Source of the DNA: Haladaptatus paucihalophilus DX253
GTDB taxonomy: Archaea; Halobacteriota; Halobacteria; Halobacteriales; Haladaptataceae
Reading direction: 5' to 3'
DNA length: 64,000 nt
NCBI RefSeq assembly: GCF_000376445.1
Contig: NZ_AQXI01000001.1
Coordinates: 2,257,734 to 2,321,733, forward strand
A program made the position numbers and the translations under genes. Positions 1 to 64,000 of this stretch are shown here, piece by piece. The stretch's first letter is position 1; every line of letters begins with the position of its first letter. Below the pieces are notes generated by a model that was given only the letters and a program-made list of their open reading frames with translations, did not search any database and had not been told where the DNA came from.

Positions 1-1296
1 CGTGGTCGTGTTCGCTTCACCGGTCGTCGTCGGCTGCCCGACCGCGAGCGTCCCCGCCGAAACGCCGTTCACGGCCACCTCCTGTTTGCCCGTCGCCGTC
101 GCTTCGTAGGTGTAGGTAACCGTCTTCGTCTTCCCGGCCGCGACGTGGACCCGCTTTCTGGCTCCGACTGAGTTACCGACCGCGAGGACGGCCGGAATCG
201 TTCCGTCGCCGTCGCCGGTATTCTTGAACGTCGCGCTGACCGTCACCTTCTCCCCCTTCGACACCTGCTTTCGGTCGAGTGACACGTCCGTGACGTGGAT
301 GTCCGCTTTCGTCCGCTCCACCGTTACGGGCGTGGTCGCGCTGGCGGTGTGCCCGTTGCTATCGACGACCGTCACGCGGGCGATGTGTTCGCCCGGTTTC
401 GAATAGGTGTGGGTTGTCGTCGGTCGCGTCGTCGTCTCGTCTACCGTCCCGTCGTCGTCGTAATCCCAGCGGTACTTCGTCGGCGTCCCCTCCGAGTCGC
501 TCGACCTGCTCGCGTCGAGGGTGATGGGCGTTCCGGCGCTGGCCGTCCCCGCGGCCCGCAACGACGCCTGTAGCGAGCCACCACACGTTCCCGGCCGGAT
601 GGTCACGGGTGAGCCCATGTCGAGTTCCGTCGCGCTCGGACTCCCCGATCCGCCCGAGAGGAACGCCCACGACGTGACGGGTTCGTGTTTGAGTTGCGGG
701 TTGTAGAGCGTCGCATCATCGTTCCACGAGGGCGTGACGGTTATCTTCGAATCGCCGGACACGCCGCGGAAGACGCCGCCGTCGGTGCGCGACCCGGCCC
801 AGATCCAATCGAGGCGCGTCCGCGACCAGCGGTCGTCACGGTGGGGGTACGTATCGTCCATCAGCACCCACTGGCCGGAACTCGGCAGGCCGTCGAATCC
901 GAACGTCACCGTGCTCATCGGGTTGTTGTCGCCGGTTCGGCTCTTGTTCATCTTGTCGTGGATCATCACGAGGCTCGTCACGCCGCTCGGGGCCTGGTAC
1001 AGGAACATCGTGCTCCCGTTCTCGCGGGTGAACGCTTTCGGACCGAAGTAGCCGTACGCCCAACTGCTCGAATTCGTGTACGGGGTGCGGTAGTCGTAGA
1101 AATCGACGACGTTCGTGTCGCCGTGAATCGGACTGACCTCCGTACAGGATGCACCTTGCTCGACGGCGTAGGTGCTGTGATGGTTCGTCGGCGCGTCGGG
1201 CAGGTCGTCGCCGGGCAGTCCCGGCGGTGGAAGCGCGACCGCGGTTCCGAACAGGGAGAGGACGAGGAGGGCGACGAGCACGGGACGGAGTTTCAT
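1..1296 (-). CDS. Exported PKD/CARDB domain protein (3' end outside window)
   Basis: The reading frame is open from an ATG at 1296 down to base 1, giving at least 432 residues; the C-terminus lies outside the window. Residues 1-22 form a Sec-type signal (MKLRPVLVALLVLSLFGTAV). The middle has no recognised domain. A PKD domain lies around residues 245-330 (YRWDYDDDGT, HTYSKPG), followed by a CARDB-like beta domain to about 420 and a Thr-rich stretch at the window edge. PKD and CARDB domains are common in haloarchaeal surface proteins. The exact role is unknown; it is probably a secreted or envelope-anchored protein. Confidence 0.8.
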   Translation of the reverse strand, partial: MKLRPVLVALLVLSLFGTAVALPPPGLPGDDLPDAPTNHHSTYAVEQGASCTEVSPIHGDTNVVDFYDYRTPYTNSSSWAYGYFGPKAFTRENGSTMFLYQAPSGVTSLVMIHDKMNKSRTGDNNPMSTVTFGFDGLPSSGQWVLMDDTYPHRDDRWSRTRLDWIWAGSRTDGGVFRGVSGDSKITVTPSWNDDATLYNPQLKHEPVTSWAFLSGGSGSPSATELDMGSPVTIRPGTCGGSLQASLRAAGTASAGTPITLDASRSSDSEGTPTKYRWDYDDDGTVDETTTRPTTTHTYSKPGEHIARVTVVDSNGHTASATTPVTVERTKADIHVTDVSLDRKQVSKGEKVTVSATFKNTGDGDGTIPAVLAVGNSVGARKRVHVAAGKTKTVTYTYEATATGKQEVAVNGVSAGTLAVGQPTTTGEANTTT

Positions 1297-1424
1297 CGAA
1301 CGGGTCGCCTCCGAGTGCGATACTGGTTGCGTAGCAGTGTGTAAGCCGTCATAGACACGATTCTCCGAAGACCACGCTGTCGGGCGTGGCGTATCGCATC
1401 ACAGGAAGGTCGTGATTGGCTTTG

Positions 1425-1814
1425 TTATGTCCCGCCTGTGTCCGTTTTAGGCGGTTCCTTCCGGAAAAAGGTCGTCGCCGGGCCGAGATAGGTGAACCAT
1501 CCCGAGAACAGGATGGCGACGGCGAGCCACCCGACGCTGACGAGAAACCACGCCGTGCCGTCGAGGGTCAGCCCGCGGATGAGCGGTTGTCCCGCGACCC
1601 CGATGAGCCAGGCGACGAGGAAGAACAGGCTGTGGTTGCGAAGCGTCCACCGGTCGTCGGACGCCAGACGGGCGACCGGGAGGGAGGCGACGAACAGCAC
1701 GGGCGCGAACATGATTTGCGTGAACGGGTCGGGGGGACTGAAGAGTGCGCTGAAGACGAACGCCGACAGCAGGGCGAGGACGAGGATACGAGTGAGACGG
1801 TCGATGGATACCAT
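1425..1814 (-). CDS. Small multi-pass membrane protein, function unknown
   Basis: 129 residues with about four hydrophobic segments (near 8-24, 33-46, 61-80 and 88-110) and short charged loops. The tail KEPPKTDTGGT is hydrophilic. ATG at 1814. It sits 25 bp beyond the end of the HAD hydrolase gene on the same strand, so the two may share a transcript. I do not recognise a family. Codon use matches the neighbours, so it looks like a real chromosomal gene. Confidence 0.7.
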   Translation of the reverse strand: MVSIDRLTRILVLALLSAFVFSALFSPPDPFTQIMFAPVLFVASLPVARLASDDRWTLRNHSLFFLVAWLIGVAGQPLIRGLTLDGTAWFLVSVGWLAVAILFSGWFTYLGPATTFFRKEPPKTDTGGT

Positions 1815-1839
1815 ACGAGAGACTCGTGACCGAAAGATA

Positions 1840-2712
1840 TCAGTTTTCCCCGAGGAGCGCCGGAAGGTCGTCGATGGAGTCGATGACCGCCGCCGCGCCC
1901 GCCTCCTCGTACTTTCGGCGACCCGACTCGCCCGTCAGGCCGCCGGTCAGGACGCCGACGCCGACGTACTCGCGGTTCGAGTCCGTCTCGTCCGCGTTCA
2001 CCGCGGTTCGAATATCGTCCAAGGTGTCGCCAACGAAGACGACGCGTTCGGCGCCGAAGCGCTCTCCCAGCGTCATCAGGGCGTGGGGATGCGGTTTGCC
2101 CTGCTCCCAGTCGTCCATGGTGAATCGGTGCTCGTCGGCCACGTCCAGACCGACGCGTTCGAGGGCGATGTCGGCCTCGGCGCTCGGCCTGCCGGTGACG
2201 ATACCGACCGGGTAGTTCGCGGTGAGCGCTTCCACCGTCTCGGAGCCGAGGAGGACGGGTTCGTCGTTGATGTACCCTCGCGTGTCGAGCTTCAGGTCCT
2301 CGCCTTCGAGTTCCGCGTACAGTTCCGCGCCGAGGTAGAGTTGCTGGAACACCTCGCGGAGGTGTTCGGGGTCCCACGCCGCGCGGACGGTTTCGTGGGC
2401 GTCGTCGGGCAGTTCCTCGGCAACCACGTTCTCCGCGGCGTCGAGGCCGCCGCCGTTCGCCGCGATATCGTCGGTGAATTCCTCTATCGTGCTGTCCAGC
2501 CCCTCGCGGGAGGCGAGGACGTACAGCGCCGCGGCGTAGGTCAGTTCCCAATCGTTGTTGAAGCCCGATGCGTCCTTGAACGACTGAATCGCGTCCTTGG
2601 GGATGGTGTCGCCGTGGACCCGTTCGACGGATTCGAGTATCGCCCGTCGGTAGGAGTCGGCCACGTCCACGAGTACCCCGTCGATGTCGAGTACGACTGC
2701 ATCCACGTTCAT
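1840..2712 (-). CDS. HAD superfamily hydrolase (phosphatase), TIGR01548-like
   Basis: 290 residues from the ATG at 2712. HAD motif I is LDIDGVLVD near residue 9, motif II is VTGRPS near 175, motif III is the KPHPHAL region, and motif IV is FVGDTLDDI. The nucleophile Asp and the Asp-Gly-Val order are intact, so a phosphatase-type reaction is expected. The middle insertion is a helical cap. The substrate is unknown. Similar haloarchaeal proteins are annotated as TIGR01548-family HAD hydrolases. The longer open frame upstream of 2712 overlaps the divergent methyltransferase gene and was not used. Confidence 0.85.
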
Positions 2713-2811
2713 ACCCTCGCGTTCGTCCGCGGCGATAAGGGTTTGCCGAATCGCCGAGTGTGCCGCCGCCCCGCCGAACCGACTATGGTCCTGCCCTTTG
2801 AACGACCCTCC

Positions 2812-3423
2812 ATGGACCACGACGAACTCCAGCGACGCTACGGTCGCGACGAATTCTACTGGGGAACGGAGCCGAACGGATTGGTCGAGACGGTACTGGA
2901 GTTCGCGCCCGAGCGAACCGCGCCCGCCGCCATCGACATCGGTAGCGGCGAGGGACGGGACGCGGTGTACCTCGCCGAGCAGGGCTACGGCGTCCTCGCG
3001 GTGGACCCGATTCCGAACGGGTTGGAGAAGACCGAGCGCCTCGCCGAGGAGCGAGGCGTCCAACTCCAGACGAAGGAGGCCGACATCAACGACCTCGACT
3101 TCCCGTCGATGGACGTGGTGTACTCCTGTGGCGCGCTCCAGTATCTCCGCCCGGAGAACCGCGACGCGCAATTCGAGCGGTTCAAAGCCGCGACCACGGA
3201 CGGCGGGATTCACGTCCTGTTCGCGTTCGTCGACCACCCCGGGATTCCGACCCCGCCCGACTGGGGCGACAACGAGCACTTCTACCAGCCCGGCGAACTC
3301 CGGGGCTACTACGACGATTGGGAAGTTCTGGAGGAAGACGAACTCGTCTTCGACGATAATTCGGGAGGGGAACCGCACCAGCACGCCGCGGAGACGATAA
3401 TCGTCGAGAAGCCCGACGAATAA
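2812..3423 (+). CDS. Class I SAM-dependent methyltransferase
   Basis: 203 residues from the ATG at 2812 ([15 protein letters not shown]). Motif I is [10 protein letters not shown] at residues 41-50, followed by the acidic ribose-binding VDP strand near 65 and a YSCGALQYL segment typical of motif IV. The fold resembles the thiopurine/tellurite-resistance type of small-molecule methyltransferase; the acceptor cannot be deduced. An in-frame ATG at 2785 would add nine residues. The gene is divergent from the HAD hydrolase with about 100 bp between the starts. Confidence 0.8.
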
Positions 3424-3438
3424 TCGACTCCGCGGTCC

Positions 3439-3828
3439 CTACTCCCGCGCCCAAAACAGCGTCTCGCCCGGAATCGTCTCCCGTCGAACGGGAACCGACG
3501 GTTGGTCGCCGCCGAGGGTCGTGAAGACGAAGACAGAATCGCACTCCTCGGCCACCGAGAGCGCGGGGCGATGGAGTTCCGGCGGCAGGTTTTGAGCGTA
3601 AATCACGTCCGCCGACTCGTACACGTCCACCACCGGGTCGGTCACGTCGTCCAGTCGAAACTCGACGCCCTCCGGGACCGTTCGCGGTCTGATATCCGTC
3701 GCGGTGACGGCGACGCCGGTTGCGGCGAGTTCGTCGGCGACGTCCGGTCGATTGCCGATTCCGACCTCGACTGCGCGCGGATAATCGGCGAGGCGGGTGA
3801 CGATTTCGTCGCGGATGTGCGGGTTCAC
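3439..3828 (-). CDS. UPF0146 family protein (Rossmann-like)
   Basis: 129 residues beginning at GTG 3828 (read as Met; NPHIRDEIVTRLADYP). The N-terminal EVGIGNRPDVADEL and the following TATDIRP strand give a Rossmann/methyltransferase-like nucleotide-binding half, with no obvious acceptor domain. The length and sequence fit the archaeal UPF0146 family, whose function is not established. It is divergent from the archaemetzincin gene; only 39 bp separate the two starts, so they must share a promoter region. Confidence 0.8.
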   Translation of the reverse strand: MNPHIRDEIVTRLADYPRAVEVGIGNRPDVADELAATGVAVTATDIRPRTVPEGVEFRLDDVTDPVVDVYESADVIYAQNLPPELHRPALSVAEECDSVFVFTTLGGDQPSVPVRRETIPGETLFWARE

Positions 3829-3867
3829 GGCGGGATGTTTATGCGTCGTCCGCTCATAGGAGTTGCC

Positions 3868-4404
3868 ATGTTGATTGACATCGTCCCCGTGGGGGACGTT
3901 ACGGGGCGGGTCAAACGCGAGGCGTCAGCGGCCCTTCGGGCGATATACGATTGCGACGTGATGGTGCACGAGCGACAGGAAATCCCCTCCGGGTCCCACG
4001 ACCCCAACCGCGACCAGTTTCGCGCCGAGGATTTCATCGAACTGGCGAGTCGCATCGGAACCGGCGAGAAGAACATCGCCATCACACCACAGGACCTCTT
4101 TTACCGCCGTCGCAACTACGTCTTCGGTCTCGCCTATCTCGACGGCAGCGGCAGCGTCATCTCCACCTACCGACTCCAACCCGCGACCGACGGTCTGTCC
4201 TCCGACGGCGGCATCTCCACCAAGCCGCGGGAAGAGGTGTTCTCGGACCGCGTTCGAAAGGAAGTCGTCCACGAAATCGGGCACACGCTCGGCCTCGAAC
4301 ACTGCGACAACAACCGCTGTGTAATGAACTTCTCGCCGACCGTCCGCGAGGTGGACGTGAAAGAGGAGAACCTCTGTGGCACCTGCCAGCGTCAGGTGCT
4401 CTGA
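3868..4404 (+). CDS. amzA: Archaemetzincin, zinc metalloprotease
   Basis: 178 residues from the ATG at 3868 (MLIDIVPVGDVTG). The zinc site is HEIGHTLGLEHC starting at residue 135, matching the archaemetzincin consensus HExxHxxGxxHC, followed by NNRCVMNFS with the Met and Cys of the met-turn. A C-terminal CGTCQ pair (CxxC) gives a second zinc-binding cluster typical of the family. It is a predicted cytosolic metallopeptidase; physiological substrates of archaeal members are not known. Its 3' end overlaps the convergent Bat-type regulator gene by 13 bp. Confidence 0.93.
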   Translation: MLIDIVPVGDVTGRVKREASAALRAIYDCDVMVHERQEIPSGSHDPNRDQFRAEDFIELASRIGTGEKNIAITPQDLFYRRRNYVFGLAYLDGSGSVISTYRLQPATDGLSSDGGISTKPREEVFSDRVRKEVVHEIGHTLGLEHCDNNRCVMNFSPTVREVDVKEENLCGTCQRQVL

Positions 4405-5051
4405 ACGAGTTTCCTGACGATTCTCGATTCCGCGTTTCGAAGGTGCGTCGAAGCCGTGCTCGGTGCACAGTTCATTTCCTTCGCCACCGCCTCGACACCG
4501 GCCTCTCGCGGCACGTCGTAGTAGCCGACCGCGACGGCCGTTTCGAGCGCCGACCGCTGGCGCTCCGTCAACTCCGCCCAGAGTCCCATCTGTGGCGTGT
4601 CGTACTCGCTGACCTGTTCGACCGACACGTCGATGTCGGCGTCCACGTCCTCCATCACGGCGCGCATGTCCGCGGACTTTCCGACGAGTTCCATCCGCAT
4701 CGCCCCGTCGCTGGTGTACGTGATTGGCGGAATCACGAGAATGCTCGTCCCCGCGAACGCGGTGCGAAAGTCGGCGTCCACGTCGCGCTTTTCGTGTTCG
4801 ATGTAGGCGTAGAACGAGGCGTCGTCGAGCGGCGTCAACTCGTAGTCGTGGATCAGTGGAGCGGCGTCCACCGCCTCGGCGTACGGTTCCATCTCGCCGA
4901 CGATTCGAAAGAGGACGTAATCCCGGTCCTCGTGCGAGAGGTTCCAGTTCAGTAGTTCCGCCCGCTCCATCGCGTCGTGCTCCATGATGAACGACCGCAT
5001 CGGGTTCCGCATCTCCCGCGGATGGCGAAGCGTGAGCCGAACGTACTTCAT
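4392..5051 (-). CDS. Bat-type helix-turn-helix transcriptional regulator
   Basis: 219 residues from the ATG at 5051 (MKYVRLTLRHP). The C-terminal 55 residues (about 163-217) are an HTH_10 bacterio-opsin-activator domain: LTERQRSALETAVAVGYYD, PREAGVEAVAKEM and a recognition helix STASTHLRNAE. The N-terminal half is the sensor-like domain usual in short Bat-like proteins. An upstream in-frame ATG at 5126 would add 25 residues but runs close to the P450 promoter. It is divergent from the P450 gene, 81 bp between starts, so it may control it. Confidence 0.85.
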   Translation of the reverse strand: MKYVRLTLRHPREMRNPMRSFIMEHDAMERAELLNWNLSHEDRDYVLFRIVGEMEPYAEAVDAAPLIHDYELTPLDDASFYAYIEHEKRDVDADFRTAFAGTSILVIPPITYTSDGAMRMELVGKSADMRAVMEDVDADIDVSVEQVSEYDTPQMGLWAELTERQRSALETAVAVGYYDVPREAGVEAVAKEMNCAPSTASTHLRNAESRIVRKLVQST

Positions 5052-5132
5052 ACCCGACCATACACCGCCCCTCATAAATTCCCTAGTGGATTCGACGGAA
5101 TCGGCTTCGGTCTGTCTCTCCGACATCTAGGT

Positions 5133-6503
5133 ATGACGACCTCCGAAACCGCGCCGACCGAGCGCTCGGACGACCCCCCGCTTCCGCCGGGACCGACATC
5201 GTACCCCGGCGTGGGGAACACCATCGGTTTCCTCCGCGACCCGTTCGCGTTCTACGACGGCCTCCGCGAGTACGGCGACGTGGTGTCGTACTCCGTCGCG
5301 GGCGAGGACTTCTGTACGCTCCTCCACCCCGAGCACGTCGAGCGGGTGCTCGTCACGGAGGAGTCGAAGTTCGGAAAGAGCGAGTTCATTCGGGAGGCGG
5401 GTGAGAAATTCATCGGGAACGGACTCTTCGCCAGCGAGGGCGAGTTCTGGCGACGCCAGCGGACGATGATGCAACCCGCGTTCTACCGCGAACGCATCGG
5501 AACCTACGCGGAGCCGATGGTCGCGTTCGCGGCCGAAACCGCCGACTCGTGGGACGACGGGGAGGCGATTCGACTCCAGCAGGTGATGAAACGGTTGACG
5601 CTTCGAATCCTCGCCACGGCCCTGTTCGACCACGACGTTCGCGGAGCAGACTCGTCCATCCACGACGCGGCGCGCGGTATCGCGCGGGCCATCAACGAGA
5701 AGAGCGACGCGGGGTCAGTCGATTCGCTGCTCCCCGATTGGGTTCCCACCGCGACGAATCGGCGGTACCGGCGCGCGATAACTCGGTTCGACGAGGCCGT
5801 CGAGCGCCTCATCGACGAGCGGCGCGACGAACCGCCGGGCGACGACTTCCTCTCGATTCTCCTCCACGCGACGGACGACCGAGGGGAGGGTATGTCGGAC
5901 GAGGCGCTCCGCGACGAGCTGGCGACGTTCCTCTTCGCGGGCCACGAGACCACCGCGCTCGCGCTCACCTACTGCCTGTACCTGCTTTCGAACCATCCGC
6001 GGGTGCGTCGAAAACTGAACGACGAACTCGATTCCGTGCTGGACGGCGACGCGCCGACGATGGCCGACTTGCGGGCGCTCGACTACACCGACAAAATAGT
6101 CACCGAAGCCCTTCGTCGCTATCCTCCCGCCTACGTCGTCTTCCGCGAGACGAAGCAGGACGTCATCCTCGGCGGCTACACGATTCCCGAGGGGACATCG
6201 CTGACGCTCCCGCAGTTCGTGATTCAGAACGACGACCGCTGGTTCGACGACCCGGAGACGTTCGACCCCGACCGGTGGACCCCCGAGATGAAAGCCGACC
6301 TGCCGGACTACGCCTACTTCCCGTTCGGCGGCGGGCCGCGCCACTGCATCGGGATGCGCTTTGCGAACGCCGAAATTCGACTCGTGTTGGCGACCATCGC
6401 GCAACGAGTCGAGTTCGACACCACTACCGACGAACTCGACTTACGGATGGGGACGACGCTCGAACCGACGAATCCCATCGAGATGACCGTGAAAACGCGT
6501 TAG
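5133..6503 (+). CDS. Cytochrome P450
   Basis: 456 residues from the ATG at 5133. The N-terminus is proline-rich (PPLPPGPTSYPG) with no membrane anchor, so a soluble enzyme is likely. The I-helix is FAGHETTAL, the K-helix ExxR is EALRRYPP, and the heme loop is FGGGPRHCIG with the thiolate Cys at residue 405. All core motifs are intact, so it should be a haem monooxygenase, as in CYP174-like haloarchaeal P450s; the substrate is unknown. The 3' end overlaps the convergent ASST-like gene by 4 bp. A Bat-type regulator is divergent upstream. Confidence 0.93.
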   Translation: MTTSETAPTERSDDPPLPPGPTSYPGVGNTIGFLRDPFAFYDGLREYGDVVSYSVAGEDFCTLLHPEHVERVLVTEESKFGKSEFIREAGEKFIGNGLFASEGEFWRRQRTMMQPAFYRERIGTYAEPMVAFAAETADSWDDGEAIRLQQVMKRLTLRILATALFDHDVRGADSSIHDAARGIARAINEKSDAGSVDSLLPDWVPTATNRRYRRAITRFDEAVERLIDERRDEPPGDDFLSILLHATDDRGEGMSDEALRDELATFLFAGHETTALALTYCLYLLSNHPRVRRKLNDELDSVLDGDAPTMADLRALDYTDKIVTEALRRYPPAYVVFRETKQDVILGGYTIPEGTSLTLPQFVIQNDDRWFDDPETFDPDRWTPEMKADLPDYAYFPFGGGPRHCIGMRFANAEIRLVLATIAQRVEFDTTTDELDLRMGTTLEPTNPIEMTVKTR

Positions 6504-7753
6504 CGCCAGCGTTCGACGGCGGTGCCGACGAGCGCCATCAAGCCGAAGAGGATGATGACCAACTCCTGTGCGAGATTGTTGGGGACGACGTACTTGGCCA
6601 TCGAAATCCCCCACGCGACCCGTTCGTTGACGGGGGACGCTTCCTGGGTCCGGTTCGGAATTCCCGCCTCGCTCGCTGTCGGGCCGTCGCTCCCCTCGCC
6701 CGGCAGGCGGTCCGCTTCGTAGGGGAGCGACCCGGTTTCGACCGACCAGACGATTTCTCCCTTCTCGTTCAGTTCAACCACGCGGTCGTTGTACGAGTCG
6801 GCGACGAGCGTGTGGCCGTTCGGCAGGCGGTCGGCGTCGCGGGGCCAGTCGAAGACGCCGCTGCCCCCGTACTCCCAGACGACGCTTTCGTTTCGAATCT
6901 CGACGATGCGGTCGTGTTCGCTGTCGGCCACTAGAAGCGTGTCGCCGAGCGTGTCGGGGTTGTGCTGTTCGTAGAGGATGTCGCCCGATGCCGAGTAGGA
7001 GTCCGGGCCGACGACGGGTTCGAGGTGCGCCGACCCGTTCTCGACGTGCAGGTCCGCGACCGTATCGAAGTTCCGGATGCTGATGCGGAAGACGCCCGGT
7101 CGGATGCGGTCGACGTCGTTGACGTGCGTCCAGTCGCCCTCCTCGTCCATCCCTTCCGGCCGGTCGTAGCGGTCGGTCGCGTTCCACTGCCAGAGGATTT
7201 CCTTGTCGCGGTTCACGGCGAACACGCGGTCGTTGCCCATGTCCACCATCACCCAGCGGTCCTCGCCGTTCACGACGTAGTGGTCCGCGTCGTGGAGTTC
7301 GTGGGCGTGCAGTTTCGCGTCGAACCACGAGTACTCCCACAGGGTTTCGTTCGTGTCCTGCGCCACGACGCGGAGCGAGTTTCGAACGCAGTTGTCGTAG
7401 CCGTCGTCCCGATATTCGGTCGGGCAGTCCGAATCTGGGAGTTCGTCGGCCACCGCTATCTGCACCCGGTTCGTCCCGAGCGCTTCCACGTCGAACACGT
7501 CGTCCGCTTCGGTGTACTCCCAGACAGTTTCTCCGGCCGGGTTCACCTCGATGGCGCGCCCCTCGTGTTGGTACCCCTGCAATGCGATGAGGGTGTTGTT
7601 GGCGGGACGTTGCTCGTCGACCGAGAGGGACGGTCGGTCGTGGGTGGTGAGCGCCCCGACTCCGGCGGTGGCGAACAGCACGACCGCGAGGGCGGCGAAG
7701 AGTTTCGCTCGGTTGTCGGAGGTCGAAAGCCACGAGGAGAGCGCTGAAATCAC
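6500..7753 (-). CDS. Arylsulfotransferase (ASST)-like beta-propeller membrane protein
   Basis: 417 residues. A hydrophobic segment at about 18-36 is followed by repeated beta-propeller blades (VWEY, LWEYSW, ILWQWN, IVWSVE), and a second transmembrane segment lies close to the C-terminus (ELVIILFGLMALVGTAV). Conserved histidines occur in KLHAHELHD and DWTHVNDVD. This is the ASST/PQQ-like fold seen in many haloarchaea, with the propeller probably outside the cell. Sulfotransferase activity is inferred only from the fold. A second, more AT-rich member starts at 63259. Confidence 0.82.
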   Translation of the reverse strand: MISALSSWLSTSDNRAKLFAALAVVLFATAGVGALTTHDRPSLSVDEQRPANNTLIALQGYQHEGRAIEVNPAGETVWEYTEADDVFDVEALGTNRVQIAVADELPDSDCPTEYRDDGYDNCVRNSLRVVAQDTNETLWEYSWFDAKLHAHELHDADHYVVNGEDRWVMVDMGNDRVFAVNRDKEILWQWNATDRYDRPEGMDEEGDWTHVNDVDRIRPGVFRISIRNFDTVADLHVENGSAHLEPVVGPDSYSASGDILYEQHNPDTLGDTLLVADSEHDRIVEIRNESVVWEYGGSGVFDWPRDADRLPNGHTLVADSYNDRVVELNEKGEIVWSVETGSLPYEADRLPGEGSDGPTASEAGIPNRTQEASPVNERVAWGISMAKYVVPNNLAQELVIILFGLMALVGTAVERWR

Positions 7754-7798
7754 TAGTCGGAACTACGACGAGGGGGAAAAAAGCGATTCGGTTCTCGC

Positions 7799-8515
7799 TC
7801 ACTTCGTCGCGGAATCAAGCCGTTTTCTCACTTCGTCCTTCTTGAGCGCGACGACGGCCTCGCCGTTGATGACCAGCATCGGCGTGCTGTTGACGCCCGC
7901 TCGCTGCGCCGCTGTGTCAGACTGGTGCAGGAGCGACTCGTACTCGTTCGACTCGATTTGGGTTTTGATCTCGTCCCGGCGTTTCACGCCCGCTTTCTCC
8001 ATGAACGAGAGCAGTTTGTCCGTCGTCGCCCACTGTTTTTTCTCCGAGGGTTGGTGGGAGAACACGTACTCGTAGTACCCCCAGAACGACTGCGGGTCGA
8101 CGTTCCACACCGCGAGTCCCGCTTCCGAGGCGCGCGGTGCGTCCGGCCCCAGAAACGGCTCGTCCCCGAAGTATCCGAGCGTTCGGAGTTCGATGTCGAT
8201 TTCGCCCGGTTCGACGTACTCGCTCACTATCTCGCCCAGAAATCCCGTGCTGAACTGCGCGCAGTACGGGCACTTCCAGTTGCTGAAATACCGTACCGTC
8301 GTGTCCGCCGTGCCCGTGCCCGCAATCGCGTACTCGTGTTCGTCAGGGTTCTTCGGAATCGGTGCGCTCGCAACGGGGTTCGAGTTCCCGTTCGTCGCGG
8401 ACGTAGTTTCGTCGGTGGAGTCCCCGCCCGACGCACCGTCCTGATTGCCCCCGAGACAGCCACCGAGAACGGTTACGCCGGTCGTTGCGAGAAGTTGTCG
8501 CCGTGAGAGGACCAT
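7799..8515 (-). CDS. DsbA-family thioredoxin-fold lipoprotein
   Basis: 238 residues. The N-terminus is a Tat-type lipoprotein signal: SRRQLLATTG then VLGGC with the lipidated Cys at residue 20. A low-complexity Gly/Ser/Thr linker follows. The catalytic CPYC motif lies in SNWKCPYCAQF, and the cis-Pro is in NSTPMLVING, so the DsbA/DSBA-like fold is complete. It probably oxidises or isomerises disulfides of exported proteins at the outer face of the membrane. A 19-bp tandem repeat lies upstream (8601-8640). Confidence 0.9.
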   Translation of the reverse strand: MVLSRRQLLATTGVTVLGGCLGGNQDGASGGDSTDETTSATNGNSNPVASAPIPKNPDEHEYAIAGTGTADTTVRYFSNWKCPYCAQFSTGFLGEIVSEYVEPGEIDIELRTLGYFGDEPFLGPDAPRASEAGLAVWNVDPQSFWGYYEYVFSHQPSEKKQWATTDKLLSFMEKAGVKRRDEIKTQIESNEYESLLHQSDTAAQRAGVNSTPMLVINGEAVVALKKDEVRKRLDSATK

Positions 8516-8600
8516 TTGATTACCGTTCGAACCTCTCGATTGAGAATCTTTCGTCCATTCCCGGGAGTCGATTACGGACCGGAAAACCAGCCGTCACGAA

Positions 8601-8640
8601 CGCCTCGACCGAAACGGACCGCCTCGACCGAAACGGACCG
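8601..8640. repeat. Two-copy 19-bp tandem repeat upstream of the DsbA-like gene
   Basis: The unit CGCCTCGACCGAAACGGAC occurs exactly twice in tandem at 8601-8619 and 8620-8638. The repeat lies between the stop codon of the RLI gene (8642) and the start of the DsbA-like lipoprotein gene (8515), about 85-125 bp upstream of the latter. It could be a regulator site or a chance slippage product. Confidence 0.9.
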
Positions 8641-8641
8641 C

Positions 8642-10453
8642 TTAGCTGTAGTAATATTCGCCGTCGTTTTTCTGCTGGCGGTCGAGCTGACTGCCCGGCT
8701 TGTTGATGCGCGGCCGACCCACGTTCTCGTCGCGGCGGAACGTGATGTCGAGGTTGGCGAGGAAGTCGTTCATGCCGTCGCGCATTCCCTTCGGGCGTCC
8801 GGCGTGCCCGTGCTCCGCGGGTTCGCCATCGAACACCATCAGGCGGTCCGAGAGCAGGTCTATCATGTACGTGTCGTGGTCGATGACCAACACCGTCGCG
8901 TCCTGAATCTCGGCGTAGCGGCGGATGGCGCGCGTCGCGCGGACGCGCTGTTCGACGTCGAGGTACGCCGACGGTTCGTCCAGCAGGTAGAGGTCGGCGG
9001 GCTTCGACAGGCAGGCCGCGATGGCGACTCGCTGGCGCTCGCCGCCGGAGAGGTCCGTGAGGTCCTGCTCCATGATGCGGTCGAGTTGGAGCGGTTGGGC
9101 GATTTCGGTATCCCAGTACGACGTGCCCATGTCGTCGGTCAGCGACGAGAGGAAGACGTCCACGCGCATCGGTTGGTCGATTTCGATGTACTGCGGTTTG
9201 TACGAGATGTCGAGCGCGAAGTCCACGTCGCCCTCGTCCGGTTCGAGCCGTCCGGCGAGGAGCTTTGCGAACGTCGATTTCCCGATACCGTTCGGGCCGA
9301 CGATGCCCAGCACTTCGTTTTCGTAAATCGTGCCGCCTTCGACGTCGAGCGAGAACTCGCCCTCGCCGTACGACTTTCGCAGGTCGGGGTACTCCACGAG
9401 CGGGTCGGCGGTGACCGTCTCCCGCGGGGCGTGTTCGTCGAACTCGATGGCGTTCGGACGAATCCGCATGTTCTCGTTGTTGAGGTACCCCTTGAGGTAC
9501 TCGTTGATGCCGTTGCGCACCGATTTCGGCGTCGTGATGACACCGTACGCGCCGGGTTCGCCGTACGCGACGTGCAGGTTGTCGGCCACGAGGTCGAGGA
9601 TGGCGAGGTCGTGTTCGACCACGAGCATGGAACGACCCTGCTCGTTCGCCATCTCCTGTAGCAGGCGGGCGACCGTGACCCGCTGGCTGATGTCGAGGTA
9701 CGGCGTGATTTCGTCGAGGAAGTAGAAGTCGGCGTCCCGGGCGAGCGCCGCCGTCAGAGCGACGCGCTGGAGCTCACCGCCCGAGAGGCTGTCGATGTCC
9801 TGGTCCATCACGTGCTCGATTTCGAGCCGTTCGAGGAGGTCGTCGAGGACGCCGCGCTCGTCGGTTCGGGAGAGCAGGTCGGCGGTGCTTCCATCGAACT
9901 GGTCGGGAATCTTATCGACGTACTGCGGTTTTCGCGCGACGGTTACGTCGCCGTCGCGGACTTCGCTCAGGTAGTCCTGAAGCTCGGTTCCGCGGTAGCG
10001 GTCGAGGATGGTGTCCCATCCCGGCGGGTCCTCGAACTGGCCGAGGTTCGGCGCGAGTTCTCCCGCGAGAATTCGCACGGCCGTCGTTTTCCCGCTCCCG
10101 TTCGGTCCGAGAATCCCCGTGACCTGTCCCTCTTGGGGCACCGGCAGTCCGTAGAGCGAGAAGGCGTTTTCGCCGTAGCGGTGGACGGGGTCCTCCTGCA
10201 GCTCGCTCGGGAGGTTGATGATCTCGATGGCGTCGAACGGACACTTCTCGACGCAGATGCCGCAGGTTTCGCCGAGGCATATTTCCTCGCTGATGTGCAC
10301 CTGGTCGGGCTGTCCCTCGGCGGTGTCCTCGCCGCGGAGCGTGATACACTCCTTGCCCGTCCGGTTCGGCGGGCAGAAGTTCTTACACTCGTAGTTGCAT
10401 CGGTCGGGGGAACACCGCTCGAGGTCCACGACCGCGATACTGTCGTCCGCCAT
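8642..10453 (-). CDS. rli: RLI/ABCE1, ribosome recycling ATPase
   Basis: 603 residues from the ATG at 10453. The N-terminus carries two [4Fe-4S] ferredoxin-like clusters: Cys residues in ERCSPDRCNYECKNFCP and in CLGETCGICVEKCPF. Two ABC domains follow, with Walker A GPNGSGKTT (near residue 115) and GPNGIGKST (near 385), signatures LSGGELQR and LSGGERQR, and Walker B LDE motifs. It splits post-termination ribosomes together with aRF1/Pelota. It follows the EMC6-like gene with a 2-bp gap, so the pair is an operon. Confidence 0.97.
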   Translation of the reverse strand: MADDSIAVVDLERCSPDRCNYECKNFCPPNRTGKECITLRGEDTAEGQPDQVHISEEICLGETCGICVEKCPFDAIEIINLPSELQEDPVHRYGENAFSLYGLPVPQEGQVTGILGPNGSGKTTAVRILAGELAPNLGQFEDPPGWDTILDRYRGTELQDYLSEVRDGDVTVARKPQYVDKIPDQFDGSTADLLSRTDERGVLDDLLERLEIEHVMDQDIDSLSGGELQRVALTAALARDADFYFLDEITPYLDISQRVTVARLLQEMANEQGRSMLVVEHDLAILDLVADNLHVAYGEPGAYGVITTPKSVRNGINEYLKGYLNNENMRIRPNAIEFDEHAPRETVTADPLVEYPDLRKSYGEGEFSLDVEGGTIYENEVLGIVGPNGIGKSTFAKLLAGRLEPDEGDVDFALDISYKPQYIEIDQPMRVDVFLSSLTDDMGTSYWDTEIAQPLQLDRIMEQDLTDLSGGERQRVAIAACLSKPADLYLLDEPSAYLDVEQRVRATRAIRRYAEIQDATVLVIDHDTYMIDLLSDRLMVFDGEPAEHGHAGRPKGMRDGMNDFLANLDITFRRDENVGRPRINKPGSQLDRQQKNDGEYYYS

Positions 10454-10455
10454 GT

Positions 10456-10767
10456 TTAGAGGCTCACGTTGTTGATGAGGAGAATACCCCACGTGATGTA
10501 CCAGAGCGAGAACGTCATGAACGCGACGAAGAGTGTGTCTTTGATTCCGTCCAACTCATAGCCCATGAGATACAATAGCGGGAGTTGGACGACCACGAAC
10601 GCGAGCATGATGGTCAATCCCATCTGGTCTGTCGCCGCCGTCTCCGACGTCCCCACTATCATAGCGGAGGCGAACCCGGCAACGATGCCAGATATCGAAG
10701 CGAGCGACGTGACGGTGATGCTCCTGAGATGGGCCGCCCGTCGCTCTGATGCCTTTTCAGTCGCCAT
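10456..10767 (-). CDS. EMC6-like small membrane protein
   Basis: 103 residues from the ATG at 10767. It has three hydrophobic helices (about 18-40, 48-68 and 76-98) separated by short charged loops (YELDGIKDTL), matching the size and layout of archaeal EMC6-like proteins. EMC6 is a subunit of the eukaryotic ER membrane protein insertase; the archaeal role is not established. Its placement 2 bp upstream of the ribosome-recycling gene suggests co-expression with translation. Confidence 0.75.
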   Translation of the reverse strand: MATEKASERRAAHLRSITVTSLASISGIVAGFASAMIVGTSETAATDQMGLTIMLAFVVVQLPLLYLMGYELDGIKDTLFVAFMTFSLWYITWGILLINNVSL

Positions 10768-11011
10768 GAGTGGCAATCGGGTACCCGGCCTCAAAAGATG
10801 TTCGCTTGTCCATACCTCTTCTCGCCGTTCGAGATGCTCCCCGCGAACGCCGACCCGAATACTGACGGTGGGTGACTTTTGGGGCATGCGTGTGATACTG
10901 TACCAACGTCGGCACAGGGTGCCGTCGAAAACGCTCCGAGACCGGCTTCGTCATTCGAACTCGTCTTGCCGTAGCGGTGCCCTCGGAGCGTCTCCGTGCC
11001 ATTGCGTCTCA

Positions 11012-11022
11012 ATAGCTTTATC
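11012..11022 (+). promoter_or_regulatory. TATA box of the winged-helix gene at 11049
   Basis: The AT-rich stretch AATAGCTTTATCA is centred about 30 bp before the ATG at 11049 in otherwise GC-rich DNA, the spacing expected for a leaderless haloarchaeal transcript. Confidence 0.5.
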
Positions 11023-11048
11023 ACGATGGCGTGTTTCGATTCGTAACG

Positions 11049-11330
11049 ATGATGAGCCAGACCGAACGGGAGCAAATCGACGATCTCCCCCCAAGTGCCA
11101 AACTCGTTTTCAAGGTTCTCGAATACAAAGGGTCGCTCACCCAGAAGCAGATCGTGGACGAGTCGATGCTGTCCGCACGGACGGTCCGCTACGCGCTCGA
11201 ACGACTCGAAGACATCGGCGTCGTGGACGAGGACATCTACTTCGCGGACGCGCGGCAGAACCTCTACGAAATCGACGTGCCGACCGAAGTGGAACCGGAC
11301 CAGTGTGCGGACGCCCAGTGCGCGGAATAG
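11049..11330 (+). CDS. Small MarR/HTH-type transcriptional regulator
   Basis: 93 residues from the ATG at 11049 (MMSQTEREQIDDLPPSAKL); ATG 11052 is equally possible. Residues 15-70 form a winged helix: AKLVFKVLEYKGSLTQKQI, a recognition helix SARTVRYALERLE, then the wing. The C-terminal tail is acidic and contains two cysteines (CADAQCAE), an arrangement that might respond to redox or metal. Such one-domain MarR-like proteins are common in haloarchaea; the target is unknown. Confidence 0.8.
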   Translation: MMSQTEREQIDDLPPSAKLVFKVLEYKGSLTQKQIVDESMLSARTVRYALERLEDIGVVDEDIYFADARQNLYEIDVPTEVEPDQCADAQCAE

Positions 11331-11416
11331 TCGCGCCGTCTCTCTTTTCTGTCTCTCACAAAAGCCGCAGTGCCCGCTATCCACACCGCTTTGTGTTCCC
11401 GCGTGGATGACCGGAT

Positions 11417-12436
11417 ATGAACGCGTTCGTCATCGGCGGTACCGGACTCATCAGCACCGGAATCGTCGCTCGACTCGCCGACGACGGCGACACCGTGACG
11501 GTGTTCACGCGCGGGAATCACGACGAGGAACTGCCGGACGGCATCACGCACGTCGAAGGGGACCGACACGATACGGACGTCCTCGAAGAAGCGGTCGCGG
11601 ACGCCGACCCCGACGCGATAGTGGACATGGTCTGTTTCTCGCCGGAAACGGCGCGTGAGACCGTCGATGCAGTCGCGCCCCACATCGACCAGTACGTCTT
11701 CTGTAGCACCGTCGATGTCTACCACCGCCCGCCAGAGCGCAACCCCATCACCGAGGACGCAGCTAGACACCCGAACGTGAGCGACTACGGCCGCAACAAG
11801 GCCGACGCCGAGGACGTGTTCATGGATGCCCACGAGGACGGGAGATTCGAGACGACCGTCATCCGCCCGTGGAGCACTTACGGCGAAGGCGGCGGCGTCC
11901 TCCACACCTTCGGCGACGACACGTACTACCTCGACCGTCTTCGGGCGGGAAAGCCCGTCGTCGTCCACGGCGACGGCACCTCGATTTGGGGGCCGTGCCA
12001 CCGCGACGACGTGGCCCGCGCGTTCGTGAACGCCGTCGGCAACGAGGACGCCTTCGGCGAGGCCTACCACGTCACGAGCGAGGAGTTCATCACGTGGAAC
12101 CAGTACCACCGCCGAGTCGCCAGCGCCATCGGCGCGCCCGAACCGGAACTCGTCCACGTCCCGACCGAGGTGCTGACCGCCGTCGCACCGGAGCGAACCG
12201 CGATGCTCCGGGACCACTTCCAGTACGCGACGACGTTCGACAACCGCAAGGCGAAACGCGACCTCGATTTCGAGTACACGATAGACTTCGAGACGGGCGT
12301 CGCCCGGACGGTCGAATGGCTGGACGAGCGGGACCGAATCGACGACTGGGAGGAAGAACCGTTCGAGGACGCGCTCATCGAGGAGTGGCGGGCCGCCACG
12401 TCCGACGTGGTCGCGGAAATGGGGACGTATCGATAA
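11417..12436 (+). CDS. NAD-dependent epimerase/dehydratase
   Basis: 339 residues. The Rossmann motif GGTGLIS is at residues 7-13, the catalytic Thr/Ser lies in FCSTVDVYH, and the YxxxK pair is in DYGRNKADAE. This is an extended-SDR fold acting on a nucleotide-sugar-like or similar substrate. The motif GGTGLIS and the RPWSTYG region resemble the plant/bacterial CSP41-like subgroup rather than classical GalE. There is no sugar-nucleotide operon next to it, so the substrate remains open. Confidence 0.85.
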   Translation: MNAFVIGGTGLISTGIVARLADDGDTVTVFTRGNHDEELPDGITHVEGDRHDTDVLEEAVADADPDAIVDMVCFSPETARETVDAVAPHIDQYVFCSTVDVYHRPPERNPITEDAARHPNVSDYGRNKADAEDVFMDAHEDGRFETTVIRPWSTYGEGGGVLHTFGDDTYYLDRLRAGKPVVVHGDGTSIWGPCHRDDVARAFVNAVGNEDAFGEAYHVTSEEFITWNQYHRRVASAIGAPEPELVHVPTEVLTAVAPERTAMLRDHFQYATTFDNRKAKRDLDFEYTIDFETGVARTVEWLDERDRIDDWEEEPFEDALIEEWRAATSDVVAEMGTYR

Positions 12437-12469
12437 TCGAAAACCGAGAGACGACCGCGGTGTCGGCGG

Positions 12470-14302
12470 TTACGCCGACACGACCGTAATCTGCCGCTCC
12501 CGGTCGATGGCGTACTCCAGTTCCTCCGCGATGGCGCTGCCGCGGGAGACTTGAATGTCGCCGCCGCGGCCGACCGTCGCGGTGAACAGGTACTCGCCGT
12601 CGGCCTGCACTTCGACGGTTTCCCCGGCGTGGCCGTCCAACGGGATGATGATGTGGCGGGAGGTGATTTCCGGCGTCACCACGTCGCCCTTCGGGGTCGT
12701 CGCCGTCGTGCCGACCGAGGACGGTTTCTCGTCGTGGGTGCGCACGTCGATGTCGATGCCGAGGCGGTTCTCGATGTCGTCGATTCGGCCGCCGCCCTTG
12801 CCGATGACGTAGGAGATGTCGTTTTCGTCCACGTAGACGACGGCCTTGTTCTGGCCCTGGAGGTCCACGTCGACGTGACCGCGGGAGACGGACTGGATTT
12901 CGCGCTCGATTTCCTGTCGGGCGAGGCGCGAGACGCCGGTCTCCTTCTCGTCACCCTCCTCCAAAGGGACCGTGACGACCTGCCGGTTGAAGGTGTAGAT
13001 TTCGTACTCCGGCGTTCCCGTCTCGAACTCCTCCACGAGGATGACGGGGCGGGCGAGGTCCTCCTCGGTCATGCCCGCGGGCACCTTGACCTGCGTCCGC
13101 ACGTCGTAGACCTTCTCTATCTGTCCGGCCTCGATGTAGACGACGGTATCGACGATTTGCGGAATCATGCCGAGTTCGACCCGGCCGATGAGTCGCTGGA
13201 GCGCGTCGATGGGCCGCGTGGCGTGGACGACGCCGACCATGCCGACACCGGCGAGGCGCATGTCGGCGAACACCTCGAAGTCGTTCGTCTTGCGCACCTC
13301 GTCGTAGATGGTGTAGTCGGGGCGAACCATCAGCAGGGAGTCCGCCGTCTTCTCCATCTCGCCGGCCAGTTCGGTGTACTGGGTGACTTCCGGGCCGACC
13401 TGCAAGTCGCGGGGTTTCTCCATCGTCTTCACGGCGAAGTCGTTGTCCGCGAGGAACTCCGCGACGGCTTGCGCGAAGGTGGACTTCCCGGCACCGGGTG
13501 CGCCGGAGATGAGGACGCCGCGCTGGCGTTCGAGGAGTCGCCCGCGGAGTTCGTCCGCGTGCTCGTAGTCGTCCAACGAGGTCTTGACGATGGGTCGGAC
13601 CGCGGTTATCTCCCACGCGTCGGCGAACGGCGGTTCCGCGATGGCGATGCGGTAATCGCGGAACTGGACGATGGTCATGCCGGGTTCGTCGATTTCGATG
13701 AACCCGTCGTGGCTCTGTTTCGCGCTCTGGATTATCTCCTGGGCGTACTCCTTCAACTGCTCGTCCGTCGAGGGGTCGTCGCGGATTCGCTGATAGTGCA
13801 TCTCGCCGATTTCGCCGCGCTTCGCCATCGGCGGGACCCGCGACCGGAGGTGGACGCTCATCGTCTGCTCGTCGAAGAAGTCCTCGATGCTGAGTCGCCC
13901 CACGTCCTCCGTTTTCGGCGCGATGTATTCGACCTCCAATCCCTTGGCTTTCGCCACCTCGCTCTGCACGAGGTCGCTGGTGACGAACGTGGCGTCGTGT
14001 TCGTCCGCCAGTTCGCGGATGAGCGCGTCGATTTCTCCGCGGTGGGCGTAACCCTGTTCTTCGGGTCCGGGGCGCACCCCGACGTAATCGAGGTCGATAT
14101 CGCCAGCGTCCGCGAGGTCCGCGAGCCGCTGGAGTTCGGACAGTCCGTCCCACCCGCTCTCCTCTCCTTTGTTCGCCTGCGATTCGAGTTCGCTGACGAC
14201 GGCCTCGGGGATGAGAACCGTCGCCCCGGCGAAGTCGCCGTCATCGACTCGTTGGGAAATGCGGCCATCGACGACGGCGCTCGTGTCCGGCACTACGTTC
14301 AT
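12470..14302 (-). CDS. PIN-domain / VirB11-like ATPase / KH-domain protein
   Basis: 610 residues from the ATG at 14302. An N-terminal PIN nuclease domain (about 1-150) carries acidic residues in VPDTSAVVDGR, EAVVSELE and FVTSD. A type IV pilus/VirB11-like ATPase core follows, with Walker A GAPGAGKST near residue 268 and the YTIYDEVRK acidic box. A KH RNA-binding domain has YVIGKGGGRIDDIE. This PINc-ATPase-KH architecture is widespread in archaea and is presumed to act on RNA. The reading frame also covers an upstream extension that I do not believe is translated. Confidence 0.9.
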   Translation of the reverse strand: MNVVPDTSAVVDGRISQRVDDGDFAGATVLIPEAVVSELESQANKGEESGWDGLSELQRLADLADAGDIDLDYVGVRPGPEEQGYAHRGEIDALIRELADEHDATFVTSDLVQSEVAKAKGLEVEYIAPKTEDVGRLSIEDFFDEQTMSVHLRSRVPPMAKRGEIGEMHYQRIRDDPSTDEQLKEYAQEIIQSAKQSHDGFIEIDEPGMTIVQFRDYRIAIAEPPFADAWEITAVRPIVKTSLDDYEHADELRGRLLERQRGVLISGAPGAGKSTFAQAVAEFLADNDFAVKTMEKPRDLQVGPEVTQYTELAGEMEKTADSLLMVRPDYTIYDEVRKTNDFEVFADMRLAGVGMVGVVHATRPIDALQRLIGRVELGMIPQIVDTVVYIEAGQIEKVYDVRTQVKVPAGMTEEDLARPVILVEEFETGTPEYEIYTFNRQVVTVPLEEGDEKETGVSRLARQEIEREIQSVSRGHVDVDLQGQNKAVVYVDENDISYVIGKGGGRIDDIENRLGIDIDVRTHDEKPSSVGTTATTPKGDVVTPEITSRHIIIPLDGHAGETVEVQADGEYLFTATVGRGGDIQVSRGSAIAEELEYAIDRERQITVVSA

Positions 14303-14383
14303 GGCTGTCGGTTCGTGTGGTAGCCTGATAAGGGTTTCAGCGTGTGGGTCATCCTTTTGCCCCTCGGTGACGTACGACGGTCG

Positions 14384-14545
14384 ATGCGCCACGCCCACAT
14401 CGTGCTTACTGTCGACGAAGAGACTCGGGACCGAATCGAGGCCGACCTCGCGGACGAAACCGTCGACGTGTGGCTGCTGGACGCCATCGAGCGAAAACTC
14501 GACCGATACGACGAGTACGAGTTCGTCGACGACTGCGCCATCTGA
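14384..14545 (+). CDS. Small conserved-looking acidic protein, function unknown
   Basis: 53 residues from the ATG at 14384 (MRHAHIVLTVDEETRDRI). It is strongly acidic with a possible beta strand (HIVLTV) and a helix (VWLLDAIERKLDRYDEYE). It starts 81 bp from the start of the divergent PIN-ATPase gene. The size, coding bias and separate ATG make it a likely real small gene. No family is recognised. Confidence 0.55.
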   Translation: MRHAHIVLTVDEETRDRIEADLADETVDVWLLDAIERKLDRYDEYEFVDDCAI

Positions 14546-14604
14546 GTGAGTCCTTGCGAGTTCAGGCAGTAGGATTAGGGGAATGTTTTCCCAAACACTG
14601 GTAG

Positions 14605-14931
14605 ATGCTGCCATTCGAATTCAGGGATTCCCCGGACTCGTCGAACCTCGACAGCGTGTTCGAAACCTTCTCCGACGACCAACGCCGCCAATTGCTGTGC
14701 CATCTCTCCGAATCGTCGGACGGGACCGCGACGGTCGACGAACTTCGAGACGTGCTCGATGGGGATTCGCGCCGGACCGAAACGCGTCTTCGACACGTCC
14801 ACCTTCCGCACCTCGAATCGCTTTCGCTCGTCGAATACGACGAGCGGAGCGAGACGGTTCGGTATCGGGAGACCCCGCTTCTCGAGGAGCTATTGGACTG
14901 CTGTTTCGAACACCGAACGCCGCAAGCGTAA
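14605..14931 (+). CDS. DUF7344-type winged-helix regulator
   Basis: 108 residues. The layout is the short haloarchaeal HTH type: LDSVFETFSDDQRRQLLCHL (helix 1), TVDELRDVL (helix 2), then ETRLRHVHLPHLESLSLVEYDE, where the HVHLPHLE signature is shared with the genes at 20114, 36153 and 47156. A wing and a short helix end the protein. It is probably a DNA-binding regulator; the ligand is unknown. It contains two cysteines in the last 20 residues (DCCFEH). Confidence 0.78.
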   Translation: MLPFEFRDSPDSSNLDSVFETFSDDQRRQLLCHLSESSDGTATVDELRDVLDGDSRRTETRLRHVHLPHLESLSLVEYDERSETVRYRETPLLEELLDCCFEHRTPQA

Positions 14932-14985
14932 AACGGGACACTTCGGGCCAGCATCGATTTGTTTTCGGATACCATCGTCCCGACC

Positions 14986-15246
14986 ATGGCACGAGAACTC
15001 GACGAGATTCGGATGGATTTGGATTCGGTCGCCGACGACGCTTCGCCGGACGTCGCCGGAGAAATCCGGTCGATTCGGAAGGGGCTGACCAACATCCCGG
15101 AGGACAAGGAGGCGAGACGGACGCAATTCCGCGAGACGGAAGACAGGATTTCGGAAATCGAGCATCAAGCCGACAGGTCGGTCGCCGAACGGTTGCACAC
15201 GCTGCAGGAGGACATCCACGTTCTTGCCGAGGACGTTGGATATTAA
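14986..15246 (+). CDS. Small helical/coiled-coil protein (DUF7553-like)
   Basis: 86 residues from the ATG at 14986 (MARELDEIRMDLDSVADD). Nearly all of it is predicted amphipathic helix with heptad-like hydrophobic spacing and abundant Asp/Glu/Arg, so a coiled coil is likely. It resembles the short haloarchaeal proteins annotated DUF7553, a match by eye only. An in-frame ATG at 14959 would add nine residues. It lies 24 bp before the M20 peptidase gene. Confidence 0.65.
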   Translation: MARELDEIRMDLDSVADDASPDVAGEIRSIRKGLTNIPEDKEARRTQFRETEDRISEIEHQADRSVAERLHTLQEDIHVLAEDVGY

Positions 15247-15270
15247 CCCCCTCGCCGAACTGGAAGGTGC

Positions 15271-16353
15271 ATGGACGAACTGGTCGAACTGACCCGTGAC
15301 CTGGTTTCGATTCCGAGTCACGAGGACGAGACGGCGGCGGGGGATTTTATCGAAGAATGGCTTCGCTCCGAGACTGACGCGGACGTAACGCGGGACGACA
15401 TCGGGAACGTCATCGCACGAAAACCGGCCACAGACGGCGACTCCGATACCTCTCTCGCCTTGGTCGGCCACCACGACGTCGTGCCCCCGGACGACTCGCA
15501 AGCGGATGGTGAAGAGTACGTGGTCGAGGAGCGCGACGGACGACTGTACGGCCGCGGCGCGGCGGACATGAAGGGTGCCGTGGCCGCGTCGATGCTCGCG
15601 TTCCGCGACGCCGACCCGTCATGTGACCTCGTGTTCGCCAGTTTCGTCGCCGAGGAGTTGGGCGGCGACGGCGCGCGTCACGCCATCGAGGGCGGCTTTT
15701 CGCCCGACTGCGCTATCGTCGCCGAAGGGTCAACGAACTACTCGGGGCCGGACGTCACGGACGTCGTTGTCGCCCACCGCGGACGGCGGGCGAGCACCGT
15801 CACGGCGCACGGAACCGCCGCGCACGCGAGCGAACCGGAAGCAGGAGTGAACGCCATCTACCGCGCCAGCGACGCCGTGGACGTCGTTCGGGACTGCGAC
15901 GTCCCGACCGTCTCCGTGTTGGGCAACGACCTCTCGGGGAGCGTCGTCGCCACCGAAATCCACGGCGGGAGCGCGTGGAACGTCATCCCGGACACGTGCG
16001 AGATAACCATCGACGAGCGAACCGTCCCCGGCGAGCGCGCCGACCTCGACGCCGTGGAGGACATCGAAGGCGTCGAGTGGACCGTCGAACAGGACTTGCC
16101 GCCGATGGAGTGCGACGACCCCGACTTCGCGGACGCGGTGCTGGCCGCCGCCCGCGACGCGCAGGACGGCGACCCGGAACAGGTGACGAAACCCCACGCG
16201 ACGGACGCCGGATGGCTGGCACAAGCGGGCGTCACGTGCGTCGTTTGCGGAGCTTCGGAACCCGGCGAGGCACACACGAAAGACGAGAGCGTCGGCATCG
16301 GCGTGCTGGAACGCTGCTACCGGATTTATCGGACCACGGCGGAGCGACTATAA
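15271..16353 (+). CDS. M20-family metallopeptidase (ArgE/DapE-like)
   Basis: 360 residues. Metal ligands are His67 and Asp69 in VGHHDVVP, Asp99 in GAADMKG, the catalytic Glu pair in VAEELGGDG near 128, a following Glu in VAEGSTN, and a C-terminal His in EAHTKDESV. The dimerisation domain lies about 170-270. This is a di-zinc amide hydrolase of the succinyl-diaminopimelate/acetylornithine deacetylase group. No lysine or arginine biosynthetic genes surround it, so it may be a general peptidase/deacylase. Confidence 0.88.
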   Translation: MDELVELTRDLVSIPSHEDETAAGDFIEEWLRSETDADVTRDDIGNVIARKPATDGDSDTSLALVGHHDVVPPDDSQADGEEYVVEERDGRLYGRGAADMKGAVAASMLAFRDADPSCDLVFASFVAEELGGDGARHAIEGGFSPDCAIVAEGSTNYSGPDVTDVVVAHRGRRASTVTAHGTAAHASEPEAGVNAIYRASDAVDVVRDCDVPTVSVLGNDLSGSVVATEIHGGSAWNVIPDTCEITIDERTVPGERADLDAVEDIEGVEWTVEQDLPPMECDDPDFADAVLAAARDAQDGDPEQVTKPHATDAGWLAQAGVTCVVCGASEPGEAHTKDESVGIGVLERCYRIYRTTAERL

Positions 16354-16424
16354 CGAACCGAGCCGCCAACCTATTTCGTACCGAAACCCATTCATTGATA
16401 ATCGGTGACAGCAAACACCCGGTG

Positions 16425-17936
16425 ATGGCAACTGAAGCCACCGCGGAAAACACCACGTACGAGGAGTTTCTCGGGAAAGTAAAACGGATTTCGAACGTCC
16501 AGAACGCCGCCGGAATTCTCGGCTGGGACCAAGAAGTCGTGATGCCCGAGGGTGGCACCCCCGCGCGGTCACAACAGCGGTCGGCCCTGTCGGCTATTTC
16601 GCACGAACTGCTCACCGACGACGAGATGGGTGAGCTGTTGGACGAACTGGAGAGCGAGGACCTGGACGACGAGCAGGCCGCCGTCGTCCGCGAGGTCCGA
16701 CGCGAGTACGAGCGGGCGACCCGCGTCCCCGGCGAGTTGGTCGAGGAGATTTCGCGCACCACGTCCGAGGCGCTGCCGAAGTGGAAGAAGGCGCGCGAGG
16801 AGGACGACTTCTCGATTTTCGCCCCGACGCTCGAAAAACTGGTCGAGTTGGAGCGCGAGTACGCTGACCACATCGACCCGGACAAGGACCCCTACGAGGT
16901 CCTGTTCGAGGAGTACGAACCCTACCTCGGCATCGACACCGCCGAGGAGACGCTGGCCGAACTCCGCGACGAACTCGTCCCGCTCATCGAGGACGTCCGC
17001 GAGAGCGACGTCGAACTCGCCACGCCGTTCGAGGGCACCTACGACGCCGAGACGCAGGAGGAGCTCTCGCGCGACGTGCTCGACACGCTCGGCTACGACT
17101 GGGACCGCGGCCGTCTCGACACCGCGCCGCACCCGTTCTCCAGCGGGACGCAGTTCGACGCCCGCGTGACGACGCGCTTCGACGAGAGCGACCCGCTCGG
17201 CGCGCTGATGAGCACCGTTCACGAGTTCGGCCACGCGACGTACACGCAGGGTCTGCCGGACGACCAGTACGGCACGCCGCTCGGCCAAGCCCGCGACCTG
17301 ACCGTCCACGAGTCACAGTCACGCGTCTGGGAGAACAACGTCGGTCGGTCGCGCGCCTTCTGGGAGAACTTCCTGCCGCTCGTTCAAGAGCGCTTCGCGG
17401 ACGCGAACGGCGTCCCCGTCGACGAGATGTATCAGGCCGCGAACCGCGTCTACGAGGACAACCTCATCCGCGTCGAGGCGGACGAGTTGACCTACCACAT
17501 GCACATCGTGGTGCGCTTCGAAATCGAGAAGGCGCTCATCCGTGGCGAAATCGAGGTGGACGAGGTGCCGGAACTGTGGAACGATAAGTACGAGGAGTAC
17601 CTCGGTGTCCGTCCCGACACCGACGCCGACGGCTGCCTGCAGGACATCCACTGGAGCCACGGGAGTTTCGGCTACTTCCCGACCTACTCGCTGGGCAGCG
17701 TCCTCGCCGCACAACTGTACGCGAAAGCCGACGAGGACATCGACGACCTCGACGGCCAGATTCGTGCGGGCGAGTTCGACGACTTCCACGACTGGCTCAC
17801 CGAGAACATCCACGAGTACGGCTGTCTGTACACCACGGACGACCTCATCGAACACGCGACGGGCGAGTCGTTCACCGCCGAGTACTTCCTCGACTACGTG
17901 ACCGAGAAGTACGGCGCGCTGTACGACCTCGAATAG
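16425..17936 (+). CDS. Carboxypeptidase Taq-type, M32 family
   Basis: 503 residues from the ATG at 16425 (MATEATAENTTYEEFLGK). The zinc motif HEFGH is at residues 266-270, with the third ligand Glu in LTVHESQSR, and the family regions QNAAGILGWDQEV near the N-terminus and DIHWSHGSFGYFPTY near the C-terminus are present. M32 enzymes are cytosolic metallocarboxypeptidases releasing C-terminal residues. Length matches the family. It follows the M20 peptidase by 71 bp on the same strand, so the two may form a peptide-turnover unit. Confidence 0.95.
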   Translation: MATEATAENTTYEEFLGKVKRISNVQNAAGILGWDQEVVMPEGGTPARSQQRSALSAISHELLTDDEMGELLDELESEDLDDEQAAVVREVRREYERATRVPGELVEEISRTTSEALPKWKKAREEDDFSIFAPTLEKLVELEREYADHIDPDKDPYEVLFEEYEPYLGIDTAEETLAELRDELVPLIEDVRESDVELATPFEGTYDAETQEELSRDVLDTLGYDWDRGRLDTAPHPFSSGTQFDARVTTRFDESDPLGALMSTVHEFGHATYTQGLPDDQYGTPLGQARDLTVHESQSRVWENNVGRSRAFWENFLPLVQERFADANGVPVDEMYQAANRVYEDNLIRVEADELTYHMHIVVRFEIEKALIRGEIEVDEVPELWNDKYEEYLGVRPDTDADGCLQDIHWSHGSFGYFPTYSLGSVLAAQLYAKADEDIDDLDGQIRAGEFDDFHDWLTENIHEYGCLYTTDDLIEHATGESFTAEYFLDYVTEKYGALYDLE

Positions 17937-18063
17937 GCGCGAAACCTTCTTTCCGTAACAATGGGTCGAGACTGATCTTTCTCCCGTCGTCGTTCGACCC
18001 CTCCCGCGGCTACTTCGCGTCCGTTTCGAAGCCGTCGCAAAATAATGCGGTTCGCTCCCTGTC

Positions 18064-18660
18064 TCAGTACGAGTTCACGAGGTCGATGTAGTAGTCCCAG
18101 TCCCAGTTGCTGCCGGGGTCGGTGTGACTGCTGGCCGGAACCTGCTCGTGGCCGATGATGCCGCCGTTGGCCGGGTTCGCCGCGTCGCTCGGGACGCTCG
18201 TCGGGTGCTGTTTCGGAATGCCGTACTGGTCACAGAGCCAACTGGCCAGTTTGGCCGACGCACGGTACTGAGCGTCCTCGTAGGTTTCGCTGACGTAGCC
18301 GCCGTGTTCGATGCCGACGGAGTACTGGTTGTAGTCCCAATCCCCGGCGTGCCACGCGATGTTGATGTCACTGACGCTCTGGTACTTGTAGCCGCTCTCG
18401 GAGACGGTGTAGTGGGCGCTGACGTCCGCGTCGGGGTTCTGGAACCAGCTGACCGCACCGCTGGCCGACCCCTGAACGGTGTGGATGATGACCCAATCGA
18501 TTTCTGCCGCACCGCGGTTCGCTGCCGTGTAGTTGCTCGAATCCGCCACTTCCCAATCGACCGTCGGTTTGGCCGCGGCGGTTCCGCTGAACGCGGCCGC
18601 ACCGAGACCTGCCGTTCCTGCCACTCCGATCGTCTTGAGTAGGTTACGTCTGGATGTCAT
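18064..18660 (-). CDS. Tat-exported N-acetylmuramoyl-L-alanine amidase-fold protein
   Basis: 198 residues. Residues 1-30 are a Tat signal (TSRRNLLKTIG, then an Ala-rich stretch ending GTAAAKP). The rest is an Amidase_2/PGRP fold: putative zinc ligands His60 (WVIIHT), His171 (IIGHEQ) and Asp181 (HTDPG), with a Tyr in AHYTV. The usual Lys two residues before the Asp is His179 here. Known family members cleave the amide link in murein. Haloarchaea lack murein, so the target is probably external. The stretch upstream of the gene is AT-rich. Confidence 0.87.
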   Translation of the reverse strand: MTSRRNLLKTIGVAGTAGLGAAAFSGTAAAKPTVDWEVADSSNYTAANRGAAEIDWVIIHTVQGSASGAVSWFQNPDADVSAHYTVSESGYKYQSVSDINIAWHAGDWDYNQYSVGIEHGGYVSETYEDAQYRASAKLASWLCDQYGIPKQHPTSVPSDAANPANGGIIGHEQVPASSHTDPGSNWDWDYYIDLVNSY

Positions 18661-18970
18661 GGTCCAATTAAACCTTACAAACTCTGATTTAAAATATTTT
18701 TTCTAGAAATTTAATCAATTAATTATCTGTTGAATCGATAGATAGGACTGAAAATGGGCTAGCTCGCTCGACGTCACGCGTTGGAAACCGCTGTCGAGAC
18801 CGTTCGGTCGATTCCGGTCTGCGCAGCGTGCGTCGTCCGGGACGGGCGTGGGGATGGCGGTGGTGCGCCGCTTCGAACGCGGAACGATGGGCCGGGCTAT
18901 ATCCCGAAACAGAGCGGGACGATGACCGCAGGTTCGGAACGGTGTCACACACCGTCGGGATAGTCCGACC
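18661..18970. other. 310-bp non-coding gap
   Basis: Between the amidase start (18660) and the geranylgeranyl reductase stop (18971). The first 80 bp are very AT-rich (runs such as TTTAAAATATTTTTT) and should hold the amidase promoter. The remaining 230 bp are GC-rich and contain only short frames without haloarchaeal coding character. I see no repeat or RNA gene in it. Confidence 0.6.
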
Positions 18971-20059
18971 CTACGACGAGCGCGAGAGGAGTTTCCGGAG
19001 GTGGTCCGTCGAGAAGAACGAGGTCGGTTTGTCCATGTGAACGCCGATTTCGCCCTCCATCGCCGTGAGTCCCACCTTCTGGACGGGTTTCGGGAGGGAG
19101 TACGCTCGGCGGACCCAGTGGCCCAGTCGAATCTCGTTTTTCAACTCCCCGCGCCACGCGCGCTCGTAGTCGGCGAGCGTGGCGGGGTCGTCGGGGTCCA
19201 CGGTTTCGACGGCGTGGTCCGCCGCGGTCATGCCGTAGAGGATGCCGCCGCCGGTGAAGGGCTTCGTCTGTGCGGCGGCGTCCCCGATGAGGAAGCCTCG
19301 GTGGGCGGTGACGCTCCGGGCCGGGCCGATGGGAATCATCCCGGCACAGAAATTCTCGGTTTCGACGCCGTAATCGGCCGTAAACCGGTCGAACAGCTCG
19401 CGGGCGTTCTCACCCGGCGGTGCGGCCAGTCCGTACTCGACACCGGCCGTCCCGCGGGGGATTCGCCACGCGAAGAATCGCGGCGCGGTGAGGTGGACGT
19501 CCACGAAATTACCGTTGTGCGTGTCGGTCGTGAACCCGAGTACGCCCTGCAGTTTCTCGCCCGGTTCCGGCAGGTGGAGTTCCCGACGGACGCGCGAGAC
19601 GGGACCGTCACAGCCGACGACCATCTTCCCGCGAAACGTCTCGGTTCCGTCGGGCGTGTTGGCGGTGACGTCCACGTACTCGCCGTGTTCGTCCACGTCC
19701 GAGACGCTGTGTCCTTCGCGCAAATCGGCTCCAGCGTCCTCCGCGGCGCGCGCGAGCGTCCGGTCGAGTCCCACCCGGTCGATGACGTTCGAGATAACCT
19801 CGTCTTTGTAGAAGGGATGTTCGGGGGACCGCGGGCCGTCGATGTGGAAGCGCGCGCCGTAGACTTCGTTCTGGAGGAGGTCGTCACGGGCACCCTCGGG
19901 GGTGAACTTCCAGATATCGGTACTGACGTGGCCGGAGCACGCGAGCGGCGTTCCCACCTGCCCGCGTTCGAGAACGAGAACGTCGTGTCCCGCGTCCGCG
20001 GCCCGTCGCGCGAACCGCGACCCGGCGGGACCGGCACCGACCACCACGAAATCGTACAT
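18971..20059 (-). CDS. Geranylgeranyl reductase-family FAD protein
   Basis: 362 residues from the ATG at 20059 (MYDFVVVGAGPAGSRFARR). The FAD dinucleotide motif is GAGPAG near residue 9, the second FAD motif is LIGDAAAQTKPFTGGG, and the PxxYxWxFP-like region is FFAWRIPRGTAGVEYG. This family saturates geranylgeranyl chains of archaeal lipids or related isoprenoids. It could be a digeranylgeranylglycerophospholipid reductase or a paralogue acting on quinone side chains; several copies are usual in haloarchaea. It follows the DUF7344-type gene by 54 bp on the same strand. Confidence 0.87.
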   Translation of the reverse strand: MYDFVVVGAGPAGSRFARRAADAGHDVLVLERGQVGTPLACSGHVSTDIWKFTPEGARDDLLQNEVYGARFHIDGPRSPEHPFYKDEVISNVIDRVGLDRTLARAAEDAGADLREGHSVSDVDEHGEYVDVTANTPDGTETFRGKMVVGCDGPVSRVRRELHLPEPGEKLQGVLGFTTDTHNGNFVDVHLTAPRFFAWRIPRGTAGVEYGLAAPPGENARELFDRFTADYGVETENFCAGMIPIGPARSVTAHRGFLIGDAAAQTKPFTGGGILYGMTAADHAVETVDPDDPATLADYERAWRGELKNEIRLGHWVRRAYSLPKPVQKVGLTAMEGEIGVHMDKPTSFFSTDHLRKLLSRSS

Positions 20060-20113
20060 TATCGTCGGTTGTTCGCCGCGGGGCAAAATAGCTTCTTTCT
20101 CGGGTCGGGGTCG

Positions 20114-20659
20114 CTACCGCGCCGATGGCGGTCGTTCTCCCGTCCCGAGTTGCCGACGTCGGAGGTAATGAACGAGCGCGGAGAGCGCGAACGCGGCGAC
20201 GATGAGGACGCCCCAAATCTTGTCGGGGATGGCCGAAAACGGCGGAATACCGAGGAAGTCGGCGAAGACGAGAATCGCGCTCACGATGGCGAGACCGAGG
20301 TAATACCGAATCCACGGGAACTCGTCCTGTGGCCGCAAGTATCCCTCCAATTGCGCGGCGTTGTCGGAGAGTTCGACGATGCCGCGGCTCTGGTTGTACT
20401 CTACGATACCCGCATCCGAGAGCTTCGGGAGATGTGTCTGGTACAGCGAGGTGTACACCGACTTGCGCTCGTTCGCGGACAGGCCCTCGACCGTGGTGTC
20501 GTTCTCCCACGCGGCGACCTGTTCAGCAAGCTCGCTCAGTTCCACCGGCCGGCCCTGCTGCTTGAGGTAGTGGAGCGTGTACCGTCGTCGTCTATTTTTC
20601 AGAACGTCGAAGATGAGATCTTCGGACAGTTCTTGAGGGGTTCCATCAGTCGAACTCAT
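20114..20659 (-). CDS. DUF7344-type regulator with two transmembrane helices
   Basis: 181 residues from the ATG at 20659 (MSSTDGTPQELSEDLIF). The N-terminal winged helix carries the YTLHYLKQQGRPVEL start and the signature YQTHLPKLSDAGIVEYN. The C-terminal 55 residues contain two hydrophobic helices (YYLGLAIVSAILVFADFL and WGVLIVAAFALSALVHYL), so the DNA-binding domain should be membrane-tethered on the cytoplasmic side. It probably senses a membrane-related signal; the target is unknown. An upstream in-frame ATG at 20677 adds six residues. Confidence 0.82.
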   Translation of the reverse strand: MSSTDGTPQELSEDLIFDVLKNRRRRYTLHYLKQQGRPVELSELAEQVAAWENDTTVEGLSANERKSVYTSLYQTHLPKLSDAGIVEYNQSRGIVELSDNAAQLEGYLRPQDEFPWIRYYLGLAIVSAILVFADFLGIPPFSAIPDKIWGVLIVAAFALSALVHYLRRRQLGTGERPPSAR

Positions 20660-20912
20660 GCCACCGGAGAGTCGCAATCGGTTGTTTCGGCTATGCCACC
20701 GCCACCCGGACGTAACACGAGTGCGAAGTTACCGCGGACGACACTTTGTTATCCAGTGCTTAGCTGCCTGTAGTTTTCAAACTAATTACGATAACCGGGC
20801 TTAAGCGGCCGATTCTCCCGGGTAAGCCCGCCATTCCGCTTCGAAAAATCGTTCCGTATCTCGCTCGAGAACAGTTGCATCCCGGTTTGCGAGCGGTCTC
20901 GCGCGCCGGTCC

Positions 20913-23855
20913 TCAATCGTCCATCGCCGCGGGTGCGGGTCTGTCCGCACGGGGGCCGTCGAGTTCGACGTGCGGGAGTTTATCGCGGAGATACTGCCCC
21001 GTGTAGGAGTCGTCGGCGCGCGCGATCTCCTCCGGCGTTCCGGTGGCGACGATTTCGCCGCCCTTCTCGCCGCCCTCGGGACCGAGGTCGATAACGTGGT
21101 CCGCGTTCTTCACGAGGTCGAGTTCGTGTTCGATGACGGCGATGGTGTTGCCCTTGTCCGTCAGTCGCTGGAGCACCGAAACGAGTTTGCGCTCGTCCTC
21201 GTGATGCAGGCCGGTCGTCGGTTCGTCCAGCAGGTACAGCGTCTCGCCCGTGTCCTTCTTGCCGAGTTCCTCGGCGAGTTTGATGCGCTGGGCTTCCCCG
21301 CCGGAGAGGGTCGTGGACGGCTGACCGAGTTTCATGTAGTCCAGTCCCACGTCCTTCAGCAGTTTCAGCCGCCGACGGATGCGCGAGTCGTGCTCGAAGA
21401 AGTCGTGGGCCTCCTCGACGGACATGTCGAGCACGTCCGCGATGGTCGCGCCGCGGTAGGTCACGTCCAGCGTCTCGTCGTTGTAGCGCGCGCCGTCACA
21501 CTCCTCGCACGGAACGTACACGTCCGAGAGGAAGTTCATCTCGATTTTGACGGTGCCCTGCCCGCCACACTCCTCACAGCGCCCGCCCTTGACGTTGAAC
21601 GAGAAGCGACCCTTCTCGTAGCCGCGCTGTTTGGCGAGTTTCGTCTCGGCGAACGATTTGCGGACGTAATCGAACACGCCCGTGTAGGTCGCGGGGTTCG
21701 ACCGCGGCGTCCGACCGATTGGCGACTGGTCGATGAGTCGCACCTTCTCGATGTTCTCCATCCCCTCGATGGCATCGTGCTCGCCGGGGTCCACCGAGGT
21801 GTTGTCGTTCATCTCGCGGGCCAGTCCTTTGTAGAGGATGTCGTGCATCAGCGTGGATTTGCCCGACCCGGACACGCCCGTGATGGCCGTGAACTTCCCG
21901 ACCGGAATCTCCACGTCGAGGTCCTTGAGGTTGTGCTGGCGCGCTCCTCGAACCGTGAGGTGTGCGTCGCTCTCCCGACGCTCCTCGGGCACGGGAATCT
22001 CCTTTCGTCCGGCGAGGTAGTCGCCCGTGATGCTCTCCTCGTGGGCCATCACGTCCTCCACGTCGCCCTGCACGACGACTTCGCCGCCGCGTCTGCCGGG
22101 GCCGGGACCGATGTCGATAACGTTGTCCGCCCGGCGCATCGTCTCCTCGTCGTGTTCGACGACGATGAGGGTGTTGCCCAAGTCGCGGAGTTCACACAGC
22201 GTGTTCAGCAGGCGGTCGTTGTCGCGCTGGTGAAGACCGATGGAGGGTTCGTCCAGCACGTAGAGAACGCCGACGAGTCCCGAGCCGATTTGGGTCGCAA
22301 GTCGAATCCGCTGACTCTCCCCGCCCGAGAGCGTCGAGGCCTCCCGGTCGAGCGTGAGATACTGCAGGCCGACCTCCTCCATGAAGCCGAGTCGCGCGCG
22401 AATCTCCTTGAGAATCTCCTCGGCGATGCGGTTCTGGCGGTCGGTCAGGTTCGCTTCGAGGTTTTCGAAGTGCTCCAGTGCGTCCCCGATAGACATCCGG
22501 TTGACTTCGGAAATCGACGTGCCGTCGACGTACACCGAGCGACTTTCGGGGCGGAGTCGCGTGCCGTCACAGGCCGGACACTCGGTTACGGCCATGTAGT
22601 CCTCGATGTGGCCGCGCGCCCGGTCGCTGTCAGTTTCGACGTAGCGTCGTTCGAGGTTCGGGATGACGCCCTCGAACGGTTCCTCCTTCCGGCGGATGCC
22701 GTTCTTCGTGTTCCACTTGAACAGCACGTCCTCGTCGGTGCCGTAGAGGAATCCCTGTCGAACCTCCTCGCTGAGGTCCTCGAACGGCGTCGTCAACTCC
22801 ACGCCGAAGTGTTCGGCGACGGAATCGAGTTGGCGGCGGTAGTACGTCCGCTGGTAACTCCACGGCTCGAAGACGTGTTTGAGCTGTTTCGACGGGTCCT
22901 CCACGACGAGGTCCTCGTCTATCTCCTTCGTCTCGCCGATACCCTCACACTCGGGACACGCGCCGTGCGGACTGTTGAACGAGAAGCTCCGCGTCTCGAT
23001 TTCGCGGAAGTCGATGCCGCAACTCGTGCAGGCCAACTCCTCGGAGAACTCCACGACGAGTCGGTCGTCGCCGTCCCCGGCCAAGTCGCCCGTCGAACGG
23101 GATTCGGACCCGAGATTCGCGTCTTCGGGTGCGTTCGGGACGATGAGTTTCATCACGCCTTCGGCCTCCTCCAGCGCGGTCTCCACGCTGTCGTTGATGC
23201 GGCTTCGGGCCTCCTCGCTGACCTTCACGCGGTCCACGATGACGTCGATGGTGTGGTCGTAGTTCTTGTCGAGGTCCGGCCGGTCGAGCGTCAAATCGAA
23301 CTCCTCGCCGTCCACTTCGACGCGCGAGTAGCCGTCCGAAACGAGGTCGTCGAACAGGTCTGCGAACGCGCCCTTCTGGTCGCGGACGACCGGCGCGGCG
23401 ATTTTCGCCTTGGTCCCTTCGGGCAAATCAAGCACCCGACGAACCATGTTCTGGGCGCTCTGTTCGCCGACCTCTCGTCCACACTGCGGACAGTGCGGCG
23501 TGCCGACGCGGGCGTAGAGCAGTCGCAAGTAGTCGTGCAGTTCCGTCACGGTACCGACCGTCGAACGCGGGTTGTTCGCCGCGTTCTTCTGGTCGATGGA
23601 GATGGCGGGCGACAGGCCTTCGACGTTCTCGACCTGCGGTTTGTCCATCTGCCCGAGGAAGTTCCGGGCGTAGGCCGACAGGCTCTCGATGTAGCGTCGC
23701 TGTCCCTCAGCGTACACCGTCTCGAAGGCGAGCGAGGACTTCCCCGACCCGGACAGGCCGGTGACGACGTTGAACTCCTCGCGCGGAATCTTCACATCGA
23801 GGTCTTTGAGGTTGTGCTCCTCGGCCCCCCGCACTTCGATGTAGTCCTTGCTCAT
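20913..23855 (-). CDS. uvrA: UvrA, excinuclease ABC subunit A
   Basis: 980 residues. Walker A motifs are GLSGSGKSS (near residue 33) and GVSGSGKST. Zinc modules are CTSCG...CPEC in the first half and CEECGGQ...CEEC in the second. Both signature loops ([22 protein letters not shown]) are present, as are the aspartates of Walker B. It is the damage-recognition ATPase of nucleotide excision repair, which haloarchaea acquired from bacteria and use for UV repair. UvrB and UvrC are not in this window. The upstream neighbour is a divergent ABC exporter. Confidence 0.98.
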
Positions 23856-23998
23856 CTATACTCAGACAGCGACTGGACGAGGGTATGCCTATCGGTTGGG
23901 AATGCAAGCGGAGTGAAAGTGAAGCGTGAGGAGACGGAACCGGGAGCTGAGACGGACCACCGAACGGGACATATTCGTTCGGTCCTTACCGAACGTAA

Positions 23999-25933
23999 GT
24001 GCCATCGAACACAGCGATACCGGAGGAAGCGGAACGGCACACGATGTGGCGACTCTTCGCCGAGTACGGCCGCGGCTACTGGCCGCAGTTCGTCGCGGGG
24101 TTCGTCGGGACGATACTCGGACGCCTCTCGGGTCTCCTGCCGCCGGTCATCCTCGGTATCGCCATCGACTCCATCTTCCTGAACGAACAGGCGTTCCACA
24201 TTCGATTCATTCCGGCGGCGTGGACGCCGACGACGCCGAGCGGCCAGCTTTGGCTCTCCATCGGTATCGTCCTCGCCTCGTTCCTCGTCGGGGCGGCGTT
24301 CTCGTGGCTGGAAGGCTGGGGCTGGAACGCGTTCGCACAGGGAGTCCAGCACAGGCTCCGCGTGGACACCTACGACAGGATGCAACTGCTCGACATGAAC
24401 TTCTTCGACGGCAAGCAGACGGGCGAGTTGATGTCCATCCTGAACAACGACGTGAACCAGTTGGAGACGTTTCTGAACGACGGGCTGAGTTCGGCGCTCC
24501 GAATCGCCGTGCTCATCGTCGGCATCGGCGGCATCCTGTTCACCCTCAATCCGGCGCTCGCGCTCGTTGCGCTGCTGCCGGTTCCCTTCCTCACCGCGTT
24601 CACGTACCTGTTCGTGCGGACCATCCAGCCGAAGTACGCCGCGATGCGGGCGAGCGTCGGCGCGCTCAACTCCCGACTGGAGAACAACCTCGGCGGTATC
24701 CGCGTCATCAAGTCCGAAACCGCGGAATCCTACGAATCCGGCAGAATCGAGGAGGCGTCCGGCGACTACTACGACGCGAACTGGGACGCCATCACGACCC
24801 GAATCACCTTCTTCCCCGGCCTGAGCCTCCTGACCGGCATCGGCTACGCCGTCACCTTCGCTGTCGGCGGCTTTTGGCTGCTCTCGGGTGCGCCGGGGCC
24901 GCTCACCGGCGCGCTCGAACCCGGCGTGTTCGTCACTTTCGTCATCCTGAGCCAGCAGTTCATCTGGCCCATGGCGCAGTTCGGGCAGATAATCAATATC
25001 TACCAGCGCGCCGAGGCGTCGAGCGACCGGGTGTACTCGCTGATGAACGAACGGGGAACGCTGGACGAAAGCGCCGACGCGCCGGATTTGGTGGTCACGG
25101 ACGGCACCGTCGAGTACGACGACGTGGGATTCGGCTACGACGAGGAGCAAGTCGTCTCGAACATCGACTTTCGTGCCGGACGCGGCGACACGCTGGCGCT
25201 CGTCGGCCCGACCGGGGCCGGGAAATCCACCGTCCTCAAACTCCTGCTCCGCATGTACGACGTTGACGAGGGGGCAATCCGCATCGACGGCACCGACATC
25301 CGCGACGTGAACCTCCGCAGTTTGCGGCGGGCGGTCGGTCACGTCAGTCAGGAACCGTTCCTGTTCTACGGGACGGTCAAGGAGAACATCGCCTACGGGA
25401 CGTTCGACGCCGCGGACGACGAAATCGAGGCGGCCGCGAAAGCCGCCGAGGCACACGAGTTCATCGTCAATCTGCCCGACGGCTACGACACCAAGGTCGG
25501 CGAGCGCGGCGTGAAACTCTCGGGTGGTCAGCGCCAGCGACTCTCCATCGCGCGGACGGTTCTGAAGGACCCCGACATCCTCGTCCTCGACGAGGCGACG
25601 AGCCACGTCGATACCGAAACCGAAGCCCTCATCCAGCGAAGCCTCGCCTCGCTCGTGGACGAGAAGACCACGTTCGCCATCGCCCACCGCCTCTCGACTA
25701 TCAAGGATGCGGACGAAATCGTCGTCTTGGACGAGGGCGAGATAGTCGAACGCGGCACTCACGACGAACTGCTGGCGTTCGAGGGCCTGTACGCGAATCT
25801 CTGGCATGTGCAGGCTGGCGAAATCGAAGCCCTTCCGCGGGAGTTCATCGAGCGGGCGATTCGACGGCAGGCGGAAATCGAAGACGGCGACGTCGAGGGA
25901 ACGGAGGCACAGGCGGACGGCGGAGAGCGATAG
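23999..25933 (+). CDS. ABC exporter, fused permease and ATPase
   Basis: 644 residues beginning at GTG 23999. Six transmembrane helices lie in the N-terminal 320 residues. The ATPase carries Walker A GPTGAGKST (about 402), Q-loop SQEPF, signature LSGGQRQRLS (about 506), Walker B ILVLDEAT and H-loop IAHRLST. It is a half-size MsbA/multidrug-type exporter acting as a homodimer or with an unseen partner; the substrate is unknown. Its start is 143 bp from the uvrA start on the opposite strand. Confidence 0.93.
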   Translation: MPSNTAIPEEAERHTMWRLFAEYGRGYWPQFVAGFVGTILGRLSGLLPPVILGIAIDSIFLNEQAFHIRFIPAAWTPTTPSGQLWLSIGIVLASFLVGAAFSWLEGWGWNAFAQGVQHRLRVDTYDRMQLLDMNFFDGKQTGELMSILNNDVNQLETFLNDGLSSALRIAVLIVGIGGILFTLNPALALVALLPVPFLTAFTYLFVRTIQPKYAAMRASVGALNSRLENNLGGIRVIKSETAESYESGRIEEASGDYYDANWDAITTRITFFPGLSLLTGIGYAVTFAVGGFWLLSGAPGPLTGALEPGVFVTFVILSQQFIWPMAQFGQIINIYQRAEASSDRVYSLMNERGTLDESADAPDLVVTDGTVEYDDVGFGYDEEQVVSNIDFRAGRGDTLALVGPTGAGKSTVLKLLLRMYDVDEGAIRIDGTDIRDVNLRSLRRAVGHVSQEPFLFYGTVKENIAYGTFDAADDEIEAAAKAAEAHEFIVNLPDGYDTKVGERGVKLSGGQRQRLSIARTVLKDPDILVLDEATSHVDTETEALIQRSLASLVDEKTTFAIAHRLSTIKDADEIVVLDEGEIVERGTHDELLAFEGLYANLWHVQAGEIEALPREFIERAIRRQAEIEDGDVEGTEAQADGGER

Positions 25934-25978
25934 CCTCGCCCCCATATTTAAATACAATAACACGACAAGCTGTGAACA

Positions 25979-26557
25979 ATGGAACCTCCAACGCGGCGCG
26001 ACATCGGCGGCGTCGTTCTCGACGACGACACGTACACGGTCAAACAGAGCCACTTCCGGAACAAGTACAAGGTGTACGATTCCGCCGGAAACCTCGTCCT
26101 GAAGTCGAAACAGAAGCTGTTCAAGATGAAAGAGGAGTTCCCGTTTTACGACGCCGACGGGAACGTCGTCTTTCGGGTGAAGGCGAAGAACGTCTTCGAT
26201 GTCGCCGGTGATTACGTCCTCGTGGACGAACGCTCTGGCGACCCCGTTTTAGTGCTCAACAAGAACTTCACCTTCTTCCACCACCGCTGGACGATACAAC
26301 TCCCGGACGGAACCGAACTCGCGGAAGTCGCCTCCAGAAGTGCGGTCCTCGAAGCGCTGCGGTCACTCATCGACGTCCTCTCGTTCCTCCCGCACAAGTA
26401 CTCCATCACCTCGCCCGAGGGAGATTCCATCGGCGAAATCCAGGGCCATTTCTCGCTCCGCGATAAGTACGACGTTCGCATCCACGACACGGGGTCGATA
26501 CCGAAAACGGCGCTCGTCGCGGGAGCGATAGCCATCGACGCGCTGGAAGGGAACTGA
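25979..26557 (+). CDS. LURP-one-related (LOR/scramblase-like) protein
   Basis: 192 residues. The tubby-like beta-barrel pattern is clear: DDTYTVKQSHFRNKYKVYD, then repeated strand pairs (GNLVLKSKQKLF, GNVVFRVKAKN, GDYVLVDERSG) and a central hydrophobic C-terminal helix region (KTALVAGAIAIDAL). LURP-one-related proteins are of unknown molecular function, related to phospholipid scramblases. It follows the ABC exporter by 45 bp. Its stop codon lies only 6 bp from the displaced SDR gene tail at 26564-26614. Confidence 0.85.
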   Translation: MEPPTRRDIGGVVLDDDTYTVKQSHFRNKYKVYDSAGNLVLKSKQKLFKMKEEFPFYDADGNVVFRVKAKNVFDVAGDYVLVDERSGDPVLVLNKNFTFFHHRWTIQLPDGTELAEVASRSAVLEALRSLIDVLSFLPHKYSITSPEGDSIGEIQGHFSLRDKYDVRIHDTGSIPKTALVAGAIAIDALEGN

Positions 26558-26563
26558 CCCGAC

Positions 26564-26614
26564 TCAGACCTTCTCCGGCAACCAACCGCCGTCCACTTCG
26601 ACGTTCACGCCGCT
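26564..26614 (-). pseudogene. Displaced 3' tail of the SDR gene
   Basis: Read on the minus strand, this segment encodes SGVNVEVDGGWLPEKV followed by TGA. It is identical, except the stop codon, to the end of the intact SDR gene at 28817-29554, which ends with TAA. No upstream part is attached. It is best read as the original 3' end of the SDR gene, cut off when the 2.25-kb element inserted. Confidence 0.88.
26566..26614. repeat. Left 49-bp attachment-like direct repeat
   Basis: Identical over 49 bp to 28819-28867. The identity begins at the first base of the SDR stop codon and runs into the coding region; beyond both ends the sequences differ. It is followed at once by AT-rich DNA (TAAATAATTGTCATC). 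Confidence 0.9.
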
Positions 26615-26769
26615 TAAATAATTGTCATCTAATTACACATCATACGTGAGTATTTGGAAGAACATCAAGACGTTTGGCTCAGCCATGAGGTACAGTGCAC
26701 CTTTAAGCAAGTGAAGAGTTTTTTCGATGAAATTTCACGAATGGATAAATTAAAGCCGATTGTCGGTTC

Positions 26770-26988
26770 TCAATCAGAATGTATCGTAACAAGGAATGCG
26801 TGAGATGTGAGCACTGCACCTACTGTAAATATCACCACGCTCACAACCGCACCGATATCTCCACTTCCTCCGATAGAGATGATGTTTGGTGAGATGGCAA
26901 CTAACAGGTTATTAATTGCAAAATACGCTATTACCGCCATCAGTACTATACCAACTCCTGATTGGATGGCACGATAGTTTATATTCAT
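26770..26988 (-). CDS. Small two-helix membrane protein in the insertion
   Basis: 72 residues. Two hydrophobic helices are visible (VGIVLMAVIAYFAINNLLVAI and GAVVSVVIFTVGAVLTSHAFL) around a short Gly-rich turn (SIGGSGDIG). The gene is AT-rich. It lies 43 bp downstream of the Tat-exported gene on the same strand, so the two are probably co-transcribed. A role as a membrane partner or immunity-like protein for the exported one is conceivable but is only inference from position. Confidence 0.6.
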   Translation of the reverse strand: MNINYRAIQSGVGIVLMAVIAYFAINNLLVAISPNIISIGGSGDIGAVVSVVIFTVGAVLTSHAFLVTIHSD

Positions 26989-27031
26989 GTAGAAGGATTT
27001 GATAAAGCGTTGTTTATTTTTTGCGATTAAC

Positions 27032-27895
27032 TTATAGAGTGTCGTCTCTCTGTCTATTCCCCGGTATTGTCCATGAATCTGCCCCTACAGGGAGGCTAAC
27101 ACTAATTCCAGTACCGATAACAGGTACAGCTACGTTCTGCAGAATATTCCAGTCTGCAATATTACCATAGCTCCAAGTATGTTTATACAACCCTGAAACG
27201 TTACCAACAGTCCGAGTATCTTGTTTTATTAATACCATTTGGGCGTATCCTGTGCCAACTGGGTACCACTCACTAACTCCGTCTCCGTCGACATCTCCTT
27301 GATTTCTCTTATCGTTAAAAGTCACAACGGAAGCGTTGTTTGGTGCGTCTATGTTGGCTGCGTTCGGTTCGCTCTTTAAGTCCGTAACGCCGCTCACGGA
27401 ATTCGATGTATTCGGATCCTTGAGAGTTCCACTGTAAATGATGCTATCATCTTTATATCCGAAAACATCTTGCTCATATCCCAAAATCCCGACATCAACA
27501 GGTGCTGGACCATCTACGTCACCTTTTGTGTTCTTGAGGTCCCACGATAAGCCGATAGCATATTCGTTCTTGTTTTCATTCCAGACTCCAGTAAAGAATG
27601 ACGCACTACTATCGCTTTTGTCGAAATAATCTTGAGTCGAGACTCCATCACTGGGTGGTGATTGAGTTGTAACCGAGTATTCTACATCGTGTGCATCAAG
27701 CAAGTCAAACGCTTTCTTCCTTTCTCCGCTTTTCATTAAGGAAACAAACTCATTTTTGATGCCAGCGTTAACAATCCCTGTCTTTTCTTGCTTCGCGCTT
27801 ACTCCTGCAGAAGTAAAACCTGCAGTTACTGCAAGTCCTGCAGCTGATTTGATAATGTTACGTCGTGTTTGATTTTGCCCAAGTTTCTTGCTCAT
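27032..27895 (-). CDS. Tat-exported protein of unknown function in the insertion
   Basis: 287 residues. The N-terminus is a Tat signal: NQTRRNIIKSAAG, a hydrophobic stretch (LAVTAGFTSAG) and VSAKQ. The mature part has no cysteine and no recognised domain; it is rich in Asn, Asp, Ser and Tyr and looks beta-rich (YAIGLSWDL, GTGYAQMVLI), with an Asp-rich DVDGDGVSEW stretch that may bind calcium. AT-rich throughout. It is divergent from the regulator at 28035; a TATA-like TAAAAGTAA lies about 30 bp upstream of its start. Confidence 0.72.
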   Translation of the reverse strand: MSKKLGQNQTRRNIIKSAAGLAVTAGFTSAGVSAKQEKTGIVNAGIKNEFVSLMKSGERKKAFDLLDAHDVEYSVTTQSPPSDGVSTQDYFDKSDSSASFFTGVWNENKNEYAIGLSWDLKNTKGDVDGPAPVDVGILGYEQDVFGYKDDSIIYSGTLKDPNTSNSVSGVTDLKSEPNAANIDAPNNASVVTFNDKRNQGDVDGDGVSEWYPVGTGYAQMVLIKQDTRTVGNVSGLYKHTWSYGNIADWNILQNVAVPVIGTGISVSLPVGADSWTIPGNRQRDDTL

Positions 27896-28034
27896 GCTAC
27901 AGATGCAGATTTCTGGTAGTATTACTTTTAGCTAATTACTGAAAATATTCCCAGAACATGGGAACCGACCCATAAGATGGAATTGGCCCAAATATAATCT
28001 CAAATATTATGTGGGTAGAAGAAAAATATAAGTC

Positions 28035-28808
28035 ATGCACCAGGTGTACCCTGACACTGAAGAAGTGCTGTCCCTCCTACTCAAACGAAGCAGTATTTTA
28101 TCTGTCATTTACACATCCCCCTCTACTCCGCGAGATATCACCGATAAAACTGATATATCACGATCAACTGTCGGACGTGCGCTTTTAGAGCTAGAAGAGT
28201 TCAAACTAATCAGAGACGAACACGGTCAATATCAAATGACAACTTCTGGAAAAATTTTATGGGATAAATACAAAAGTTTTATAAAATTTATATATGATGT
28301 TTCAAATAAAAGCGAAGTTTTTAATAATCTTCCAGATGGAGTACTGAACAATATCCCTCTAAATCTGTTCGTGGATGCTCGAATTATACATTCGTCTACT
28401 CAGACCCCTCTGGGAGCGATTAGAGATCTCTCATCTCGAATTTTAGAATCAGAGGACATGTCTGCCATACTACCAGTTATCCTTCCGATTGATATTGAGC
28501 TCTATCTTGATAAAATTGCCACTGAACAGATGGATGTTGATATCTTGGTAAATAATGTGTCTCACGCACATCTGCTTGACAAATGCTCCTCTGTCAAATC
28601 AGACTCTGTTAATATTTCGAAATATTCGACTCAACCGACTTCACAGCAAATCTCTTTCTGTTTATATATCCTTGATCACTCTGAGGTATGGGTTCGCTTC
28701 CACGATGAGCGAGGGAATGTAATTAATACTTTCTTAAATAAATCAATTAAAGCTGTAGAATGGGCAAATAAATTATTCAATCGATACAAACCAGAGTTGT
28801 CCGAATAG
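28035..28808 (+). CDS. FilR1-like winged-helix regulator in the insertion
   Basis: 257 residues. The N-terminal 75 residues form a winged helix (SSILSVIYTSPSTPRDI, recognition helix SRSTVGRALLELEE). The C-terminal domain (about 95-245) resembles the FilR1/DUF1724 ligand domain found in methanogen and haloarchaeal regulators. The gene is strongly AT-rich, unlike the chromosome, and is divergent from the Tat-exported gene with 139 bp of shared promoter region. Two TATA-like stretches (28001-28010 and 28023-28030) precede it. It probably controls its own cassette. Confidence 0.72.
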   Translation: MHQVYPDTEEVLSLLLKRSSILSVIYTSPSTPRDITDKTDISRSTVGRALLELEEFKLIRDEHGQYQMTTSGKILWDKYKSFIKFIYDVSNKSEVFNNLPDGVLNNIPLNLFVDARIIHSSTQTPLGAIRDLSSRILESEDMSAILPVILPIDIELYLDKIATEQMDVDILVNNVSHAHLLDKCSSVKSDSVNISKYSTQPTSQQISFCLYILDHSEVWVRFHDERGNVINTFLNKSIKAVEWANKLFNRYKPELSE

Positions 28809-28816
28809 TAGTCAAG

Positions 28817-29554
28817 TTAGACCTTCTCCGGCAACCAACCGCCGTCCACTTCGACGTTCACGCCGCTCAGGTAGTCGCTGTCTTCGTCCACGAAGAAGCG
28901 CAGCGCCTGCCCCATGTCCTCGAACTTCGCCGGTTCACCGCGAGGCAGGTCGTCGGGGAACACGTCCGAGTTTTCGACCACGTAGGGCGAAATCGCGTTG
29001 ACGGTCACGCCGTCCGCTTGGGTGTCCGCGGCGAGCATTCGGGTGAACATCAGGACGCCCGCCTTGGCGATGAAGTACGGGGCGTTCTTCGGGTTGATGA
29101 GTCCCTTCTCCGCGCTGGCGTAGCCGACGTTGACGATTCGACCGAATCCCGCCTCGCGCATCTCCGGGAGCGCCCGCTTCGAACAGAGGTAGGTTCCGTT
29201 GATGTTGCCGTCGAGCACGGCGTTCCATCGGTCGAACGAGATGTCTTCCCAGTGGTCGGGAGCGAACGGGCCGACGTTGTTCACCAGCACGTCCACGCTT
29301 CCGAGTTCGGACTCGACGGTCGAAAAGAGGGCGTCCACTTCGTCCGGGTCGGTGACGTTCCCCTGCACGGTTGTCGCTTCGACGCCGTTCTCCCGTGCGG
29401 TCTCGGCGACGTCCCGCGCCTCGTCCGCACTCGAATGGTAGTGAACGGCCACGTCCGCCCCGCAGTCGGCGAGCGAGAGGAGGAGTTCCCGCCCGACGCC
29501 CTTCGAACTTCCCGTGACCAGCGCGACTCGTCCGTCCAGTTTCGGCGTTATCAT
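28817..29554 (-). CDS. SDR-family oxidoreductase, target of the insertion
   Basis: 245 residues from the ATG at 29554 (MITPKLDGRVALVTGSSKG). The cofactor motif is GSSKGVG, the NNVG motif is present, and the catalytic Tyr-Lys pair is YFIAK. It is a FabG-like classical short-chain dehydrogenase; the substrate is unknown. The last 49 bp lie in the right attachment-like repeat and were contributed by the inserted element, yet the frame and C-terminus (GGWLPEKV) are intact. An in-frame ATG at 29581 adds nine residues. Confidence 0.9.
   Translation of the reverse strand: MITPKLDGRVALVTGSSKGVGRELLLSLADCGADVAVHYHSSADEARDVAETARENGVEATTVQGNVTDPDEVDALFSTVESELGSVDVLVNNVGPFAPDHWEDISFDRWNAVLDGNINGTYLCSKRALPEMREAGFGRIVNVGYASAEKGLINPKNAPYFIAKAGVLMFTRMLAADTQADGVTVNAISPYVVENSDVFPDDLPRGEPAKFEDMGQALRFFVDEDSDYLSGVNVEVDGGWLPEKV
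28819..28867. repeat. Right 49-bp attachment-like direct repeat
   Basis: Identical over 49 bp to 26566-26614 and still in frame with the SDR gene, of which it encodes the last 16 residues. The left side is AT-rich element DNA, the right side GC-rich chromosome. Confidence 0.9.
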
Positions 29555-29625
29555 ACGGTCCGCTTCGCGGCGGAGTCCCAACTATCTTGACATCCCGATT
29601 ATCTCGATTTTGAGTGAATCTCCCC

Positions 29626-29654
29626 CTATATTTAATATTCTCCATGGAGAGGTG
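29626..29654 (+). promoter_or_regulatory. TATA box and Shine-Dalgarno-like site of the Usp gene
   Basis: CTATATTTAATAT at 29626-29638 is centred about 28 bp before the ATG at 29660, and a purine-rich GGAGAGGTG lies at 29646-29654, 5 bp before it. A leaderless start from this TATA box would exclude the second site, so which is used is uncertain. Confidence 0.5.
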
Positions 29655-29659
29655 CTACC

Positions 29660-30109
29660 ATGGCAATAGAGACGATTCTTCTCGCGGTAGGACCGGGCGA
29701 CGCGGACCGAACCGGGCGACTCGCAGACGCCGTTATCGACGTGGCCGGACCGACCGGCGCGACGGTCGTCCTCGCACACGTCTTCACGGACGACGAGTTC
29801 GACGACGTTGTAGACCGACTCGACTACGACCCGGCCGGGAAACCCAACTCGGACGAGGTGGCGGCGCGACACGCGACGATTCGCTCGCTTTCGGACGCGC
29901 TGGACGCCGAGGACATCGGCTACTCGGTTCGGGGCGCAATCGGCGAGCACGGCGAAACCATCGTCGAACTCGCCGAGGACGTGAACGCCGATAGCGTCTT
30001 CGTCGGCGGCCGCAAGCGCTCACCGACCGGGAAGGCCGTTTTCGGCAGCACTGCACAGGAAGTGATGCTTTCCGCTCCCTGCCCTGTGACGTTCGTCCGC
30101 GAGGACTGA
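29660..30109 (+). CDS. Universal stress protein (UspA family)
   Basis: 149 residues. The fold begins with TILLAVGPGDAD and ends with the ATP-binding pattern GGRKRSPTGKAVFGSTAQEV, matching the Usp consensus G-2x-G-9x-G-S/T. It is a small cytosolic ATP-binding protein of the stress response. A TATA-like box and a purine-rich site precede it. The gene is divergent from the SDR gene, 105 bp between starts. Confidence 0.92.
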   Translation: MAIETILLAVGPGDADRTGRLADAVIDVAGPTGATVVLAHVFTDDEFDDVVDRLDYDPAGKPNSDEVAARHATIRSLSDALDAEDIGYSVRGAIGEHGETIVELAEDVNADSVFVGGRKRSPTGKAVFGSTAQEVMLSAPCPVTFVRED

Positions 30110-30143
30110 ACCCCCGCAATCGGACGTCGCGCTTTTTTGTCTC

Positions 30144-30536
30144 TCACTCCTCCGCGCGTTCCTGCCAGCGTCGTTGGATTCGCCGTTCGCGGATGTGTCG
30201 CTCCCCGTCGGCGACTTCCTCTCGCGTCGTGCGTTCGAACGCCTCGATGTTGCGGAGGAACTCCGTTTCGAACGATTCGACCAACTCGTAGGTCCACCGG
30301 TCGCCGCCGAGGACGCCGCACGGGAGGATTTCGTCGCGGATGTGGTCCGCGAGGTCGTCGTGCCCGGCGTCCCGGAGGTGGGTTTCGGCCTCGCTGAAGT
30401 GCTCCATCGCGTGGCCGGTGGCGTGATGGAACTGGACGAGGTAGCCGTGTCCCTTCCGGAGCCCTTCGATACCCAGTTCGAGTTCGTGGAGCGCGGATTC
30501 CGTTTCGTCGTCGATGGCCGGGAGGTCGTCCGCCAT
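30144..30536 (-). CDS. Conserved-looking haloarchaeal protein, function unknown
   Basis: 130 residues from the ATG at 30536 (MADDLPAIDDETESALHEL). Mostly helical, with a cluster of histidines (YLVQFHHATGHAMEHFSEAE) that could bind metal, then a charged C-terminal helix (HIRERRIQRRWQERAEE). No family is recognised. The start was preferred to the longer frame beginning at 30662, which would run over the ROK kinase promoter. It is divergent from that kinase gene. Confidence 0.65.
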   Translation of the reverse strand: MADDLPAIDDETESALHELELGIEGLRKGHGYLVQFHHATGHAMEHFSEAETHLRDAGHDDLADHIRDEILPCGVLGGDRWTYELVESFETEFLRNIEAFERTTREEVADGERHIRERRIQRRWQERAEE

Positions 30537-30666
30537 GTCCTGATTAACGCCGTCGAACCAGTTAACTCCGACAGGCGACCGGCCGAACCTCTCGGGCCGT
30601 CGAAAGAAACTCGACGGCGAGTAAATGCCTGTAGTTAAGTGGGACGGACGACGTTTGTTCACCTGA

Positions 30667-31644
30667 ATGGCCTACTACGCGGGTGTAGACCTGGGGGCGA
30701 CCAACGTCAGGGCGGCGGTTGCCGACGAAGGCGGCAACGTCGTCAGCACGTACGACCGCGGTACGCCACAGGGACCGACCGGCATCGCGGTTACTGAAGC
30801 AGTGCTCGAATGCATTCGTGGGGCGTGTTCGAACGCGACCATCGACCCCAGTGAGATTCGGGCGGCAGGCATCGGCAGCATCGGCCCGTTGGACCTCGCG
30901 GAGGGTGCGGTCGATAACCCGGCGAACCTGCCGGACACCATCGACCGAATCCCCCTGACGGGACCGGTGGGGAAACTCATCCACAGCGAGCGCGTGACCC
31001 TCCACAACGACACCAACGCGGGCGCTATCGGACAGCGGTTCTACAGCGACCGCAACCCCGACGACATGGTGTACATCACGATTTCGAGCGGTATCGGCGC
31101 GGGCGTCACCGTGGACGGCAACGTCCTCACCGGCTGGGACGGCAACGCGGGAGAAGTGGGGCACATGATAGTCGACCCACACGGCAGGCGAACCTGTGGC
31201 TGTGGCAAGGAGGGCCACTGGGAGGCCTACTGTTCCGGCAACAACATCCCGGAGTACGCCCGGATGCTCGCCGAGGAGGACGAAACCGTATCGACCGCGC
31301 TCCCGCTCGACGACCCCGATTTCTCCGCGAAAGACGTGTTCGAGAACGCCGGTATCGACCCCTTCGCCGACCACGTTATCGAACAACTCGCCCACTGGAA
31401 CACGGTCGGCGTGGCGAACGTCGTCCAAGCCTACGCGCCGCTGGTCGTCTACCTCGGCGGTGCCGTCGTGCTCAACAACGAGGAACTCGTCGTCGACCCG
31501 ATTCGGGAGCGCGTCGGCAACCACCTGCTGAACAATCAGCCGGACGTCCAGCTCACGACGCTCGGCGATGAAGTCGTGTTGAAAGGTGCAATCGCGAGCG
31601 CGCTGACGGATGGTACCGGCGACGAAACACGTCTCGCCGACTGA
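30667..31644 (+). CDS. ROK-family sugar kinase (probable glucokinase)
   Basis: 325 residues. The ATP/phosphate loop DLGATNVRAAVADEGG is at the N-terminus, the catalytic Asp is in HNDTNAGAIG, and the sugar-binding GH of the NAGEVGHM region is present. The ROK zinc motif reads CGCGKEGHWE, so the usual third Cys is His, with another Cys nearby in EAYCSG. It should phosphorylate glucose or a related hexose with ATP. A TATA-like stretch near 30635 is at leaderless spacing from the ATG. Confidence 0.88.
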   Translation: MAYYAGVDLGATNVRAAVADEGGNVVSTYDRGTPQGPTGIAVTEAVLECIRGACSNATIDPSEIRAAGIGSIGPLDLAEGAVDNPANLPDTIDRIPLTGPVGKLIHSERVTLHNDTNAGAIGQRFYSDRNPDDMVYITISSGIGAGVTVDGNVLTGWDGNAGEVGHMIVDPHGRRTCGCGKEGHWEAYCSGNNIPEYARMLAEEDETVSTALPLDDPDFSAKDVFENAGIDPFADHVIEQLAHWNTVGVANVVQAYAPLVVYLGGAVVLNNEELVVDPIRERVGNHLLNNQPDVQLTTLGDEVVLKGAIASALTDGTGDETRLAD

Positions 31645-32450
31645 TTTTCGCGACGTGAGGTTCGGGGGATGCGGTCGATTCGGACTTTCGGGTCAGTGTG
31701 ACTGCTGTGGTTTCGTCTATACTTCTCTCCGAGTGTCGGTTGTAACTTCTCTCCGAGTGCGAGTACAGACGTCAATGAGACCGCCACCGCACAGCATCAG
31801 CCACTCCCTCCCCAACCGATTCCTCCCATCGTCGCGCTGCTCCTCGGTCGTCATCCCTCACGTGATACTCAGACAGGTTCGTGGCCGGCCGCTGACCACG
31901 AACCTGCTGGCGCACGCGCCACAGCGGCTATGGGTATCGTGCATTCGAATTTCCGTCGTGGCGCGCGCTGACGAGGCGACGCGGCCACTCTCGGCCGCGT
32001 CGCCTCGTTACAGTTCGCGCGAGGGATGAGCGAAGCGAATCGGTTGGGGAGGATGTGGCTGATGCGGTGGCGGTATCGTGGGTGGAATGAAAGGGGCCGC
32101 CCGCTCGCGCTTGTCGTGGTCGTTTCGGCGACCTCTCTCGACGAGGCACGCGGTTTGTGCCGAGTCGAGATGTCGCCGAGCGGGTCACGCGAACGCAGTG
32201 AGTGTGAGCACGGAAGTCGCATGCCCGCACGGGGAGCGTGCGACCGAGCAGGACCGTCTTCCGGTGCCGCGAGCGTGGCGGGGGCTTTCAAGGCCGTCTC
32301 TCCGGTGGTTGTGATTCAGTTACTCTCGGCTATCACACGTAGCGAGCGGGCGGGGGCTTTCGAAGTCCGCGTTTCAGTAATCTCGGTCACAGTCTCGGAA
32401 GCAAAACCATTTCGTACCGAGCGTTCGGAGTGATTCCCTGCCCTTCCCCG
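31645..32450. other. 800-bp gene-free, repeat-rich region
   Basis: No convincing gene is seen. It holds a direct repeat ACTTCTCTCCGAGTG at 31721-31735 and 31745-31759, an inverted pair of dispersed repeat copies with strong hairpins (31764-32070), and a further stretch (32071-32440) with motifs such as GGCGGGGGCTTTC occurring twice (about 32278 and 32349). The open frames here (for example one starting at 32026) look like translations of the repeat rather than genes. Confidence 0.65.
31764..32070. repeat. Inverted pair of a dispersed hairpin repeat
   Basis: The right arm (31959-32070, read on the minus strand) matches the repeat at 49361-49471 over about 110 bp. The left arm (31764-31830, plus strand) matches its first 60 bp. 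Between them is a hairpin of 11-bp arms (CAGGTTCGTGG at 31874-31884 and its complement at 31896-31906); inside the right arm is a perfect 16-bp stem (31971-31986 and 31993-32008) with a 6-base loop. No coding capacity is supported. Confidence 0.8.
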
Positions 32451-33167
32451 TCAGCGAAAGCCGCTCTCTTGGAGGGCCTCGTTCAGGTCCTCCCGAATCC
32501 GCTCGCCGAGGTCGCGGTCCATGGCGGTGGTAACGACGCGGTTTTCCTGCACGCTGGACCCGTCGCGGAGGAGGAGTCGGACGTTCCCGTTCTCGTCGGC
32601 GCGGGTGGCCTTGGCGCGGACGCCGGAGTCGGAACTCGCACCCCCCGCGTTGATCGGGCCGGGGATGATTTTCTTGACGTGCGGATGGCAGGCGACCTCA
32701 CGAATCACGCGCATGCCGTCGCGGTTGCCGATGAGGGTTGTGTGTGTTCCGCCGATTTTCTCGGCCGGGTCGAGGTCCACGACTTCGAGCGAGCGCTCGC
32801 CGCGCCGCGCCAGCACCTCCTCGACGGGGTTCTCGTCGCCGACGCGGTAGAAGTCGTAGTGGAGTTGGGCGCGGACGGCGCGAATCACGCCGCGGTCGCC
32901 CGCCGCGTACACGTCCTCGGGGTGTTTCCGTCGCACTTCGTCGGCGATGCGCCCCGCGAAGTTACGGAGTTCGACGACCTCGGTTTCGCCCTCCTCGGGC
33001 GTGGTGCTGACGCCCGTCTTCCCGACCACGGTTTCGTCGTTGAGCATCGTGATGTCGGCGTGGTCGCGGGTCACGGCGAGAACGACGGAATCGGCGTTCT
33101 GCGTTCGACAGACGAGGCAGTAGTCGCCCGGACGTTCGAGCGAGGACGCACACTGCCGACAGTTCAT
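32451..33167 (-). CDS. DUF2103 protein with N-terminal zinc ribbon
   Basis: 238 residues from the ATG at 33167 (MNCRQCASSLERPGDYCLVC). Residues 3-20 form a CxxC...CxxC zinc ribbon. The rest matches the archaeal DUF2103 type, with a basic and Gly-rich region (HVKKIIPGPINAGG) and RKHPEDVYAAGDRG. The zinc ribbon and basic patch suggest nucleic-acid or protein binding, but no function is known. An upstream open frame to 33296 is not supported by any further conserved sequence. Confidence 0.82.
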   Translation of the reverse strand: MNCRQCASSLERPGDYCLVCRTQNADSVVLAVTRDHADITMLNDETVVGKTGVSTTPEEGETEVVELRNFAGRIADEVRRKHPEDVYAAGDRGVIRAVRAQLHYDFYRVGDENPVEEVLARRGERSLEVVDLDPAEKIGGTHTTLIGNRDGMRVIREVACHPHVKKIIPGPINAGGASSDSGVRAKATRADENGNVRLLLRDGSSVQENRVVTTAMDRDLGERIREDLNEALQESGFR

Positions 33168-33262
33168 GCGCGTTCTTTCCCAATCGCGGCGTTTAACCTC
33201 GGCGTTTCGACGATGTGTTCGGTGAGGGAAAGAAAAATATCGGATGAAAGACAACTGTGGAT

Positions 33263-34693
33263 ATGCGTTTCCGAACGACCCTCTCCAAGCGGTCACTCTC
33301 CGCCCGGCGTTTACTCTTCTCCCTCACCGCCCGGCGCTCACTCCTCTCCCTTTTCGTCCTCCTGTCGATTCTCACGATGGTTGTGGCGACGCCCGCTTCG
33401 AGTAGGCCACCGCCGGAGCCGTTCTGTGGCCCGTGCGGGGGTAGTTTCACCGAAGAAGCACACCAGTACGCCGAAACCCTCGGCGTCGAAAACGTGACGT
33501 TCGACGTCGAGCGCACCACTGCCACGATTCGGGTCCACGACAACGGCACCGCGACGTGGACGGTGAAAAACCGGCTTGCGAGCGAGGAAACGGCGCGGTA
33601 CTTCCGCGAGAACGGATGGGTGCTCGACGAAATCGCCGAGAACGCTGCTCCCGGTTCCTCCCTCGACCCCGAACCGTTCCTCGACGCTCGCGTCGTCGGC
33701 GCGAAGACGGTCGTCCTTCGGTACCGGACGAGCGCCGCCGCGACTGCCCCCGGTGGCGTCGTCCGATTCGACGGCTTCCGACACGCACGGGAGGGGTCGA
33801 TTTCGGGACTCGGTGCCGACCGACTGACGGTCGTCGGGCCGCCCGGAACCGTCGTCACCCGCGCGCCGCGAGGGGCGAGCGTGGACGGCAATTCCTTCTC
33901 CCTGACCGCCTTCCGCGACACCGGAGACGGTCCGTTCGTCGCGTTCGCGCGGTCGGACGGGATTGCCGGTGAGGCGTGGAGTTTCGTGGCCGTCACGCTA
34001 CCGCTGTCCGGTGACATCGCGTTTAACCTTCTCTCCGACGTTCTCCTCCCGGCGAGCGTCCTGTTCGCGCTCCTCGTCGGCTTCGTTCGACTCGGCGGTC
34101 GGGAGGGAAGCCGAAACGAACGGACGCCTCGTCTGGTCGCGGGTATCGTCAGCGTCCTCGGCGTTCTCGCGTTGTTCGTCGGAACCCTCCGATTGAACCA
34201 CACCGTCTCGGGCTACTCGATGGGCATCGTCGTGGCCGGTGGGACCTACGCCGTCCTCGGGTTGCTGGCGTTCAGCCACGTCCGGCCGACGTTTTACCGT
34301 ACGGTGGCCGCCGTCCTCCTCGCGTGGGTGGTCGGTCTCTGCGTGGCGATGCTGGCGGCCGTCGCCGTCGATTCGGCCGTCGGCGCTCGGCTCTTCGCCT
34401 CGAATCCGTACGCGATACGCAAATTCCTGTTCGCGGCGTTTTCGGTCCTTCTGGCATCGTTCATGACCGCGGTCGGCTACGCCGCCGCTGTTCGTCGCTA
34501 CAGGCGGGTGGTCCTCGGGATTCCGCCCGTCGCGTTCGCCGTCGTACTCGCCCTGACGATACCGGTCACTCGGGTCAGAGGTCCGAACGACTTCCTGTTC
34601 TCCGTTTTCTTGCTCGTGTACCTCCTCGTCTTCGTCGCGCTGGTCGGACTCCCGGCGTTCCTGCTCGGACGCACGATTCCGAACGGACGGTAG
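33263..34693 (+). CDS. Exported/multi-pass membrane protein, function unknown
   Basis: 476 residues from the ATG at 33263; a GTG at 33257 would add two. A signal-like hydrophobic segment (about 28-46) is followed by an external domain of roughly 200 residues with a CGPCGG motif near its start, then about seven transmembrane helices from residue 260 on. The layout, an extracellular sensor-like domain plus a helical bundle, resembles other haloarchaeal hypothetical proteins; no family is recognised. Confidence 0.75.
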   Translation: MRFRTTLSKRSLSARRLLFSLTARRSLLSLFVLLSILTMVVATPASSRPPPEPFCGPCGGSFTEEAHQYAETLGVENVTFDVERTTATIRVHDNGTATWTVKNRLASEETARYFRENGWVLDEIAENAAPGSSLDPEPFLDARVVGAKTVVLRYRTSAAATAPGGVVRFDGFRHAREGSISGLGADRLTVVGPPGTVVTRAPRGASVDGNSFSLTAFRDTGDGPFVAFARSDGIAGEAWSFVAVTLPLSGDIAFNLLSDVLLPASVLFALLVGFVRLGGREGSRNERTPRLVAGIVSVLGVLALFVGTLRLNHTVSGYSMGIVVAGGTYAVLGLLAFSHVRPTFYRTVAAVLLAWVVGLCVAMLAAVAVDSAVGARLFASNPYAIRKFLFAAFSVLLASFMTAVGYAAAVRRYRRVVLGIPPVAFAVVLALTIPVTRVRGPNDFLFSVFLLVYLLVFVALVGLPAFLLGRTIPNGR

Positions 34694-34789
34694 GCTCGGG
34701 GGATGGTATGGTCGAGTAAATAGGGCGATAGAGCACGCGAGGTGGAGTCAAAGAAGGGGAGCGTCGAGGCATAGGCGGCCCGCGGTCGC

Positions 34790-36115
34790 CTATCCCATAT
34801 CGAGGGGATTCGCTTTCAGGAACTCCCGGAGGAAGACGGTGGCGTACGACCCGGAGGGGAGCGAAAATTCGAACGAGAGCGGGTCGTGGGAGAGCGAAAA
34901 GTCGCTTCCGAGCAGTATCGCGCGGCGGGTGCCGGTCGAGTGGAACTCGCCCGGGAGGTTGAAATCGTGCGGTTCGAGGTCGAGGTCGTCGAGGATTTCG
35001 CGTTCGATGTCTCCCTGCTCCCCCTCGGCGAGTTCCGTCTCGGTGCCGACCAGCGGCGCGGTGACGAACGCCCGGCCCCGCCGACAGTGGCGCTCGATGG
35101 TTCGGACGCGCTTTTCGCTCACGGTCTGCTGGCGGTCCATGTCGGGAACGGTGAAGCCGTCTACCTCCTCCGCGAAACACACCACGTCGCCCGCGACCGG
35201 CTCGTCGAACGGAAGCCCGCGCTGAAGCCGCTTGCTCAGGATGCGGTTGAACACGTACGACTGGGCGGCATTGACGAGCAACCGTTGGAGGTTCGTCGGG
35301 AGCGATTCGAGCGCGTCCCGGAAGTCCTCGGGGTCGGTACCGCCGTTTTCGACGAGGCGGTGGGCCATCGAGCGCTCGAACCCGAGTCGTCCCGGCAGGG
35401 CATCGAGCACGGCGTCCCAGTCCGGCGCGAGGTTCTCGACCCGCTCGCGGGCCTCCCGCGTGTCCTCCGGTTCCGTCTCGAACGGGTTGCCGACGTAGGC
35501 CATCACCGCCTCCTCCCACTCCTCGCGGACGACGTGCAGGCCGACCTCGTGCGTCACCGGCCGGAGACTGCCGAACCGTTGCTGGCCGAAGAAGTTGGGA
35601 ACCGCGAGCGCCCCGTCCCCGCCGGCGAACGCGCGCAGTTGGGCCGCGATTTCGTCCGCGTTCTCCGGGTGGTCGGGATTCGAGACGGTGATTTCGAACT
35701 CGTTGCCCACGAGGTCGCCGAACAGGAGTTCTCGCCCCGCGCGGCCGACCGGTTCGAGTTCGGCGGCGCGCATCTCCGGAAGGTCGTCCGGCTCGACCTT
35801 TCGGAGGCTGAACAGTTGGGTCGTCACCGCGCGCTTGTCCTTCGTCCCGGCCCACGACACCCGCTCGCGGCTGATTCCGAGCACGCTGGAGAGGCTCCGG
35901 GCGAAGTCGTTGGTATCCCACCCGTGGAGCGTCGCGCGGAGTATCAGATACGGGTACGAGCCGGGGTCCGCGTCGAGCGGGTCGGCGTCGAATCGTTCTA
36001 TCTCTCTCACTCGGAAGTCCTCGTTCGTCTCCCGGAGGGTTCCCCCCACGCCGTCCTCGTCGCTGACGTAATACTCCATGCCGACCGCGGTCTCGATGGG
36101 ATGTGACTCGCGCAT
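34790..36115 (-). CDS. truD: tRNA pseudouridine(13) synthase TruD
   Basis: 441 residues. The catalytic Asp93 lies in [14 protein letters not shown], and the family motif [19 protein letters not shown] is present, as are TruD-domain landmarks ([12 protein letters not shown]). It isomerises uridine 13 in some tRNAs, or equivalent sites in other archaeal RNAs. The length is typical for archaeal TruD, which carries an insertion relative to the bacterial enzyme. The neighbours give no operon link. Confidence 0.96.
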
Positions 36116-36152
36116 TCGTCCGGACCTTACGTCCGAACCGAATTAAAAAACC

Positions 36153-36512
36153 CTACTCGCTCGCCGGGATGCAGTCCGTCGCCACTTCGATGCGCTCTCC
36201 GGGTTCGATGACCCCCGATTCGGCGTCGTAGTCGACGAGTCCGATGGTCTCCATCTTGGGCAGGTGGACGTGATACAGCAGTATCTCCGCCTCCGTCGCG
36301 TCCTCGTCGTCGATTTCGGTGATGCTGGTGTCGGCCTCCCACGCCGCGACGTGGTAGGCGAGGTCTCCCATCGTGGTCGGCGTCGTCGCATCGGAGAGGA
36401 ACGAAAGGACGTATCGTCGGTACGGGCTGCTAAGCACGTCGAACAACGTCTCGACCGATATCTCGGTTCGCGTGTTCGGCGGGGATGTTCGGGTCGTTGT
36501 TTGTCTCTCCAT
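36153..36512 (-). CDS. DUF7344-type winged-helix regulator
   Basis: 119 residues. Winged helix from about 20 to 110: VETLFDVLSSPYRRYVLSFL, the DLAYHVAAWEAD helix, and the LLYHVHLPKMETIGLVDYD signature shared with three other genes in the window. No transmembrane segment. A long inverted repeat overlaps its expected TATA region (36532-36556), consistent with autoregulation. Confidence 0.82.
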   Translation of the reverse strand: MERQTTTRTSPPNTRTEISVETLFDVLSSPYRRYVLSFLSDATTPTTMGDLAYHVAAWEADTSITEIDDEDATEAEILLYHVHLPKMETIGLVDYDAESGVIEPGERIEVATDCIPASE

Positions 36513-36531
36513 TACCCGTGTAGTGGTACGT

Positions 36532-36556
36532 CGTAGGTAAGTACGCAGTACCTACG
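36532..36556. promoter_or_regulatory. Inverted repeat over the promoter of the DUF7344-type gene
   Basis: CGTAGGTA and TACCTACG (8 bp each) face each other across 9 bp, 20-44 bp upstream of the ATG at 36512 and flanked on both sides by further ACGT steps. The position overlaps where the TATA box and BRE of a leaderless transcript should be, as expected for a repressor operator. Confidence 0.5.
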
Positions 36557-36629
36557 TACGTTGGCTCGCCTCCCGCATCACGGGGAACATCGATACCGGG
36601 TCTCGATTCACCGTACTCGAAACCGCACC

Positions 36630-38621
36630 TCACTCCATCATGCTGTCAAAAAACGACGACGCGAGCTTCCCTTCCGCCTTTCGAAGGTGTTGATGAAGCG
36701 TCGCCGGTGCGATTCCCATCGACTCCGCGACCTGTTCGGCCGTGCTCTCGCGCGGCCAGTCGTAGTATCCGGCCAGATACGCGGCGTGGAACGCAGACCG
36801 CTGTCGGTCGGTGAGTTCCGTCGAAAGCACGTTTCGGGACCTCCGCTCCGACCGTTCGGTTCGCTCTACGTCACGCTTTGCGACGAGTTCGATATCGGGA
36901 TAGGTGGACTGAATCGACGTTAATAGGGTTCGAATATCTGTTTCCCGCGTCACCTCGACGACGACATCCTCCACGCCGTCGTGTGCCCGTGCCGTCAGCA
37001 CCTTCGCGCTGGATTCGATGAAGTTCTCGACGAGCGACGACGAAACCGTCAACACGAGAAGCCCCTCGTCGTCGTGAATCCAGACGACGCGCGAATTGTT
37101 CACGGTCGAGAACGTTTCGGCGGTATCCGCCACCTGTTTCGGTTGCGCGTCCTCGACGCGGACGTAGTAGAGATATCGACCGTCGGACGTCGGGACGGTA
37201 CCGTCGAGGACGAGCGTGCCGTCGATTTGGCGCGATAAGTCAACCAGCAGTGCTTCGTCCGTGACGCGGAACATCAGTTCGACGGCCGCTTGGTCCGTCG
37301 CCAGGAGTTTCTTGTTCTCGGTCGCGTTGATGGCGAACCCGACGAGTTCGCCGAGCGTGTCGAACCCGGCGGCTTCCCGCTCGCTGAACGCGTCGGTTCG
37401 TGTCGCATACACCACCAACACGCCGTACGTCGTCTGCCCGTACGAGAGCGGGACCGCGATTCCCGAATGGAGTCCACGCTCTAACGCCCCCTCACGGAGA
37501 CGGTCGGTGAGGACGGTCGTTTTGGAGAAATCGCGGACGACGACGTGTCGTCCCGTCCGGAATGCCTTCGTCGCGGGGCGTTCCCACACCTCGTTCTCTC
37601 GCTCGACCTCTCCGACGAGTTCGTGGAACGCTTGGTCGTCCCCGGCGAGTGCTTGCGGGACGAGACTGCCCTCGACGAGGTCCTGATCGCCGACCCACGC
37701 GAACCGATAGAGGTCGGAGTCGGCGAGTCGAGTACACACCGTCTCTTCTATCTCCTCGCGCGTCGCCGCGCCGACGAGTTCGTGAATCACCTCCCGCACG
37801 AGTTCGTTGATACGGTTCAGCGTCTCCAGTTCGTCGCGCTGCTGACGGAGCTCGCGTTCACGGTGGCGGCGGTCGGTGATGTTCGAAATCGACGCGACGA
37901 CTTCCACGGGGGTTCCTTCGTCGTCGAATACCGGCGCGCTTTTGACCGATAGCCACACGCGCTCTCCGTCGGGCCGTTCGACACCCATCACCGTGTCGTA
38001 CTCCGGTTCTTCGTTGCGGATGGTTTTGGCAAAGGGGCACTCGGCGGGTGGCATGGGTGCTCCCGTTTCGTCGGTGGCGTTCCAGCGGTCGTCGTCGTAC
38101 GTTCGGTCGAGTATCTCTCTTTTCGAAAGGCCGAGAATGGTCGCGGCGCGCTCGTTCGCTTCGATGAACCGGCCGTCGCCGTCGAGGATGAGGATGCCGA
38201 TAGGACTCGTTTCGAGCAGCTGTCTCGTTCGGTCGCGCTCCCTGCGAAGCGTGCGCTCGCGCTTTCGGCGTTTGGAGAGATTGCGTCCCGTTCCGGTGAA
38301 CCCGGTGACGGTCCCGTCCTCGTCGGTGACCCGCGTCGCGTTGAACTCGTACGGAACGTGCTCGCCGTCCTTCGTTACGAGCGCCGACTGGCGCGTCTCG
38401 GTGCTCTCGCCCAGCAGTACCGCGTCGATGGCCGTCGCTATCTCCTGTTTGTCCTCCTCCGCGATAAAATCGAGCGGTGCCATTCCGTCGAGTTCGTCGT
38501 CATCGTAGCCTGTTACCTCCGTGAGTCGGTCGTTCCACTCGACGAGTGTCCCGTCCGCGTCGAAAACATAGAACACGTCCGGCAGCGTGTCGAGTACGGC
38601 GTTGACGGTCGATTCGTCCAT
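36630..38621 (-). CDS. PAS-PAS-GAF-Bat HTH sensor regulator
   Basis: 663 residues. PAS domain 1 (about 7-115; DTLPDVFYVFDADGTLVEWN), PAS domain 2 (about 130-245; SPIGILILDGDGRFIEANER), a coiled linker, a GAF domain (about 265-420; GIAVPLSYGQTTYGVLVVYA), a Bat-type domain (about 430-600), and an HTH_10 domain (about 605-660) with TERQRSAF and TLHQHLRKAE. It is a one-component redox/light/oxygen-type sensor directly coupled to DNA binding, like bacterio-opsin activators. The signal and targets are unknown. Confidence 0.9.
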   Translation of the reverse strand: MDESTVNAVLDTLPDVFYVFDADGTLVEWNDRLTEVTGYDDDELDGMAPLDFIAEEDKQEIATAIDAVLLGESTETRQSALVTKDGEHVPYEFNATRVTDEDGTVTGFTGTGRNLSKRRKRERTLRRERDRTRQLLETSPIGILILDGDGRFIEANERAATILGLSKREILDRTYDDDRWNATDETGAPMPPAECPFAKTIRNEEPEYDTVMGVERPDGERVWLSVKSAPVFDDEGTPVEVVASISNITDRRHRERELRQQRDELETLNRINELVREVIHELVGAATREEIEETVCTRLADSDLYRFAWVGDQDLVEGSLVPQALAGDDQAFHELVGEVERENEVWERPATKAFRTGRHVVVRDFSKTTVLTDRLREGALERGLHSGIAVPLSYGQTTYGVLVVYATRTDAFSEREAAGFDTLGELVGFAINATENKKLLATDQAAVELMFRVTDEALLVDLSRQIDGTLVLDGTVPTSDGRYLYYVRVEDAQPKQVADTAETFSTVNNSRVVWIHDDEGLLVLTVSSSLVENFIESSAKVLTARAHDGVEDVVVEVTRETDIRTLLTSIQSTYPDIELVAKRDVERTERSERRSRNVLSTELTDRQRSAFHAAYLAGYYDWPRESTAEQVAESMGIAPATLHQHLRKAEGKLASSFFDSMME

Positions 38622-38732
38622 CAGTGGTCGGGTGAGGTCTTTGGTAACACAGTTCGTAGCCTACCGGATGTGAGAAACTCGGTCAGCAAAAGGTTTGTGG
38701 CCTGATATATTTTAGTGAGGTTGCGCTCGATA

Positions 38733-39071
38733 TCAATACAGCGACAGCGAGCCCGTCACTCGGTCCACGAGGTCGTCGTCGGCCGGGCCGACGGCGAGCG
38801 CCGTCACGGTTCCCGGGTCGAGTTGCGTGTGACCCGCGTCGCGGATGATGGCGTGCGGGAGTCCCTCCGCCCGCGCCTTCTCCGCGAGGCGGAACACTTC
38901 GTCCTCGCCTCCGGCCTTCAGGACGACCTTCTTCTGCCCTTCTCCCTTCCACTGCTTTCGCGCTCGCTCTCCGGTGTCCTCGTACGCCGAGAGGGACGCG
39001 TGTGCCACTTGCGCGGCCAGTTTTCCCTTGCCCATTCCGATGTCGGTTCGGGCGACGATTGCCTGCTTCAT
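38733..39071 (-). CDS. pth2: Peptidyl-tRNA hydrolase, Pth2 type
   Basis: 112 residues from the ATG at 39071 ([20 protein letters not shown]). Landmarks are [28 protein letters not shown] and [13 protein letters not shown], all conserved in the Pth2/Bit1 family. It releases peptidyl-tRNA dropped from ribosomes. The longer frame up to 39140 overlaps the divergent YIP1-like promoter and was rejected. Confidence 0.95.
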
Positions 39072-39120
39072 AGTCGAGCGTCGTAGTAGCGAACCAAAAC
39101 GCTGGCTACTCGATTCGAGA

Positions 39121-39131
39121 AAGCTTATACC
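39121..39131 (+). promoter_or_regulatory. TATA box of the YIP1-like gene
   Basis: AAGCTTATACC is centred about 27 bp upstream of the ATG at 39153, the usual position for a leaderless haloarchaeal transcript. Confidence 0.55.
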
Positions 39132-39152
39132 ACATGACAAGCATCGAGAACT

Positions 39153-39875
39153 ATGCTTTTAGATGCCCTCGTCCGTCCCGATCGGTTCTTCGAGAACCGT
39201 GCCCCCCGGCCGAGCCTCGCAAGCGCGTTCGGCGTCGTCCTCGTGGTCGCGCTCGTCACGACCGCCGTCTTCGGATTTGTCGGTTGGTCTATGAGCCAGC
39301 GGATGACCGGAACGACGAAGATAGACAATCCGAACCGCCCGGATGAAGTGTTCTGCGACGGGTTCGCGGCCGGTGGTGCGGCGAACTTCTCCACGGGGTG
39401 TGACAGACCCGAACAGAAGACCGTCGTCATCGGCGACCTCATCTGGGAAGGGTTCCAGAAGAAAATCCCGTTCGTCTTCATCACCGTCCTCCTGGCGTGG
39501 CCGCTGATTGCAGTCGGCCTTCACGTCGCGTCGGCGGTGGCGGGTGGTGAGGGGTCGTTCTCGAACACGCTCGCGGTCGCCGGATGGGGGATGCTCCCCT
39601 CCCTCGTTCAGATGCTCGTCGGTATCGGGTTGTTCTTCCTCGCGCTTCGGGGGGCGGACCTCTCGGGGAGCAACCCGCAGGTCGTCCTCGACCAACTGCA
39701 ATCGCTCGTGGCGACGGCGCGCGGGGGAACGTTGTTCGTGTCCGCGCTCGGGACGGCGTGGCAGTGGGTCGTCTGGACGTTCGGATTGAAACACGCGCGA
39801 CGGCTCTCGACGGCGGCGGCCGCGGCGGCCGCCGGAGCCATCGCCTTCCTCTCGTTCCTCCCCACGCTCGCCTGA
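39153..39875 (+). CDS. YIP1-family membrane protein
   Basis: 240 residues with about five hydrophobic helices: residues 24-46, 112-131, 140-166, 190-208 and a final Ala-rich one. The N-terminus ([15 protein letters not shown]) is the hallmark cytoplasmic start of haloarchaeal YIP1-like proteins, which have an unknown function. A 40-residue external loop contains two cysteines (EVFCDGF, TGCDRP). It is divergent from pth2, 81 bp between starts. Confidence 0.85.
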
Positions 39876-39917
39876 CGACCGGTGGGTCTTTACACACCCC
39901 CACCCCTGTTTCCGACA

Positions 39918-40508
39918 ATGATACTCTCGGACGCGGACATCCGCCGCCGTCTCGATTCCGGCGACTTGGTGGTCGAACCGATTGACGAACCCGACCTGCA
40001 GATTCAACCGGCGAGTATCGACCTTCGACTCGGCGAGGAGTTCCTCGAATTCCAGCGCACCAACATCCCGTGCATCCACCCCGATAGCGAGGACGAGGTG
40101 GACAGCTACGTCACGGAAACCATCGTCCAGGAGGGCGACGAGTTCATCCTCCATCCGGGCGATTTCGTCCTCGGAACGACCAAGGAGCGCGTCGAAATCC
40201 CGTCGGACCTGCTGGCCCACGTCGAAGGGCGCTCGTCGCTCGGCCGACTCGCCGTCGTCGTCCACGCTACGGCGGGGGTCGTGGACCCCGGCTATCGCGG
40301 ACAGATAACCCTCGAACTGTCGAACCTCGGGACCGCTCCCGTCGCGCTCAAACCCGGCACGCGCATCTCACAGCTCATCTTCACGGAACTCAAGAACCCG
40401 TCGGAGCGGCCGTACGGGTCCGAACGCGGGTCGAAATATCAGGACCAAGCCGGACCGCAGGCGTCCCGAATCGGGAGCGACCACGAGTTCGGTGGTGACC
40501 AACTGTGA
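39918..40508 (+). CDS. dcd: dCTP deaminase
   Basis: 196 residues from the ATG at 39918 ([20 protein letters not shown]). Family motifs [11 protein letters not shown] (101-111) and [14 protein letters not shown] are intact, with the presumed catalytic Glu133. It converts dCTP to dUTP, or to dUMP if the archaeal bifunctional activity is present, supplying thymidylate synthesis. Its TGA stop overlaps the GTG start of thiR, a typical coupled pair. Confidence 0.96.
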
Positions 40509-41404
40509 AGTTCGCGGAGGAAGTCGTCGTCGAGGAGTTCCTGCCCACGTTTCGCTCGATGCTCGCGGAAGACCTGCGCGAGCGGGGCCTGACCCAGAGC
40601 GAGGTGGCCGACGCCCTCGGTATCAGCCAGAGCGCCGTCTCGAAGTACGCGCACGGCGACGTCGCGCAAAACGACCGTATTCGGGACGACGAGCGCGTCT
40701 CCCGCCTCGTAACCGAGGTCGGTGAGGGGCTGGCGACGGGAAGCATGAGTCAGGTGCAGGCGCTCGTGGAAGTGGAGGTACTCATCCGGCGGCTCGAAGA
40801 CCACGACCTCATCGCGCAGCTGCACGAGGAGGCGATGCCCGAACTGGCGGGTCACGGCGGCGATTTCAACGTCCACGACCCGGACGACGAGCTCCGGGCG
40901 ACCGAGCGCGTCCTCTCGTCCATGCGCCGCGGGATTCACATCGTGGAGGGAACGAGCGGTTTCACCTCGCTCATCCCCGCGGTTGGCTCGAACCTCTGTG
41001 AGAGTCTGCCCAACGCCGAGAGCATCGACGACGTGGCTGGTATCCCCGGCCGCATCTTCGACGTGAAGGGTCGGGCGACGATTCCGGCGGACCCCGAGTT
41101 CGGCGTCAGCGCACACGTCGCCTCCCTTCTGCTCGCGGCGCGGGACAACGGTGCCGACGTTCACGCCGCGCTCAACGTCCGCTACGACCCCGACATCGTG
41201 GCCCGCCTCGAATCGGCGGGCCACGTGACCGCCGAGTTCGACGCCGAGTACGACGACCTCGGCGAGGCGGTCGGCACCGCCCTCGACGAGTCGCCGGACG
41301 CGACGGTGCTCTATCACACCGGCGGCTACGGCATCGAACCCATCGTCTACATCCTCGGCGACTCCGCCGAGGCCGTGGCCGAAGTCGCGCGAAAAATCGT
41401 CTAA
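40505..41404 (+). CDS. thiR: ThiR-type thiamine-responsive regulator (HTH + ThiN)
   Basis: 299 residues from GTG 40505, overlapping the dcd stop by 4 bp. Residues 28-52 form a lambda-type HTH ([20 protein letters not shown]). The C-terminal half (about 130-295) is a ThiN domain ([39 protein letters not shown]), which in ThiE-ThiN-type enzymes binds thiamine phosphate and here probably acts as the ligand sensor. ThiR proteins repress thiamine genes. Thi4 lies 2.4 kb downstream. Confidence 0.88.
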
Positions 41405-41736
41405 ACGGGTACTCGCTCGCTGCGCTGTACTTCCCGAACGATGTCGTCCGGCAGCACCTCCCCGCGTTCGTGACGAAGGTCGTTGACCTCCCGTGCGAAC
41501 GATACCAGCGCCGAAACAGCGCGGTCGCGCGTCGCCACGCGGCCGACCGGCCGAATCGTCGTGTATCTGTTGCCGATGCTGTCCTCCAGTTCGAGTTCCC
41601 ACTCGTCCGAAATCGTCGCTTTGACCGCCTTCACCGCGATGCTCCCGTCCTCGTGCTGGAGTTGAATCTCGTCCCCCCTGATGGGTGCTCGTTCCCAGCC
41701 AGCGGGGATATCCCCGGAATCCGGCTGACCGTTCAT
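41401..41736 (-). CDS. Conserved-looking protein, function unknown
   Basis: 111 residues from the ATG at 41736 (MNGQPDSGDIPAGWERAPI). It seems to contain a small beta-rich region (DEIQLQHEDGSIAVKAV, EWELELEDSIGNRYTTI) followed by a helix with basic and acidic residues. Convergent with thiR, overlapping its last four bases. A TATA-like ATAAATGA lies 24-32 bp upstream on the minus strand. No family is recognised. Confidence 0.65.
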   Translation of the reverse strand: MNGQPDSGDIPAGWERAPIRGDEIQLQHEDGSIAVKAVKATISDEWELELEDSIGNRYTTIRPVGRVATRDRAVSALVSFAREVNDLRHERGEVLPDDIVREVQRSERVPV

Positions 41737-41759
41737 GGTTCGTTTGTTTCTTCGTTGTC

Positions 41760-41768
41760 TCATTTATG
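41760..41768 (-). promoter_or_regulatory. TATA box of the gene starting at 41736
   Basis: On the minus strand the sequence CATAAATGA is centred about 28 bp upstream of the ATG, matching leaderless spacing. Confidence 0.5.
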
Positions 41769-41858
41769 TTTGCCTCGTGCTTGCCTGTGCGAGCTGTTTA
41801 TCTCCAGCGATCGAATTGGCACACACAAAGTATATACCAATCCGGTCGCACTCTTTAG

Positions 41859-41892
41859 TTACCTCGGGTAGGGGTACACGAGGTAATTTTTT
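41859..41892 (+). terminator. Hairpin with T-tract downstream of a TATA-like box
   Basis: TTACCTCG (41859-41866) and its complement CGAGGTAA (41879-41886) form an 8-bp stem with a 12-base loop, followed by TTTTTT. This is terminator-like on the plus strand although no plus-strand gene ends here. A TATA-like AGTATATACC at about 41829-41838 lies 25 bp before the stem. Confidence 0.5.
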
Positions 41893-41908
41893 CTTCGAAA
41901 CTATCCGC

Positions 41909-42151
41909 TCAGTCGCGAGTCCGGAGGACTATCGTGTCGTCCTCGATTCGTTCGATGTCCCCCTCCGAGAGGGCGTACGTGTTCTCGTTGTTTCCCCCCG
42001 TGTCGAGTTCGGTTTGTAACGTCTCGACGACGCTCGGGTCGGCTTCGACGTGCGCCGTCCCGTGTCGTACCTCCGTGACCATTCCGACTGCCGTACCATC
42101 CGCCTCGATGACACGCTTTCCCTGGTCGTCTTCGGTCAGGGCAGTTGTCAT
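41909..42151 (-). CDS. PRC-barrel-like small protein
   Basis: 80 residues. The strand pattern GKRVIEADGTAVGMVTEVRHG and TAHVEADPS is typical of a PRC-barrel/DUF2171-like domain, with a polar end (EDDTIVLRTRD). Such domains occur alone in haloarchaea and may bind RNA or protein; the function is unknown. The 170 bp upstream contains no gene. Confidence 0.75.
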   Translation of the reverse strand: MTTALTEDDQGKRVIEADGTAVGMVTEVRHGTAHVEADPSVVETLQTELDTGGNNENTYALSEGDIERIEDDTIVLRTRD

Positions 42152-42323
42152 GTAATATAAACTCCAACGGGAGGGTCCTTTAGCACTATGGATTTTTTCT
42201 GACTACTCTATTTCACGAGCTGTCTGATTAATGCCCATTCCCGCCACCCGTGCTATCGGCTCATCTGACGACGGTCCAGTGACCGCCCAACACCTTTTGC
42301 CCGCCTCCGTCGTACCGCAAACC

Positions 42324-43004
42324 ATGTCACGGCGCGGACCGTCAACCGCCCAGCAGTTCTACGGCCGCTGGGCGCGACTCTACGACCTGCTCGCAGTAGC
42401 GACTCCCGGCCTCTCCCGACTCCGGAGTCGAGTCGTGGACGAACTCCGACTCTCGCCCGGCGATACCGTGGTCGAGATGGGATGTGGGACCGGAGCGAAC
42501 TTCCCGCACCTCCGGCGGCGCGTCGGTCCCGAGGGTAGGGTCATCGGCGTCGATTTCACCCGCGGAATGCTCGAACAGGCGCGGGACAGAATCGACCGCG
42601 AGGGGTGGGAGAACGTCCACATCGTGCAGGCCGACGCCGCCACGTTCTCGCTCCGCGAGGATGTGGACGCCGTGCTCGCCACGTTCGTCATCGGCATGCT
42701 GGACGACCCCTATAGCACCGTTTCCCGGTGGCTGGACGGCATCCGTCCGGGCGGGGGTCTCGCCCTGCTCGACGCCGGGCAGAGTTCGCGCGCCTACTCG
42801 TGGCCCGTGAATCAGGCTTTCCGCGGCCTCGTGCTCGCCTCGACGCCCGGCGGAACGAGCGGCTTCGAGAAACCGCCGTGGTACGTGCTGGACGAACGAA
42901 TCGCGGAATCGCGGCGGGCGCTGTCGGACCGCACGGTGGCGGTGCGCGACAGCCAGCACGCGCTCGGGGTGGTGCGGATTACGGGTGGACGAGTGGCGGA
43001 ATGA
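42324..43004 (+). CDS. Class I SAM-dependent methyltransferase
   Basis: 226 residues from the ATG at 42324 (MSRRGPSTAQQFYGRWARLY). Motif I is VVEMGCGTGAN, the acidic strand VIGVDFTRGML follows, and the post-I region has IVQADAATF and ATFVIGMLDD. The N-terminus FYGRWARLYDLLA resembles UbiE/PmtA-type enzymes acting on quinones or phospholipids. The acceptor is uncertain. The longer frame beginning at 42231 lies mostly in promoter DNA. Confidence 0.86.
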   Translation: MSRRGPSTAQQFYGRWARLYDLLAVATPGLSRLRSRVVDELRLSPGDTVVEMGCGTGANFPHLRRRVGPEGRVIGVDFTRGMLEQARDRIDREGWENVHIVQADAATFSLREDVDAVLATFVIGMLDDPYSTVSRWLDGIRPGGGLALLDAGQSSRAYSWPVNQAFRGLVLASTPGGTSGFEKPPWYVLDERIAESRRALSDRTVAVRDSQHALGVVRITGGRVAE

Positions 43005-43138
43005 TTGACTGAAATGCTTGAGGCGATCGAGAATTGGTTAGAAGAATCGTCTGATAAAATATTAACAATTTATCATTAAATTATTTATATATAAAGACTT
43101 ATTAAGTAATATGAGGAATATAAAAATGTAGCACTAAG

Positions 43139-43735
43139 ATGAATCAAAACAACTCCGACACACGACGTTCGTTCATGAAGAAAGCAGTAGCGACAACAGG
43201 GATTACCGGTGGCCTCCTCGGTAGCGCTCAGACAGTGGCTGCGGCGGAACCAACACTCGAAATCAACGGTCGGAATTCCGGTTACTACACTATTAGAGTC
43301 AATACCGAGGATGTGGCTCCGAAAGAAGGTGTTAGTAACTCTAACATCTCTCACCCTGCTCCGGGTATCTCGTGGCTTGAGGGTTCCACCAGTGATGGGT
43401 CATATCACAATTACGTTGTAAACGGGAATATTTACGCTGCACACCTGCGCGGTAGTATGCTCATCCAGCGATTCGATATGGGTTCTTATGGTCTCAATCG
43501 ATATGGGGATATTACTGTCAGCGGGCAAGACGGCAACTATACCATTGGAACGACCAGCAAAATATCTGAAAAGTCAGATCTCGAATCGACAGACTATATC
43601 CAGGCAACGAATCAGTGCACCGGTGATATGAATGGAGACGATACGGATGTTTGGGATGGAGAAGGGTCTATAAAGATCATTAACGCTACCACAAATGACA
43701 CACAGATGTTGATCGAACAGGCCAACATAAAGTAG
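43139..43735 (+). CDS. Orphan Tat-exported protein in an AT-rich patch
   Basis: 198 residues. Tat signal: DTRRSFMKKAVATTG followed by GGLLGSAQTVAAAEP, cleaved probably after AAA. The mature part is rich in Asn, Thr, Ser and Asp, with a C-terminal GDMNGDDTDVWDGEG acidic stretch that could bind calcium, and a single Cys. No domain is recognised. The gene and the 130 bp before it are much more AT-rich than the flanks, suggesting late acquisition. No flanking direct repeat was found by eye. Confidence 0.75.
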   Translation: MNQNNSDTRRSFMKKAVATTGITGGLLGSAQTVAAAEPTLEINGRNSGYYTIRVNTEDVAPKEGVSNSNISHPAPGISWLEGSTSDGSYHNYVVNGNIYAAHLRGSMLIQRFDMGSYGLNRYGDITVSGQDGNYTIGTTSKISEKSDLESTDYIQATNQCTGDMNGDDTDVWDGEGSIKIINATTNDTQMLIEQANIK

Positions 43736-43808
43736 TTGTTTCCCTCCCCTACCTCTTCTCGATCACGAAACGACTGAATTAACACCAACAGTATATCCCT
43801 CGAGTGGA

Positions 43809-44732
43809 TCACCGAGAGGCGTCCGTAACGGTCGGCAGCATCACCGTGCCGCCGACCTCTAACTCGTCAAGCGCGACCTGTGCGGCGCGCTTGCCGGAGA
43901 GCAACATCGCGCCGAACGTCGGTCCCATCCGGGTGAGGCCGTACGTCGTCGCGGTGGCGAGGCCGGTCGAGACGAGGCCGTCGTGAACTTTGCCCGCGTG
44001 TTCGACCACCTCGTCTTCGCTCTTTGCGACCCACATGGAGTCGTGACCGGGCGAGTCGTGGCCGGGCGCGCCGTACTCCCCGTCTCCCGACTTGTCCATG
44101 CCCGTGTTGTGCTCTCGTGCGTGGCGAAGGCCGGGTGCGTCGAGCACGCCGCGCTCTTGGAGTTTCGAGACGACGACCGCTTCGTGGCCCGTGGCGTCGA
44201 TAACGAGGTCGGACTCGACCGCGATGGGGTCCACGCAGGTGAGTTCCCGCGGCAGGGCGTGGACCGGCGTCCAGTTCATGACGATGCCGCCGACGCGGTG
44301 ACCTTCGCGGACCACGACGTCGGTGAACTCGGTCATATTCTGCATCTTCGCGCCAGCGGCACAGGCCGACTCGATGAGCGCGGAACAGGCGTGCGGGCCG
44401 TTTGCGACGTACAGTCCGTCGGCCTCGTCCGATTCCTCGTAGGGGACGCCGAGGTCGTCGAGGACGGCCTGCGACGGGTCGCGGACCGTCACCTTGTTCA
44501 TCAGGAATCCGCCGAGCCAGAACCCGCCGCCGAGGTAGTTGTTCTTCTCCACGACCATGGTCTCGACGCCGCGCTCGGCGAGTTCCTTCGCCGCGACCAA
44601 CCCGGACGGGCCGCCGCCGACGATGATGACGTCCGTCTCCGAGAACTCGGTGAACTCGTCGCTCCACGCGGTGCCGATCGCTCGCGTCACTTCCGCCTCG
44701 CTCACGTCCGCAAAGCCATCGAATGCTTGCAT
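43809..44732 (-). CDS. thi4: Thi4 thiazole synthase with suicide cysteine
   Basis: 307 residues. FAD/NAD motif [16 protein letters not shown], then the [12 protein letters not shown] loop and the C-terminal [13 protein letters not shown]. Cys166 in ELTCVDPI sits at the position of the sulfur-donating Cys of yeast Thi4; sulfide-using methanogen Thi4 has His there. The enzyme makes ADP-thiazole from NAD and glycine for thiamine synthesis and is probably single-turnover. An imperfect palindrome precedes the start (44737-44754). Confidence 0.93.
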
Positions 44733-44736
44733 ACCA

Positions 44737-44754
44737 CTCAGTGATATTACTAAG
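44737..44754. promoter_or_regulatory. Imperfect palindrome just upstream of thi4
   Basis: CTCAGTGATATTACTAAG pairs with itself at 14 of 18 positions (CT.AGT.ATAT.ACT.AG). It lies 5-22 bp upstream of the thi4 start on the minus strand, where a repressor would block initiation. Binding by ThiR is only a suggestion. Confidence 0.4.
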
Positions 44755-44876
44755 TTGTTGAAAAGGGTTTTCCTCCGTCGGTGATACGTGGCCGTCGCTA
44801 TCGGTTCGACTCTATTTTGCCGAAAAACTCCGATTCAGTGGCGTCTCGCGTCGATTTCGGGCACGGAGAGAACCGC

Positions 44877-45995
44877 TCAGTCGTAGGTCGGCACGCGCCC
44901 GGATTCGTCGCTGCCGTCCACCAGCGGCAGGGACACCAATTCCGCGCCGACGTCCTCACCATCGATGCGGACGGTCAGTCCCGACCCGATTTCCACGTCG
45001 TAGTTCACCAGCGCCATCGCGGCCGGTTCCCCGCGCGACGGACTCTCGATTCCGCGGGTGACTTCGCCGACGACTTCATCGCCCGCGAAGACCGCCGCGC
45101 CTGCTTCCGGTACGGATTCGGGGAGCAGTCCCGCGAGTCGCCGACTCGGTTGCCCGCGGTTTTCGACGCGCGAGACGACTTCCTGGCCGACGTAACACCC
45201 CTTCTCGAAGTCGAGGGCGTTCCGGAGGCCGAGCACGTTCGGAATTTCACCCCGTAGTTCGTACTCGAACAGCGGCGTTCCGGCTTCGAGCGTCAGCGAC
45301 TCCCACGTCACCCGGCCGAAGGGAGCGGCGTTCATCCCTCGCGTGACGAGGGCGTCGAAGACGAGTTCGACGTTCGGCCGCTCGCGTCCGATTTCGTCCG
45401 CCGTCTCGTCCGTCGTGCAGACCACTTCGTAACCCTCCTCGCCCGTCGGCGCGTCGGTTCGAATGACCGTGACGCCCACGTCGGCCATCTTCCCGCGGAT
45501 GAACGAGAGCTGTTCGTCCGGGGTGCTCGCGCCGTTCAGCACGCTGGCGACCTTTTCGGTGGCGTACGGCCCGTGGACGCCGAAGACGACGAAGCGCTCG
45601 GTCGCGACGGAAATTTCTACGTCCTGAATGAACACCTTCTCTCGCCACTCCTCGGCGAGCGGTGTCGCCTCCCCGGGCGGCACGAAGAGCAGGAGTTGCT
45701 CGCCCGCACAGTAGACGTACATGTCGAGTTCGACCTTTCCTTGCGGGTCGAGCAGAAGAGCGTAGGTTCCGCGTCCGTCCTCGCTCGGAACCGTGTTCGA
45801 GACGATATTATCGACGTACTCGATTCTGTCGTCGCCCGAGACGACGAGGACGCCGTAGGGCATCTCCGTGAGTCCGACGCCGTTCCTGACTGCACTGTGT
45901 GCCCGTTCGGGTCGGCCGTAGTCGCGTGGCACCCGACGATTCCCGACCGAGCAAAACGTCGCTCCGTGGTCTTCGTGTAGCGCTTCGAGGCTCAT
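44877..45995 (-). CDS. GcvT/YgfZ-type folate-binding protein
   Basis: 372 residues. The protein has the GcvT-like three-domain fold and the YgfZ signature FEKGCYVGQEVVSR (Cys267), which in bacteria serves Fe-S cluster maturation with folate. Aminomethyltransferase activity as in glycine cleavage is less likely because this motif is diagnostic of the YgfZ/IBA57 side. The neighbour is Thi4, which needs iron and sulfur chemistry. Confidence 0.85.
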   Translation of the reverse strand: MSLEALHEDHGATFCSVGNRRVPRDYGRPERAHSAVRNGVGLTEMPYGVLVVSGDDRIEYVDNIVSNTVPSEDGRGTYALLLDPQGKVELDMYVYCAGEQLLLFVPPGEATPLAEEWREKVFIQDVEISVATERFVVFGVHGPYATEKVASVLNGASTPDEQLSFIRGKMADVGVTVIRTDAPTGEEGYEVVCTTDETADEIGRERPNVELVFDALVTRGMNAAPFGRVTWESLTLEAGTPLFEYELRGEIPNVLGLRNALDFEKGCYVGQEVVSRVENRGQPSRRLAGLLPESVPEAGAAVFAGDEVVGEVTRGIESPSRGEPAAMALVNYDVEIGSGLTVRIDGEDVGAELVSLPLVDGSDESGRVPTYD

Positions 45996-46037
45996 ACACG
46001 TAGTCGGGTGCGTAGGGGAGTAAAAACGTCGGATGCG

Positions 46038-46334
46038 CTACAGCGGCAGGCGCTCGATGAGCTTGTCCACGAACGACGGCTCCTCGTCTACCTCCTCGGG
46101 GTCGGGAACGACGCGCTCGTCCGGGCGGATGAGCGTTCGTCCCTCCTCCATTCCGGCTTCTATCAGCCCATCCTGTTTCAGGTTCGCGAGCGCGTCCTCC
46201 AACTCGTCGATGCCCGCCTCCACGTGAGAGCGCAGTTCGAAGACCGTCATGCCGTCTTCACTCCGGTCGACGAGGGCGTCGAGTACCCGGACCTCGATGT
46301 CCGGCCGACGTCGGTACTCCCGCTTGGCCTTCAT
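46038..46334 (-). CDS. Small winged-helix-like protein (DUF6432-like)
   Basis: 98 residues from the ATG at 46334 (MKAKREYRRRPDIEVRVLDAL). The basic N-terminus is followed by a winged-helix pattern (TVFELRSHVEAGIDELEDAL, LIEAGMEEGRT) and a proline-rich tail. It resembles haloarchaeal DUF6432 proteins, a match by eye. Possibly a DNA-binding regulator; the target is unknown. Confidence 0.7.
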   Translation of the reverse strand: MKAKREYRRRPDIEVRVLDALVDRSEDGMTVFELRSHVEAGIDELEDALANLKQDGLIEAGMEEGRTLIRPDERVVPDPEEVDEEPSFVDKLIERLPL

Positions 46335-46542
46335 GTTTGTCCCTATGTCACCCCGGTTTTTAGCCTTACCTCCCGTTCGACCTCGGCGACCGATGACCCC
46401 GAAAAAATCAGCACGTCGTCGGCCTCGACGGAGCGTCTCGCCGCACGGTTTCGACGTGCTCCGGAACGCGACTGTCGATAGCGGAACCGTATCAAATATT
46501 CTCCAGGAAACTATCATGGTGTATGATAACATTTGTTAACTC

Positions 46543-47028
46543 ATGACATCCAGCGCGCTCGACGAAATCGACGAAGGAATCCTGTACGCGCTCCAGCGCG
46601 ATGCCCGCGGTTCGACCACGACCGACCTCGGAAACCGATTCGGCGTGTCGGCCAGCACGGTGAGTAACCGAATCGACCAACTCGAATCCGACGGCATCAT
46701 CACGGGGTATCAAGCGACGGTCGATTACGAACGGGCCGGATTTCCGCTGAACGTGTTGATGGTCTGTTCCGCGCCCGTCGGCGAACGGAGCGAATTGGCT
46801 CAACGGGTGCTCGACATCCCCGGCGTCGTGAACGTGCGCGAACTGATGATCGGCGAGAACAACATACGGATAGAAACCGTCGGCACGTCGAACGACGATT
46901 TGACGAGAATCGCAACCGCGCTCCCCGAGTTGGGGCTGGTACTCAAAGACGAGATTCTGATTCGGGACCAGTACTTTCAGCCGTTGAAGCAGTTCAGAAT
47001 CGACGAGGACCGAACCGGCGAGGAATGA
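46543..47028 (+). CDS. Lrp/AsnC-family transcriptional regulator
   Basis: 161 residues. N-terminal HTH: IDEGILYALQRDARGSTTTD with recognition helix SASTVSNRIDQLESDG, then the AsnC ligand domain (about 65-150; PLNVLMVCSAPVGE, VNVRELMIGENNIRIE). The last 20 residues are extra compared with minimal Lrp proteins. Probably senses an amino acid or related metabolite; the ligand is unknown. Confidence 0.9.
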   Translation: MTSSALDEIDEGILYALQRDARGSTTTDLGNRFGVSASTVSNRIDQLESDGIITGYQATVDYERAGFPLNVLMVCSAPVGERSELAQRVLDIPGVVNVRELMIGENNIRIETVGTSNDDLTRIATALPELGLVLKDEILIRDQYFQPLKQFRIDEDRTGEE

Positions 47029-47155
47029 CCCGTCTTCCGCCGCGGTCGAAACAGTTTCGACTGGGTATAAGTCGAATTGAAACTTTCACAGCTTCTGTGC
47101 CCGAGCCGTCAAAATGAGTTATGCGATTGGCATATCGATACGTCATCGTCGAACG

Positions 47156-47521
47156 ATGCCCAGCGCACCGAAGCGACTCACGAACCGAGAACTCGCGGAA
47201 CGGTCTCACTCGACGTCCCGTTCCGACGTCCCATTGAACGTGCTCTTCCGGATACTGAGCGACCGGGTACGGCGGCGGCTACTCCTCCTGTTGTCCTCCG
47301 GCGACGGGTGGATTTCCATCGACGAACTGGCGGACGAACTGCTTGCCGAACGGGACGCGACGTCCCGAGAGTCGCTGCTGGTCGCGCTGCACCACACCCA
47401 CCTCCCACAGATGGCCGATGCAGGGCTACTGGCATACGACTCCGAGACCGATGCCGTGCGATATCGGTCCGACGCTCGGCTCGAACGCCTGTTGGACGAG
47501 ATTACGGCGTTCGACGGGTGA
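47156..47521 (+). CDS. DUF7344-type winged-helix regulator
   Basis: 121 residues from the ATG at 47156 (MPSAPKRLTNRELAERSHST); an ATG at 47114 would add 14. The winged helix begins with VLFRILSDRVRRRLLLLLSS and includes HHTHLPQMADAGLLAYD, the signature shared with genes at 14605, 20114 and 36153. An ATATCGATA stretch about 25 bp upstream of 47156 supports that start. Confidence 0.78.
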   Translation: MPSAPKRLTNRELAERSHSTSRSDVPLNVLFRILSDRVRRRLLLLLSSGDGWISIDELADELLAERDATSRESLLVALHHTHLPQMADAGLLAYDSETDAVRYRSDARLERLLDEITAFDG

Positions 47522-47567
47522 CCGTCGCCCGCTAGAACACGGTTTTGACGGCCAGCGGTAGGGATTC

Positions 47568-49016
47568 CTATTCTTCGACCCGCTCGCTCGCGTCCCGAAG
47601 CAAGCCGTCCAGAATCTCCGGCGTCGTCGGGTGGTACGCCCTGTCCGGCACGTCGCGGACGTCCATACCGCGCTCTATCACGACCTGCATCGTCTTCGCC
47701 ATCACGTCGGCGTGGTAGTGCAACCCCTGATAGCCGAGAACGGTGCCGTCGTCCGCATCCGCCACGAGTTTCGCCAGCCCTCTCGACGCCTGTTTCGTCT
47801 TGAACACGCCGTCGTCTGCCGCGCGTCGGCTAACGGCGACGTAGTTCCTCCCAGTCGCTTCCGCCGCCGTCTCCGACAGTCCCACTCTGGCGAAGGGATA
47901 CACCCCGACCGCCGAGAAGATGACGTGGTGGCGGACGTTCTCGTACGGTTCGAGGTCGTCTCCGCGAGCGTGTGCGAGGATGTTCTCGGCGGCTTTGAAG
48001 CCCTGTTCTTTTGCCACGTGGAGAATCGGCTCCTTGCCGTTCACGTCCCCCACGACGAACGTTCGGGGGTCGTCGCGGGCCTGCATCGTGTCTTCGACCC
48101 ACCCGCCACCGAATTCGAGTGCGGTGTTCTCCAGTCCGAGTCCGTCGAGGTTTGGCCGCCGTCCCGTAAAGAGGAACAACTCGTCCGCGTCGATGGTCCT
48201 CGATTCCCCGTCCCCGTCTCTGCCTCCGCCGCCGTTTCTACCTCCGTTCCCACTCCCTCTTTGTTCGACGTGGAGCTGAACCCCGTCCCCCGTCGATTCG
48301 ACCCGCTTTTCGTACGTTCGGGTCAGTATCTCGATTCCGAACTCCTCGCGGTAGATGTCGAGCAGTTCGTCGCCGAACGGCGAATCGGCCTCGTCCAGCG
48401 GATGCTCGTCGTGTTCGATGACGGTGAGGTCCATCCCCGCCGCCTCGCTGAGGTACGGGACGAGTTCGAGGCCGGTGTATCCGAACCCCATCACGACGCC
48501 CGAGTCGGGGAACTCGGTCGCGTCCAGCACGTCCGCGCTGGTCATGTAGTCCACGTCGTTCATGCCGGGTAGGTCGGGCACGTTCACTTTCGACCCCGTG
48601 GCGATGACGACGTAATCGGCCTCGATTTCTCGCCCGTCGATTTCGACCGTGTGGTCGTCTACGAGCCGTGCGGTGTCGTGATAGAACGCCACGTTCTCCC
48701 GCTCGGCGAGGTCGTGTACCGCGGCGCGCCGGTGTTCCGCGAAGCCGAGCACGTGGTCGTTTTTCAGCTCCACCACCGACTCCAAATCAACCTCCGGCGT
48801 CCCGGACAGCCGCGGGTCGTGACGCGCTTGATACCGATGACTCGCCGCCGACAGCACCTCCTTCGACGGCATACAGCCGCGGAGGATGCACAACCCGCCG
48901 CCGGGGTCGCCGTCATCGACGAGGGTCAGTCGAACGGTCGGGTCCTCCGCGAGACTCTGTGCCACGGCGACCCCCGCGCTTCCATACGCGCCGATGATGA
49001 CGACGTGCGTTGTCAT
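47568..49016 (-). CDS. Dihydrolipoamide-dehydrogenase-like flavoprotein disulfide reductase
   Basis: 482 residues. FAD-binding start VVIIGAYGSAGVAVA has one residue more than the usual GxGxxG; the redox pair is Cys43-Cys48 in GGGLCILRGCMPSK; the second dinucleotide site lies in VVMGFGYTGLELVPYLSE; and the C-terminal His-Glu is in AYHPTTPEI. A Gly/Asp/Arg-rich insertion (about 255-270, RNGGGGRDGDGE) is unusual. There are no 2-oxoacid dehydrogenase genes beside it, so the substrate may be another disulfide. Confidence 0.88.
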   Translation of the reverse strand: MTTHVVIIGAYGSAGVAVAQSLAEDPTVRLTLVDDGDPGGGLCILRGCMPSKEVLSAASHRYQARHDPRLSGTPEVDLESVVELKNDHVLGFAEHRRAAVHDLAERENVAFYHDTARLVDDHTVEIDGREIEADYVVIATGSKVNVPDLPGMNDVDYMTSADVLDATEFPDSGVVMGFGYTGLELVPYLSEAAGMDLTVIEHDEHPLDEADSPFGDELLDIYREEFGIEILTRTYEKRVESTGDGVQLHVEQRGSGNGGRNGGGGRDGDGESRTIDADELFLFTGRRPNLDGLGLENTALEFGGGWVEDTMQARDDPRTFVVGDVNGKEPILHVAKEQGFKAAENILAHARGDDLEPYENVRHHVIFSAVGVYPFARVGLSETAAEATGRNYVAVSRRAADDGVFKTKQASRGLAKLVADADDGTVLGYQGLHYHADVMAKTMQVVIERGMDVRDVPDRAYHPTTPEILDGLLRDASERVEE

Positions 49017-49110
49017 GTGTATCCAGTCTCGGTCAGGGATGTTAGCGGTTTAGGCGGCGGCGAGGATGGTGGGTTTCTCGAACCGCCTCTGGCGGCTCGA
49101 AATCGGTTTT

Positions 49111-49210
49111 TCCAGTACTATACAGGGGGTTTTAGTATCTTTTAGTATTATTCAGTGCACTTTGGGATTTTAAACTGGAGTTCAGTATTACGCGATGGGA
49201 TTCAGTATCA
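49111..49210. promoter_or_regulatory. 10-bp-phased TTYAGTAT motif array
   Basis: TTTAGTAT or TTCAGTAT occurs at 49131, 49141, 49181 and 49201, with degenerate copies TCCAGTACTA at 49111 and TTCAGTGCAC at 49151. All begin at exact multiples of 10 bp from each other (0, 20, 30, 40, 70, 90). The array is AT-richer than its surroundings and lies 95-195 bp upstream of the flavoprotein gene. It could be a multi-site regulator target or a bent-DNA segment. Confidence 0.6.
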
Positions 49211-49331
49211 CCGCTCGCTCGGAAATGAGTTCGCTTACGGGAGTCCTCCGAACGGGACTGCCGTAACGAAGACGCCGAAAGCCACCGCCACGCTCGTTAC
49301 GAGTTGGTATTGGTTTGTCCGGGACTGCAAA

Positions 49332-49471
49332 TACAGACGTCACTGAAACCGCAACCGCAAACCGCATCAGCCACACCCTCCCCAACCGATTCGCTTCGCT
49401 CATCCCTCGCGCAACTTCACCGAGGCGACGCGGCCGACAGCTGGCCGCGCCGCCCCGCCAGCGCGCGCCAC
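49332..49471 (+). repeat. Copy of the dispersed hairpin repeat
   Basis: 49361-49471 matches the reverse complement of 31959-32070 over about 110 bp, and 49332-49392 matches 31763-31830. It contains the same G/C-rich hairpin (GGCGACGCGGCC against GGCCGCGCCGCC around GACAGCT) with one mismatch. Sequence outside the repeat is unrelated. Confidence 0.8.
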
Positions 49472-49562
49472 GATGAACGGACGAGATGCGGGGAACGAGT
49501 CAATCGCTACGGTGCGTGTACCGGCAGGTCGAAACGGCCGTGAACAGTGCGGTCGCGCGGTG

Positions 49563-50516
49563 CTATCTGGAAATCTCGCGCGCTTCCGTGTCCATCACGC
49601 CCTCGACTTCCGCCCGCGTGACGACGGCCACGTCGCCCGGAATCGTTCGCTTGAGGGCGGCGGTGGCGGCCCCGTATTCCAGCGCGGTCGGGACGGATTC
49701 GCCGTCGAGGCGGCGGGCGAGGAACGCGCCGACGAAGGCGTCGCCGGTGCCGATGGGATCCACGGTGTCCGTGTCGAAGGCGGACTGCTCGTGAATCTCG
49801 CCGTCGTGGAGCGCCAGCGCGCCGTTCGACCCGCGGGTGACGACGACGGTTTCGAAGTCCCAGTCGTCAGCGAGGCCGCGGGCGATGTCGGCGGCGTCGC
49901 CGGAGCGGTCGAGGACGGTTCTGGCGTCGCGTTCGGCCGTGACGAGCACGTCGATGCGGGGGAACAGCGCGGTGAGCGACTCGCGCGCTTCGGCGGGCGA
50001 CCAGAGTTTCGACCGGTAGTTCACGTCGAAGGCGGTGGTCGTCCCGGCGTCCTGTGCCGCCGCGAGCACCTCGTCCACGGTGGATTCGAGCGTCGCGGAC
50101 AGCGCGGGCGTGATGCCGCTAGTGTAGAAGGTTCGGGCGTCTCGAATCCGGTCGAGCGCCACGTCGTCGGCGGTTGCCGTCGTGACCGCGGCGTCGGCGC
50201 GGTCGTAGATGACGTTCGTGCCGCGCGGGTCGGTGCCGTGTTCGAGGTAGTAGGTCCCCTGTCGTCCCTCGTCGCTCCACGCGATTTCGGTGTCGATGCC
50301 GTACCGTCGGAGTCCGGCGACGACGCGCCGTCCGAGCGGCGAGTCGGGGAGCTTCGAGGTCCACATCGCCTCGGCACCGAGTCGGTGGGCGGCGATAGCG
50401 ACGTTGCTCTCCGCGCCGGCGGCACGGAGTTCGAGCGACGAGGTGCTCTCGATGCGTTCGCGGTCGGGCGGCGAGAGCCGCAACATGGTCTCGCCGAATG
50501 TCACGAGGTCGGTCAT
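49563..50516 (-). CDS. kdgK: 2-keto-3-deoxygluconate kinase (PfkB family)
   Basis: 317 residues from the ATG at 50516 ([20 protein letters not shown]). The PfkB signatures are present: [14 protein letters not shown] near the N-terminus and [14 protein letters not shown] with the catalytic Asp in GTGD (the usual first Ala is Thr). The N-terminus [11 protein letters not shown] is typical of KDG/KDPG-pathway kinases in haloarchaea. It should phosphorylate 2-keto-3-deoxygluconate in the semi-phosphorylative Entner-Doudoroff route. Confidence 0.87.
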
Positions 50517-50604
50517 ACCCGCGAGATGCACCCCGGTGCCCATAGTTTCCCCGGTGCGGGGTCGAAAAACGAGTTCGTTTCAGCTCCGTGCCGACTTCAG
50601 CGAG

Positions 50605-51420
50605 TCAGTTCCACGGTCCGAAGTCGGGGTCAACTTGGCGCTCTTCCCGCTCGATGTTGTCGATTTTCTCGATGTCCTCGTCGTCCAGTTCGAGGGTGAG
50701 CGCGTCGTAGTTGTCCTCGATGTGGTCCTCACCCGTGGCCTTCGGGATGGCGACCACGTTGTCCTTCGACATGAGCCACGCGAGGCTGACCTGCGCTTCG
50801 CTGGTCTCGTGCTTCTCGGCGATGTCGGTCAGTTCGGGCACGTTAAACACGTTGCCGCGGGCGAGCGGCGAGTACGCGACGAGCGTGATGTCGTTTTCCT
50901 GCGCGTACTCGACCAGCTCGTCCTGCTGGAGGAGCGGGTGCATCTCGACCTGATTGGCGTAGATGGGTGCGTCGAGGATTTCTTTCGCCTCTTCCAGATG
51001 CTCGGGTTCGAAGTTGCTCAGGCCGACGTGCTTGATTTTGCCCTCGTCGTACAGTTCGTTGAACGCCGCGAGCGTCTCTTCGGGGTCGTACTCGCGAGCG
51101 GGCCAGTGGACGTAGAGCAGGTCAACGTAGTCCGTGCCGAGTTTGTCCAGACTCTTCTCGGTCGTTTCGAGCACGTCGTCGTGTGCGAGGTTGTCTATCC
51201 AGACCTTCGTGGCGAGGAAGAAGTCCTCGCGGTCCACCGACGAGTCGGCGATTCCTCTGCCGACGTCCTCCTCGTTCCCGTAGGCTTGGGCGGTATCGAC
51301 GTGTTCGTAGCCCAAATCGAGGGCGTAGGCGACGCTGTGTGCACACTCGTCGCTGTCCGTGTTCTCCCACGTTCCGAGTCCGAGTTTCGGAATTCCGTCG
51401 CTGTTGGCGTCGTATGTCAT
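50605..51420 (-). CDS. Aldo/keto reductase
   Basis: 271 residues from the ATG at 51420 (MTYDANSDGIPKLGLGTWEN). The catalytic tetrad is visible: Asp and Tyr in VDTAQAYGNE, Lys in LATKVW, His in LLYVHWP. The NADP(H)-binding C-terminal region is IPKATGEDHIEDN. It reduces an aldehyde or ketone; the substrate is not known. Start chosen because it gives the standard N-terminus; an ATG at 51444 adds eight residues. Confidence 0.9.
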   Translation of the reverse strand: MTYDANSDGIPKLGLGTWENTDSDECAHSVAYALDLGYEHVDTAQAYGNEEDVGRGIADSSVDREDFFLATKVWIDNLAHDDVLETTEKSLDKLGTDYVDLLYVHWPAREYDPEETLAAFNELYDEGKIKHVGLSNFEPEHLEEAKEILDAPIYANQVEMHPLLQQDELVEYAQENDITLVAYSPLARGNVFNVPELTDIAEKHETSEAQVSLAWLMSKDNVVAIPKATGEDHIEDNYDALTLELDDEDIEKIDNIEREERQVDPDFGPWN

Positions 51421-51543
51421 CGTATTTCCTGCAAGGGGAAGCAACGAAAAAGGGGTTGTGGCGGCGGAAATCCTGTGGGGGGAATCGTCCCTTCGATTCC
51501 CGCTTCCGGAGAACTTAACCGCGCTCCGACAGACTGGCCGTGT

Positions 51544-52212
51544 ATGCGAATCGCACTCTTAGGGGGTACCGGCGACATCGGGCAGGGACTCGCGCTCCGT
51601 TGGGCGTACGACACGGACCACGAGGTCATCATCGGCTCGCGCGACCCCGAAAAAGCCCGCACGAAGGCGACAGAGTACGAAACCGAACTCGACAGTCTGG
51701 GCGTCTCCCGCTCCATCAACGGCTTCGCCAACGGCATGGCCGCCGAACGCGGAGATATGGTCGTGCTCGCCGTTCCGCCGTTCCACATCCGCGACACTAT
51801 CGAGGCGGTCGCGGACCGCCTCGACGACGTGGACGTCCTCGTCACCCCCGCCGTGGGGATGGACCGCGACGAAACCGGGTTCCACTACAAGCCGCCGAAC
51901 GTCGGAAGCGTCAGCGAACTCGTCGCGGACACCGCACCGGACGGCGTTCCCGTGGTCGGCGCGTTCCACAACCTCTCGGCCGACCGTCTCGCCGACCTCA
52001 GCCTCGACCTCGACCAGGACACGCTCCTCGTCGGTGACGACGACGATGCCAAGGAACTCGTCGGACGACTCGCCGAAGAGATAGACGGACTGCGGGCGCT
52101 CGACGCCGGTGGCATCGGAAACAGCGCGGAAGTCGAGAGCATGACGCCGCTCCTCATCAACCTCGCGCTCGAAAACGAGGGGATGCACGACGTCGGCGTG
52201 CGGTTCGAATAG
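51544..52212 (+). CDS. npdG: F420-dependent NADP reductase
   Basis: 222 residues from the ATG at 51544 (MRIALLGGTGDIGQGLALRW). NADP-binding GGTGDIG at residues 7-13, VVLAVPP and HDVGVRFE end, with the family PAVGMDRDETGF segment. This enzyme moves electrons between NADPH and coenzyme F420, which haloarchaea make. It is divergent from the aldo/keto reductase gene with 123 bp between starts. Confidence 0.9.
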   Translation: MRIALLGGTGDIGQGLALRWAYDTDHEVIIGSRDPEKARTKATEYETELDSLGVSRSINGFANGMAAERGDMVVLAVPPFHIRDTIEAVADRLDDVDVLVTPAVGMDRDETGFHYKPPNVGSVSELVADTAPDGVPVVGAFHNLSADRLADLSLDLDQDTLLVGDDDDAKELVGRLAEEIDGLRALDAGGIGNSAEVESMTPLLINLALENEGMHDVGVRFE

Positions 52213-52282
52213 CGTCCGCTGGTCGTGAATCCCGGACGGTTCGTAGCTGTTCGAAAAAGACTGCGTTGTGGCGGGACCGGAA

Positions 52283-52552
52283 TTATGCGCCGGCTTTCTC
52301 CAAGACGCGTTCCAAGTCGTCGCGCTGGGTCACGCCGACGAAGCGCTCGACGACGCCCTCGTCGTCCTCGATGACGATGGTCGGAATCGAGCGAACCTGG
52401 TACTCGTTGGCGATGTCTTGGTGCTCGTCCACGTCTACTTTCTCGAATTCGACGCTCTCGTCCCAGTCCTCTTCGAGTTCGTCGAGGATCGGGTCTTGTG
52501 TCTTGCACGGCCCACACCAATCTGCGTAGAAGTCGAGTAACTTGACGGTCAT
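52283..52552 (-). CDS. Thioredoxin-family protein
   Basis: 89 residues. Active site WCGPC at residues 12-16 in LDFYADWCGPCK and cis-Pro in VRSIPTIVIED. The length is short, lacking the first strand/helix of E. coli thioredoxin, as in many archaeal thioredoxins. It is a disulfide reductase. The upstream neighbour on the same strand is 103 bp away, so linkage is uncertain. Confidence 0.92.
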   Translation of the reverse strand: MTVKLLDFYADWCGPCKTQDPILDELEEDWDESVEFEKVDVDEHQDIANEYQVRSIPTIVIEDDEGVVERFVGVTQRDDLERVLEKAGA

Positions 52553-52654
52553 GCGTTGCTCTTGGAAGGTTCCGTCGCCGCGTGCATAAGGGTTTCTTCC
52601 TCCTCGTCCTCTGCCGCCTGTTCGTCACTCTCAGTCGCATCGGCCGCCCTCCAG

Positions 52655-53632
52655 TCAGGTGATTTTCTCGATTCGTCGCTCCATCTCTCCGTCCATCCAC
52701 GCGGCGAGTTCCTCGGGGTCCTCGTCGCGGAACGAGGCGTACTTGTCATAGAATCCCGTGTGTCCCAGAAACCGAACCGCGTCGTAGATGGGGCGGCGCT
52801 CCTCGAACCCGTCCGGGAGGCCGCCCGCCCGGTCCCGATAGCCGTCGTAGAACGCGCGGACTATCTCCTCGGGACCGTCGGCACGGAGCGAGTCGAACTG
52901 GAGGCCCCGCGTGCGCTCTACGTCCCGCACCGGGTCGCCGACGTGCGCGATTTCCCAGTCGAGAAATCCGATTTCCCCCTTGTTTCGCCCCTCGGCGTGG
53001 AAGCAGTTCGGACGCGCCGGGTCGCCGTGGAGGAGCGTCGCTGGTGTGTCGTCCAGCAGTTCTCGGTTGTCCTCCACGGCCTCGATAACGGCGTCGAAGT
53101 GGTGTGAAAAGCGGTCTTGCGACCCGATGTCGCTCATCTCGGTCATCGTCTCGACGAGCACGTCCGTCCACGGTTTCGTCTCCAGTTCCAGACCGTCCGC
53201 GCTCCCGCCGACGATGCGGCCGTGTTCCTCGAAACGAAGCGCGTGGACGTTCGCCAGCGAGAGTCCGACCTGTCGGGCCAGTTCCGCGCGCTCCGTCGCG
53301 TTCGCGTCGGACCACGAAGACAGCAGGTTCTCTCCGACCACCGGTGCCGTCACGAGATACGGAACCGCTCCGGCGCTGTCACTCGCCAGCACCGTCGGGA
53401 CTGGTACGTCGCCGTGTTCGTCCACGTAATCGATTACGGCCCGTTCGCGGGCGATACGCGACCCGTCGCCGACGTTCGACATCTTCAGATACACCGACTC
53501 GCCGTCGCGGAAGTCGATGCCGACGGTTCGATTCTCGTCGTTCCACGAGGGGCCGGAGGGATGTACCGCGTCCACGTCGCGGTCGGGGAACGCGTCGTCG
53601 AGCGCCGCCGCGATCTGTTCGTCCATAGACAT
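52655..53632 (-). CDS. Aminoglycoside phosphotransferase (APH)-fold kinase
   Basis: 325 residues from the ATG at 53632 (MSMDEQIAAALDDAFPDRD); an ATG two codons later is also possible. APH motifs are LLHGDPARPNCF (catalytic loop Asp and Asn) and GFLDWEIAHVGDPVRD. It is a small-molecule kinase in the CotH/choline/aminoglycoside-kinase-like fold. In haloarchaea such genes are not evidence of antibiotic resistance; the acceptor is unknown. The much longer frame that reaches 55051 covers other genes and is not real. Confidence 0.88.
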   Translation of the reverse strand: MSMDEQIAAALDDAFPDRDVDAVHPSGPSWNDENRTVGIDFRDGESVYLKMSNVGDGSRIARERAVIDYVDEHGDVPVPTVLASDSAGAVPYLVTAPVVGENLLSSWSDANATERAELARQVGLSLANVHALRFEEHGRIVGGSADGLELETKPWTDVLVETMTEMSDIGSQDRFSHHFDAVIEAVEDNRELLDDTPATLLHGDPARPNCFHAEGRNKGEIGFLDWEIAHVGDPVRDVERTRGLQFDSLRADGPEEIVRAFYDGYRDRAGGLPDGFEERRPIYDAVRFLGHTGFYDKYASFRDEDPEELAAWMDGEMERRIEKIT

Positions 53633-53728
53633 TAATTCTCCTGCCCCGATAAATGGGTTGGGTGTCTGGAGAACCGGATTCGATAGCATTGCGAAAGGTT
53701 TACCCCGACCGCTCTCGGACCCGAAACC

Positions 53729-53893
53729 ATGAGCAGTGGTCAAAACTCCGGTGGGCTGATGTCCAGCGCCGGACTCGTGCGATACTTCGATGCCGAAGAC
53801 CGGAACGCGATTCGAATCAACCCCAAGACGATATTCGCGTTCGGTGTCTTCTTCGGCGTCTTCATCATGGTGCTGAACTTCCTCGCGCTGTAA
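53729..53893 (+). CDS. Sec61-beta/SecG-like preprotein translocase subunit
   Basis: 54 residues: a hydrophilic N-terminus ([19 protein letters not shown]), a [14 protein letters not shown] stretch, then one membrane helix ([19 protein letters not shown]) at the C-terminus. This is the archaeal Sec61-beta layout. It is the small third subunit of the SecYE translocon. It precedes pdxT by 36 bp on the same strand. It is easily missed because of its length. Confidence 0.92.
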
Positions 53894-53929
53894 CGAGGCC
53901 CTTTTCCCGACCTGTTCCGAAGTGCCGAT

Positions 53930-54514
53930 ATGAGTCTCAACGCTGGCGTCATCGCCGTCCAAGGCGACGTGAGCGAACACGCCGACGCGATTCGACGGGC
54001 CGGAACCGCCCACGGCGAATCCGTCGCAGTCACCGAAATCCGCCAGTCCGGTATCGTCCCGGACTGTGACCTCCTCTGTATGCCGGGCGGCGAATCGACC
54101 GCCATCTCTCGACTCCTGCAGTCGGAGGGTATCGCCCCCGAGATACAGGCTCACGTGGAGGCCGGAAAGCCGGTTCTCGCCACCTGTGCCGGTCTCATCG
54201 TCGCCGCGACCGACGCCGATGACGAGCGAGTCGATAACCTCGGCCTGCTGGACGTAACCGTCGAGCGCAACGCCTTCGGCCGCCAGAAGGACAGTTTCGA
54301 AGCTCCCCTCGACGTGACCGGCTTGGACGAACCGTACCCGGCCGTCTTCATCCGTGCGCCGCTCATCAGCGACGTCGGGTCGGCGACCGTCCTCGCCGAG
54401 TGGGACGGCCGACCCGTCGCCGTCCAGGACGGACCGGTGGTCGGGACGTCGTTCCACCCTGAACTCACCCCCGACAGTCGGATTCACGGCCTCGCGTTTT
54501 TCGCCGACGAGTAG
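53930..54514 (+). CDS. pdxT: PdxT, PLP synthase glutaminase subunit
   Basis: 194 residues. Class I glutamine amidotransferase: oxyanion loop MPGGEST, nucleophile Cys86 in ATCAGL and the C-terminal His-x-Glu in TSFHPEL. It supplies ammonia to PdxS for pyridoxal 5'-phosphate synthesis; pdxS is not in the window. Confidence 0.95.
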   Translation: MSLNAGVIAVQGDVSEHADAIRRAGTAHGESVAVTEIRQSGIVPDCDLLCMPGGESTAISRLLQSEGIAPEIQAHVEAGKPVLATCAGLIVAATDADDERVDNLGLLDVTVERNAFGRQKDSFEAPLDVTGLDEPYPAVFIRAPLISDVGSATVLAEWDGRPVAVQDGPVVGTSFHPELTPDSRIHGLAFFADE

Positions 54515-54601
54515 GGCGTTCGGCGGTCGGCGCGGGTTTTGTGGGCGCTTCCATTCGCCCGCGGTAAGCAGATTTTTGCCGCTGGGCCGCTTCGGTCCGC
54601 T

Positions 54602-55054
54602 ATGGACGTTACAATCGACGCGGTACGTGTCGCCGCCACGGGGGAGGGTCCGCTCCCCGTGGTCGTCCTCGCACCGGACGACGGCGACGACGTGCTTCCG
54701 ATTTTTATTCGATTCGAGGAGGGTATCAGCATCGCCCGTGGCATGGAAGCCGAGGATATCGGGCGACCGCTGACCCACGACCTCCTGCTCGACGTGATGG
54801 AGGAACTCGGTGGCCGCATCGAGCGCGTCGTCGTCACCGAGTTGGACGACAACACCTACATCGCCGACCTTCACATCCAGACGCCGCGCGGCCACGAAGT
54901 CGTGGACGCCCGCCCCAGCGACTCGCTCGCGCTCGCCGCCCGTACCGGCACGCCCATCGAAGTCGCTGACGAGGTGTTCGACCACGGCCACCAGGAACGC
55001 GCACAGTTCGACGACCTTCAAGACATCCGGGAAGTCGCCCAGATAGGCCAATGA
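54602..55054 (+). CDS. DUF151 (bifunctional nuclease-like) protein
   Basis: 150 residues from the ATG at 54602 (MDVTIDAVRVAATGEGPLP). Landmarks LPIFIRFEEGISIARGME and RPSDSLALAARTGTPIEVADEV define the DUF151 family. A plant/bacterial member was reported as a nuclease, but the archaeal role is open. Its stop overlaps the hisE start by 4 bp, indicating coupling. Confidence 0.88.
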   Translation: MDVTIDAVRVAATGEGPLPVVVLAPDDGDDVLPIFIRFEEGISIARGMEAEDIGRPLTHDLLLDVMEELGGRIERVVVTELDDNTYIADLHIQTPRGHEVVDARPSDSLALAARTGTPIEVADEVFDHGHQERAQFDDLQDIREVAQIGQ

Positions 55055-55335
55055 ACGACGTACTGGACGACCTGTTCGAGGTCATCGAAGACAGGAAGGA
55101 AACGCTCCCCGAGGACTCCTACACCGCCTCGCTGTTCACCCACGAGAAGGGCGAGAACGCCGTCCTCGAAAAGTTGGGCGAGGAGATGACGGAACTCATC
55201 CTCGCCGCGAAGGACGACGACCGGGAGGAGATGGCCTACGAGGGCGCGGACGTCATCTACCACCTGCTCGTTCTGCTCTCGATGAAGGACATGGAACCCG
55301 CAGACTTGCGCGCGGAACTGGAATCGCGGCGCTGA
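55051..55335 (+). CDS. hisE: Phosphoribosyl-ATP diphosphatase
   Basis: 94 residues. The MazG-like motif EKLGEEMTELILAAKDDD and the EGADVIYHLLVLL helix match HisE. It catalyses the second step of histidine synthesis. Overlaps the DUF151 gene (ATGA). Confidence 0.95.
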   Translation: MNDVLDDLFEVIEDRKETLPEDSYTASLFTHEKGENAVLEKLGEEMTELILAAKDDDREEMAYEGADVIYHLLVLLSMKDMEPADLRAELESRR

Positions 55336-55391
55336 ATCGCGGCGCTATCGCTCACCTGAAAGCACGTCGCAGCAAAAAGAACGAATCGGAT

Positions 55392-55922
55392 TTAGCTGAC
55401 GAGTTTCTCTTCACCGCGCTCGACGATGATGCGGCACGGCGGGGAGATCTTGTTGTAGGCACGGCGGAGCGCGTCCTTCACGAGGGGCGCGTCGTCCACG
55501 GTACACCACGCGGTGAACACTCGATCACCGTTGGCGATTCGTGCTGCCGTTCCGACCGGCTTACCGAACGCCTGTCGCATTCCGTCGGAAACACGGTCCG
55601 CACCCGCACCGGTCGCCTGCTTGTTCTCGCGCAGGACCTGGTGGGGGAACTTGCGGAGAATCATCTTGTAGCCGGTTTCGCCGATGTTCTTGAGCAGGAA
55701 GCGGTTCGCGGACAGGCGGGAGGCCTCCAGCGCACCGTGGCGAATCTGGCATTCTTCTTCGACGATGAGGGAAATCTGAACGGGGTAGTCGTCCTCGTTG
55801 CTGTCCACTTCGCCCATCTTGTGCTGTGCGATCTTCGAACCCGGAATTCCGGTGATGTATTCGCGTCGCGTGTACGAGGGCTTGTCGATGGCCCGGTACA
55901 TCGAGGCAGGTTTGTCGGACAT
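55392..55922 (-). CDS. rpl10e: 50S ribosomal protein L10e (uL16 family)
   Basis: 176 residues. Family blocks: [55 protein letters not shown]. The start is [18 protein letters not shown]. It is part of the large subunit near the tRNA sites. It is transcribed convergently toward hisE. Confidence 0.97.
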
Positions 55923-55981
55923 AGTTACTACTGAATCTGTTGGTCAGGGCGTGAATAAACCCTTCGAAGCGCGTTCGACGC

Positions 55982-56593
55982 TTACTGGACGAAATCGCCG
56001 ACGAAGCGGTCAGGGACGTACGCCAGCATGTGCGACGGAATCCGCCCGACCAGCCATTCCGCGATGTTCACGAGGGGCTTCCGAAGGAGCGCGTAAACCC
56101 CCGAAATCATGACCGCGAGGACGACGAGCGTCTGAATCGTCCCGTCGTAGAGCACGAGGCTCGGCACCGCGAGTGTGACACCCAGCGCGAAGTCCTCCGG
56201 CGCGCCGTCGTACCGAATCCAGCGACGCGGCGGAATCCACTGCCCGTGGAAGTGGCTGTACACCGCACGTTCGGACTGGCCGAGCCACGGTTTCAGTTCC
56301 AACCCGCCTCCGAAGGCGTCCGAAACGGAGTGTGCGGCCGCCGCGAGGAGGAAGAACCCGAGCGCGAAGGTCCACGGGTTCGGTACCAACATCGCCCCGG
56401 CGAGCGCCGCTGTCGCCGCAATCGAGTAGTACACCGGGAAGTGCAGCGTCTTCCTGTGTCCCGAATACAGGTCGAAATCGGGAAACACCCCACCGGCGAG
56501 CCCGGCGAAAACGGCGACGGGAGCCAACTCCGGTGCGACGAAGAGCGAGGCACTCCCGAGCAGCACGCCGATAAGGGCGTGCGTCGTTGCCAT
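55982..56593 (-). CDS. Membrane-bound metal-dependent hydrolase (YdjM/LexA-binding family)
   Basis: 203 residues from the ATG at 56593 (MATTHALIGVLLGSASLFV); ATG 56596 adds one. Features of the family: THALIG at the start, GGVFPDFDLYSGHRKTLHFP with the D-x-D and His ligands, and AAAAHSVSDAFG. About four transmembrane helices. Predicted membrane hydrolase of unknown substrate. Confidence 0.85.
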   Translation of the reverse strand: MATTHALIGVLLGSASLFVAPELAPVAVFAGLAGGVFPDFDLYSGHRKTLHFPVYYSIAATAALAGAMLVPNPWTFALGFFLLAAAAHSVSDAFGGGLELKPWLGQSERAVYSHFHGQWIPPRRWIRYDGAPEDFALGVTLAVPSLVLYDGTIQTLVVLAVMISGVYALLRKPLVNIAEWLVGRIPSHMLAYVPDRFVGDFVQ

Positions 56594-56707
56594 CATAGTA
56601 CCATCGATACGCAAGGTTCGCATAAACACCTGTCGGAAATTCGTGGTACTACATAGCACACGTCGATAGCCACTGTTTACTTCTCCCGACACTTAGCGCA
56701 AATCGGG

Positions 56708-57325
56708 ATGAAAATCGGCATCTCTTCGTCTCGTCTCGTCCGACTGATGCAGTTGGCCATCCTCGGCATCACGTTCGTCGGCCTCGTGACGAGGAACGTC
56801 GGAGTGTTCGTGAACGGCGTCTTCGCATTCGGCATCACCGTTCTCCCCGGGGTGTTGCGGCGCGACTATCGCCTCTCGCTCGACACGTCGCTGACGCTGT
56901 GGATTACGGCCGCCGTCTTCCTCCACGCAATCGGCATGCTCGGACTCTACGACGAGGTTTGGTGGTGGGACCACCTCACGCACCTGCTCTCCGCGACGCT
57001 CGTCGCGGGCGTCGGATACTCCACTGCGCGCGCCTTCGACGAACACTCCGACGCGGTGTTCTTCCCGCCCCGGTTCATGTTCGTCTACGTCCTCCTGTTC
57101 ACGCTCGCGTCCGGCGTCCTCTGGGAAGTTCTGGAGTTCGCCGCGCGAGGGAGTGCTCACATCATCGGTGTAAAACCCGTGCTCATTCAGTACGGACTCG
57201 ACGACACCATCGTCGACCTCATCTTCGACGCCGCGGGCGCGGTGCTAGTCGCGCTGTTCGGAACCAGCGTCCTCTCCGAGACGGTCGAGACGCTCCTCGC
57301 CCGGTTTTCGAGGGAGAGCGACTGA
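56708..57325 (+). CDS. DUF2238-like multi-pass membrane protein
   Basis: 205 residues with five to six hydrophobic segments. The middle contains WWWDHLTHLLSATLVAG and VLWEVLEFAARG, signatures of the YjdF/DUF2238 type. Function unknown. It is divergent from the YdjM-type gene. Confidence 0.78.
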   Translation: MKIGISSSRLVRLMQLAILGITFVGLVTRNVGVFVNGVFAFGITVLPGVLRRDYRLSLDTSLTLWITAAVFLHAIGMLGLYDEVWWWDHLTHLLSATLVAGVGYSTARAFDEHSDAVFFPPRFMFVYVLLFTLASGVLWEVLEFAARGSAHIIGVKPVLIQYGLDDTIVDLIFDAAGAVLVALFGTSVLSETVETLLARFSRESD

Positions 57326-57439
57326 CCGACACCGTTCGTGCCCGTTCGCTGGGGCGAAATATCGATAAAAATCAGTGCTGCTGTTCCGTTTCGTTCCCGA
57401 CCCGGAACGGGACGTGGCTCGCGGCGAAGCCGTTCCGAC

Positions 57440-58150
57440 TCACTCCCGCGAGTAATCCCACCCCGTCACGTCGCTCGGGAGGATTTCGCCGTTGATGTGC
57501 CACGTCCGGGGCCGGTAGGCGACGACGAGGATGCCCGCGTAGAACGCGACGACGATGCCCGTGACGATGGTTCCGGGAATGTGACCGATGGCGGCCGCTT
57601 CCGGCCACGTGTCGTTCGTGTAGGCCGTCAGCTGGAACACCCACGCCACGAGCAGGACGAAGAAGAGCGGCGTGTACACTCGACGGAGACGGTGTGCCAG
57701 CGCCTCTTCCAGTGAGACCTTCATCTTCGGATAGCGGTAGTCCTCGCTGAGCTTTCGTCGCCACTCCTCGTCCACGACGCCTTTGGAGTCGTCGAGTCCG
57801 AGTGCGAACACGTTCTGCTGGAGCATCCGGACCCGCGAGCGCCAGATGTCGTAGGCGCGGTAGCGACGCGCCTCGATGAGCAGAAAGATGCTCACCGTGA
57901 TGATGGCGAGGAGGACGATGTAATGGGGATTGCTTCGACTGGAGAACGCCCACGTCAGGATGGCCGCCATCAGCGTTATCGCCCAGTTGCTCGTCCGGTC
58001 CAACCGCTCGCGCCAGAACTTCATTCGGTGAATCTCGCCACGGTACAGGTGCGCGAGCGAGGAACTCGGCCCCATGTTCTGCTCCAGCAGTCCCGCGCCG
58101 ATCTCTGTGCCACTGGTATCCGGTGGTTCGGGTGTATCTTCGTCAGTCAT
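57440..58150 (-). CDS. DUF2270 membrane protein
   Basis: 236 residues from the ATG at 58150 (MTDEDTPEPPDTSGTEIGAG). Hydrophilic N-terminus, then LAHLYRGEIHRMKFWRERLD, the hallmark of DUF2270, followed by two hydrophobic helices (SNWAITLMAAILTWAFS and a second) and two more near the C-terminus. Function unknown. Confidence 0.85.
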   Translation of the reverse strand: MTDEDTPEPPDTSGTEIGAGLLEQNMGPSSSLAHLYRGEIHRMKFWRERLDRTSNWAITLMAAILTWAFSSRSNPHYIVLLAIITVSIFLLIEARRYRAYDIWRSRVRMLQQNVFALGLDDSKGVVDEEWRRKLSEDYRYPKMKVSLEEALAHRLRRVYTPLFFVLLVAWVFQLTAYTNDTWPEAAAIGHIPGTIVTGIVVAFYAGILVVAYRPRTWHINGEILPSDVTGWDYSRE

Positions 58151-58415
58151 AATCGGTGAGAGGTGTCGGTTTCTATGTCTACAGTATTGTGCTGTAGAGT
58201 AAAAACCGTCGTGGTTCCGTATCGCCGACTTTCGTCTCACCGTGTCCCTTTCTCGGTCGTTTGTCGTCTCTCTCTCCGTCGATAACCGTCGCTCTCGCGT
58301 TCAGATTCGTGATTAGTTCCAACTGACGCAAACGAACCGCTCGGCCGCGCTGCTATGCGGGTTCGCGTCGGTAAAAGTGTTGTAGTAGGGTATTCCTCAC
58401 AAAATCGTCGCCCGA

Positions 58416-58610
58416 TTACAGACGGGTGACGTTCTTCGCTCGGGGGCCTTTGGGGGCCTGTTCGATATCGAATTCGATCTCCTGTCCCTCTTCGAGGTCA
58501 GCGCCGCCCACGTCTTCCATGTGGAAGAAAACGTCGTCGTCCGCGTCGTCCGTCGAGATGAAACCGTAGCCGCCAGTGTCGTTGAAGAAATCAACTTTGC
58601 CTTTCGCCAT
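58416..58610 (-). CDS. cspA: Cold shock domain protein
   Basis: 64 residues. RNP1 GGYGFIST and RNP2 DVFFHM, with the KGKVDFFND start and EIEFDIEQAPKGPRAKNV end. It is a single-stranded nucleic-acid binding protein of the CspA family. The small hydrophobic gene at 58680-58805 lies 69 bp upstream on the same strand. Confidence 0.95.
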   Translation of the reverse strand: MAKGKVDFFNDTGGYGFISTDDADDDVFFHMEDVGGADLEEGQEIEFDIEQAPKGPRAKNVTRL

Positions 58611-58679
58611 TGCTTTTGTATGGAATGGTGCCCCACGGATAACACTTCCGAGAGTTGTGTTACCACGACCGTCGGTTTT

Positions 58680-58805
58680 TTACTCCCCGAGAATCCGTGC
58701 AACTACTCCCGCAATGAGGACGAGCGCACCGGTGATGAACGTCCCGGGAACCGGGAGGACGAACAGGGCGAGACCGAGGACCAGAACGAGCGTGGATGTT
58801 TTCAT
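58680..58805 (-). CDS. 41-residue hydrophobic protein, likely membrane
   Basis: ATG at 58805, stop at 58680. The 41 residues begin MKTSTLVLVLGLALFVLPVP and continue through a Pro-Gly-Thr turn into a second hydrophobic stretch (ALVLIAGVVARIL). This is a two-helix hairpin. Coding bias is haloarchaeal. No family is recognised. It is same-strand with the cold-shock gene downstream. Confidence 0.55.
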   Translation of the reverse strand: MKTSTLVLVLGLALFVLPVPGTFITGALVLIAGVVARILGE

Positions 58806-58883
58806 GACGAACTGGGATTCATCCGGCCCACGGTTACGGTTTGTGGGCGAAAAGGGACATAACGGGAGTCGAGCGAGGTTTCG

Positions 58884-59708
58884 TCAGACGACCGCGAAGA
58901 CCACCAGTCCGACTCCAGCGACACCCGAGAGTGCCCCGATGCCTCGTGCCAGTCGTTCGCCGTCGGGTGCCAGTATCTCGACGGATATCAGCGCGGTGAC
59001 GGCGACCATCCAGAGAAGGTTCATCGAACCCACGACGACCATCAACGCCATCAGCGCCCAACAGCACCCGACGCTATCCACGCTCAGTCGCCATCCGGAA
59101 CGGAGCGCACCGCGAATCCCCGAAACGTCCCCCTCGAAGAACCCGCTGGGTCGCCGACAGTGTTCCAGATGGTGGCGTTTGAACGGCGACAGTTGATACG
59201 CGGACAGCACCAACAGCGTCGCCGCCAGCAGGAAAACGCGGTTCTCCGGCGCGATGGATCCGATGGGAACAACGAGATTGAACGCGAGCGGGACGACCCC
59301 CGTGAGGACCCAGACGAGCGTGTACGTTCCCATCACCGACACGACGGTCGCCGTCCGTCTCACCTTCGTCGTCTGCCCAACCGCGTCGGCGTACGCTCGA
59401 AACGCGTGTGCGGACGACGGGTACATCATCGCGGTCATCATGGCCCCCCACAGGACCAGATAGAGGCCGACACCGGCCACCCCGTTCGACAGCGCCATCG
59501 CCTCCGGGACTCCGGGAGCGGACATGTGCATCGCCATCGCCGACCCCGGCATGGGAAGGACGCGAGTTGCGAGCAGTATCCACGCGAGAAGCGCGACGCC
59601 GTAGGTGAACAGGACGACGGGATGTCGTTGGCGGGCGAAGAACCGACGTGAGGTATTCCAGACGTGCATAGTTTCCTCCGAGTGGTTCCGCCATCGCTCA
59701 ACAGACAT
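58884..59708 (-). CDS. DUF2182 multi-pass membrane protein
   Basis: 274 residues; an alternative ATG at 59669 removes 13. About seven transmembrane helices. The motif LWGAMMTAMMYPSSAHAF and KRHHLEHCRRPSGF with the SVGCCWALM helix match DUF2182, predicted metal-binding integral membrane proteins. The role is not known; some are linked to heavy-metal or copper genes elsewhere. A MATE exporter precedes it by 46 bp on the same strand. Confidence 0.86.
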   Translation of the reverse strand: MSVERWRNHSEETMHVWNTSRRFFARQRHPVVLFTYGVALLAWILLATRVLPMPGSAMAMHMSAPGVPEAMALSNGVAGVGLYLVLWGAMMTAMMYPSSAHAFRAYADAVGQTTKVRRTATVVSVMGTYTLVWVLTGVVPLAFNLVVPIGSIAPENRVFLLAATLLVLSAYQLSPFKRHHLEHCRRPSGFFEGDVSGIRGALRSGWRLSVDSVGCCWALMALMVVVGSMNLLWMVAVTALISVEILAPDGERLARGIGALSGVAGVGLVVFAVV

Positions 59709-59754
59709 ACGATAGCAGTCGGCATAAGACTGCTCTGCTCTCGCTGAATCCCGC

Positions 59755-61203
59755 TCAGTCGTCCGCGTACGACGCTTCGGGGCGGAACTGTCGGCTGATG
59801 ACTTTCCACCGTCCCGTCGAGAACCGATAGTAGTTGAGGACCGCCGGAATCGTCGTCTCGGCGACGAACGAGAGGTACAACCCCGTTATTCCGAGCGCCG
59901 TCGTCGCCCCGAGGTACGCCAGCGGAATCGAACAGCAGAACATCCCAACCGCCTGTGCCATGAACGGCCAGCGGGTGTCGCCGCTGGCGTCGAGCGGCCC
60001 CGCGACCGACCCGTTCACTCCCTGTGCTAGGATGGCGACGCACGAGACGTACACGAGCGACACCGCGACGGGAATCGACGGGTCTCCCGAGTCGGCGACG
60101 AACGAGAGCACGATGGGTTTTGCAAACGCGAACACGAGAGCGGCCGCGACGACGTACGTCGCCACGGAGAAGAGAATGACATCGCGGGCGTACGTCTCGG
60201 CACTCCGCTCGTCTCCCGCTCCGAGTTCTTGCCCCACGAGGCTGCTCGACGCCAAGCCGAATCCCCAGCCGGGCGTGTTCATCAGGCCCCAAATCCGACG
60301 GCTGATGACGTACGCCGCCGCGACGCTCGGGCCGAACAGGGCGACGATGGCGAGCATCGGAAACTTGGCGACCGTCCACACCATGTTCCGCCCGACGACC
60401 GGCAAGCCGATGTGCACCACCTGCCGGACCGTTTCCACGTCGAGATACGTCCCGGTCGGGTCCACCTTCACGGGCAGTTCGCCCACGCCGGGAAGCCGAC
60501 CGGCGACGACCCCGACGGCGAACACCGCGGTCACGACGACGTTCGAGAGGACCGTTCCCCACGCCGCACCGGCGACGCCCATCCCGAACTGGAAGACGAA
60601 CACGGCGCTCAGGACGATGTTCGTCACCGCGCCGCCCGCCCGAAGCAGCATCGGCGTCCACGCGTCGTCAGCGCCGATGTAAATCCGACTTCCGACGAGG
60701 TTGAGGGCGGCGAGCGGAACTCCGAGCGAGACGATGTGCAGATATCGCGCACCCAGTTCGACGGTCATCTCGTCGCCCGTCATCAACGAGACGAGTTCCG
60801 TTGGAAATAGCCAGAAGGCGGCCGCAACCGGAAGCGAGACCAGCAGCACGAGCGCGACGCTCGACCGAATCGCTTGGCCCATCTCCTCGTACGCGCCCGC
60901 CCCGTATCGCTGTGAGACGAGCGCGATTGTCCCGCCCGCAAAGCCGCCGCCGAGCGAGAACGCCATGCCCCAAAACGGTGCCGCGAAGCCGACGCCCGCG
61001 ATGGCCGCCGGTCCGATGGCGATGCCGACGAACGCCACGTCGACGGCGTTTTTCGACATTCGAGCGATGCCGGTGACGATGCGCGGCCACGCTAAATCCG
61101 TCGTTCGCCGCACGTTTTTCGCGTCGACGAGGCCCAGACGGGAGAGTACGAGACCGATTGCGAGAATAGTCCACCGTGCCGGGTTCGGGAAACGAGCGTC
61201 CAC
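59755..61203 (-). CDS. MATE-family efflux transporter
   Basis: 482 residues from GTG 61203 (DARFPNPARWTILAIG). Twelve predicted helices in two repeats, with MATE landmarks FVGIAIGPAAIAGVGFAAPF in the first half and VVGRNMVWTVAKFPM in the second. Na+- or H+-driven export of drugs or metabolites. Its start is 119 bp beyond the end of the AT-rich glycosyltransferase gene. Confidence 0.92.
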   Translation of the reverse strand: MDARFPNPARWTILAIGLVLSRLGLVDAKNVRRTTDLAWPRIVTGIARMSKNAVDVAFVGIAIGPAAIAGVGFAAPFWGMAFSLGGGFAGGTIALVSQRYGAGAYEEMGQAIRSSVALVLLVSLPVAAAFWLFPTELVSLMTGDEMTVELGARYLHIVSLGVPLAALNLVGSRIYIGADDAWTPMLLRAGGAVTNIVLSAVFVFQFGMGVAGAAWGTVLSNVVVTAVFAVGVVAGRLPGVGELPVKVDPTGTYLDVETVRQVVHIGLPVVGRNMVWTVAKFPMLAIVALFGPSVAAAYVISRRIWGLMNTPGWGFGLASSSLVGQELGAGDERSAETYARDVILFSVATYVVAAALVFAFAKPIVLSFVADSGDPSIPVAVSLVYVSCVAILAQGVNGSVAGPLDASGDTRWPFMAQAVGMFCCSIPLAYLGATTALGITGLYLSFVAETTIPAVLNYYRFSTGRWKVISRQFRPEASYADD

Positions 61204-61321
61204 AGTGGTTGTTTCGAATCGAAACTAAAAGTTCTTTTCAGATGCGGTAAAAGACTGGGGTGTTTGGATATTCCGATATATACTCTCTATATCAATCGAT
61301 TTGAATGGTTCCCATTCAGAA

Positions 61322-63067
61322 TTATTTGCAACCTGATTTGAATCGGTACAGCACGAGTTTCTTTCCTTTACTGGTCCTCTCAAGTTCAAGCACGGCTGTT
61401 CCGTTCGACGATATCAATTTTCGCATCGTGTCATCGCGTTTTGGTGTCCGGCCAACCGTATCAATCGCGAAGCAAAGTTTATTTTCCTGTATCGCTTTCC
61501 GTGTCTTTTTTTCGACGCTAGCGTTTTGATATCCGATTCCTGATAGAACCAGATCCGTGGATCCGTCATTATCGATGTCATAGCGTTTTGTCGCTTCTGA
61601 TTCAAACGAGTAGTCGATAGTTCGTTTATCTCCGAGATACCAACGAATGGGAAGTGGGACACCCGCAGCAACGCGGACCGGTTGCTTTGATTCTCGTGTC
61701 ATCGTGTCATTTATTACGTATGATGTCACATCATCGTACTGAGAATCCGAACGAGGGGATTTAGTGAAAGTTCCGCTGATTCCAAGAACTGGCGCAGAAA
61801 ACACTAACAAAAGAGCGATAGCTATGGTTGCCATGTACCGATAGGGAACTATATTTTTGAAGTCTAGTATTTCATCGAGAATTCCGAAGACGAACCCGGA
61901 CGCAATGATGATGAGGAGAGGATAGAGTGGAAGAACGTATTTCGGATTTTTAACGCTGACTGAACTGATGAGTATCAGTGGGGACAATGTAACGATGGTG
62001 ATCAGAACGATTTTTTGGCGTTTGATTACGGGAACTCTCTTTTTGATACCCGAGCGGAGGAACAGGTATGGCAGTCCGATAAGACCTAGTGCTGGAATAA
62101 TCCCGTTTCCGTTGGCCATCCAGTAGAGATACGACCAAAATGGCGGCTTCTGATACTCTTTTCCTGCGACTAGAACTCGATGCCCCGTATTTATGTGGTC
62201 CATGTTGTGTGCGAAGGCTTCTCCAAAAGCATACACGATGTTACTCAAAAGTGGAATCTGAAATATCAACTCAACCACCAACGGGAAACTATGTCCCGCA
62301 TAGTAGTCGGGATGCGGTGAGAACAGAAATGGAATGTAGATAACTACGAGACCGATGACTCCTCCCGTAAGCAGTCTTTTAACATCTTCCAATGCCTCGC
62401 GCCTATCGTTCATTCGATGTTTGATAGTATAGAGAACCCCGACGGCGATTGCAAGCGCGAATATCGCCCCTTGTAGTTTCGTTGCAGCAGTCGTTACTAT
62501 CAACGCACCTACGAGGAGTCCGTATTTCGTGTGTAGTGAGTTGGTAGAACTCCATCTGACGAGGGAATACATAAGGAGCACTACGAAAAACGTGAACGTT
62601 ATATCGAGATAGGCGGTTGCGGTCCATCGTGTGAACACTGGGTTGCCAGCAAGCGCGACTGCTGCTACTATTCCTACTCGTCGTGAAAAGAGTTCTTCCC
62701 CAAGGTGGTATGTTACATACAGTGTTCCGAGTGCGAATACGACGCTTGGTAATTTCACTCCGAATTCGGTCGGACCAAACACTGCCTGACTAATCGCCAT
62801 AAAATATTTTGCTACGGGTGCATGCGAATGAGTCGGATTTCCATATATGTATCCTTCTAACATCGATTTACTTGCTCGTGCAAATATGGCTCCATCCATG
62901 AAGATGGCTCCGTCCATGTTCATACCGTACCAGATTCCAGTAAATAATAGAATAAGCCAAATCTCTCCTTCGCTTTGGAGTCTATGCCGAAGAGTTTGAT
63001 GTATGTCTCTAACAACCATATCCCGAATATTTGACCTACTGGAAATGAGTATTTTGCTTTTCACCAC
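61322..63067 (-). CDS. GT39/PMT-type membrane glycosyltransferase
   Basis: 581 residues with about 12 hydrophobic helices; AT-rich unlike the flanks. The first external loop carries GMNMDGAIFMDGAIFARA, i.e. the hexapeptide MDGAIF in tandem, where relatives have a single DE-type catalytic motif. The KNPKYVLPLYPLLI block is typical of GT-C (PMT_2/ArnT-like) enzymes using polyprenyl-phosphate sugars. Probably glycosylates surface proteins or lipids. Confidence 0.85.
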   Translation of the reverse strand: MVKSKILISSRSNIRDMVVRDIHQTLRHRLQSEGEIWLILLFTGIWYGMNMDGAIFMDGAIFARASKSMLEGYIYGNPTHSHAPVAKYFMAISQAVFGPTEFGVKLPSVVFALGTLYVTYHLGEELFSRRVGIVAAVALAGNPVFTRWTATAYLDITFTFFVVLLMYSLVRWSSTNSLHTKYGLLVGALIVTTAATKLQGAIFALAIAVGVLYTIKHRMNDRREALEDVKRLLTGGVIGLVVIYIPFLFSPHPDYYAGHSFPLVVELIFQIPLLSNIVYAFGEAFAHNMDHINTGHRVLVAGKEYQKPPFWSYLYWMANGNGIIPALGLIGLPYLFLRSGIKKRVPVIKRQKIVLITIVTLSPLILISSVSVKNPKYVLPLYPLLIIIASGFVFGILDEILDFKNIVPYRYMATIAIALLLVFSAPVLGISGTFTKSPRSDSQYDDVTSYVINDTMTRESKQPVRVAAGVPLPIRWYLGDKRTIDYSFESEATKRYDIDNDGSTDLVLSGIGYQNASVEKKTRKAIQENKLCFAIDTVGRTPKRDDTMRKLISSNGTAVLELERTSKGKKLVLYRFKSGCK

Positions 63068-63258
63068 TCTACTGTTTCACATATCTAAACACACCTTGCG
63101 GTTCGCATTAGAATTCCTTCCTGTCGACGCCCTTTATTCTGTATCGAGAATCTACTTTTTACATTCCAGTATCAGATCGTTCTATTCATCTCTCGAATAG
63201 GACCGCTTTCCGCTACTAATCCAAAACAGTTACGTGATGTGTCATTCCCTTCCTAAAT

Positions 63259-64000
63259 ATGATTGATCGAATTTCAGTACTCTCAAAACGAACGAAAATT
63301 ACGCTCCGTATTTTATTTCTCGTTATTTTAGTGCTCCTCTCTGCAGCTATCGTTACCACTGGTGGTCGTTCTGTCGAGAAAACGTCCGCCGGCTCAAATA
63401 TATCTCCTTCAACGTTTAAAAATGAATCTAGATTGACTATTGTTACGGCGTTCCACGGCCCACTTTCTGTCTATAATCGGAGTGGTGGTCTTCTATATCG
63501 AAACAGGTCACACCACTCTTACTGGGATGTTGATCCCGTCAGGGGAACGAAGTCCACGTATGTATATTCCGCAACAGATGTTCTCACCCGCTCAGAATGT
63601 CATGCAGATACGAAATGTGTCCGCAATGTCGTGGAAGAAATCAATCTGACTACTGGACGTGTCAACTCTATCTTCTCTAGGATTCGTCGAGGTACGATAA
63701 ATAATGAGTGGCATGATATTGATCGAATTAATGACACTCACTACGCCATCGCAGATATCAAACGAAACGAGGCATACATCGTAAATGTTCGGACCGGAGT
63801 AACCGTCTGGCGGTGGAATGCACAAGATGCGTTTCCTTTGTCTTCGGGGGGTTCGAACGCGTTTGGGACGAATTTCCCTGGCGATTGGACACATCTGAAC
63901 GATATAGAAGTTCTCGATGATGGTCGAATCATGCTCAGTCTTCGGAACCAGGATGCGGTAATTTTCATCAATAGAACGACTGGTTTCCAAAAGAACTGGA
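63259..64000 (+). CDS. Second ASST-like membrane protein (3' end outside window)
   Basis: Begins at ATG 63259 (MIDRISVLSKRTKITLRILF), open to base 64000 (at least 247 residues). One transmembrane segment (LFLVILVLLSAAIV), then a beta-propeller. The segment GDWTHLNDIEVLDDGRIMLS aligns with GDWTHVNDVDRIRPG of the ASST-like gene at 6500-7753. The gene is AT-rich and divergent from the GT39-type gene. Sulfotransferase activity is not established. Confidence 0.82.
   Translation, partial: MIDRISVLSKRTKITLRILFLVILVLLSAAIVTTGGRSVEKTSAGSNISPSTFKNESRLTIVTAFHGPLSVYNRSGGLLYRNRSHHSYWDVDPVRGTKSTYVYSATDVLTRSECHADTKCVRNVVEEINLTTGRVNSIFSRIRRGTINNEWHDIDRINDTHYAIADIKRNEAYIVNVRTGVTVWRWNAQDAFPLSSGGSNAFGTNFPGDWTHLNDIEVLDDGRIMLSLRNQDAVIFINRTTGFQKNW

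What the first reader, a model, noticed from the sequence alone, without database searches (positions are those of the whole stretch)
26566..28867. Att-flanked AT-rich cassette inserted in the 3' end of an SDR gene
Two identical 49-bp direct repeats flank 2253 bp of AT-rich DNA in a GC-rich chromosome. The right repeat is the end of the intact SDR gene; the left is its detached tail. This is the pattern of site-specific insertion at a gene 3' end, where the element carries a copy that restores the gene. Such sites are normally tRNA genes; a protein-coding target with no integrase inside is unusual and may be a minimal element mobilised in trans.
Basis: partly seen in the sequence, partly recalled or inferred. 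Interest (0 to 1): 0.82.

Follow-up and report, generated by a model that had tools for sequence, protein, structure and literature searches.

The report
Small mobile cassette at gene's end
A 2.2-kb stretch of foreign DNA has inserted precisely at the end of an ordinary enzyme gene in a salt-loving archaeon, leaving the gene whole, and it carries an exported protein that resembles bacterial pore-forming proteins next to a small membrane protein; related cassettes sit at the ends of other genes in other species, so it looks like mobile weaponry that travels without its own integrase.

Summary
Confirmed: two identical 49-bp direct repeats (26566-26614, 28819-28867), 2253 bp apart, flank 40% GC DNA in a 62% GC haloarchaeal chromosome. 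All eight congeners have the empty site; joined flanks align to the nearest (G008) with no gap at the junction. The left repeat is the resident SDR tail (TGA stop); the element supplies the working 3' end (TAA). Insertion is well supported; 'fixed att plus minimal element' only partly. The cargo is a conserved module: a 287-aa Tat-signal protein, a 72-aa two-TM protein and a winged-helix regulator. Homologues occur in 30/392 genomes of the order, mostly in AT-rich islands. Two are flanked by duplicated tails of different genes (CPBP protease, 247 bp; zinc-finger gene, 42 bp); another lies on a tandem 22.3-kb integrase element at a tRNA-Ala 3' end. AlphaFold models of two members match alpha-hemolysin/leukocidin pore-formers (moderate confidence). 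Most likely: a trimmed or integrase-less integrative element whose recombinase acted in trans or was lost, carrying a toxin/immunity-like pair. Archaeal insertion into protein-gene 3' ends with a replaced stop is already known; the integrase-free size, shared cargo at unrelated gene ends and leukocidin-like product are new.

The parts
25979..26557 (+). LURP-one-related (LOR) gene, left chromosomal neighbour
   Evidence: PF04525 E 1.2e-10; same neighbour next to the SDR gene in all 8 congeners
26564..26614 (-). Left copy: resident SDR gene tail, stop TGA (26564-26566) plus the 49-bp repeat 26566-26614 (attL-like)
   Evidence: matches the empty site of G008 together with the 8 bp on its left
26615..28818 (.). 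Inserted AT-rich cassette (40% GC)
   Evidence: absent from 27 family members
26770..26988 (-). 72-aa protein with two transmembrane segments, 44 bp after the 287-aa gene; immunity-like (inferred)
   Evidence: homologues in L113 and L114
27032..27895 (-). 287-aa protein with twin-arginine signal; beta-rich model resembling leukocidin/alpha-hemolysin
27896..28034 (.). Divergent intergenic region between the 287-aa gene and the regulator
   Evidence: sequence
28035..28808 (+). 257-aa winged-helix regulator (HVO_A0261_N + FilR1_middle)
   Evidence: Pfam 2.5e-17 and 5.1e-12
28819..28867 (-). Right 49-bp repeat, the working end of the SDR gene, with element-supplied stop TAA at 28817-28819 (attR-like)
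28817..29581 (-). Target gene: SDR family oxidoreductase, intact
   Evidence: PF13561 7e-43; orthologue in all 28 family genomes

Best explanation
A small integrative element entered the chromosome by recombination inside the last 49 bp of the SDR gene. It carried a copy of that gene end, which now completes the gene, and pushed the resident tail to the far side. It has no recombinase of its own: either a tyrosine integrase from another element acted in trans, or the element is a trimmed remnant that lost its integrase. Its cargo is a three-gene module: a Tat-exported protein that probably has a leukocidin-like pore-forming fold, a two-TM membrane protein that probably protects the producer, and a divergent regulator. 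Shown: insertion, gene restoration, conservation of the module, its presence on integrase-bearing elements elsewhere. Inferred: which enzyme moved this copy, pore formation, immunity.
For: Empty site in 8/8 congeners with one repeat; ungapped junction with even identity (about 0.88) on both sides to G008, so no long donor tract in the SDR gene. Homologous cassettes at the CPBP-protease gene (247-bp repeat, 92.7%) and at a zinc-finger gene (42 bp, 97.6%) with empty-site relatives. Homologue inside a 22,283-bp tandem element with an integrase 230 bp away, at the 3' end of tRNA-Ala(GGC); another beside an integrase in G251. The own genome has 7 PF00589 genes; one of them (replicon C5) is the closest query to those two integrases (E 4e-22, 2e-22). 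SDR 3' end enriched for tail duplications, Fisher 3e-7. Small TM partner next to the gene in at least nine loci. AlphaFold/Foldseek: the top 50 PDB hits of the window protein are alpha-hemolysin/leukocidin-type toxins, best E 1.8e-6; a 26%-identical member gives mostly the same.
Against: No integrase in the cassette and no second element with the same att in the genome. No attP-like sequence in viral contigs with one exact pattern. No significant inverted repeat in the 49-bp core. Repeat lengths vary from 42 to 247 bp, and cassettes in G355 (L113) and Haloferax (L115, L187) have no repeat. The fold is low-margin: VIA-align Z 9.3 against 8.2-8.6 for Ig-like adhesins, pLDDT 72, no sequence-level match.
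Confidence: 0.6

Rival explanations
1. Homologous recombination by the host (RadA): a circle or plasmid carrying the cassette and a piece of the SDR gene end integrated by a single crossover, with no site-specific enzyme.
For: Repeat length varies between targets (42, 49, 247 bp). In G079 the right end shares TGCTGGCTAG with the 3' flank of G213, as if a homologous gene end had been imported. A decayed SDR 3' fragment lies on a 142-kb replicon of congener G001.
Against: 49 bp is short for homologous recombination. SDR tail duplications recur in several families, whereas other genes rarely show them.
Confidence: 0.22
2. One-sided homology insertion or deletion-coupled insertion: donor DNA anchored in the gene end and joined illegitimately on the far side.
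For: In Haloferax prahovense (G310) the cassette abuts the permease 3' end and replaced sppA and part of the next gene. Deletion-coupled insertions are common in Haloquadratum (PMC3119063).
Against: Here nothing was lost: left flank, 8-bp spacer and tail are intact, and the SDR body shows no donor tract.
Confidence: 0.1
3. Target-site duplication by a transposon-like insertion with a long staggered cut.
For: The 49 bp are identical in both copies although the nearest congener differs at 3 positions.
Against: No transposase and no shared termini among the three cassettes with repeats; lengths of 42 to 247 bp are unlike any single transposase; in G079 the homology continues through the stop codon into the 3' flank.
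Confidence: 0.04
4. Ancestral cassette lost from relatives by repeat-mediated deletion.
For: In Haloquadratum most repeat-flanked indels that could be polarised were deletions (PMC3119063).
Against: Absent from all 27 other genomes of the family, 40% GC, and the repeat is a duplicated gene end; many independent losses would be needed.
Confidence: 0.04

Closest known systems
Thaumarchaeal integrated elements in protein-gene 3' ends (e.g. NitEve-E2 in a Zn-finger gene; PMC6563490)
   Same: Insertion in the 3'-distal part of a protein gene, resident stop replaced by an element-derived stop, empty site in a relative
   Different: Reported there as integrated mobile elements with a 13-bp att for NitEve-E2; here 2.2 kb, no recombinase, 49-bp repeat, haloarchaeal host
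Archaeal tyrosine-recombinase elements at tRNA genes (PMC8371274)
   Same: 3' end of a gene as target; a homologue of this cargo lies on such an element in G132
   Different: Target is an oxidoreductase gene; no integrase gene in the insert
Deletion-coupled insertions of Haloquadratum (PMC3119063)
   Same: Foreign DNA placed precisely in a syntenic background; fits the Haloferax relative of the cassette
   Different: No resident DNA was lost here and a long direct repeat is present
Leukocidin/alpha-hemolysin and Vibrio cytolysin family
   Same: Predicted fold of residues 35-287
   Different: No detectable sequence similarity; Tat-type signal; archaeal; function untested

Membership tests
Site-specific integrative element at a gene 3' end | Direct repeat equal to the gene end, element restores the gene | tested here: met
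Site-specific integrative element at a gene 3' end | Empty site with one repeat copy in relatives | tested here: met
   8 of 8 congeners; ungapped alignment of joined flanks to G008
Site-specific integrative element at a gene 3' end | Integrase gene inside the element | tested here: not met
   No PF00589 or other recombinase in the insert; so not filed as an autonomous integrative element
Site-specific integrative element at a gene 3' end | Circular form with attP | not testable with these tools
   No reads; one exact attP-type pattern had no match in viral contigs
Leukocidin-type beta-barrel pore-forming family | Sequence match to a known family model | tested here: not met
   Pfam, NCBIfam and PDB profile searches; so not filed as a sequence member
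Leukocidin-type beta-barrel pore-forming family | Fold | tested here: inconclusive
   Foldseek best E 1.8e-6 and VIA Z 9.3, but Ig-like adhesins reach Z 8.2-8.6 and TM is about 0.3
Leukocidin-type beta-barrel pore-forming family | Oligomeric pore in membranes | not testable with these tools
   needs an assay
Transposon | Transposase or conserved termini | tested here: not met
   No transposase in the insert; no common ends seen by eye among window, L116 and L118

The most novel reading that the evidence does not exclude
Haloarchaea carry a widespread family of integrase-free mobile competition cassettes: a Tat-exported leukocidin-fold pore-former with a dedicated two-TM immunity protein, moving between the 3' ends of protein-coding genes by borrowing other elements' recombinases and restoring each target gene.
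Probability: 0.3. Interest if true: 0.82.

Novelty: new variant of a known kind. Interest (0 to 1): 0.6.

Why it matters
If right, it joins two little-studied subjects: how small DNA cassettes move in archaea without their own enzymes, and what proteins archaea use against each other. The empty sites in relatives and the neighbouring two-gene module make both questions directly testable in haloarchaeal laboratory strains. A leukocidin-like fold in archaea with a Tat signal would widen the known range of that pore-forming fold.

Tried and rejected
Third copy of the repeat or a second element with the same att in the own genome: none. Cassette DNA in 27 other family genomes: none. 287-aa protein in phages: none; in plasmids: one, Haloprofundus halobius, 29%. 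attP-type pattern in viral contigs: 0 matches (one exact pattern, so weak). PADLOC, PHROGs and NCBIfam: nothing for the 287- and 72-aa proteins. Inverted repeats in the 49-bp core: 7 of 11, reached by 28% of shuffles. Hybrid test of the two CPBP tail copies in G120 against orthologues: unreadable, copies appear mixed. Tail duplications at the L113, L115 and L187 sites: none. Rfam on the short repeat elements: none. Considered and rejected as main account: transposon target duplication, ancestral presence with loss.

Full report
Observation. The two 49-bp repeats are exact, at the stated coordinates, 2253 bp apart, and the only two copies in the 4.3-Mb genome. They enclose 40% GC DNA in a 62% GC window. 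The right copy is the 3' end of an intact SDR gene on the minus strand; the left copy is a detached tail 8 bp beyond the stop of a LURP-one-related gene. The left tail ends in TGA, as in the nearest congener, while the working gene ends in TAA, so the element brought its own gene end.

Insertion. All eight congeners have the order ABC transporter, LOR, SDR, UspA with one tail. The G008 junction reads GGGAACTGATCCGACTC-AGACC...GCCGCT-CAGGTAGTCG, which is the window's left flank, core and right flank. Joining the window flanks in silico gives an ungapped junction in the alignment to G008, with identity near 0.88 throughout. The cassette DNA was found in none of the 27 other genomes of the family. 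Insertion is therefore far more likely than loss. The evenness also argues that no long donor tract replaced the SDR gene, so the exchange happened inside the 49 bp.

Cargo. The insert encodes a 287-aa protein with a twin-arginine signal, a 72-aa protein with two TM segments 44 bp downstream, and a divergent 257-aa winged-helix regulator with HVO_A0261_N and FilR1_middle domains. The 287-aa protein has homologues in 30 of 392 genomes of the order (its own included), patchily; the best are about 45% identical. Many lie in AT-rich islands of 1.5-2.5 kb. A small TM protein, mostly with two segments, lies next to the gene in at least nine loci, the arrangement expected of an effector and its immunity protein; that role is inferred.

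Fold. AlphaFold models of the window protein (pLDDT 72, pTM 0.76) and of a 26%-identical member (pLDDT 68) both match staphylococcal alpha-hemolysin and leukocidins best (E 1.8e-6 and 4.9e-6). VIA-align gives Z 9.3 to the cytolysin domain of Vibrio cytolysin over 172 residues, but Ig-like adhesins reach 8.2-8.6, TM-scores are near 0.3, and sequence profiles find nothing. I regard a leukocidin-like pore-former as likely but unproven.

The same cargo elsewhere. In G120 a homologous cassette lies between a CPBP-protease gene and a 247-bp copy (92.7%) of its tail, spacing 1847. G315 has a single tail, G176 has the same cassette split by a later rearrangement, and G082 appears to have lost part of it. 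In G079 the target is a 76-aa zinc-finger gene, repeat 42 bp, with empty sites in five relatives. In Haloferax prahovense (G310; named) the cassette abuts an ABC-permease 3' end and replaces sppA and part of the next gene, without a repeat. In G132 the gene lies on a 22,283-bp element present in tandem, with a tyrosine integrase 230 bp away, at the 3' end of tRNA-Ala(GGC). In G251 it also lies beside an integrase. So the cargo is carried by different elements with different target genes; the repeat belongs to the target, not to the cargo.

Hotspot. The SDR gene end is duplicated in other families too. A control of 437 genes gave 7 of 41 SDR loci (the window included) against one IS unit in 396 other genes (Fisher 3e-7). 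However, the six other SDR cases in that control contain a short dispersed repeat element of its own kind, so they may reflect another process. G011 (L033) has an older, 71-bp duplicated tail 0.7 kb away with a lipoprotein-like gene between.

Mechanism. Best supported is recombination inside the gene tail by a tyrosine integrase acting in trans or since lost. For: gene-end target, restored gene, cargo shared with integrase elements, seven integrase genes in the genome, one of which is the closest query to those beside the homologues. Against: no helper with the same att, no clear core symmetry, variable repeat lengths. RadA-mediated single crossover remains the strongest rival.

Known context. 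Archaeal elements in protein-gene 3' ends with an element-derived stop codon have been described in Thaumarchaeota (14 of 68 mapped sites; NitEve-E2 in a Zn-finger gene; PMC6563490). Deletion-coupled insertions (PMC3119063) resemble the Haloferax variant. What is new here is an integrase-free 2.2-kb unit in an SDR gene, a cargo family shared among unrelated gene ends, and its leukocidin-like product.

Limits. Genomes are one per species and unnamed; strain-level comparison was not possible. E-values of the genome searches are per genome. The control used simple gene calls, and the first-look step scored only two candidates per genome, so duplicated tails may have been missed.

Noticed in passing
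L043, L044, L045, L065, L078, L082 (SDR 3' ends); L195-L224: A short dispersed repeat (gene orientation TTTTTRGYGYAGATTTTTGC...AAAAAGGTRCGTGT) in 25 of 26 genomes of one haloarchaeal family; several copies sit between a gene and a duplicated copy of that gene's tail, and in L210 the duplicated 21 bp look like a tRNA 3' end. No Rfam match.
   Followed up: partly
L232-L235 (G132:C1:886563-931134): Tandem array of a 22,283-bp integrase element at tRNA-Ala(GGC), each copy carrying the 287-aa homologue.
   Followed up: yes
G000:C1:1981519-1982040 and 2009287-2009808 (L225, L226): Two identical 408-aa integrase genes 27.8 kb apart in the window's own genome, perhaps another tandem-integrated element.
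   Followed up: no
L035:8321-8566 (G001:C3): Decayed 3' fragment of an SDR gene (last 83 aa) on a 142-kb replicon of a congener.
   Followed up: partly
L033, 0.7 kb downstream of the SDR gene of G011: Older duplicated SDR tail (71 bp, 83%) with a 196-aa lipoprotein-like gene in between, in another genus.
   Followed up: partly
L187 (G192) and L115 (G310): Two divergent homologues of the 287-aa gene lie next to the same ABC-permease 3' end in two Haloferax species, in opposite orientation.
   Followed up: partly
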